32,417 bases of DNA from NCBI GenBank assembly GCA_015488335.1, contig WFNZ01000004.1, forward strand, positions 1 to 32,417, written 5' to 3'. Made by a program: the position numbers and the translations under genes. Positions 1 to 32,417 of this stretch are shown piece by piece (the first letter of the stretch is position 1; each line of letters starts with the position of its first letter). The stretch is from Thermovibrio sp. (GTDB taxonomy: Bacteria; Aquificota; Aquificia; Desulfurobacteriales; Desulfurobacteriaceae). The notes beneath the pieces were generated by a model. That model saw nothing but the letters and a program-made list of their open reading frames with translations. It was not told where the DNA came from and made no database searches.

Positions 1-960
1 GTTATGAGCTACGATGAGGCTATGGCACGCTTTGGAACAGACAGGCCCGATACCCGCTTCGGCCTTGAGCTGAAGGAGATAACAGACATAGCCAAGGAGT
101 GCGGTTTTAAGGTTTTCAGAACCGTTGCAGAAAAAGGTGGAATTGTAAAGGCCATAAACTTTAAAGGGGGAGCAAAGCTTTCAAGGAAGGAGATAGACGA
201 CTTAACAAAGTTTGTTGGAATTTACGGTGCAAAAGGCCTTGCCTGGATTAAGGTTCTTCCAGACGGCCTCCAGTCTCCAATCGTTAAGTTCTTCACAGAA
301 GGGGAGATGAACAGGATTCTTGAAAGGCTTGAGGCTGAACCCGGGGACATCCTCTTCTTCGTTGCAGACAAGCCAGACGTTGTTAACGCGGCACTCTCTA
401 ACCTGAGGCTTAAGTTAGGGAAGATGGCAGGCCTTATAGATGAGAGCAAGGTGAACGTTTTGTGGGTTGTTGACTTTCCCATGTTTGAGTGGAACGAGGA
501 CGAGAACAGGTGGGAAGCACTCCACCATCCGTTTACAAGCCCCAAAGAGGAAGACGTTGAGAAGCTCCTTGAAGACCCGGGAAGCGTTAGGGCAAGGGCT
601 TACGATATGGTCTTAAACGGCGTTGAGATAGGCGGAGGAAGTATCCGTATCCACAGGGAGGACATTCAGGAGAAGGTCTTTAAGGTTATTGGCCTTTCAG
701 ACGAGGAAGCAAAAGAGAGGTTTGGATTCCTGTTAGAGGCCTTGAAATTCGGAGCTCCCCCCCACGGCGGAATGGCCTTTGGACTTGATAGGCTTTGTGC
801 GATTATGAGAGGTGAGGAATCAATAAGGGATGTTATTGCCTTCCCTAAAACCCAGAGAGGCCAGTGTTTACTTACGGGAGCTCCCGATACCGTAAGGCCG
901 GAGCAGTTAGAGGAGCTCCACATAGAGGTAAACCTTTCCGAGGAAGAGAAGAACGATTGA
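1..960 (+). CDS. aspS: Aspartyl-tRNA synthetase, C-terminal part (5' end outside window)
   Basis: Class II aminoacyl-tRNA synthetase that charges tRNA(Asp) in the cytoplasm. The frame is open from base 1, so the gene starts before the window; the ATG at 4 is internal. The visible part begins with the conserved stretch [20 protein letters not shown]. It runs through the GAD insertion domain found in bacterial-type AspS (about residues 25-150) into the catalytic half. FPMFEW, HHPFTSP, the glycine-rich GGGSIRIH and motif 3 (GLDRL) near the end are all present. The order and spacing are those of a normal bacterial AspS. Without the N-terminal anticodon-binding domain I cannot say whether it is a discriminating or tRNA(Asn)-mischarging form. 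The gene ends with TGA 52 bases before the next start. Confidence 0.97.
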
Positions 961-1012
961 ATACTTAAATAGGCGGGATTAGGTTAATTAGTGAACCCTA
1001 TAAGAGGTTGAG

Positions 1013-1234
1013 ATGAAACGCCTGATCCCGCTGTTTTTATCTGGAATTCTTCTCTTTCCTCTCTCCTCCTTTGCCGGGGAGACAATTTTAAACCTGCCGG
1101 GAGTAGGAAAGGTCATTTCTAACCCGGTAAGGAGAACACTAACCTTCATATCAGACGGAACGCCAATGGAGTTTTCCGTTTGCTGGAACTCGCTCCACTG
1201 GAACGCCTCCCGCGGCCTCTACGTTGGGGTATGA
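1013..1234 (+). CDS. Small exported protein, N-terminal part (probably frameshifted)
   Basis: The 73-residue frame starts at ATG behind an AGAGG site. It opens with a clear signal peptide (MKRLIPLFLSGILLFPL, then SSFAG). The short mature part contains a single cysteine and stops at TGA 1232. The next frame (1231-1407) continues at once with a lysine-rich, cysteine-containing segment that has no signal of its own. The two halves read naturally as one periplasmic protein of about 130 residues with four cysteines. A -1 shift at the GGGG run 1226-1229 joins them. I recognise no family. It could instead be two coupled genes, because the stop and the next ATG overlap as ATGA, but the export signal on the first half alone makes one broken or slipping gene more likely. 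Confidence 0.55.
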   Translation: MKRLIPLFLSGILLFPLSSFAGETILNLPGVGKVISNPVRRTLTFISDGTPMEFSVCWNSLHWNASRGLYVGV

Positions 1235-1407
1235 AGTGCGTTCAGGGAGAGGTTGGAGGCTGGGCAAAGCCTGAGTTTAAGAAGAAAAAGAAAACTATAA
1301 AAGAGCCCCACTACAGAACCTTTATCGTTACCATCGGAAGGTATAAGAAAATAGCTTCGGCTATCTGCAGGGAGAACGACGGGCAGATAGGCTGCGTCAA
1401 GTTTTAG
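1231..1407 (+). CDS. Continuation of the small exported protein in the -1 frame
   Basis: The frame is 58 residues from the ATG at 1231, and is also open further upstream. It contains a KKKKK run and three cysteines (CVQ, ICREN, GCVKF near the end). It has no signal peptide and no good ribosome-binding site of its own. ATG 1231 overlaps the TGA of the preceding frame. It may be the C-terminal half of the protein starting at 1013, reached through a one-base indel or a -1 slip in the G run at 1226-1229. I do not recognise the domain. It ends just before a GC-rich hairpin shared with the convergent ferritin-like gene. Confidence 0.5.
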   Translation: MKCVQGEVGGWAKPEFKKKKKTIKEPHYRTFIVTIGRYKKIASAICRENDGQIGCVKF

Positions 1408-1419
1408 GAAGATGAGGAA

Positions 1420-1441
1420 GGGGGAGGGAGCTCCCTCTCCC
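1420..1441. terminator. GC-rich hairpin between convergent genes (possible bidirectional terminator)
   Basis: The G-rich arm 1420-1427 pairs with the C-rich arm 1434-1441 (8 bp including one G-U) around a GAGCTC loop. It sits between the stops of two convergent genes (1407 and 1444). Neither side is followed by a good U run, so a role in termination is only likely. The loop and inner arms include one of the GGAGCTCC octamers described in the findings. Confidence 0.35.
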
Positions 1442-1443
1442 CG

Positions 1444-1941
1444 TTACTTTAGAAACTCCATGTTCATTAGGTCTTCAAGGAGTCCCTGAAGGTCCTCCTC
1501 GTGCTCCATCTCGTCTGTCATAATCTGAAGGGCAATGTTGTAGGTAACCGGGTCTATCTCCTTTGTGTAGTCAATAATCTTGTGGTAAACGTCAATTGCA
1601 CACCTTTCACCCTTGATGTTCTGTTCCAATATGTTTTTAACAAACGGGTTTTCCGGAGCGTCGTAACCGCAGTTTGTAAGGTCAAACCAGAGTTTTGGCG
1701 TTAAAACCGGCGTTCCTCCAAGCTCTAAGATCCTCATTGCCAGCATGTCGGCGTGGCGGAGTTCATCCTGAGCGTGTTGGACAAGCTCTGCAGCAACGGC
1801 AGATTTCATGGGTCCTTTAACTACCTTTGAGCCAATCCAGTACTGGTAGTAGGCCAGCCACTCGTCTGATAGGGCTCTGTTTAAGAGCTCAACGATTTTG
1901 TCTGCGTGTTCTCCAACAAGTTCCCTCGCTTTTGTTCCCAT
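1444..1941 (-). CDS. Ferritin-like di-iron protein (bacterioferritin/Dps-like family)
   Basis: The protein is 165 residues, all predicted helical. Its metal ligands follow the classic four-helix di-iron pattern: Glu in SDEWLAYYQYW, ExxH in DELRHADM, Glu in GERCAIDVY, and ExxH in DEMEHEED. This is the ferritin-like superfamily arrangement for iron oxidation and storage or peroxide handling in the cytoplasm. I place the start at the ATG 1939-1941 because GGAGGG lies four bases upstream. An in-frame ATG ten codons earlier has no such site. The gene stands alone, convergent with the small exported protein and 62 bases after trpF. Whether it stores iron as a 24-mer or protects DNA as a 12-mer cannot be decided from sequence. 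Confidence 0.85.
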   Translation of the reverse strand: MGTKARELVGEHADKIVELLNRALSDEWLAYYQYWIGSKVVKGPMKSAVAAELVQHAQDELRHADMLAMRILELGGTPVLTPKLWFDLTNCGYDAPENPFVKNILEQNIKGERCAIDVYHKIIDYTKEIDPVTYNIALQIMTDEMEHEEDLQGLLEDLMNMEFLK

Positions 1942-2003
1942 AGTTCCCTCCAGAGTGGTTTCTATTCTCAAAAATAGTGCAGTTGAAAACTAATTTCAAC
2001 TAA

Positions 2004-2636
2004 TCAGAAGGTACATTTTGCATTTCTAATGAAGACTTCTACTTTATCCCTGTCCTTTATTCCTGGTTCAGTTTCAACTCCGCTGCTAACGTCAATGGCG
2101 TAAGGCTTAACGGTTCTAACTGCCTTTTCAACGTTTTCAGGGTTAAGGCCACCGGAAAGGATTAGAGGAATTTCCGGGAAGGTTTCTTTAACCTTTATCG
2201 CTATTTCCCAGTTAAAAGGCTTTCCTGTTCCGCCGTAAACTTTTGAGTCGTAAGTGTCTAAAAGTATGGCTCTTATCTTTCCAATGTAGGGTTTTATCTT
2301 TTCAATTTCTTCTTCTGTTTTCAGCCTAAAAACTTTTATAACTCTGTTTGCTCCAATGTACTCACACTCTTGAGGAGTTTCATCTCCGTGAAGCTGTGCA
2401 AAGTCTAAGTGAGCATAGCTCAGTATCTCAAGAACGTCCCTCGGGTCTTCGTTCACAAACACTCCAACCTTTGTAATAAACGGTGGTAGCTGAGAGGTTA
2501 TCTTTCTTACCTCTTTTGCCTTTATGAACCGCTTGCTCTTTGGGTAAAGAATAAAGCCAACGGCGTCTGCTCCCTTTTGGCATACGAAAAGAGCATCCTC
2601 AAGTCTTGTTATTCCGCACACCTTTACCTTCACCAC
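2004..2636 (-). CDS. trpF: Phosphoribosylanthranilate isomerase
   Basis: TrpF converts N-(5-phosphoribosyl)anthranilate to CdRP, the third step of tryptophan synthesis, as a cytoplasmic TIM barrel. At 210 residues it has the usual length. VKVCGIT at the N-terminus carries the catalytic Cys. GADAVGFIL, a SKR phosphate-site loop, ILLDTYDSKVYGGTGKPF with the general-acid Asp, and LSGGLNPENV with AIDVSSGVET are all in order. The start is GTG at 2636 behind AGGAGG. No other trp gene is in the window, so trpF is unlinked here. It is divergent from the HD-GYP gene across 63 AT-rich bases that must hold both promoters; I see only weak -35/-10 candidates there. Confidence 0.95.
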   Translation of the reverse strand: MVKVKVCGITRLEDALFVCQKGADAVGFILYPKSKRFIKAKEVRKITSQLPPFITKVGVFVNEDPRDVLEILSYAHLDFAQLHGDETPQECEYIGANRVIKVFRLKTEEEIEKIKPYIGKIRAILLDTYDSKVYGGTGKPFNWEIAIKVKETFPEIPLILSGGLNPENVEKAVRTVKPYAIDVSSGVETEPGIKDRDKVEVFIRNAKCTF

Positions 2637-2699
2637 CTTGTTCCTCCTGAAATTGTTTAGAATTATGTTTTAGTCAAAATTATTAATTGAACGTTGGCG

Positions 2700-4304
2700 A
2701 TGGAAAGGATTATAGAACAGTTAACAGCTGTATGCGGGAGGAATAAGCTTTTTGCCTTCCTAAACGCTTCTACTGCCGTTTTTCTCGCGCTTATTTTCTA
2801 CGTTCAACTTACGGTTGCCCTTATTTCTTCAAACATTTCAACCTCTCAGTTCTTGATACTTTTAACTGCTTACTACTCAGTGCCGGGAACCTTTCAGCTC
2901 CTTGTTTCTTACCTTATCTATAGGTTCTGCGACAACAGGATTGCCCTTCTCTCTTTCGGAGCTCCCATCCTTGCCTCTCTCCTCAACTTTTTCCTTTCCC
3001 CTCCCGTCGTTTTTATAAGCGAAGCTTATTTCCTGATGGTAAACTTCCTATATACCGTTTTTTACGGATGGAGGAGGGAGCTCCTCTTTATCTATACTGC
3101 TTTCATATTCTCTTTGATCCTATCGTCTCCGTTTAGTTCTTTTAATAAGATTTTTTACCTGATTACGCTGATTTTTGTTCTTGCGTTTTCTACCATTTCA
3201 GGAATTGCCTTCAATATTTTCTTAAGGCTTTTGGAAATTAATCACTACTTAGATGCTGTTTCTCCTTTTGAACTGAAGCAGGAACTTGAAAGACTCTTTA
3301 AAAAATTTTTCCCTTACCAGAAATTGACTCCTGATTCGGTATTTAAGAAAAGGAGAGTTGAAGGTCTGAAGAATCCTGTTGTTTCAATTCCGCTAAATCA
3401 CTTTTTGCACAAGGTTTCTGAGAAAATGAAGCTCCTTGAAGAGATTGAGAGGAAAGAGAGAAGGGAAAGGGAGATAATAGAGCTCCTCTCAATTGTTGAA
3501 GAGCTAAAAGACCCTTATACGAGAGGACATTCTCAGAACGTTGCTTCTTACTCAGAGGCGATAGCTAAAAAAATGGGACTGAGAGAAGATGAAGTAAAAA
3601 CACTGAGAATGGCTGCTCTTCTTCACGATATTGGAAAACTTAGCGTTCCAGACTGGGTTTTGATAAAGCCTTCTTCCCTTTCCGATGAAGAGTTTAAGCT
3701 TATAAAACTCCATACTGTTCTGGGAGAGAGGATACTCAGCCGAATTGAGGGATTTGAAGAAGTGGCCAAAGTAGTTAGGCATCATCACGAAAAGATTGAC
3801 GGTTCTGGTTACCCCGACGGCCTTAAGGGTGAGGAGATACCCCTTCTATCTCGGATAATCTCTGTTGCAGATATCTACGATGCCCTCACCTCCGATAGAC
3901 CTTACAGAAAAGCCCTTACCCCAGAAGAGGCTATTAAAATTATGGAAGAACTGCCTTTAGATGAAGAAGTTTTTAGAGTTGCCAGAAAAGTCCTTCCCGG
4001 TTTAAAGCGAACTGCGTTTCCCGTTCTCTACCCTGAGCTTGAGGAACTTGACCGATATAAGAAAACTTACGTTAAAAGAAACTTCACAAAGGGTAACTAC
4101 TCTTCTGATTTCTGCATCTTTTTGATTAGATTCAAGAATGAGGAGACGCTTCTCTCTTTTCTCGATCAGATCTTAAACATTCCGGCAGATTACGTTGCCA
4201 CATTTCCCATTAATTCAACGTCTCAAATTCTGGTGTGTAGCCGTGAGGCCGAAAAACACCTTATTCCCCTTCTTAGTGCAGCTGAAATTGAAAGAATTGT
4301 CTAA
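2700..4304 (+). CDS. Membrane-anchored HD-GYP domain protein (likely c-di-GMP phosphodiesterase)
   Basis: The protein is about 534 residues. The N-terminal 180 residues are strongly hydrophobic, with several membrane spans and no recognised sensor family. A charged, probably coiled linker (about 240-265) follows. The HD-GYP domain lies at about 270-430 with all its hallmarks: LLHDIGK (HD near 309-310), [16 protein letters not shown], and [15 protein letters not shown]. Such domains hydrolyse c-di-GMP, and some cleave 3',3'-cGAMP. The last 100 residues match nothing I know. I prefer ATG 2700 over the TTG two codons earlier, although neither has a strong ribosome-binding site. A c-di-GMP enzyme 16 kb from a curli locus is suggestive, but physical linkage is not shown. 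Confidence 0.88.
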
Positions 4305-4351
4305 CCTCTCCTATATTAGAACCTGACAAATTCACTTCAAAAGGAGAAGTA

Positions 4352-5584
4352 ATGTTTGAGACAACTATTCCGGAAAGGAGATGTTCTTTCTGTGGCAAGA
4401 CGCAGTCGGAAGTTGAGGCTTTAATAACGGGACCTAAAGGGGTTGCCATCTGTAATTTCTGTGTTGATGAGTGTTACAAGATGCTCCACGAAAAGGAAGA
4501 GAAGAAGGGAGCTCCCGTCAAAGTAGAGAAGCTCCCAACTCCAAAAGAGATTAAGGAGTTCTTAGACCAGTACGTAATCGGCCAGGAGGAAGCTAAAAAG
4601 GTTCTTTCTGTTGCTGTTTACAACCACTACAAGAGGATAATGTCTGGCGGAAACGTTGACGACGTTGAGCTTGAAAAGAGCAACATTCTGTTAATAGGGC
4701 CAACAGGTTCCGGAAAAACGCTCCTTGCAAGGTCTCTGGCAAAGCTATTAGACGTTCCCTTTGCCATTGCCGACGCAACAACCCTAACTGAAGCCGGATA
4801 CGTTGGAGAGGACGTTGAGAACATCCTTTTAAGGCTCATCCAGGCTGCCGACTACGATATAGAGAAGGCCGAGAGGGGAATCATCTATATAGACGAGATA
4901 GACAAGATAGCCAGAAAGAGCGAGAACCCGTCAATAACCAGAGACGTTTCAGGAGAGGGCGTTCAACAGGCACTCCTGAAAATACTTGAGGGAACAATTG
5001 CCAACGTTCCACCTCAGGGCGGAAGGAAACACCCCCACCAGCAGTACATCCAGATTGATACTTCAAACATTCTTTTCATCTGCGGCGGTGCCTTTGTAGG
5101 ACTTGAGGACATTATCGCAAGGAGAATCGGCAAGGGAGCGATGGGATTCACCGCCGACGTTGATAAGAAAAAGATGGAGAGAGATGAGCTCCTCAAACAC
5201 GTTGAGCCAGACGATTTGGTTAAGTTCGGTCTAATTCCTGAACTCATCGGCAGGCTTCCCGTTGTTGCAACCCTTAAAGAGCTTACAGAAGAAGACCTCG
5301 TTAGAGTTCTTACAGAGCCAAAGAACGCTTTAGTTAAGCAGTACAAGAAGATGCTTGAGCTTGAGGGAGTTGAGCTTGAGTTTACAGAAGACGCCCTGAG
5401 GGAAATTGCCCGGGAAGCCATAAGGAGAAAAACAGGAGCAAGGGGCTTAAGGGCTATAATGGAGAAGCTCATGACTGACGTTATGTTTGAAGTTCCTACA
5501 AGGAAGGATATAAAGAGGGTTATAATTGACGCTGAATCTGTAAAAACCGGTAAACCTAAATACGAGTTAACAAAAGCTTCTTAA
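4352..5584 (+). CDS. clpX: ATP-dependent Clp protease, ATP-binding subunit ClpX
   Basis: ClpX is an AAA+ unfoldase that feeds ClpP. It has 410 residues, the normal length. A C4 zinc finger occupies the N-terminus (Cys 11, 14, 34, 37). Walker A (GPTGSGKT) is at about 116-123, Walker B (IIYIDEIDK) at about 180, and GYVGEDVE follows Walker A as usual. The sensor and C-terminal motif ([10 protein letters not shown], then [13 protein letters not shown]) are in place. The start is ATG after AAAAGGAG. clpP is not adjacent. The gene begins a run with short gaps (clpX, tpiA, secG, PLD lipoprotein, glnD) that is probably cotranscribed. Confidence 0.98.
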
Positions 5585-5594
5585 GGGGGATAGG

Positions 5595-6350
5595 TTGAGA
5601 AGGCTCTTAATTGCCGGAAACTGGAAGATGCACAAAACGGTTCCAGAAGCCCTTGAGCTGGTTAGAGAGCTTAAAAGCCTGGTTTCTAACGTTACAGATA
5701 GGGACATTCTGATCTGCCCGCCCTTTACAGCTCTCTACGCCGTTGGAAAAGAGCTTGAAGGTAGCAACATAGCCCTCGGTGGCCAGAACATGTTTTACGA
5801 GGAGCAGGGGGCGTTTACCGGGGAGATTTCTCCCTTAATGCTGAAAGACGTTGGCTGTTCTTACGTTATCCTCGGCCACTCAGAGAGGCGCCACATTTTC
5901 GGTGAAACCGACGAGCTTATAAATAAAAAAGTCCTCTCTGCGGCATCTCACGACCTTACTCCAATCCTCTGCGTCGGTGAAACTTTAGAGGAGAGGGAAA
6001 AAGGCGAGACAGAAAAGGTTGTTGAAAGGCAGGTCAGGGAAGGGCTTAAAGGATTCAATCCCGAAAACGACCTTGTTATAGCCTACGAGCCCGTTTGGGC
6101 GATAGGAACAGGGAAAACTGCAACTCCAGAGCTTGCTCAGGAGGTTCACAGCTTTATAAGAGGTATTCTCTCAGACCTTTTTGGTGAGGAGAAGGCAGGT
6201 AAAACGAGAATTCTCTACGGTGGAAGCGTGAAGCCGGAAAACGCCAAAGGTCTTCTTGAGATGGCCGATATAGACGGAGCTCTCGTCGGCGGTGCCAGTT
6301 TAAAGGCCGGGAGTTTTGCGAAAATAGTGAAATTTGATGCGGAGGAATAG
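5595..6350 (+). CDS. tpiA: Triosephosphate isomerase
   Basis: TpiA interconverts dihydroxyacetone phosphate and glyceraldehyde 3-phosphate in glycolysis and gluconeogenesis. The 251-residue TIM barrel has the substrate Asn/Lys in AGNWKMHKT, the electrophilic His in ILGHSERR, the catalytic Glu in AYEPVWAIGTG (flexible loop 6), and phosphate loops LYGGSVKPEN and LVGGAS. The start is TTG, ten bases after the clpX stop, with a strong AAGGGGGA site. The final codons contain the GGAGG ribosome-binding site of secG, whose ATG follows the stop directly, so the two are likely translationally coupled. Confidence 0.98.
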   Translation: MRRLLIAGNWKMHKTVPEALELVRELKSLVSNVTDRDILICPPFTALYAVGKELEGSNIALGGQNMFYEEQGAFTGEISPLMLKDVGCSYVILGHSERRHIFGETDELINKKVLSAASHDLTPILCVGETLEEREKGETEKVVERQVREGLKGFNPENDLVIAYEPVWAIGTGKTATPELAQEVHSFIRGILSDLFGEEKAGKTRILYGGSVKPENAKGLLEMADIDGALVGGASLKAGSFAKIVKFDAEE

Positions 6351-6632
6351 ATGTTTATGTTTCTTCTCATAGTTCAAGCGATTCTTGCCCTTCTTCTTAT
6401 TCTGGTTGTAATTATTCAGCCGGGGCAGAGTGAAGGCGGCGTTGCAATGATGGGAGGAAGTGCTACCGGTTCGGCCTTCGGAGCAGAAACAGGTTCGGTT
6501 CTTACAAAGACAACGGCAATTTTAGGAGCCCTCTTCCTCTTAAATTCTCTCCTTCTCTCTGTTGTCGGTTCAAAGTTTATGGGACAGACCTCTGTTGTTG
6601 AGAAAGTTGTAAAGGAGAAAAAGGTCAAGTAG
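6351..6632 (+). CDS. secG: Preprotein translocase subunit SecG
   Basis: SecG is the small accessory subunit of the SecYEG inner-membrane channel. The 93 residues carry two membrane spans (about 3-21 and 52-71). Between them is the conserved glycine-rich loop, seen here as GGVAMMGG and GSAFGAETG, followed by LTKTTAILGALF. The ATG directly follows the tpiA TAG, and its ribosome-binding site lies inside tpiA. The tpiA-secG pairing is common in bacteria and supports both calls. Confidence 0.95.
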   Translation: MFMFLLIVQAILALLLILVVIIQPGQSEGGVAMMGGSATGSAFGAETGSVLTKTTAILGALFLLNSLLLSVVGSKFMGQTSVVEKVVKEKKVK

Positions 6633-6642
6633 AGGGGGAAAC

Positions 6643-7191
6643 TTGAGATTAAGGCTATTTCTTCTTATTCTGTTTCTCTTTCTCTTACCCTACAGCTGTA
6701 GAACTCCTCAACCTCAAGAGCAGGTTCCAAGGGGAGAAATAGAGACAACTGCATACTTCTCTCCAAGGGGCGGATGTGAAGAAGCGGTGATAGACCTTAT
6801 AAACCACTCTAAAAGGACAATAGACATTGCTATCTACTCCTTCACAGACAGGAAAATAGCCAGAGCTCTTATTAAAGCCCACAACAGGGGAGTAAAAATC
6901 AGGGTAATAATAGACTACGGGAATGGTAAGTCCCGCTACTGTGTCGGTCCGCTCCTTGAAAAGGCAGGGATTCGGGTTCGTTATAAGAGGGGAAGCGGCG
7001 GTGGTCTGATGCACAACAAGTACGCCATCTACGATAGGAAAATTCTTTCTACAGGAAGTTTTAACTGGACTTCCAACGCAAACAAGAGAAACGATGAGAA
7101 CTTAGTTGTCATAAAAAACGACACTCACCTGATAGAGCTTTACCAGAAAAACTTTAACAAGCTGTGGAAACTGGCGGAGCTGACCAATTGA
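6643..7191 (+). CDS. Phospholipase D-like (HKD) nuclease-type lipoprotein
   Basis: The protein is 182 residues. The start is TTG behind AGAGGGGGA. The N-terminus is a lipoprotein signal ending in LLPYSC, so Cys19 is the likely acylation site and the protein sits in the periplasm. A single HKD motif is present: His124, Lys126 and Asp131 in HNKYAIYD, followed by GSFNWTSNA and a downstream DEN. With one motif it resembles the Nuc/endonuclease branch of the PLD superfamily, which acts as a dimer on nucleic acid or phosphodiesters. It overlaps the start of glnD. Its substrate cannot be read from sequence; a membrane-tethered nuclease or a phospholipase are both possible. Confidence 0.82.
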   Translation: MRLRLFLLILFLFLLPYSCRTPQPQEQVPRGEIETTAYFSPRGGCEEAVIDLINHSKRTIDIAIYSFTDRKIARALIKAHNRGVKIRVIIDYGNGKSRYCVGPLLEKAGIRVRYKRGSGGGLMHNKYAIYDRKILSTGSFNWTSNANKRNDENLVVIKNDTHLIELYQKNFNKLWKLAELTN

Positions 7192-9800
7192 GCCTTGAGA
7201 CCTTAAAGGAGAAATTCTTTTCTCAGGTTGATAAGGCAAAAGAGGCCCATAACAAAAAAGAGCCGGGATTTGAGGTTGCAGAGAGGCTCAGAAAAGCTCT
7301 TGACAGCCTCTTAAAACCTGCCTTTAACCACTTTTTCGGAAACTGGGATATTCCCGTTGTCTTCTACGCTTTAGGCGGTTACGGCCGGGGAGAGCTTAAC
7401 TTTCACTCAGATATTGACGTAAATCTCATATACTCGGGAAACCTTACAGAAAGTCATCTTTCGGACATTGAAGCTTTTTACTATTTTCTCCTCTCGCTGA
7501 ACTACGATCTGGGTTTTGCTCCAAGGAGCATAGACGAGGCTATGGAGCTCTCCCAGAAAGACCTCTCAGTTTTTACAAACCTACTCCAGAGGAGATTCCT
7601 CTCTGGAAACAGAAAAGTTGATAAAGCTTTTTCTGAGCAATTTGCAGACTTTGTTAACAGAAATAGGAAAAATCTCGTTGAGGAGATACTCGCTTCCCGA
7701 AAAGATCGGTATAGAAGGTTTTACGGAACGGTTTACTATCAGGAACCCAACGTTAAGGAAAGTAAAGGTGGATTGAGAGACCTCCACGAGGCCTTCTGGA
7801 TAGCCAAAATCGTTTACGGAATTGAGAACTATTCCGGATTTCTTGACAGGAAAATCCTTGACAGGCAGAACTTTAGAGATGTTATCTCAGCTTACGACTT
7901 CCTCCTTAAGGTGAGAAACCACCTTCACCTGCTTTCGGGGAGGAAGAGCGACATTCTCTCCTTTGAGATGCAGAGGGAAGTTGCCGTCTTTTTCGGCTTC
8001 CCGAAGGAGAGGAAAGGCGTTGAGCTCTTTATGAAAAACTACTTCAACTCTGCAATAGACCTTTCAGTTATAACCGGAGAAATAATAAAGAGCTCCCTTG
8101 AGGAGCTCTCCGACAGAACTTCGTCTCTATTTTCTTTTCTCCAGAGGGGTTCTGGAAAGGATTTTGGAGAGTTTTACGTAGAGAAGAGTACTCTTTTCGT
8201 TAAAGAGGAAGCTGAGGGGGAAGTTGTCAAAAATCCGAAGCTGGTTTTAAAGGGTTTTAAACTGATTCAAGAAATGGGTTTGGAGCTCTCCTCAACGGCC
8301 TTCTCCCTCTTTAAGATTGCTGCTGAAACCAGAAGGGAAGGTTTCAGGAGAAAAGAGGTTCTAAAAGAGTTTGGGGAGCTCCTTAAGAATCCCAAAAGAC
8401 TTTCCTATGTTCTGGAAGTGATGCACGATACAAAAGTTTTAGGAGCTCTCCTTCCAGACTTTGAGAGGCTCAGAGGCCACTTCCAGTACGATACTTACCA
8501 CAAGTTCACAACAGACATTCATTCAATCTTAACGGTAAGGGAACTTGAAAAACTTGAAGAGAGGGGAACTAACGAAACCTCTGTAAGGGAAAAACAGAAG
8601 CTTTCACAGATACTCCAGGATATAGAGAGCCCTCACACTCTCTACATAGCTGCCCTGTTCCACGATGTAGGGAAAGGAAAGAGAGGAAAGCACGAACTTG
8701 TAGGAGCAGGAATAGCGAAGCGTTACATGCTGGCAATGGGATTTTCCGATGAAGAGGCAGAGGAAGTTGCCTGGCTCGTCAGGAATCACCTTTTAATGTC
8801 TCACCTCGCCTTTAGGCGGGACATTACAGACCCTAAACTGATAGAGCAGTTTAAAGAGGAGTGCGGAACGGAAGAGAGGCTAAAGAAACTCTTTCTCCTT
8901 ACCTATGCAGATATAAAAGCTGTTGGCCCCGGTGCCTGGGATAACTGGAAGAGTGCACTCCTGTGGCAGCTCTACAACTCAACCCTTGCTCTCTTCACGG
9001 AGAACAGAAGTGCAGAGGAGCTGATTGAGGAGAAGTTAAGAAGGAGAAGGGAGAAGGTGAAGGAGCTCCTCTCAGGAAAAATTAGACCCGAATCTGTAGA
9101 CAGGTTCTTTGAAAACGCAGACAGGGACTACCTCATAACCTACCCTTCCGCAAAGATAGCAAAACACCTTTTAATGATGAAACGGATAAGGCAGGAAGGT
9201 AAGGATTACGAAATTGCCCATGAGAGCTTTTTAGACATTGGCTTTACAGAGCTCACAATAGTCACGAAGTATAGAAGGGGGCTCTTTAACAAAATTGCCG
9301 GGATTCTCTCCTACCTCGGCGTCAACATAAAAGGGGCAAACATAAACAGGGCGATAGAGGACGACTGTGACTGTATGGTTTACACAATTCAGGTTTCAAC
9401 AGTTGCAGGAGAAGCCCTTTCCTGCGATAAGGTTGAAGAGATTGAGAAGATGATTTCGGATCTCTACGCCGGCAGTGTAAACGTTGAAGAATTAGGTCAA
9501 CTATTAAGGCCAAAGACCTTCAGGAGGAACATTCCCCTTCCGGAGACAAAGGTTAAGATTGACAACAGGACTTCAGATAAGTTCACAATCGTTGAGGTTT
9601 CAACTGCCGACAGGCTTGGAGTTCTCTACACGATAACGAAAATACTCCTTGATTTCAACACAAGGCTCAGGAGAGCAATAATAAGTACCCAAGGAAATAG
9701 GGTGATTGATAGCTTTTACATAACAGATATAAACTATGAAAAAGTAACAGACACAAGAAAACTGGAGGAACTAAAGGAAAAGCTCCTTCAGGCTCTCTAA
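7188..9800 (+). CDS. glnD: Bifunctional uridylyltransferase/uridylyl-removing enzyme GlnD
   Basis: GlnD senses glutamine and adds or removes UMP on PII proteins, controlling nitrogen metabolism. It has about 870 residues, typical of the family. The domains are in order: nucleotidyltransferase (GGYGRGEL then SDIDV, about 63-78), the GlnD linker with KGGLRDLHE, an HD domain (ALFHDVGKGKRGKHE, near 490), and two ACT domains (about 687 and 798 onward; YRRGLFNKIAGIL and ADRLGVLYTITKIL). I choose TTG 7188, with GGAG eight bases upstream and the start overlapping the previous stop as TTGA, over a GTG at 7164. No glnB or glnA is in the window. Its stop touches the stop of the convergent ankyrin gene with no gap. 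Confidence 0.95.
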   Translation: MSLETLKEKFFSQVDKAKEAHNKKEPGFEVAERLRKALDSLLKPAFNHFFGNWDIPVVFYALGGYGRGELNFHSDIDVNLIYSGNLTESHLSDIEAFYYFLLSLNYDLGFAPRSIDEAMELSQKDLSVFTNLLQRRFLSGNRKVDKAFSEQFADFVNRNRKNLVEEILASRKDRYRRFYGTVYYQEPNVKESKGGLRDLHEAFWIAKIVYGIENYSGFLDRKILDRQNFRDVISAYDFLLKVRNHLHLLSGRKSDILSFEMQREVAVFFGFPKERKGVELFMKNYFNSAIDLSVITGEIIKSSLEELSDRTSSLFSFLQRGSGKDFGEFYVEKSTLFVKEEAEGEVVKNPKLVLKGFKLIQEMGLELSSTAFSLFKIAAETRREGFRRKEVLKEFGELLKNPKRLSYVLEVMHDTKVLGALLPDFERLRGHFQYDTYHKFTTDIHSILTVRELEKLEERGTNETSVREKQKLSQILQDIESPHTLYIAALFHDVGKGKRGKHELVGAGIAKRYMLAMGFSDEEAEEVAWLVRNHLLMSHLAFRRDITDPKLIEQFKEECGTEERLKKLFLLTYADIKAVGPGAWDNWKSALLWQLYNSTLALFTENRSAEELIEEKLRRRREKVKELLSGKIRPESVDRFFENADRDYLITYPSAKIAKHLLMMKRIRQEGKDYEIAHESFLDIGFTELTIVTKYRRGLFNKIAGILSYLGVNIKGANINRAIEDDCDCMVYTIQVSTVAGEALSCDKVEEIEKMISDLYAGSVNVEELGQLLRPKTFRRNIPLPETKVKIDNRTSDKFTIVEVSTADRLGVLYTITKILLDFNTRLRRAIISTQGNRVIDSFYITDINYEKVTDTRKLEELKEKLLQAL

Positions 9801-12359
9801 CTATTCATCAGGAAGATACTTGGTAATAACTTTCAGAACTTTAAACTTCCTGTCCTCAACAGCTTCTTTTAGAGGACTTACCTTGCCTGAATCCTCGGCA
9901 AGAGGGTCTGCTCCTACCTTCAAAAATACTTCTGCAACCTCTGCTCCATTGCTAACAGCAGCGTAATGAAGAGGAGTTTTCTTGAGGAAATCTCTGGCAT
10001 TAACGTTTGCTCCTGCCTTCAGAACCATTTTTGCTATCTTAAAAGCGTTATGAATACCGCAGTAGTGGGTTATTCTCTTTCCGTAATTATCAGTTGCTTC
10101 AAGGTTCGCTCCGTAGTCAGCAAGGAGGCGAGCCGCTTCTATCGCATCGTTCTTCGTAGTTAGACATAGAGGCGTCCTGCCAAACTCATCCTTAACATCA
10201 ACAGGTAGTCCTACTTCCTCAACTAAAAACCTAATTGAATCAACGGCGTTGTAAAGGGCAGCTTCATGGAGAAGGGTTTTCTGGTGCTCTCCTCTATAGT
10301 TAAAGTCCACTCCAAGCCTCAAAAACTTATCAAGTACAGGAACAGTATTGTTCTTTACTGCCAGTTGTAAAGGAGTAACCTCTTCATTGTCAGGAAGGTT
10401 CACCCTGGCACCGGCGGAAAGCAGCATCTCTAAAATGTCTAAATGTTGTCCTTCAACGGCAAAGTGGAGAGCGGTTTTACCTTGATTATCCTGAACATTA
10501 ACATCTGCTCCAAGGTTTATAAGACGCTCAACAGCCTCTTTTGCTCCTTTAACAACGGCGTAGTGAAGAGGTGTTCTGCCAAATTCATTCTTCTCTTCAA
10601 TCTCCGCACCACTTTTGAAGAGGAGTTCCAGGATTTTAACGCTGTTGTTTGCAGTTGCATAGTGGATAGGCGTTCCCCCAAACTTGTCCCTGACCCTCAC
10701 GTCTACTCCTGCTTCAATCAGCGCCTGAGCTGCATCCACAGCACCTGTGGTAGCAGCGTGGTGGAGAGGAGTCCTTCCATCGGTATCTCGAACTTCCTTA
10801 TCAGCACCGCACCTTACCAGAGTTTTAACAGCTTCAGCAAAGTTTAAACCTACAGCGTAGTGTAGGGGGGGTAAGCCTTTCTCATCTTTAAGGTTCGGAT
10901 TGGCACCGTGCTTGCAAAGGAGTTCTACAAAATCTGCTCTACCTTTTTCAACAGCATAGTGGAGGGGAGTTTTCCCTGTTTTATCCTGAACGTTAACATC
11001 TACCCTCTGTTCAATCAGGTAAGAGAGGGATTTTTCAGCCTCGTTAATAACGGCATAGTGGATGGGAGTCCTTCCAAAGTCGTTTTTCTCATTTACATCA
11101 ACTCCCAGTTTTAGAAAGAGCTCTATGAGCCTAACGCTGTTGTTTGCAGCTGCATAGTGGAGTGGAATCCCTCCAAATTTGTCTCTTGCCCTTACATCAG
11201 CTCCCAACTCAAGGAGAACAGAAGATGCTTCAAAGGCATCCTTCATTGCGGCGTGGTGAAGAGGTGTTCTTCCCTCTCCGTCCCTCTCATTAACGTCAAA
11301 ACCTAACCTTTCAACTAAAAACCTTACAACGTCTGCCTCGTTGAGGGAAGCTGCCTCGTGGAGAAGCCCTTTGCCTTTTAACGTTTCCCTGTCAATAACT
11401 GATAGGAAAAGCCTTAGAGCTTCAGTATTTCTGTTGGCTATGGCGTAGTGAACGGGAGTTTTCCCAAACTTGTCCATTTCCGAGACGAGAACTCCCCTCT
11501 TAAGGAGCTCCTCAACAATCTCTCCGTTCCCGGTTACAACGGCATAGTGGAGGGGAGTCTTCCCTAAGTTATCTTTAACGTTTAGCTCTGCCCCCAACTC
11601 AGCGAGCAGATTGAAGATGTCTTTCCTGCCAGTTTCAACGGCAAGGTGTATAGGATAAACACCCTCCCGCGTGGGAATGTTTTTCAGAAAGTGAAATTGC
11701 TTAACGAGAGCAGCGTTCCCCTCCTCTATGGCGTAGTGGAGAGCTGTTTTTCCAAAACTGTCCCGTGCATCAGGGGTTGCCCCTCTTTCAAGGAAGAGGT
11801 TAACAATGGAGATGTCCCCCTTCTCAACGGCATAGTGTAGAGGAGTCTTTCCTAAAGCATCCCCCCTGTCAACGTCTGCTCCCAAGTCTATCAGCTTAGC
11901 AGCCGTTTCAAGGTTTCCCTTTGAAACGGCGTAGTGTAGAGGTGTTCTTCCCTCTGCATCGGTAGAGTTAAAATCGCAACCGGCCTTTACCAAAAATTCA
12001 ATGGCCTCAAGTTTACCTGCAGCCGCCGCGTAGTGTAGAGGCGTTCTCCCCTCTTTATCACCTCTGCACAGTTCAGCATTTGCAGAGGAGAGGAACTCCA
12101 GAATCTTCAGGTTCCCTGCAGCTGCGGCGTAGTGTGCAGGTGTTCTTCCCTTAACGTCGGGAACGTTCAAATCAAAACCGAGATTTCTAAAAACCTGCAG
12201 GCTGTTCAAAGCTCCCTTTTTAGCGGCAACGTGAACGGGGGTTACCCCTTTCTCATCAGAAACGTTTAGTGGAACTCCCCTTTCTATCAACTGTGATAGC
12301 TGGGAAATATCGTCTTTAGCAACAGCAGAGAAAATCAACTTAAACTGTTTATTTTCCAT
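9801..12359 (-). CDS. Giant ankyrin-repeat protein (about 25 repeats), last gene of the curli locus
   Basis: The protein is 852 residues and almost wholly ankyrin repeats of 33 residues: about 25 units between residue 36 and the end, most with a GRTPLHYA-type start and a GADVN-D-type end. Units 6 and 9 are two to three residues short and unit 21 is one longer. Units 11-14 (361-492) are clearly similar to units 16-19 (526-657), and units 10-11 to 21-22, so the array grew by block duplication. No signal peptide or membrane span is visible, so it is probably cytoplasmic. The start ATG lies 14 bases after csgG, behind GGTGGGA, and is probably cotranscribed with it. Ankyrin arrays bind proteins; the partner is unknown. 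A link to curli biogenesis is inferred from position only. Confidence 0.9.
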   Translation of the reverse strand: MENKQFKLIFSAVAKDDISQLSQLIERGVPLNVSDEKGVTPVHVAAKKGALNSLQVFRNLGFDLNVPDVKGRTPAHYAAAAGNLKILEFLSSANAELCRGDKEGRTPLHYAAAAGKLEAIEFLVKAGCDFNSTDAEGRTPLHYAVSKGNLETAAKLIDLGADVDRGDALGKTPLHYAVEKGDISIVNLFLERGATPDARDSFGKTALHYAIEEGNAALVKQFHFLKNIPTREGVYPIHLAVETGRKDIFNLLAELGAELNVKDNLGKTPLHYAVVTGNGEIVEELLKRGVLVSEMDKFGKTPVHYAIANRNTEALRLFLSVIDRETLKGKGLLHEAASLNEADVVRFLVERLGFDVNERDGEGRTPLHHAAMKDAFEASSVLLELGADVRARDKFGGIPLHYAAANNSVRLIELFLKLGVDVNEKNDFGRTPIHYAVINEAEKSLSYLIEQRVDVNVQDKTGKTPLHYAVEKGRADFVELLCKHGANPNLKDEKGLPPLHYAVGLNFAEAVKTLVRCGADKEVRDTDGRTPLHHAATTGAVDAAQALIEAGVDVRVRDKFGGTPIHYATANNSVKILELLFKSGAEIEEKNEFGRTPLHYAVVKGAKEAVERLINLGADVNVQDNQGKTALHFAVEGQHLDILEMLLSAGARVNLPDNEEVTPLQLAVKNNTVPVLDKFLRLGVDFNYRGEHQKTLLHEAALYNAVDSIRFLVEEVGLPVDVKDEFGRTPLCLTTKNDAIEAARLLADYGANLEATDNYGKRITHYCGIHNAFKIAKMVLKAGANVNARDFLKKTPLHYAAVSNGAEVAEVFLKVGADPLAEDSGKVSPLKEAVEDRKFKVLKVITKYLPDE

Positions 12360-12373
12360 TTTCCCACCTGCCG

Positions 12374-13381
12374 TTATTTTTTCTTAACTTTATCGTCTTC
12401 AAACCAGACCACAAGACCTCTTTCCTGTCTTATCCTCTTTAAATACTCCCTTATTTCTTTTTCTGTAAAGTCCCTTCCAAGTATTTTTCTTAAGTTGTCC
12501 TCTTCTTCTTTAATCTGGTCAACTTTTGTCTTAAAGTATTCTTGAACAACTGGTGAGTAGACGTCCTTCGGGTTTTTCGGCTGCCAGTAACCTTTAGCTA
12601 TACCTTCAATTATAAGAGCATATACAGCCTTTTCAATAGCTCCTTGAAGGGCATAGAGGGCAGGCTCGTTGGTAGTTACACCGCTTTCCAGTTCAAATAG
12701 TCTTTTCCATTTTACATATTTAAAAGCATTTACATCTACTTCCCGCGAAAGAATCGTTTTGGTTGCAGTTACGGTAAGGAGAACCTCTCCCGTCTTTGCA
12801 GCAACAGCCCTTAAGTAAACAGTTACTCTATCTCTCCTAAGCTTGGTTGAACCGCCAACACCAAAGTAGCGAGCTCCAAACCCTCCCGTTACCACGTCTG
12901 TGTCATACCCTATTATACCTCCTGTAAGTATTATAGGGGCAAACTTGAGAGGTGGTAGCACATCTCCTTTCGGCTGTAGCCCTTTCTTCCTCAGCTCCTG
13001 CTCTATGGCGTTCCTTATTATTCTCCTTTCAGTTAGAACGTCTGCAAGATTTTCCCTCTCAAGGGGTAGAAACCAGCCGCTGTCGTAGCAGGCTTTAATC
13101 AGTATTGATGCAGCACCCTGAGTTACGGCAGTGGAAAAGGTGCTTATATTGTTGTAAACCTTATACTGACCGGTTTTATCCCTGAAGTTATATATGGCCA
13201 CAGGAATCACTTCTTTAGGTGGAGGGAGAAACTCTAAGAGACTGTGAACGGGAGGCTCCTCGTCTGTTTTAGGAGGCTGAACAGTCATAGGAATGTGGGT
13301 TTTTGGGGGTGTTGTATAGGTACAGCTAGAAACTACAAGAGAACAAAATAATACCCCCAGAAACTGGCGCAAATAGGCCAT
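12374..13381 (-). CDS. csgG: CsgG-family curli secretion channel lipoprotein
   Basis: CsgG forms the nonameric outer-membrane pore that exports curlin. This homologue has 335 residues. A lipoprotein signal ends VVSSC (Cys20). The CsgG signature follows: AIYNFRDKTGQYK, FSTAVTQGA, GWFLPLERENLADVLTERR, GGIIGYD, GGFGARYFGVGGST, TVYLRAVAAKTGEVL, KTILSREV and TSNEPALYALQGAIE-like spacing. In the constriction segment Tyr76 and Phe82 correspond to E. coli Tyr51 and Phe56. The Asn55 equivalent is Thr81, and one residue is inserted. A basic, helical C-terminal tail of roughly 60 residues extends beyond the E. coli protein. SD is AAGGAGAAGG before ATG. It follows csgF in the order E-F-G. Confidence 0.93.
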   Translation of the reverse strand: MAYLRQFLGVLFCSLVVSSCTYTTPPKTHIPMTVQPPKTDEEPPVHSLLEFLPPPKEVIPVAIYNFRDKTGQYKVYNNISTFSTAVTQGAASILIKACYDSGWFLPLERENLADVLTERRIIRNAIEQELRKKGLQPKGDVLPPLKFAPIILTGGIIGYDTDVVTGGFGARYFGVGGSTKLRRDRVTVYLRAVAAKTGEVLLTVTATKTILSREVDVNAFKYVKWKRLFELESGVTTNEPALYALQGAIEKAVYALIIEGIAKGYWQPKNPKDVYSPVVQEYFKTKVDQIKEEEDNLRKILGRDFTEKEIREYLKRIRQERGLVVWFEDDKVKKK

Positions 13382-13417
13382 TTATCCTTCTCCTTGGTTA
13401 TTTTGCAATGCATTATA

Positions 13418-13834
13418 CTATTTGTACATTGGCACTTCAACTGTAGTTTCATTGCCTGTAGTTGTATCTATCAAATGAACTTGTATTTCCGTTTCTGATG
13501 GTATAACTTGAATTTGGAAATTGCCTATTTCATAAGTTCCGGGATTTAGCTGTTCTTCTCCAAAAGCTGCATTTGCAATTTTAGAAGCAAGTTTGCTTAA
13601 AATTAAGTACTGTAATCTGTTTTTGAAATCCTCCAGAGCTGATGTTTTAGGGATCGGCTTTGAAGGTGCATGGTAAATGTTCTGGGCATCGGCCTCGGAC
13701 TTGAAAGCATAGAAATAATTAGGGTCTCCTCCAAAAGCTGGTATGAGAAACTTATAAGTCAAAGTAGACGCAGAAACAGCGGTACTGAGTGTTAATGCAC
13801 TTATTAAGAAAGTTATGATTTTTCCCCTTTTCAT
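13418..13834 (-). CDS. csgF: CsgF-family curli assembly factor
   Basis: The protein is 138 residues with a signal peptide ending near AVSAS. The mature N-terminus reads TLTYKFLIPAFGGDPNYF. This parallels the E. coli CsgF start (TMTFQF, NPNFGGNP) that plugs the CsgG pore. Conserved features continue with DAQNIY, SALEDFKNRLQ, an ILSKLASKI helix and a C-terminal beta segment (VHLIDTTTGNETTVEVP). CsgF caps the CsgG channel on the outside and hands curlin to the nucleator. SD is AAGGGGG before ATG, nine bases after csgE. Together with csgE and csgG it establishes a true curli secretion system rather than a stray CsgG. Confidence 0.9.
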   Translation of the reverse strand: MKRGKIITFLISALTLSTAVSASTLTYKFLIPAFGGDPNYFYAFKSEADAQNIYHAPSKPIPKTSALEDFKNRLQYLILSKLASKIANAAFGEEQLNPGTYEIGNFQIQVIPSETEIQVHLIDTTTGNETTVEVPMYK

Positions 13835-13843
13835 TCTGCCCCC

Positions 13844-14278
13844 TTACATCTGATTCTCAAGGCTTTTAATTCTCAGAAAATCGGATAACAGAAACTTTAA
13901 AACACGTTTTGATGCTGATACCGCATATCTCTGCATATCAAAGTCGGCAGTAGTAGGTTTAAGTAAGTTCACATAAACAATCCTATTATAGATATTATCA
14001 CCTACAGATACAACTATCCAGCTCTGTTTAAAAGATGGTTTTTCTTCCTTGATAATTATGAAATATCCATCAATCCCTTTAGGTGGTTTCCAGACTTCCG
14101 TAAAAGTTTTGTAAAACCTATGTCCCCAGGGGGTTTTCGTATGGTCAACAATTAGATAACCCACTTCTGACTGTGGTTTGGCAGGAAGGGAAAAAATTAG
14201 AACAATAAAACAAATGAAAAAAAGGGGGGCTACCCCCCCCTTCTGTAGTTTTAACAAACTCTTAGTAAACCTTGACAT
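13844..14278 (-). CDS. csgE: CsgE-family curli secretion specificity factor
   Basis: The protein is 144 residues from ATG 14278. CsgE is the periplasmic cap that gates CsgG. Matching features are GYLIVDHTKTPWGHRFYKTF (E. coli LLTDHTVSSIGHDFYRAF), an INERPS-like IKEEKPSFKQSW, and the VSVGDNIYNRIVYV strand. The N-terminus is basic, then strongly hydrophobic (PLFFICFIVLIFSLPA): a signal peptide. The open frame runs back to 14458, but I choose ATG 14278 because AAGGTG lies six bases upstream and the signal peptide then fits. This start overlaps the curlin stop by 17 bases. An intrinsic terminator lies within codons of this signal peptide, which is unusual and probably limits expression. Confidence 0.87.
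   Translation of the reverse strand: MSRFTKSLLKLQKGGVAPLFFICFIVLIFSLPAKPQSEVGYLIVDHTKTPWGHRFYKTFTEVWKPPKGIDGYFIIIKEEKPSFKQSWIVVSVGDNIYNRIVYVNLLKPTTADFDMQRYAVSASKRVLKFLLSDFLRIKSLENQM
14217..14240 (-). terminator. Intrinsic terminator after curlin, inside the csgE reading frame
   Basis: On the minus strand eight G are followed by TAG, six C and seven T. The six-GC stem has a small loop and an uninterrupted U run, a textbook Rho-independent terminator. It begins 22 bases after the curlin stop and falls inside the signal-peptide codons of csgE. Most transcripts from the curlin promoter should end here, with read-through feeding csgE, csgF, csgG and perhaps the ankyrin gene. Confidence 0.85.
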
Positions 14279-16136
14279 ATGATGCACCTTCAGCTCCAGC
14301 CTTCTGTGTAATAGCAATTGTATTACCGCTGGATGTGATGTCAATATCAGCATAGACGCTAGCACCGGAGCTTGTCTGGTAGAGCTTGAGTGTATTGTTA
14401 GAGCCGGTAACGTCAATATCAGCGTATGCAGACGTGCTGGCATTCTGGTAAACATCAACTTCGTTGTTGTTTACGCTGCTGCCGGAAGAACCAATGTCAA
14501 GGTAGAAGTCAGCCGTTGTTCCAGCAACTTGCTTGAGAGCTACAGTATTTTGATCTCCGTAGATGTGAGCTTTGAGTGTTGCATTATCTCCAGCTTCCTG
14601 AACAAGACCGGCATCGTAGTTAGCTGCAAGTCCGTTAGCGTCAGAACCTACATCAATTCCACCCATGGAGTTGTTGCTTCCGTTCATAACAACTTCAAAG
14701 TCAACAGCACCGTTTGTAGACTTAACGTCGTTAACTTTGAGCTTGTTGGAATCTCCATTCTCCTGTGTTACGTCAATTGTAACCTTATTCTTAGCGCTTA
14801 TCTCATCAGCTACGATGAACTCACTGTTTGAAGAGCTCTGGTCGACTGTGATATCTACAGCGTCGTCAGATGAAGTAACCTTGTTGATGTCTACCTTATC
14901 AGATGCTGCAGACTGGGTAATGTTCATTGTTACATCTTTTTCAGCAGTAACTGTATCCATGCTTACGGTATCACTGGAACCGCTCTGGGTGAATGTGAGC
15001 TGAGCCTTACCTGAGTTGGAAGTTACAGTATCAAGGTCAATAGAGTCTAAGCCTCCAGACTGTGTAGCGTTTATTGTTACGTCGTCATTAGCTTTAACCT
15101 GGGTATCTACTTTGAATGAATCGTTTCCGCCTGTCTGGATGATATCAGCACTTACATCAGCAGAATCTGAAGTAAGGTTTGCTATATCAACAACGTTGCT
15201 GCCGTTTTCCTGGTTAACTTTGAAGGTAACTGTACCAGCTGAAGCATCTATTGCATCTACGTGAACCTGGTTGGAGTCTCCAGACTGGTCTATAGCTACT
15301 GTTGTATTATCTGCTGAATCTACATCGTGCATGAGAACTGTGTTGCTTCCACCATCCTGTGTAAGAGTATCGTCGCTGTAACCTTCTATTGTAAGCTTTC
15401 CACCAACATTAAAGTCGGAAAGAGTAACTACGTTGGAATCTCCTGTCTGCTGGGTGATTTTTGCCTCAAGGCTACCAGCTTTAACAGGAACAGTATCATC
15501 ACCTAATGTTATCTTGTTGCTGGCACCTCCGCTTTGATTTATGGTAAAGTCCATGTTACCGCTTGTTGTTTCTACATAGTTAAGATTCAGTGTGCCGCCA
15601 TCTTGCTGTGTTACATTTCCAGTCATTGCAGCTGCTGACTTAACGTAGCCAACGTTTATTGTGTTAGCACCAGCATTTTGTGTTACTGCAAGGTTGATGT
15701 CACCTGCTGCGTCAATCTCCCCTTTCTTGCTTCCGCCACCGTCTTGAGAGGTAAGGTTAACAGATTTTACGTTAATAGCATCGCTTCCATCTTGATTGAG
15801 TTTGAAATCAATGTTGTAGTCGTTAGAGCCGTCGTTTGCAGTCATTTTGAGGTATTCTTTTGAGCCGTTAACAATGTTTCCTACGTTGTTGTTACCTCCT
15901 GTCATTGAACCTTCAAGGATTACATCTTTACCGGTTTGTTGGATGAGGAGAATGTTGTTGTCACCGCCGATTTCAAACTGTTCTGATCCATCCTTCTGCT
16001 TTACAAACTGGGCTTGTCCTGAAGCATTCTGCTGAACATCAACTACTGAGTTATCAGCGTGTGCAGCTCCTGCAAAAGCCACACTACCTACTGCAAGTAG
16101 ACCGAGAGTTGCTTTGAGATGTTTCCTGATACCCAT
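14262..16136 (-). CDS. Giant curlin-repeat amyloid subunit (CsgA/CsgB-like)
   Basis: The protein is 624 residues from ATG 16136, chosen because AAGGAGGAGG lies just upstream and a signal peptide (GIRKHLKATLGLLAVGSVAF, then AHA) follows. The frame stays open 15 codons further without a site. The mature part is about 23 curlin-like units of 23-30 residues, each strand-turn-strand with a V-x-I-x-x-Q-S/N-G core such as VTINATQSGG and VTMNITQSAA. The last three units fit N-x5-Q best (NNTLKLYQ, NTIAITQK). It is rich in Asp, Ser, Thr, Asn and Gly, with no Arg, Cys or Trp after the signal and one Pro. E. coli CsgA has about 150 residues and five repeats. Secretion through CsgG/E/F is inferred from the operon. 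Confidence 0.9.
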   Translation of the reverse strand: MGIRKHLKATLGLLAVGSVAFAGAAHADNSVVDVQQNASGQAQFVKQKDGSEQFEIGGDNNILLIQQTGKDVILEGSMTGGNNNVGNIVNGSKEYLKMTANDGSNDYNIDFKLNQDGSDAINVKSVNLTSQDGGGSKKGEIDAAGDINLAVTQNAGANTINVGYVKSAAAMTGNVTQQDGGTLNLNYVETTSGNMDFTINQSGGASNKITLGDDTVPVKAGSLEAKITQQTGDSNVVTLSDFNVGGKLTIEGYSDDTLTQDGGSNTVLMHDVDSADNTTVAIDQSGDSNQVHVDAIDASAGTVTFKVNQENGSNVVDIANLTSDSADVSADIIQTGGNDSFKVDTQVKANDDVTINATQSGGLDSIDLDTVTSNSGKAQLTFTQSGSSDTVSMDTVTAEKDVTMNITQSAASDKVDINKVTSSDDAVDITVDQSSSNSEFIVADEISAKNKVTIDVTQENGDSNKLKVNDVKSTNGAVDFEVVMNGSNNSMGGIDVGSDANGLAANYDAGLVQEAGDNATLKAHIYGDQNTVALKQVAGTTADFYLDIGSSGSSVNNNEVDVYQNASTSAYADIDVTGSNNTLKLYQTSSGASVYADIDITSSGNTIAITQKAGAEGASYVKVY

Positions 16137-16333
16137 GGCACCTCCTCCTTTAGTTTGTTTTCCAGGCTTTTTGCCATTCACTTACAATCATAAGAAGGAA
16201 AGCCTTGTTTGTGAATATGCTTAAAGTTTGTTTTTTATGTCATTTTTTGTTTAAAACTATTATTTTGAACCTTAGTTTAAGGAATTTTTAAACCTTATTC
16301 AATTTTTATTTCTTAATACTGCCTTTCTGTCGC
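16137..16333 (-). other. Long AT-rich 5' leader of the curlin mRNA
   Basis: About 197 bases lie between the predicted start of transcription and the curlin ATG. The stretch has no reading frame I would trust. It holds a perfect 7-bp inverted repeat (16164-16170 with 16199-16205) just upstream of the ribosome-binding site and a shorter GTTTAA/TTAAAC pair further up. A regulatory or stabilising leader is plausible; I recognise no known riboswitch. Confidence 0.4.
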
Positions 16334-16339
16334 TTAAAG

Positions 16340-16367
16340 ATTATAGTAATGATTATCAGTTCGTCAA
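16340..16367 (-). promoter_or_regulatory. Curlin gene promoter
   Basis: On the minus strand TTGACG (16362-16367) and TATAAT (16340-16345) are separated by 16 bases, close to the sigma-70 consensus. Transcription would start near 16333. It sits between the lipoprotein gene and curlin, so the amyloid subunit has its own strong promoter inside the longer gene chain. The spacer and -10 lie in a dyad-like AT-rich sequence (16339-16357) that resembles a Fur box. Confidence 0.7.
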
Positions 16368-16409
16368 CTGATTTTGGCTAATACAACCGCTTCTTAAGGA
16401 AGGCAGAAA

Positions 16410-17444
16410 TTAATGATAGTGATTACTAATAACAAAACCCATAGCTCTGTAGAATTCCTCCGCGGCCTTTAAAAACGATTTTCTCCTTCTTGAAGCAACA
16501 AACAGCTCAGCCCACTCCTTCCCTTCTCTGCACTGTTTAAGAGCCTCTGAGTAGGGAATCCTGGAAATATTTAGAGAATCTGGGATAAGGAGTTTTCCCT
16601 TGTAATTTGGGGAGTAGTACTCCCTCTTTTTAAGAACTCTACGGTACCCCTGAGTATCTTTTGACAGCTTGTAGAACTCAGCTGCCGTTTTGTAAAGCTG
16701 CTCTTTCTTTCTGAAGATCTCCGCTTTCCTCTTTACAAACTCTTCCGGCGTTCTTGCCTCTTCCGCAACGCAGCCTGCCGACCTGTCGGCTTCTTTCTCA
16801 AGGAGAGACGCTATCTCCTCAGACCCTCTTAAGTTTCCCTCTTTGTAGATGGAGTAGAAAGTATTAAGAGCTTCTCTTCTATTTCCGAGCTTGTAGAGTG
16901 AAAGGCCGGCCATAAACTTTGCCCTTTCAAACCCGTAACGTATGGCAATGTGGTAGTAGTAGAGCGCCGCATCGTAAAAACCGGAGTTAAAAAAGTAATC
17001 GCCTAAATACTGGTAAACAATAGGGTAATTTTTAGCAATTTTGTTGAGTTCCTTGAGCTGAGCACCCGAGATATACCGGGTTGTTCTGAAAAACTTGTCT
17101 GTAATGTGTCCGTTCTTGAGGTCTTCAAAATACCAGTAGGCCGCTTTTTTCCTGTCTCCTATTGCCTCGTAGGCCTTACCAAGGTAGTAAGCTGCCTTTT
17201 TAAAGCCCTTTCTGTAAGCTCTCATCAGGTAAGGAATTGCTCTCTCTGGCTTCCCCTCAGAAAGGAGAATATACCCAAGACAGAAATCACCTTCCTTAAA
17301 GCCTTTTTCTGATAAAGTCTTTGCCCGTTTCTCTAAAGCAGTTACATCTCCCGGCAGCTTTCCCTTAAGACAAGCAGAAAACTGATAGGAGAGACAGGAG
17401 GACATCAACGGGATAAACGCTAACAGGAGAACTCTCTTTACCAT
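16410..17444 (-). CDS. TPR/Sel1-like repeat lipoprotein in the curli locus
   Basis: The protein is 344 residues. The signal ends in LMSSC, so it is a lipoprotein. The mature region (about 45-215) is a series of helical-pair repeats of the TPR/Sel1 type: GDFCLGYILLSEGKPERAIP, AAYYLGKAYEAIGDRKKAAY, YLGDYFFNSGFYDAALYYY and MAGLSLYKLGNRREALNTFY. The C-terminal third is charged and unassigned. It overlaps the upstream SPOR/barrel gene by seven bases, so the pair is translationally coupled. Such lipoproteins often scaffold envelope export machines; a role in curli assembly is inferred only from the tight operon. The curlin promoter lies just after its stop. Confidence 0.75.
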   Translation of the reverse strand: MVKRVLLLAFIPLMSSCLSYQFSACLKGKLPGDVTALEKRAKTLSEKGFKEGDFCLGYILLSEGKPERAIPYLMRAYRKGFKKAAYYLGKAYEAIGDRKKAAYWYFEDLKNGHITDKFFRTTRYISGAQLKELNKIAKNYPIVYQYLGDYFFNSGFYDAALYYYHIAIRYGFERAKFMAGLSLYKLGNRREALNTFYSIYKEGNLRGSEEIASLLEKEADRSAGCVAEEARTPEEFVKRKAEIFRKKEQLYKTAAEFYKLSKDTQGYRRVLKKREYYSPNYKGKLLIPDSLNISRIPYSEALKQCREGKEWAELFVASRRRKSFLKAAEEFYRAMGFVISNHYH

Positions 17445-18937
17445 TTTCCTCTGATGTTAAAACCGCCTGCGCCTTTTACGCTTTTATCGTTAAATAGAGT
17501 TCCGGGAATAAAAAATCCACCGTAGAGCTGGAGCTCAAAATTTTTTATCGTCATCCTGTAGTAGCTTCCCAGACTCAGTCCCATAAATCCTTTATCTTTA
17601 AAGCGGTAGTAGTTATCGCTCATTATAGAGCTATTACCGTTCAGCCTGTAATAGTTAATGGAAAAACCGAGGGCTTTCTTGAATACCTTCAGTGAAACCT
17701 TCTGAACGTTCAGCGGGTCTACAACCATTAGATAGTCCGTTCCCCTCTCCGTATAAATGTGTCCTTTTGACGAGAGGGGTAAAGGTAAGTCCTTGTCAGA
17801 GGAAAAACTCAGTTTCAAGTTCAAGCCGCTCCAGGTTTTGTACTCTGCACTTAAATCTAACAGGTATCCTCCTCTGTTTGAAGTTAATAGAGAAAATAAG
17901 GAATTTCTATAGTTGATGGAACCAGACAACCAGGTTCTGCTTTTAAAAGGATAGAAATCTACGTTCCTTTTGACCAAGTTTTCAAAGAAGACAGAGCCCG
18001 AAAGGCTCAAATGGGGAAGAAATTTATAGTTTCCGTAAAACGATGTGAATACTAAATCCCTTAAACTGGTGTCGTTATATCCGTTCTCCAGTCCGAAGCC
18101 CGCTACGAAGTTCCCGCTGAAAGGGAACAGGGACCAAGATAAGGAAACAGCAGGGTTAGATGCATTCTCGTAGATAGTGTTTCTCTGGAGTATCCCCAGC
18201 TGCACGGTAAGGATATTTGTATTATCTAACTCCCTCTTGAAGAGTATAAGAGATGGAACATAGAGTTTTAAATCGGTTTTTTCTTTCTTCTCAATGGAAA
18301 TTCCAGCTGAATACTTCTGACGCTTAAAATAAAACGCTGTTCTGTAAAGTTTATATCTACCGTATAAGGGATTAACAGCAAATATGTCTAAGTTAAACTC
18401 AGTAGACGGCTTTTTATAGACTCTTGTTTGAGGAAATTTAAAAGGTGTAAACTCAGGCGATGTTGTATTAAAAGAAAAATAGTAACGTTTAGCTAACCTT
18501 TCAAAATTAATACCGTTCTCATTTCTCAAGTTTAGAGGTTTTTTTTTATAGTGATTGAGTTTACGGCTGAAAACTCCTCTTTCTTTCCCTTTAGCCTTTT
18601 GTTTTCCAACTATCGGTAGAACCCAACGGGAAGGTAATCTATAACACGTTCTCAGGAGAGCTTCGGGAAACAGTTTCTTAAGAATCCTGTAGTACTCCTC
18701 TGCCTCATCCTTACTTTTCCAAAAACCTACCCTAATAGTGTAGTAACTGCCTATTTTCTCTATTCTTTTATCAGGTACTCCCCTTAGCAGGTAAAACTTC
18801 TTCTCAAGCTTCCTGTTCAACTTCGGAGAGGAAAGCACCTGGACGCAGTAGTATCTCTCATTTTGCGATAGAGCCGTATTTACCAGTGTAGCTTGAACTA
18901 TCAGCGCGGTTAATGCAAACTTTCTAAGACTAAACAT
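17438..18937 (-). CDS. SPOR-domain plus outer-membrane beta-barrel protein
   Basis: The protein is 499 residues with a signal peptide (to about ALSQ). A SPOR-like domain follows at about 27-95 (YYCVQVLSS, then YYTIRVGFWKSKDEAEEYY), a fold that binds denuded peptidoglycan glycans. A linker leads to about 300 residues of alternating polar and aromatic/hydrophobic strands, ending in a C-terminal Trp (FNIRGKW), the usual mark of an outer-membrane barrel. A SPOR module in front of a barrel is uncommon. I do not recognise the barrel family. It overlaps the regulator gene by eight bases and the lipoprotein gene by seven, so it belongs to the same transcript and may anchor the secretion site to the cell wall. 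Confidence 0.7.
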   Translation of the reverse strand: MFSLRKFALTALIVQATLVNTALSQNERYYCVQVLSSPKLNRKLEKKFYLLRGVPDKRIEKIGSYYTIRVGFWKSKDEAEEYYRILKKLFPEALLRTCYRLPSRWVLPIVGKQKAKGKERGVFSRKLNHYKKKPLNLRNENGINFERLAKRYYFSFNTTSPEFTPFKFPQTRVYKKPSTEFNLDIFAVNPLYGRYKLYRTAFYFKRQKYSAGISIEKKEKTDLKLYVPSLILFKRELDNTNILTVQLGILQRNTIYENASNPAVSLSWSLFPFSGNFVAGFGLENGYNDTSLRDLVFTSFYGNYKFLPHLSLSGSVFFENLVKRNVDFYPFKSRTWLSGSINYRNSLFSLLTSNRGGYLLDLSAEYKTWSGLNLKLSFSSDKDLPLPLSSKGHIYTERGTDYLMVVDPLNVQKVSLKVFKKALGFSINYYRLNGNSSIMSDNYYRFKDKGFMGLSLGSYYRMTIKNFELQLYGGFFIPGTLFNDKSVKGAGGFNIRGKW

Positions 18938-19565
18938 TGATAGGAACAGACTCCTTCAGGAGAATTAATTTAAGGAGCTTTTTAAACCTGTAAAAACTTA
19001 ACACTATGTCTATTCTATTCCGGCGCTTTATCTTTTTAAGAATGGAGTTTATATGATGTTTTACTGTTTGTTCAGATACGTTTAACTTCCTCCCAATTTC
19101 TTTATTTGTTAATCCGTTAAGTAAATAGTACACAATGCAAAGCTCTTTTAATGTTAAAGAGGAAACTGCCACATCATAATTTATAAGTTTTTCTATAGTT
19201 GTCCTTCTTATCCAGAGTTCCCCTTTATTTACAACTTTTATGCATTTCTCAAGGTATTCTAACGGCATATTCTTGTATATAATCCCTTTTATTGGCAGTA
19301 AATTAAGAAGAACTATCAGTTCTTCTTCTTCAAAATCAAAGTCTAATATTAGAAGCTTTTTTTTCTGTTCTATTATTTCTAGAACTTCCGTATGGTCAGA
19401 ATCTATGTAATTATATCCTATAATAAGAATATCTGCTTCTTTCCAACTTTCAGTAAGAACTACTGTATTGGACAAATTTGCATTTATATAGGTTTTTAGA
19501 AGATCTTTAATAAACTTATTCTCTAAAAGCAAAGATAATTTAACTTCTTTTTCAGTTTCTACCAT
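18930..19565 (-). CDS. CsgD-like LuxR-family transcription regulator
   Basis: The protein is 211 residues. Residues 135-190 form a clear LuxR/FixJ helix-turn-helix (LTLKELCIVYYLLNGLTNKEI, LNVSEQTVKHHINSILKKI), with the NRIDIV tail also seen as NRTQAV in CsgD. The N-terminal half has the layout of a receiver, but the phospho-acceptor Asp position reads ILIIGYN, so phosphorylation looks impossible; E. coli CsgD is similarly a pseudo-receiver. The segment IKGIIYKNMPLEYLEKCIKV also parallels CsgD. It overlaps both neighbours by a few bases. It most likely activates the curlin promoter; its own control may come through the promoter and FNR-like site at 20836-20877. Confidence 0.82.
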   Translation of the reverse strand: MVETEKEVKLSLLLENKFIKDLLKTYINANLSNTVVLTESWKEADILIIGYNYIDSDHTEVLEIIEQKKKLLILDFDFEEEELIVLLNLLPIKGIIYKNMPLEYLEKCIKVVNKGELWIRRTTIEKLINYDVAVSSLTLKELCIVYYLLNGLTNKEIGRKLNVSEQTVKHHINSILKKIKRRNRIDIVLSFYRFKKLLKLILLKESVPINV

Positions 19566-20311
19566 ATCACCCCTGCCTTAAAGAAGTATCCCCTCGTCGT
19601 AAAGTCTGAATCTGTACTATTTCGGTCTCTTATCTGGAATTTCTCATACCTGTAGCCCGTACTCAGATAAATTTGACTATTAATATAGTACTTTATTCCC
19701 GTCACGAAAATCTTTTTTTTCTGTTCTGTAAAACTTAATCCGTCAAAATTTGTGAATAAACTTAGGTTGTACTTCGGCTGGAACTCAAAGTATAAATGAA
19801 ATGCAGGAACAAAAGTTGATACATTTTCATTCTCTAAACTTTGGTATTTCTCGTTTTTTATTTCTAATGTTGAATCAAAAAAATCCGTAGTGATACCTAA
19901 CTCCGCTTTGAAAAAGTCGTTGTTAAAGAAATTTATTGGCTGATAGTAGAAGGTTAGAGAAAAGTTCTCAACGTCCCATTTTGAAGATACGGATTCTCCC
20001 TTTTTTACTTTAAGGTCTTTATATTGAAAATCTTGAGAAGCCTCCCCTGAGCCATGAAAGTGTAGCTTTGAAAAAGATATCCTGACATCCGGGATTAAAG
20101 GAAGATTCTCGGCCGAATAGTTTAATAACAAGCAACTATTAGCAGATAAATGTATATCCTTATCAATGTCTATGCGCATCGGGTAGTTTGTATCTTTTAC
20201 ATATCCTGAAGGGTTAAGAGTGCAGGTTCCGACTTCCACATTATCAAGTATAAAAGCATTAGAGGTAAAGGGATAGAAAGCCAAAGTGAGTAAAATAAAA
20301 CGCGTTTTCAT
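19559..20311 (-). CDS. Outer-membrane beta-barrel protein (TIGR04219-like)
   Basis: The protein is 250 residues. A signal peptide ends near SNAF. The mature start (VEVGTCTLNPSGYV) and LPLIPDVRISFSKLHFHGSGEAS match the pattern I recall for TIGR04219-type outer-membrane proteins (an N-terminal W/G-x-PSG motif, then P-L-x-P-N-x-R). Alternating strands follow, and the C-terminal Trp (FKAGVIW) fits a barrel of about eight strands. SD is AAGGGGGA before ATG. It overlaps the regulator gene by seven bases, which is odd for an envelope protein and suggests tight co-expression. Its function is unknown. The family call is from memory of motifs and is moderately sure. Confidence 0.6.
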   Translation of the reverse strand: MKTRFILLTLAFYPFTSNAFILDNVEVGTCTLNPSGYVKDTNYPMRIDIDKDIHLSANSCLLLNYSAENLPLIPDVRISFSKLHFHGSGEASQDFQYKDLKVKKGESVSSKWDVENFSLTFYYQPINFFNNDFFKAELGITTDFFDSTLEIKNEKYQSLENENVSTFVPAFHLYFEFQPKYNLSLFTNFDGLSFTEQKKKIFVTGIKYYINSQIYLSTGYRYEKFQIRDRNSTDSDFTTRGYFFKAGVIW

Positions 20312-20343
20312 TTAGAATCCCCCTTTTAACGTTGGGAGAACAA

Positions 20344-20796
20344 TTATACAACAGTAAATTCTTCCTTCCTCATGATTTCCTTCATTCTGTTATGGGATAT
20401 TTTCAATAAATTGAGGAGATTTGTTGATTCATAAGGAGATATAGCATAGGATAAATAAAAGTTAAGGTCTGATATGTAATATTTACGAAGCTTCCACCTT
20501 ATTCGTGATTCAAAGACTTCCATAGGAATAACGGCAGATGAACTTACAGCCACAGCAAAAATGCCATTTGAAAACATATGTATAGGATCAATAGGCCGAA
20601 AAGAATGAACTAGAGCAGCTATAACTGAATCTAAATGAAATTCTACTGCAGCATTTGGAAAAAATTGAAGTAGAAGAAAATAAACTTTTTCATCTGCTAA
20701 CTTTGATCTTTTAATTAATCTGTTAACCTTAAAGTGGAAAAGTTCATAGTTTTTAATTTCTTGGAGGATTATTTCTTTTTCTTTTTGGCTAATCAT
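20344..20796 (-). CDS. Small protein resembling a degenerate GGDEF domain, first gene of the curli locus
   Basis: The protein is 150 residues, with no signal peptide or membrane span. The C-terminal two thirds line up loosely with a GGDEF domain. HLDSVIAALVHSFRPIDPI corresponds to the helix before the R-x-x-D motif, MFSNGIFAVAV to the strand pair that normally carries GGDEF-F, and DLNFYLSYAISPYESTNLLN to the V-S-I-G-I-A-x-Y-P strand and following helix. The GG(D/E)EF residues are lost, so it could bind but not make c-di-GMP, or act as a protein partner. This is a by-eye fold guess and may be wrong. It starts at ATG behind GGAGGG, directly after the promoter and FNR-like site, ahead of the beta-barrel gene by 32 bases. 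Confidence 0.5.
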   Translation of the reverse strand: MISQKEKEIILQEIKNYELFHFKVNRLIKRSKLADEKVYFLLLQFFPNAAVEFHLDSVIAALVHSFRPIDPIHMFSNGIFAVAVSSSAVIPMEVFESRIRWKLRKYYISDLNFYLSYAISPYESTNLLNLLKISHNRMKEIMRKEEFTVV

Positions 20797-20835
20797 CGCT
20801 CCCTCCTATAATATACTGGTTTTCACATTTAAGCT

Positions 20836-20849
20836 TTGATCTAAATCAA
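20836..20849. promoter_or_regulatory. FNR/CRP-type operator
   Basis: TTGATCTAAATCAA is a perfect TTGAT-N4-ATCAA palindrome, the consensus for FNR/Anr-class regulators. Its centre lies at about +1 of the promoter at 20849-20877, where binding should repress. It is also about 40 bases upstream of the weaker downstream -10 start, where binding could activate. Either way it puts the curli locus under a redox- or gas-sensing regulator; which of the two happens is not decidable here. Confidence 0.6.
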
Positions 20850-20877
20850 TCATAGAAAAAAAATTAGAACAGGTCAA
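20849..20877 (-). promoter_or_regulatory. Promoter of the upstream curli genes
   Basis: On the minus strand TTGACC (20872-20877) and TATGAT (20849-20854) are spaced by exactly 17 bases, with a T-rich spacer. The predicted transcription start is near 20842, giving a leader of about 45 bases to the ATG at 20796. A second, weaker -10 (TATATT, 20810-20815) lies closer to the gene. The 114 bases between ggt and this gene hold nothing else I recognise. Confidence 0.55.
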
Positions 20878-20910
20878 CACACAACAATAAAGTTAAAGGA
20901 AATTCTTGAC

Positions 20911-22428
20911 TTAGAATATCTCCCTAAAGAATCCACCCCTCCTCGGGTCTCCTGCTCCTTTAAAGTCTGATGTTACAAGCTGAACTCCGCCGAAAAAGAG
21001 GCTCTTTTCCCTGAAAACGGTTGTTCTGTAGTGCCTCTTAATCTCAGAAACGGTTTCCTCCGGGAAGCCCGGCTCTATAAATACCTCTCCGTTTTCGTAG
21101 TGGAGGCGGGGAGCTCCCACGCTCTCCTCCGGCTCCATCTTAAAGATAAGGCTGTTGAGAACTGTCTGAACAATTGCACTCCTTATTCTGTTGCTCCCTG
21201 CACTTCCCAATAAAAGCAGTGGTTTTTCTCCTTTAAAGACTGCCGTTGGAGACATCATAGAGGGAAGCCTCACGTAAGGCGGCCACCTGAAAAAGCCGAG
21301 GGGGTTCAGATCTTCCTCTCCAAGCATGTTGTTGAGCATAACTCCGGTTCCCGGAATTATTACTCCAGAGCCCTCGCCGTTTGTTGTTGTTACAGAAACT
21401 CCGTTTCCTTCAGAGTCAAAAACGCTTATATGGGTCGTGTTTCCCCACAGGTTCAGCTTGTTCTTAAAGAGGATTTTGTAAGAGTTCAAAATCTCTTCAT
21501 CGTTTAAGAGTTCTTCAAGCTCTTTGCTGTGAATGTTCTTGTCTATAAAGTCTTTTCTGAACTTTCCCGTTGTTCTCATTGCTTCTATGAGAGCTCCGGC
21601 GTGGAAGATACTTCCCCACTCCTTCAGGTCAACCTCTGAGAGGAGCTCTAAGGTAAACCCTATAAGAATTCCACCGGAAGAGGGTGGAGGGTTTGTGAAA
21701 ACGGTGAACTCCTTGAAAGGAACCTTTAGTGGTTTTCTCTCAATAGTTTTATATCTTTCAAGATCTACCTTCCTTATAAGTCCGTTCTTTTTCACAGAAA
21801 TTTTTTCTATTCTGTCTGCAATTTCTCCCTCGTAGAAGACCCACTGTCCTTCTTCAGCAAGGAGCTCCAAAAAATTAGCGTAGTCGGGATTTTTAAACAG
21901 CGTGTTTTCATCTATCAGTTTCCCATTGGGTGCGTAAATCTCTTTAGCCTCTTCCGTTGCTGTGAAAATGGGCTCAAGGAGTTTCACAAATGAGGCCTGG
22001 AGTTTTGAAAGCTTTATGCCGTTCTTTGCGTATTCAACGGCAGGCATTAAAACTTCTCTCAGCGGTAGTTTCCCTCTTTCTGAGTGGACTCTTAAAAGTC
22101 CTGCAACAAATCCTGGAACGGCAACGGAGCCTGCACCTATGTGGAAAATTTGTTTTGTATCGCCGAAGTCAACCTCAATCGGGTAAAAGTCTGGATTTTC
22201 AACTCTCTTTGGTGGAACGTCTACGAAAAAGTCGTAGAGAACGGGAGGTTCCCCCGGTGAAACGGCCAACAGAAAACCGCCACCTCCGGCCGATGTTAGT
22301 GCCGGTTCAGACATAGGTGCTGCGAAACAGGCTGCAACTGCTGCGTCAAAGGCGTTTCCTCCGGCTTTTAGAACTTCTGCTCCGGCCTCTGCCGTTAACC
22401 TGTCTCCGGCTGCAACAACTCCCTTCAA
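20911..22428 (-). CDS. ggt: Gamma-glutamyltransferase, no signal peptide
   Basis: An Ntn-hydrolase that cleaves or transfers the gamma-glutamyl group of glutathione-like compounds. The 505 residues include AEVLKAGGNAFDAAVAA, MSEPALTSAGGGGF and, at about residue 330, NTTHISVFDSEGN, where the Thr is the self-cleavage nucleophile. GVMLNNMLGEEDLNP, PSMMSPT and LLLGSAGSNRI complete the small-subunit active site. Unlike the periplasmic enzymes of proteobacteria, it has no signal peptide and begins directly with KGVVAAGDRL. The start is TTG, overlapping the stop of the YbdK-like gene as TTGA. The role is probably turnover of gamma-glutamyl metabolites made by that neighbour. Confidence 0.93.
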   Translation of the reverse strand: MKGVVAAGDRLTAEAGAEVLKAGGNAFDAAVAACFAAPMSEPALTSAGGGGFLLAVSPGEPPVLYDFFVDVPPKRVENPDFYPIEVDFGDTKQIFHIGAGSVAVPGFVAGLLRVHSERGKLPLREVLMPAVEYAKNGIKLSKLQASFVKLLEPIFTATEEAKEIYAPNGKLIDENTLFKNPDYANFLELLAEEGQWVFYEGEIADRIEKISVKKNGLIRKVDLERYKTIERKPLKVPFKEFTVFTNPPPSSGGILIGFTLELLSEVDLKEWGSIFHAGALIEAMRTTGKFRKDFIDKNIHSKELEELLNDEEILNSYKILFKNKLNLWGNTTHISVFDSEGNGVSVTTTNGEGSGVIIPGTGVMLNNMLGEEDLNPLGFFRWPPYVRLPSMMSPTAVFKGEKPLLLLGSAGSNRIRSAIVQTVLNSLIFKMEPEESVGAPRLHYENGEVFIEPGFPEETVSEIKRHYRTTVFREKSLFFGGVQLVTSDFKGAGDPRRGGFFREIF

Positions 22429-23498
22429 CAGAGCCTCCGGTTGAGAAGAGATACCTTTACCGCCGCTGAAGTATCGCCGGTTTTTTTAACTGCGTCAAGC
22501 TGCTCCTCTGCCTGTGTTGGCTCTGTTATCAGATCTAACAGTAGTTTTGCAGCCTCTTCTCTTTTCCCGAACCGTTTTCCGTAGAGGTTGACGAGCCGGT
22601 GGAGCTCCCTTCCCATCGTAGATCTTCCCGTCTCAGTTATGAACACTCCAGAGAGACCGTGCCTTGCGGCGTTCCACTTGTTCTGGAGGTTCACCTGGTG
22701 GTATTCAGGCTTAACTTCTTCTTCAGAAAAGAGCTCTCCCAACATTACAGCTAACGAAACAAGCCCCTCTAACCTTTTAAAGTCTGCAACGGCGTCGCAC
22801 ACCCTCAGCTCAACAGTTCCAAAGTCTGGCCTTGGCCTCACATCCCACCAAATGTCCTTCAGGCTCTCAATAGTTCCCGTCTCTTTTAGTCTTCCGTAGA
22901 GCTCTAAAAACTCGTCATACGTCTCAAAGTGCTGGGGGACTCCAGCCCTTGGTAGCTGTTCAAAGAGCTTTGTCCTGTAAGAGAATATCCCGGTGTTTTT
23001 ACATCTGAAGAATGGGGAAGAGGTAGAGAGGGCTAACAGGAGAGGAGAATACTTAACAAAGGCGTTGTACGTGTTCATCATCATTTTCTCATCCGGAAGG
23101 CCAACGTGGATGTGGAGGCCGTATATGAGGAAGTTCCTCAGAACTTCCTGGAACTCGTCAAGGAGCCTCAGATACCTCTCATCAGGTGTAACCTTTATCT
23201 TCTCCGGGTCTGCCGTTGGGTGGGTTCCAGAAGCGGAAAGGAGAAAACCCTTTTCCTCTCCCAGTCTACAGACTTTTTCAACGGCCTCTTTCAGCTCCGA
23301 AACGGCCTCTTTTGGCTCTGTGTGAACTCCCGAAACAAACTCAACCATAGACTGGAGAAACTCTTTCTGAACTAAGGGAGTTGGACTGTGGGAGAAGATT
23401 ACAGATGAAGCCGGCTTCAGTTTAAGGGTTTCAGGGTCAACTATCTGGACCTCAAGCTCAATCCCAACTGTAAACGGTTTAGACGGTTTAAACTTCAC
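22425..23498 (-). CDS. YbdK/GCS2-type carboxylate-amine ligase (gamma-glutamyl ligase)
   Basis: The protein is 357 residues. TVGIELEVQIVD at the start is the GCS2-family ATP/metal site. HIHVGLPDEKMM, PFFRCKNTGIFSYR, DIWWDVRPRPDFGTVELRVCD and NKWNAARHGL are the family blocks in order. YbdK enzymes join glutamate to an amine, in E. coli weakly as glutamate-cysteine ligase. The start is GTG behind GAGGAAG. It lies 17 bases after the antiporter gene and overlaps ggt, so a gamma-glutamyl compound is likely made and processed by this operon. The amine partner cannot be told from sequence. Confidence 0.88.
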   Translation of the reverse strand: MKFKPSKPFTVGIELEVQIVDPETLKLKPASSVIFSHSPTPLVQKEFLQSMVEFVSGVHTEPKEAVSELKEAVEKVCRLGEEKGFLLSASGTHPTADPEKIKVTPDERYLRLLDEFQEVLRNFLIYGLHIHVGLPDEKMMMNTYNAFVKYSPLLLALSTSSPFFRCKNTGIFSYRTKLFEQLPRAGVPQHFETYDEFLELYGRLKETGTIESLKDIWWDVRPRPDFGTVELRVCDAVADFKRLEGLVSLAVMLGELFSEEEVKPEYHQVNLQNKWNAARHGLSGVFITETGRSTMGRELHRLVNLYGKRFGKREEAAKLLLDLITEPTQAEEQLDAVKKTGDTSAAVKVSLLNRRLC

Positions 23499-23515
23499 AA
23501 CTTCCTCAAAGGGGT

Positions 23516-24658
23516 TTAAATCTTAAAGATATCTTCAAGGATGTCCTCTTCAACCTCGTGGGGAAGCCTGTTTGAGATAACGGAAGCGATAAGAGAGGTG
23601 AAAACGATAATGAGTAGAAGCGCAACGTAGGTCTCTTCATCAATTATTCCAGACCTCAGGCCAAAAACTGAGGCAACTATTCCAAAGGTGAGCCTCATGT
23701 TGAAAAAGAGCCCTGCCAGTTTGTAGACGGCTCCTTTAAAGAGGTTGGCAGTTGCATAAATTGTTCCGACGTATTTCGTTATAAAGGCTATTGTTCCAAG
23801 GAACAGTGAGAGGAAAATTACTTTCCAGCTAACAACCGAGAGTTTTACGGAGTATCCGGCCTTAAAGAAGAAGAATGGAGCTAAAAACCCGAAGATTACT
23901 GCCCTTATTTTCTTCTCAATCAAACGGTCTTTTCTAAAAAGCTCCGCAAAGAAAATCCCCGTTGTGAAGGCCAGAACAGCCTCGTTTATGTGAACCGTGT
24001 CCGATAGAAAGCCTAAAGCAATGAGAACTAACAGAATAAAGCGGGTTTTGAACTCTATCTGGTTTCCAGAATACCTCTCAAACAGCCTCTCTCCCCATTT
24101 TGGAAGCCTTACGAGGAGAAGTATCAGTGCAACCGCAAAGATAAGGTTGTAGATGTTTATCCCCTCAAAGAGGAAGCTCATTGTCATCATGCTGGAGATG
24201 TCAACTATCATTGCCGCCGCAAGAAGAACCTGGCCAGCCGTATATTTGAGGAGTCCTTTTTCCTTAAGGAGAGGATAGACGAGGGCTAAAGAGGTTGTTG
24301 ATAGGGCAATTCCGATGAGAACTGAAGCTTCAAATGAGTAATGGAGAACGTAGTGGGAGAAGTAGAAAACGCTTATAAGGGGAAAGAAGAAAGAGGAGAA
24401 TCCGATAAAGAGGCTCTTCAAAAAGTGCTTTTTCATCAGTTCCGGGTCTGTTTCAAGGCCGGCAAAGAACATAAGCCCTAAAAGGCCCAGATTAGAGAGG
24501 AAGTCTATCCAGCGGAGCTCCCCAAGCTCCAAAACGTTTGAAGCGAAAACTCCTCCTAAGATTTCAAAGATTGAAGAGGAGAAACCAAGCTCTAAAGCCC
24601 CTATTCCAGCTAAGATTATGAGAACGCTTACAATTAAACTCTCGGTTTGAAGCTTCAC
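23516..24658 (-). CDS. CPA2-family cation:proton antiporter
   Basis: An inner-membrane antiporter of about 380 residues with some 11-12 hydrophobic spans. GLLGLMFFAGLETDPELMKK is the typical CPA2 segment. LSTTSLALVYPLLKE and the helix with AAMIVDISSMM (conserved ion-site Asp) follow the Kef/Na+-H+ exchanger pattern. The cytosolic nucleotide-binding (RCK/TrkA-N) domain of full KefB/C is missing. I choose GTG 24658, behind AGGAGG, over an ATG ten codons earlier. The start faces truA with only 45 bases between them. It is in an operon with the gamma-glutamyl ligase and ggt genes, which recalls the control of Kef channels by glutathione adducts. Confidence 0.88.
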   Translation of the reverse strand: MKLQTESLIVSVLIILAGIGALELGFSSSIFEILGGVFASNVLELGELRWIDFLSNLGLLGLMFFAGLETDPELMKKHFLKSLFIGFSSFFFPLISVFYFSHYVLHYSFEASVLIGIALSTTSLALVYPLLKEKGLLKYTAGQVLLAAAMIVDISSMMTMSFLFEGINIYNLIFAVALILLLVRLPKWGERLFERYSGNQIEFKTRFILLVLIALGFLSDTVHINEAVLAFTTGIFFAELFRKDRLIEKKIRAVIFGFLAPFFFFKAGYSVKLSVVSWKVIFLSLFLGTIAFITKYVGTIYATANLFKGAVYKLAGLFFNMRLTFGIVASVFGLRSGIIDEETYVALLLIIVFTSLIASVISNRLPHEVEEDILEDIFKI

Positions 24659-24703
24659 TCCTTCCTCCTTAAAGTGGAAGATTACCAAAAGGAGCTGAAA
24701 AGT

Positions 24704-25456
24704 ATGAGGAACATAAAGCTTACACTTGAATATTTAGGAACTAACTACTACGGCTGGCAGTTTATTCCTGGTAAACCTACAGTTCAGGGTAAAGTTAAGG
24801 AAGCTCTTGAGACGGTTCTGCAACATCCGGTTAAGTTAACAGGAGCAAGCAGGACTGACGCCGGCGTCCACGCATTAGGTCAGGTTGCAAACTTTAAGAC
24901 TGAAAAAGAGGTGGAGCTCCCCCGCCTCCAGAGGGCACTCAACGGACTTCTGCCGCCAGACATCAAGGTTGTTGAAATAGAGGAAGTTCCTATGGAATTT
25001 GACGCAAGGAGGAGCGCACAGGGAAAACGCTACAGGTACAGGATTTTTAACCGCCCCGTTCCAAGCCCTTTTGAGTATAGAAGAAGCTGGTTCGTTCCCT
25101 TTGAGCTGGATGTTGACTCAATGAGAGAGGCTTCCAGGCACCTTGTAGGAATCCATGATTTCTCTTCTTTCTACAAAAAAGACAGAAAGAAGGAGGTTAA
25201 CCCAGTAAGGGAGGTTAACGAGATTCAGGTAGAGAGGAACGGCCACCTGATTGAGTTTGTCTTCTACGGCCGCTCTTTTTTAAGGCACATGGTAAGGGTT
25301 ATGGTTGCAACGCTGGTTGAGGTTGGGAAGGGGGAGCTCCCCCCATCTGCCGTTAAAGAGATATTAGAGGCGAAAGACCGTTCCTTTGCTCCTTACCTGG
25401 CTCCCCCCGACGGCCTCTACCTTGAAAAGGTTTACTACGGAGACTATCCTTACTGA
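24704..25456 (+). CDS. truA: tRNA pseudouridine(38-40) synthase
   Basis: TruA makes pseudouridine at positions 38-40 of the tRNA anticodon arm. It has 250 residues. The catalytic Asp52 lies in GASRTDAGVHALGQVANF. YLGTNYYGWQ, the KRYRYRI strand, GIHDFSSF and FLRHMVRVMV are standard. I choose ATG 24704 because AAGGAG lies nine bases upstream; an in-frame ATG at 24647 would run into the divergent antiporter gene and add 19 unconserved residues. gpmI follows after about 30 bases. Confidence 0.96.
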   Translation: MRNIKLTLEYLGTNYYGWQFIPGKPTVQGKVKEALETVLQHPVKLTGASRTDAGVHALGQVANFKTEKEVELPRLQRALNGLLPPDIKVVEIEEVPMEFDARRSAQGKRYRYRIFNRPVPSPFEYRRSWFVPFELDVDSMREASRHLVGIHDFSSFYKKDRKKEVNPVREVNEIQVERNGHLIEFVFYGRSFLRHMVRVMVATLVEVGKGELPPSAVKEILEAKDRSFAPYLAPPDGLYLEKVYYGDYPY

Positions 25457-25486
25457 TAACGATTTTCAATTAAAAAGGGGTTGGAG

Positions 25487-27088
25487 ATGGCAAAGTTTGT
25501 AACTCTTGTGATCCTTGACGGATTTGGATACAGCCCGAAGAAAGAGGGAAACGCAATAGCCCTTGCGAACACGCCCTTCTGGGACTACCTCTGGAGCACC
25601 TACCCTAAAGGTCTCTTAAAGGCTTCCGGAGAGGCAGTCGGCCTTCCTGAAGGCCAGATGGGAAACTCCGAAGTTGGCCACATGAACATAGGTGCCGGAA
25701 GGATAGTCTGGCAGGACATAGTGAGGATTACAAAGGCCATAGAAAGCGGGGAGATTGAGAACAACCCCGTTTTGAATAAAGCCTTTGAAACTGCAAAGGA
25801 GAAGGGTGTTAAGCTCCACTTTATTGGTCTTCTATCAGACGGTGGAGTCCACAGCCACATAAAACACCTTTTCGGCCTTTTAGAGCTTGCAAAAAAGAGA
25901 GGTCTTGAGAAGGTTTGCGTTCACCCCATTTTAGACGGAAGGGACACTCCGCCGAAGAGCGCAGAAATCTACCTGAAACAGCTTATTGAGAAGCTGAAAG
26001 AGCTTGGAATAGGCTCCATCGGAACGATGGGCGGCCGCTACTACTACATGGACAGGGATAAGAGGTGGAATAGAACAGAAAAGGCCTACAACGCAATGGT
26101 TCTTGGCGAGGGTTACAGGTGCACAGACCCGATAAAAGCACTCCACGACGCCTACAACAGAGGAGAGACAGACGAGTTCGTTAAGCCTTACGTGATAAAC
26201 CCTGAGTGTTTAATAGAGGACGGCGACGTTGTATTCTTCTTCAACTTCAGGGCAGACAGGATGAGGCAGATCGTTTCCGCCATAGGCCTTGAAGACTTCA
26301 ACGGCTTTGAGAGGAAAAAGGTTGTTAAGCCCTCTTACGTTGCAACGATGACCCTCTACGACGAGACCTTCCCCTTTGACGTTGCATTCCCACCTCAGGA
26401 GCTAAAGAACGTTTTAGGAGAGGTTATCTCCAAACTTGGCTACAAACAGCTGAGAATTGCTGAAACTGAGAAATACGCCCACGTTACCTACTTCTTCAAC
26501 GGCGGAAGGGAGGAGCCCTTCCCGGGAGAGGACAGAATACTTGTTCCGTCTCCAAAAGTTGCCACCTACGACCTGAAGCCTGAGATGAGCGCACCGGAAG
26601 TCACAGAAAAGGTTGTTGAGAGGATTAAGAGTGGAGAGTATAAGCTGATAGTTCTCAACTACGCAAACCCCGATATGGTTGGACACACCGGAAACCTTGA
26701 GGCAACAATAAAGGCGATTGAGACGATTGATAAGTGCCTGAAACAGGTTGTTAAGACAACCCTTGAGATGGAAGGGGTCTGCATAGTAACCGCCGACCAC
26801 GGAAACGCAGAGCAGATGATAGACCCTGAAACGGGAGGCCCTTGGACTGCCCACACAACAAACCCTGTTCCCTTCGTTGTTGTTAAAGGAACCTGCGGAA
26901 GCTACAAAGTTAAAAGGAGAACTAAAAAAGACGTGGAGCTCCCCGAGGAGTTCGCCGGCATTCCCGTTGTTGGAATACTTGGAGACATTGCCCCAACGAT
27001 ACTCCACATACTTGGAGAGGAAATACCCCCTGAGATGACAGGAGACGTTATCGTTGAAGGAAAGTTTGATATTTGCAAAACACCATAA
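25487..27088 (+). CDS. gpmI: 2,3-bisphosphoglycerate-independent phosphoglycerate mutase
   Basis: GpmI interconverts 3- and 2-phosphoglycerate with two metal ions (alkaline-phosphatase superfamily). It has 533 residues. LVILDGFGYS carries the first metal Asp. MGNSEVGHMNIGAGR holds the phospho-acceptor Ser. The transferase insert contains HSHIKHLF, DGRDTPPKSA, GGRYYYMDRD and NFRADRMRQI. The second metal site is YANPDMVGHTG and VTADHGNAEQM. The start is ATG 25487 behind AAGGGG, rather than the TTG two codons before. It is probably cotranscribed with truA and the rhodanese gene. With tpiA it serves central carbon metabolism, gluconeogenic if the host is an autotroph. Confidence 0.97.
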   Translation: MAKFVTLVILDGFGYSPKKEGNAIALANTPFWDYLWSTYPKGLLKASGEAVGLPEGQMGNSEVGHMNIGAGRIVWQDIVRITKAIESGEIENNPVLNKAFETAKEKGVKLHFIGLLSDGGVHSHIKHLFGLLELAKKRGLEKVCVHPILDGRDTPPKSAEIYLKQLIEKLKELGIGSIGTMGGRYYYMDRDKRWNRTEKAYNAMVLGEGYRCTDPIKALHDAYNRGETDEFVKPYVINPECLIEDGDVVFFFNFRADRMRQIVSAIGLEDFNGFERKKVVKPSYVATMTLYDETFPFDVAFPPQELKNVLGEVISKLGYKQLRIAETEKYAHVTYFFNGGREEPFPGEDRILVPSPKVATYDLKPEMSAPEVTEKVVERIKSGEYKLIVLNYANPDMVGHTGNLEATIKAIETIDKCLKQVVKTTLEMEGVCIVTADHGNAEQMIDPETGGPWTAHTTNPVPFVVVKGTCGSYKVKRRTKKDVELPEEFAGIPVVGILGDIAPTILHILGEEIPPEMTGDVIVEGKFDICKTP

Positions 27089-27135
27089 GAAAATCTAAAT
27101 TATCTTTGAAATCAAACCAGAAGAAGGAGGGAGAG

Positions 27136-27534
27136 ATGAGCATTGACGTCCTCACCGAAAACCTGAAAGAGGCCGTAAAGGCAGACCTTGAGAAGGAAGA
27201 GTTCGGCCACGTAAACGTCAGAAGGGCAAGGGAGCTGATAAGAGACCTTGGAGCTTACGTTTTAGACGTAAGGCCACCTGCCCACGTTGAACACGAGAAC
27301 GCAGAGGAGGCAGGAATTCCGGGAGCCGTTTACATTCCATACCCGGAGCTCCCATACCAGATGGACAGATTGCCAAAGCCAAAGAACCACCCTGTAATCG
27401 TTGGCTGTAAAAAGACAAGGCTTGCAAACAGGGTAGCAGGTCTCCTTTTAGCCCTCGGTTATCTAAACGTTTACGTTCTTGACACAGACATAGACAACCT
27501 TATTGAGTGCCACAGGGCCCACACAGAGGGTTAA
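27136..27534 (+). CDS. Single-domain rhodanese-like sulfurtransferase
   Basis: The protein is 132 residues from ATG 27136, preceded by AAGGAGGG; the longer open frame back to 27073 overlaps gpmI and lacks a site. The rhodanese fold is seen as AYVLDVRPPAHVEHENAEEA, the IPGAVYIPYPELP strand, and a short active-site loop at VGCKKTRLANRVAGLLLALGY with the catalytic Cys. Rhodaneses carry sulfane sulfur as a persulfide. The loop is basic, as in thiosulfate or polysulfide types. It is cytoplasmic. In a probable sulfur-metabolising host it may handle sulfane sulfur, but no sulfur genes adjoin it. Confidence 0.88.
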   Translation: MSIDVLTENLKEAVKADLEKEEFGHVNVRRARELIRDLGAYVLDVRPPAHVEHENAEEAGIPGAVYIPYPELPYQMDRLPKPKNHPVIVGCKKTRLANRVAGLLLALGYLNVYVLDTDIDNLIECHRAHTEG

Positions 27535-27538
27535 TCAA

Positions 27539-27595
27539 AAAGGCCGTCTCCTGAACTATATTTAAAAGCTAACACCACTTCAGGAGGCGGCCTTT
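27539..27595 (+). promoter_or_regulatory. Long hairpin masking the glcD ribosome-binding site and start
   Basis: The arm 27539-27555 pairs with 27579-27595 over 17 bp, with one G-U and no gap, around a 23-base AT-rich loop. The 3' arm contains AGGAGG and runs into the TTG start codon of the next gene. If the RNA folds, translation of the oxidase is blocked. The stem could also stop transcription from the gpmI operon, though only three U follow. It could be an RNA switch, a thermometer or an attenuator. Confidence 0.6.
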
Positions 27596-28970
27596 GATAT
27601 CTACAGAAGCACTTGGAAAAGACCTTCAAAAGCTCATCGGAAAAGAAAAGGTAAGAACATCAACAAGCTGGAGGCTCTCCTACGCCTACGACGGAACTCC
27701 AACAGGCTATAAAGGTGTTCCAGACGTTGTCGTCTTTCCAGAATCTACAGAAGACATTTCAAAAATCCTATCCTACGCCAACGAAAGAGGCATTCCTGTT
27801 TACCCCAGGGGAGCAGGTTCAGGACTAACCGGCGGAGCGGCTCCGCTTGAGGGGGGAATCGTTGTCTCTACAGAGAAAATGAATAGAATCCTGGAGATAG
27901 ACGAAGACAACTTAGGAGTTCTTACAGAGCCGGGAGTTGTTACCTACGATTTACAGAAAGAGGTTGAGAAAAGAGGACTCTTTTACCCGCCAGACCCTTC
28001 AAGCTACAAGTATTCAACAATAGGGGGGAACATAGCAGAAAACGCCGGCGGCCCAAGGTGTGTTAAATACGGCGTTACAAAAGACTACGTGATGCAGTTG
28101 GAAGTTGTCTTTGCAGACGGAACAGTCTCTAAGGTTGGCTCAAAGGCTGTTAAGTCTGTTGCCGGATACAACCTGAAAGACCTGATAGTTGGTTCAGAAG
28201 GAACTCTGGCCTTCATAACAAAGGCATACCTGAAGCTCATTCCGAAACCTGAAGCCGTAAGGACGGCAATGGCCATTTTTCCCAAAGTTGAGCAGGCTGC
28301 ACAGGCCGTTGCCGACATGTTCAAGGCTAAAGTCATTCCAACGGCCTGCGAGTTCCTTGATAAGAACTCCATAGTAGCCGTTGAGAACTACGCCAAAATC
28401 GGCCTTCCAACCTACGCAGAGGGGCTTTTGGTAATAGAGGTTGACGGATACGAGGCCGTTGTTGACGAGCTGATAAACAGGGCAGTTCAGGTCTGCAAAA
28501 AGGCTGGAGCTACAGAGATTAGAACGGCGTCAGACGAGAGCGAGAGGGAAGCCATCTGGATGGCAAGGAGAGCCGTTTCCCCCGCAATTGTTCAGCTGAA
28601 GCCAAAGAAGATTAACGAAGACGTTGTCGTTCCAAGGAGCAGGATTCCAGACCTGATTAAAGGCGTTTACGAGATTGCAAAGAAATACGACCTGATGGTT
28701 GTAAACTTCGGCCACGCCGGAGACGGAAACATTCACGTAAACTTCATGTATGAGCCTCACGAGGAGGAGAAGGTTCACAGGGCTGTGAGGGAAGTCTTTG
28801 AGTTCACGATCTCCCTTGAAGGGTCAATCTCCGGAGAGCACGGAATAGGCTGGATGAAGAAGGAGTTTCTGCCTTTAGAGGTTGGAAAGGCCTTAGAGAA
28901 GATGAAGGCTGTAAAGAGAGCTCTTGACCCAAACAACATTCTTAATCCAGGGAAGATCTTTGACCTCTAA
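27594..28970 (+). CDS. glcD: FAD-linked 2-hydroxyacid oxidase/dehydrogenase (GlcD-like)
   Basis: The protein is 458 residues. The N-terminal PCMH FAD-binding domain is clear: YPRGAGSGLTGGAAPLEGG, LTEPGVVTYDLQK, PPDPSSYKYSTIGGNIAENA, and KSVAGYNLKDLIVGSEGTL. The C-terminal cap has NFGHAGDGNIHVNFM and SGEHGIGWMKKEFL, ending in DPNNILNPGKIFD. This is the GlcD/D-lactate dehydrogenase family, which oxidises glycolate or D-lactate. The partner subunits GlcE and GlcF are not next to it, so the natural electron acceptor is unclear. The start is TTG 27594, the only one with a ribosome-binding site (AGGAGG), and that site lies in a hairpin. The gene ends against tonB on the other strand with overlapping stops. 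Confidence 0.9.
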   Translation: MISTEALGKDLQKLIGKEKVRTSTSWRLSYAYDGTPTGYKGVPDVVVFPESTEDISKILSYANERGIPVYPRGAGSGLTGGAAPLEGGIVVSTEKMNRILEIDEDNLGVLTEPGVVTYDLQKEVEKRGLFYPPDPSSYKYSTIGGNIAENAGGPRCVKYGVTKDYVMQLEVVFADGTVSKVGSKAVKSVAGYNLKDLIVGSEGTLAFITKAYLKLIPKPEAVRTAMAIFPKVEQAAQAVADMFKAKVIPTACEFLDKNSIVAVENYAKIGLPTYAEGLLVIEVDGYEAVVDELINRAVQVCKKAGATEIRTASDESEREAIWMARRAVSPAIVQLKPKKINEDVVVPRSRIPDLIKGVYEIAKKYDLMVVNFGHAGDGNIHVNFMYEPHEEEKVHRAVREVFEFTISLEGSISGEHGIGWMKKEFLPLEVGKALEKMKAVKRALDPNNILNPGKIFDL

Positions 28971-29581
28971 CCGCCTAAAGCCTTTTTCAGGTTGAACTCA
29001 ATCTGAAGCTCAAACGTGAGAGTATCGTTTTTTATAGAGGGAGGGATAGGGGGAAACTTTGCTTCCCTTATTGCAGTGCAGGTTGCTTCAGAGAGAATGG
29101 CGTTTCCAGATAGGGGCTTACAATCTACAGCTTTTCCTTCCCTGTTCAGTGAAAACCTAACGGTAACGGGGCCTTCAATTCCGTTCTCTATGGCTTCAAG
29201 GGGGTAGAAGATGCTCTCTTCAATTGCCCTTCTAACTGCGTCTATGTAGCTGACAGGCAGGTTTCCCTGAAGTGGTTTAAGGCTTCCACCCTTCCTCTTT
29301 TCTTCTCGGCTTTTCTCTGCTATCTCCTTTTTAGGTTTTGTGCTTTTTACTTTAGGTTTTGGAATCTCTTTTACTTTTCTCTCTTCTTTTTTACTTTGGC
29401 CGGAGCTCCTTTCAACCCTCACCCTCTCAACTCTCCTTTCCGGCCTTACGAGTGAAATCTTTATAACTCTGTTTATCTCCCTTTTCGGAGGTTTCAGAAC
29501 AGAGAGCGACCCTTCAATGAAGAGGAATTCCAGGAAAGCTGCAAGGATAAGAGAGAGAAGAATCCTAATCCCTGTTCCCAT
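28967..29581 (-). CDS. tonB: TonB-family energy transducer
   Basis: The protein is 204 residues: one N-terminal membrane anchor (about 6-30), a long basic Lys/Pro/Glu spacer (about 55-120) that crosses the periplasm, and a C-terminal TonB domain (SYIDAVRRAIEESIFYPLEA, EGPVTVRFSLNREGKAVDCK, then EAKFPPIPPSI). TonB passes proton-motive energy from ExbB/ExbD to outer-membrane receptors. ATG 29581 follows AAGGAAAAGA and overlaps the exbD end by 17 bases. No TonB-dependent receptor is in the window. TolA was considered; the C-terminal domain fits TonB better. Confidence 0.9.
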   Translation of the reverse strand: MGTGIRILLSLILAAFLEFLFIEGSLSVLKPPKREINRVIKISLVRPERRVERVRVERSSGQSKKEERKVKEIPKPKVKSTKPKKEIAEKSREEKRKGGSLKPLQGNLPVSYIDAVRRAIEESIFYPLEAIENGIEGPVTVRFSLNREGKAVDCKPLSGNAILSEATCTAIREAKFPPIPPSIKNDTLTFELQIEFNLKKALGG

Positions 29582-29993
29582 TCTTTTCCTTTGCCAGCAG
29601 TCCCATAGAGTTTATTCCGGCCTTCTGGGCGGCGTCCATAACGGTTACTAAAGACTGGACGGGAGCTCCCCTATCTGCATCAATAACCAAAGAGACCAGC
29701 GGGTCTTCCTTCTTAAAGCCCTTAAAGAGCCTTACAAGTTCATTAAAGCTCATCTTCGTGTTCCCGTAGTAAACTGTTCCGTCTCTCTTTATCACAACAG
29801 TAACAACTTTTCTTTTCGGCCTGAAGGAGCTTTTCTGAACGGTTTCGGGAGGGTTTGTCTTCATCGCCAGCCCGGGGATGATGCTTCCGGCTATCAGAAC
29901 GAAAAAGGCCAGAAGGAAGAGCATAACATCAACCATCGGAACGATAATCAGCTCAGGCTTTTCTTCGCATTCGTTTTCTCTAAAGAGAAACAT
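29565..29993 (-). CDS. exbD: Biopolymer transport protein ExbD/TolR family
   Basis: The protein is 142 residues. A short cytoplasmic N-terminus leads to one membrane span (about 17-40) with the conserved Asp in IIVPMVDVMLFLLAFFVL, the proton-carrying residue of the ExbB/ExbD motor. The periplasmic domain follows (VTVVIKRDGTVYYGN, then LVSLVIDADRGAPVQSLVTV). It precedes tonB with overlap. Its partner exbB is transcribed the other way from the 60-base gap between them, an uncommon arrangement. Confidence 0.92.
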   Translation of the reverse strand: MFLFRENECEEKPELIIVPMVDVMLFLLAFFVLIAGSIIPGLAMKTNPPETVQKSSFRPKRKVVTVVIKRDGTVYYGNTKMSFNELVRLFKGFKKEDPLVSLVIDADRGAPVQSLVTVMDAAQKAGINSMGLLAKEKNGNRD

Positions 29994-30053
29994 TTGCTCT
30001 CCTGAAACTTGAGATTGTTATAAAATTATTGCACATTTACTCCGGAGGTTGCC
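29994..30053. promoter_or_regulatory. Shared divergent control region of exbD-tonB and exbB
   Basis: Sixty bases separate the two starts. An AT-rich core (TTATAAAATTATT, about 30017-30029) could supply -10 elements in both directions. CAGGAGAG precedes the exbD ATG on the minus strand and GGAGG precedes the exbB TTG on the plus strand. I see no convincing -35 or named operator. Confidence 0.35.
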
Positions 30054-30539
30054 TTGAGCTTTGACATAGAGTTTGCCCACAGAGTTATCTTCTACATCCT
30101 TTACTTCCTCTTTTTCCTCTCCTCGGCGGTATTTATAGAGAGGCTCCTCTACTACTTCTTCACCTTTCCGGCAGAGAAAAAACTGATTCAGAAAGAACTT
30201 GAAAAGGCGGGTGAGAAAGGGGCGGAGCTCCTTTACACCTCTTACTCTTCAAAACTTGAAAGGGGCAAGGGGCTTTTAATGTTCGTAATAACTGCCTCTC
30301 CTCTTTTAGGACTCCTTGGAACGGTTCTTGGAATAATGGAGTCTTTCAACACAATGGCAGAAAAAGGCGTTTCAGACATAGCGGCGGTAAGCAAAGGAAT
30401 CGCCTTCGCCCTTGAAGCAACAGCTCTTGGAATAGCCGTTGCCGTTATCTCTCTCATCTACTACTACATAGTTGTAGGCCTTTCTAAAAAATTCAAAACA
30501 GAAATCAAGAAACTTATCATTAAAACTCTTACTGAGTAA
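30054..30539 (+). CDS. exbB: ExbB/TolQ/MotA-family proton channel protein
   Basis: The protein is 161 residues with three membrane spans: about 10-30, then the pair at about 75-95 and 115-140. The family core is ITASPLLGLLGTVLGIMESF, MAEKGVSDIAAVSKGIAFAL and EATALGIAVAVISLIYYY. ExbB forms the pentameric channel around ExbD that powers TonB. It is short compared with E. coli ExbB (244 residues) because the cytoplasmic regions are reduced. The start is TTG behind GGAGG. Its last 11 bases overlap the end of the convergent csx1 gene. Confidence 0.9.
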   Translation: MSFDIEFAHRVIFYILYFLFFLSSAVFIERLLYYFFTFPAEKKLIQKELEKAGEKGAELLYTSYSSKLERGKGLLMFVITASPLLGLLGTVLGIMESFNTMAEKGVSDIAAVSKGIAFALEATALGIAVAVISLIYYYIVVGLSKKFKTEIKKLIIKTLTE

Positions 30540-31851
30540 ATTCATTTGAGAGCTTTATAAGGAATTTTTCAACCGTTCCAAGGCTTTCTTTTTTGTATCT
30601 TACTGTTTCATATTTAAGGTTAAATTCTATCATGTTGGTTAAAAGACCAGAATGGGCAAAGAAATTCCTGAGCTGTGGCCTACTGTTTTTATGTTTTTCC
30701 TCTGTATCAACTTTTTCTCCAGGAAGAAAGTAGTCTAAAATTATCCTATTGTCTTTCTTAAAGTTAGAAATTATTGTTCTAAGCCTACTTATATCTTTTT
30801 CCAGAAGTGTGTAGTTAACGTTCTCAGTTCCAAAAAGCGAAGAGTAAATACCTCTAAACTTACTCAAAAGCTTATCAACGTTTTCGCAGGAGTTGGGAGT
30901 GTTTGGCACGTGGTATTTTCTGAGGAGCTCCGAGATTCCGTAGTAGAAACCTATAAGGAGAATTAAACTTATGATTCTGCGGGAGTTTAGTCCTTCCGGA
31001 GAGAAAGTGTAGAAGATTTTCCCGTTCTCTTCTTTGAACTGAGGAGGGTTTTCAGAGTTGCCCATTACAGGTTCAAGCTCTTTTATGAGCAGATTTAAAG
31101 TCTTCTCTATTTCTGAAGGAGTGTTATATCCTAAAAGGTAAACGGCTAAGGGAATGTTTTTAAGGACTGCTGTTAGTATTAAAACGGCTCTTTGGCTTAA
31201 AGAGACTATTTCGTTGGCGATTTCCTCTCTAACGGGGAGTTTCTGGAGCTCCCTTTCCGCATCTTTTACTCCTTTATAGTTGAGAGGAAGTGAAGGAAAA
31301 CCTTTCACTTTAAAAGGTTCGCTGAAAACCTTTAATGCCTCTTTGAGGTTGCCTATTGCCGGTTCAGAGTAGGCTATCTGGAATTGGTTGCTTTCACCCA
31401 AGCCTATTCTGGAAAGGTGGCTGAAAACCTCAAGGTATCTGAAGGCTTCTGCCATTGAGAAGGTTATCTGGTTATTCCCCGTTGATATGTCTGCAAAGAG
31501 GTTTAAATCCTTCTCTTTCCAGATTTCTGTTGTTTTAAGCATGTGGAACAGGAAGAAAAAGGTTAAAGAGCTGTAGTTGGAAATAAACGTTTTTCCGTTG
31601 AAAACGCCCATGGCCGGAGATTTTATGATTTGGGTGGAAGGGAGCTCCTCTTTTATCACTTTAACATCTTCATCGTCTAAACTGTGAGGAACAAAGGCAA
31701 CCGGCTGAACGCCTTTTAGCCTGGCGAGCACCGGAGCGCTGCCAACAACAGAAGAAACAGTTCTACCCTCATAAACAAACTGCCTTAAAGAGTGCCCGCC
31801 TTTACCTGTTAGCTTTCCAGATACGAAAAAGACAAATCCTTTCTTTTCCAT
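30529..31851 (-). CDS. csx1: Csx1-type CARF-HEPN CRISPR ancillary ribonuclease
   Basis: The protein is 440 residues from ATG 31851 with GGAAG upstream; the open frame 15 codons further runs into a degenerate CRISPR repeat. The N-terminal part has a CARF-like core with DISTGNNQITFSMAEAFRYL (121-140), a variant of the DxTHG motif of Csx1 proteins. The C-terminal HEPN domain shows R-x4-H in RPQLRNFFAHSG (Arg395, His400), the RNase catalytic pair. Such proteins are activated by cyclic oligoadenylate made by the Cas10 subunit of type III systems and then cut RNA non-specifically. No cas10 or other type III gene is in the window. It lies directly downstream of the array and in its transcriptional sense. 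Confidence 0.8.
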   Translation of the reverse strand: MEKKGFVFFVSGKLTGKGGHSLRQFVYEGRTVSSVVGSAPVLARLKGVQPVAFVPHSLDDEDVKVIKEELPSTQIIKSPAMGVFNGKTFISNYSSLTFFFLFHMLKTTEIWKEKDLNLFADISTGNNQITFSMAEAFRYLEVFSHLSRIGLGESNQFQIAYSEPAIGNLKEALKVFSEPFKVKGFPSLPLNYKGVKDAERELQKLPVREEIANEIVSLSQRAVLILTAVLKNIPLAVYLLGYNTPSEIEKTLNLLIKELEPVMGNSENPPQFKEENGKIFYTFSPEGLNSRRIISLILLIGFYYGISELLRKYHVPNTPNSCENVDKLLSKFRGIYSSLFGTENVNYTLLEKDISRLRTIISNFKKDNRIILDYFLPGEKVDTEEKHKNSRPQLRNFFAHSGLLTNMIEFNLKYETVRYKKESLGTVEKFLIKLSNEFTQ

Positions 31852-31878
31852 ACTTCCAATTTTAAACCAGCTTCTAAA

Positions 31879-31902
31879 GCCACAATCCCAGGGCATTTCA
31901 AG
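31879..31902 (-). repeat. Degenerate, internally deleted CRISPR repeat at the csx1 end
   Basis: The sequence keeps CAATCCC at one end and AGGGCATTTCAA at the other. It lacks about 11 middle bases (TTCAACTTTTC) of the 35-base repeat and has point changes. It marks the old, leader-distal end of the array, 27 bases upstream of the csx1 start and one 39-base spacer from the first full repeat. Confidence 0.75.
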
Positions 31903-31941
31903 AAGACGGAGAGCTCATTTACAACGGAGTGAGCTACGTCT

Positions 31942-32334
31942 GTCGCAATCCCTTCACTTTTCCAGGGCATTTCAACCTGTCAGATGGAGTGAGTACGGTA
32001 ACTGCATGGGGGAGTCGTAATCCCTTCACTTTCTCAGGGCATTTCAACAAAGCAGGGAAAACAAAGCTAATTATCCCAATCAAACCGGTCGCAATCCCTT
32101 CACTTTTTCAGGGCATTTCAACTTTACGCCTCGTTGCAGGCGAAATTCCTTGTCCTTAGTCGCAATCCCTTCAACTTTTCAGGGCATTTCAACAAAAAAG
32201 GGAAAAGGGGAAAAGAGAAAAGGGGAAAGGTCGCAATCCCTTCAACTTTTCAGGGCATTTCAACCTAACTTTTCACCGCTGATGAAAATAGTGTTATAAG
32301 TCGCAATCCCTTCAACTTTTCAGGGCATTTCAAC
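31942..32334 (-). CRISPR. CRISPR array, six 35-base repeats and five spacers
   Basis: Repeats lie at 31942, 32014, 32088, 32159, 32230 and 32300, each 35 bases, with spacers of 37, 39, 36, 36 and 35 bases. The three right-hand repeats are identical; the three left-hand ones carry changes in the middle, so the leader is at the right. Read on the minus strand, each repeat starts GTTGAAATGCCC and ends GGGATTGCGAC. The final ATTGCGAC is the 8-base 5' handle known from Thermus type III crRNAs. This agrees with transcription on the minus strand and with the neighbouring csx1. No cas1, cas2 or interference genes are in view. Confidence 0.97.
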
Positions 32335-32417
32335 AGTTATCTATCGTAAACCATTGAAATAACTGGTATTCATTTCTAATAAAAAAGTAATACCTTTGTG
32401 TTTCAAGGGTTTTTCCA
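32335..32417 (-). other. CRISPR leader region (to the end of the window)
   Basis: These 83 bases contain no further repeat and are AT-rich, with a run of six A at about 32382-32387. Their place next to the three perfect repeats makes them the likely leader with the array promoter and the site of spacer insertion. I see only a weak TTGAAA / TTATTA promoter candidate on the minus strand. The leader continues past the window. Confidence 0.5.

Follow-up and report, generated by a model that had tools for sequence, protein, structure and literature searches.

The window analysed here is the whole stretch of 32,417 nucleotides at the beginning of contig WFNZ01000004.1 of a Thermovibrio species, whose genome of 1.65 Mb (G000) was compared with those of other Desulfurobacteriaceae. 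Two co-directional genes on its forward strand are separated by a gap of 59 nt: a rhodanese-domain gene (27136-27534, stop codon 27532-27534; open reading frame with a PF00581 match, E = 1.2e-9) and a glcD-like gene for an FAD-linked oxidase (27594-28970, TTG start; PF02913 and PF01565), the product of which scores 513.5 bits against the glcD model TIGR00387, under its cut-off of 567.9. On the same strand, 5 nt beyond the rhodanese stop codon, begins a hairpin with the 5' arm AAAGGCCGTCTCCTGAA at 27539-27555 and a loop of 23 nt at 27556-27578, both defined by folding and by the alignment of five genomes, and the 3' arm TTCAGGAGGCGGCCTTT at 27579-27595. Near-perfect complementarity of the arms with one G-U pair, claimed by the sequence-only reading, was borne out by the fold of the window sequence, which gives 17 contiguous pairs. 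That reading also correctly placed the ribosome-binding site within the 3' arm and the start codon at its base, since AGGAGG occupies 27582-27587 and the first two bases of the TTG codon (27594-27596) are paired.

Elsewhere in the window, a curli-type cluster on the reverse strand (12374-16181 and 18930-19565) holds homologues of csgG, csgF and csgE (PF03783, PF10614, PF10627), with a LuxR-type regulator nearby. Beside them is encoded a repetitive, secreted-looking protein of 639 aa, rich in Asn, Gln and Ser and lacking any Pfam or NCBIfam match, which may be an unusual fibre subunit. Adjoining the curli-type genes, a protein of 852 aa (9801-12359, reverse strand) consists almost wholly of ankyrin repeats. 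A CRISPR-associated RNase-like protein of 455 aa (30529-31896, reverse strand) has a C-terminal match to the Csx1 HEPN domain (PF09455, E = 3.2e-7).

Such exact masking had been judged unlikely to arise by chance, and the statistics agree. Region 27520-27620 folds at -31.1 kcal/mol (z = -4.28), with none of 200 shuffled sequences equally stable, and of the 569 starts called in 611 kb of G000 none has a stronger uninterrupted stem over its Shine-Dalgarno (SD) site; under a cruder score the hairpin ranked second of 266. Gene starts in the surveys were taken from a simple purpose-made caller, and the chance expectation for stem counts was obtained by exchanging upstream regions between genes. Six stems scoring at least 18 were observed in G000 against 0.58 expected (maximum 2 in 40 permutations), and six among 402 starts of G013 against 0.70 expected (maximum 3). 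These twelve are of mixed kinds: the G000 list includes one start without an SD, one palindrome of a TetR-type gene and one transposase gene, and the G013 list a TetR-type palindrome and a gene that overlaps the adjacent one. The TetR-type palindromes and transposase genes were kept in the survey counts and left out as junction cases.

When duplex energy was averaged over all starts, G000 and G036 showed no excess, and G013 and G007 showed little. At co-directional gaps of 25-200 nt, duplexes at least as strong as -18 kcal/mol numbered 8 of 85 in G000 (2.1 expected, maximum 5) and 8 of 77 in G013 (4.8 expected, maximum 9). At the same energy threshold, G007 had 10 of 365 (0.96 expected), an excess made up mostly of transposase copies, and G036 had none among 374. 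For gaps of 45-75 nt a small excess was seen in G000 (3 of 24, the glcD case included, against 0.68 expected, maximum 2), while the value for G013 (5 of 18 against 2.67) is not significant, because the permutation maximum of 5 equals the observed count.

The surveys also brought up structures of other kinds. Ribosome sites masked by an upstream complementary arm occur at transposase genes of the rve, Mutator and DDE types (L176, L178, L181, L184, L189 and L182 of G007; L146 of G000) and resemble the fold-back protection of insertion sequences. Upstream of the start of a gene in G007 that, judged by its N-terminus, looks like metE (L177, 12787-14952, reverse strand), a stable hairpin covers the ribosome site; it may be a leader with a different type of regulation. 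The strongest fold under the cruder score, at L118:868, precedes a presumably MutS2-like gene; it was dropped as a junction case because the start has no SD and the hairpin resembles a separate conserved RNA. This long hairpin (about 797-863 of L118) is conserved upstream of the MutS2-like gene also in L241, L242 and partly L250, carries the motif GGTAATTGGAGGGGGGTCTT between its arms, has no Rfam family, and is possibly an undescribed structured RNA.

Of the six genomes in the genus, five retain the glcD stem (15 to 17 of its pairs in each), while four-fold sites of glcD differ among these five by 9-47%. Over the intervals used, 0-2 of 17 positions are changed on the 5' side, 0-5 of 22 in the loop and 0 of 14 on the 3' side, and the loop sequence TATATTTAA is invariant. 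One substitution converts the G-U pair to G-C; of the loop-proximal pairs, both are lost in G005 and one in G002. Compensating changes in relatives had been proposed as a check on the structure, and none was found: no pair of the glcD stem is altered on both sides among the five close genomes that alone carry it. In the sixth genome (G004) the rhodanese and glcD genes lie on different contigs, and its glcD, which follows a TrkH gene with a gap of 50 nt, has no such stem. A comparable stem was found at only 5 of the 22 glcD loci examined, and one of the 17 loci lacking it belongs to the same genus; therefore the stem follows the rhodanese-glcD junction and not the glcD gene. The possibility of a dispersed repeat was rejected, as the only full or near-full copies that a DNA search turned up in 41 genomes lie upstream of glcD in the five genomes, other matches being at most 36 nt long. 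No match of the hairpin sequence to plasmids was found.

The loop contains TATATT (27557-27562), which starts 37 nt upstream of the start codon and is identical in the five genomes. Position -37 is where these genomes tend to put their -10 boxes. A -10-like box was defined as TAnnnT, situated between -41 and -32 and agreeing with TATAAT at four or more of the six positions. Such a box precedes 68 of 184 likely own-promoter starts in G000 and 42 of 125 in G013; for operon-internal starts the counts are 17 of 244 in G000 and 9 of 156 in G013. TGnTAnnnT is likewise enriched upstream of likely own-promoter starts. Among starts with strong upstream complementarity the box is found at only 3 of 8 in G000 and 7 of 12 in G013. 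The glcD TATATT has neither a good -35 element nor TG at the extended -10 position and is absent from the list of a simple promoter scan, so we regard it as the likely, rather than the proven, -10 box of glcD. Judged from its position, transcription would begin at 27567-27571.

A transcript begun there would lack the 5' arm, and therefore the stem should form only in RNA reading through from the rhodanese gene. For 27583-27588, the open fraction predicted in the read-through RNA is 0.0002 at 37 °C and 0.0028 at 75 °C; in RNA starting at 27568 it rises to 0.25 and 0.40, respectively. Over the zone from -18 to -6 of glcD, it is 0.61 at 75 °C for the loop-started RNA versus 0.27 for the read-through RNA.

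A similar layout was found at other gene junctions. In nine genomes a FadL-like gene (PF03349) lies 51-65 nt behind a TatA-like gene, and in eight of these the duplex between the upstream region and the SD is of -18 kcal/mol or stronger. All eight have a TGnTAnnAT box 35-42 nt before the FadL-like start; in the ninth (G008, gap of 55 nt) the box is present and the stem absent. None of the nine FadL orthologues examined with other neighbours has the stem. The TatA-like label comes from Pfam on one genome, just over the cut-off, and from a match of the C-terminus in the others; G020 (start not found), G015 and G017 (partial genes) and G006 (no orthologue) were dropped. The FadL arms vary between lineages yet still pair, most clearly in G018. 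When arms were swapped in silico, the mean energy was -27.5 kcal/mol for own pairs versus -19.1 kcal/mol for cross-lineage pairs, although 16 of 36 cross pairs were as strong as the weakest own pair, because arms of the CCTCC type pair promiscuously, and only G018 was best in both its row and its column.

The AMMECR1 gene behind crcB has the stem in seven of eight genomes where the gap is 53-64 nt and in none of five where it is 18-24 nt; none of the seven remaining AMMECR1 loci examined has it. This contrast within one gene pair is the best natural experiment available here, though the genomes are related. The crcB label was assigned by Pfam in one genome and by C-terminus match in the others, and G015 (no start) and G017 (no match) were dropped. 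At a helix-turn-helix gene (sigma-region-4-like and other helix-turn-helix matches), CCCCCTCCATC and its complement flank a loop of 23 nt, and the stem is present in 3 of 3 cases, both orthologues found (54% and 69% identical) having kept it. An unlabelled gene of 172 aa (L164) was not taken as a conserved case, because its duplex reaches or exceeds the -18 kcal/mol level in just 3 of 14 genomes. In several of the FadL cases, and at the AMMECR1 gene of G013, the predicted gain in accessibility is slight or absent.

The sequence itself shows the stem and its conservation, a -10-like box within the loop and recurrence of the layout at other junctions. From these features we infer a glcD transcription start in the loop, an RNA reading through from upstream and a block of its translation, and propose, with a probability of roughly 0.58, that the hairpin is a gene-junction insulator. 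The own promoter of glcD would have its -10 box in the loop, and the mRNA begun there would be free of the 5' arm, leave its ribosome site open and be translated. Read-through RNA from the gpmI-rhodanese side would hold both arms and fold into the 17-bp stem, hiding AGGAGG and the start codon, and little GlcD would be made from it. The 3' end of the upstream unit, the promoter and the ribosome site would thus be packed within about 60 nt. This keeps from the sequence-only reading the hidden ribosome site and its bearing on read-through from the rhodanese gene, but as a block and not as a switch. The same reading had named, as the observation that would speak against it, a start inside the loop that leaves the 5' arm out of the glcD mRNA; the likely -10 box points to just such a start. 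The extension to the family is more tentative, and we put it at somewhat below even odds: at least two genera of Desulfurobacteriaceae would use a junction module of about 60 nt, with a promoter in the loop and the SD in the 3' arm, by which each gene is expressed from its own start alone and read-through RNA is silenced, and whose presence varies with the length of the gap, as seen at crcB-AMMECR1.

The main rival to the insulator, considerably less probable, is that the hairpin mainly terminates transcription of the gpmI-rhodanese unit or stabilises its 3' end, and that compaction has overlapped its 3' arm with the ribosome site and its loop with the promoter. The closeness of the hairpin to the rhodanese stop codon fits this, as do three U residues at the base of the stem and the rhodanese genes of G004 and G013, which in other surroundings directly precede a strong hairpin; a stable stem directly after a stop codon is what local intrinsic terminators have. 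However, the rhodanese genes of G008, G020 and G018 have no strong hairpin right past the stop codon, and the strong stems at convergent gene ends in G000, G013 and G007 have loops of at most 10 nt in 37 of 38 cases, unlike the 23-nt loop here with its -10-like box and an SD in the arm. An intrinsic terminator combines a short loop with a U-run, and the sequence after this stem on the forward strand is GATATCT. The stems at the related junctions reach the start codon without a U-run; for this reason, and because local terminator loops are short, we favour the insulator.

Regulated translation of glcD by an RNA switch or a heat-opened element, as the sequence-only reading suggested, fared poorly. 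It requires the glcD mRNA to start upstream of the 5' arm and to carry a leader that acts as a riboswitch or thermometer or is bound by a protein. The precision with which the SD and start codon are masked speaks for it, as does conservation of the stem in five genomes. The likely -10 box inside the loop argues against it, as does the lack of a comparable stem at most glcD loci. No Rfam family matched at the gathering score anywhere in the window, and a permissive Rfam search gave only matches far below threshold. Thermovibrio grows near 75 °C, and a thermometer should open near that temperature; the stem is predicted to remain stable, at -13.0 kcal/mol at 75 °C and -8.8 kcal/mol at 85 °C. We consider such a leader unlikely.

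Slightly less likely still is a DNA operator, an inverted repeat binding a regulator around the -10 box. The repeat does flank the likely box, and two surveyed TetR-type genes carry short-loop palindromes of this kind, but from junction to junction the stem sequence changes and only the SD complement is shared, and an operator would not need an arm exactly matching the SD and start codon. A chance structure or recent inverted duplication without function is the least probable reading: it agrees with the restriction of the glcD stem to five close genomes and the lack of compensating changes, but not with the z score of the fold, the nearly unchanged arms beside four-fold sites differing by up to 47%, or the reappearance of the layout at other junctions.

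Masking of this kind has precedents. It is found in transposons: the transposase genes of IS10 and IS50 are protected by fold-back from outside transcription, while RNA from the inside promoter stays open. As proposed for glcD, read-through RNA folds over the start and RNA from the inside promoter does not; the IS10/IS50 fold-back protects a mobile element, whereas the glcD hairpin concerns a metabolic gene. The principle is already published for T4 genes, and hairpins that cover the ribosome site when transcription comes from an upstream promoter are described (PMC2988022) for I-TevI, I-TevII, I-TevIII, segB, soc, e and others and for mobE of phage Aeh1, the structure forming for I-TevI and others only on the upstream-promoter RNA and not on the late-promoter RNA. 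The glcD junction is similar in that a stable stem is predicted to hide the SD on upstream-started RNA, and, under our proposal, in that RNA of the nearer promoter is translated and does not carry the 5' part of the stem. It differs in that I-TevI belongs to phage genes with timed early and late promoters, whereas glcD is an ordinary chromosomal gene of a thermophile and the -10 box in its hairpin loop is probably of the housekeeping type; moreover, several junctions, each about 60 nt long, share the layout. For the Aquificales, transcript data exist for A. aeolicus (PMC4227106).

No comparable use at chromosomal junctions was found in the literature as judged on titles and the openings of abstracts, a weak test. 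The proposed use of the principle at several junctions of the chromosome, with conservation across genera and absence where only about 20 nt separate the same two genes, is apparently new. Where a hairpin covers a ribosome site, its loop should be checked for a promoter before a riboswitch or thermometer is named. If the insulator reading is true, compact bacterial genomes can keep adjacent genes apart with no terminator between them: the read-through RNA is made untranslatable, while the gene's own RNA is left open.
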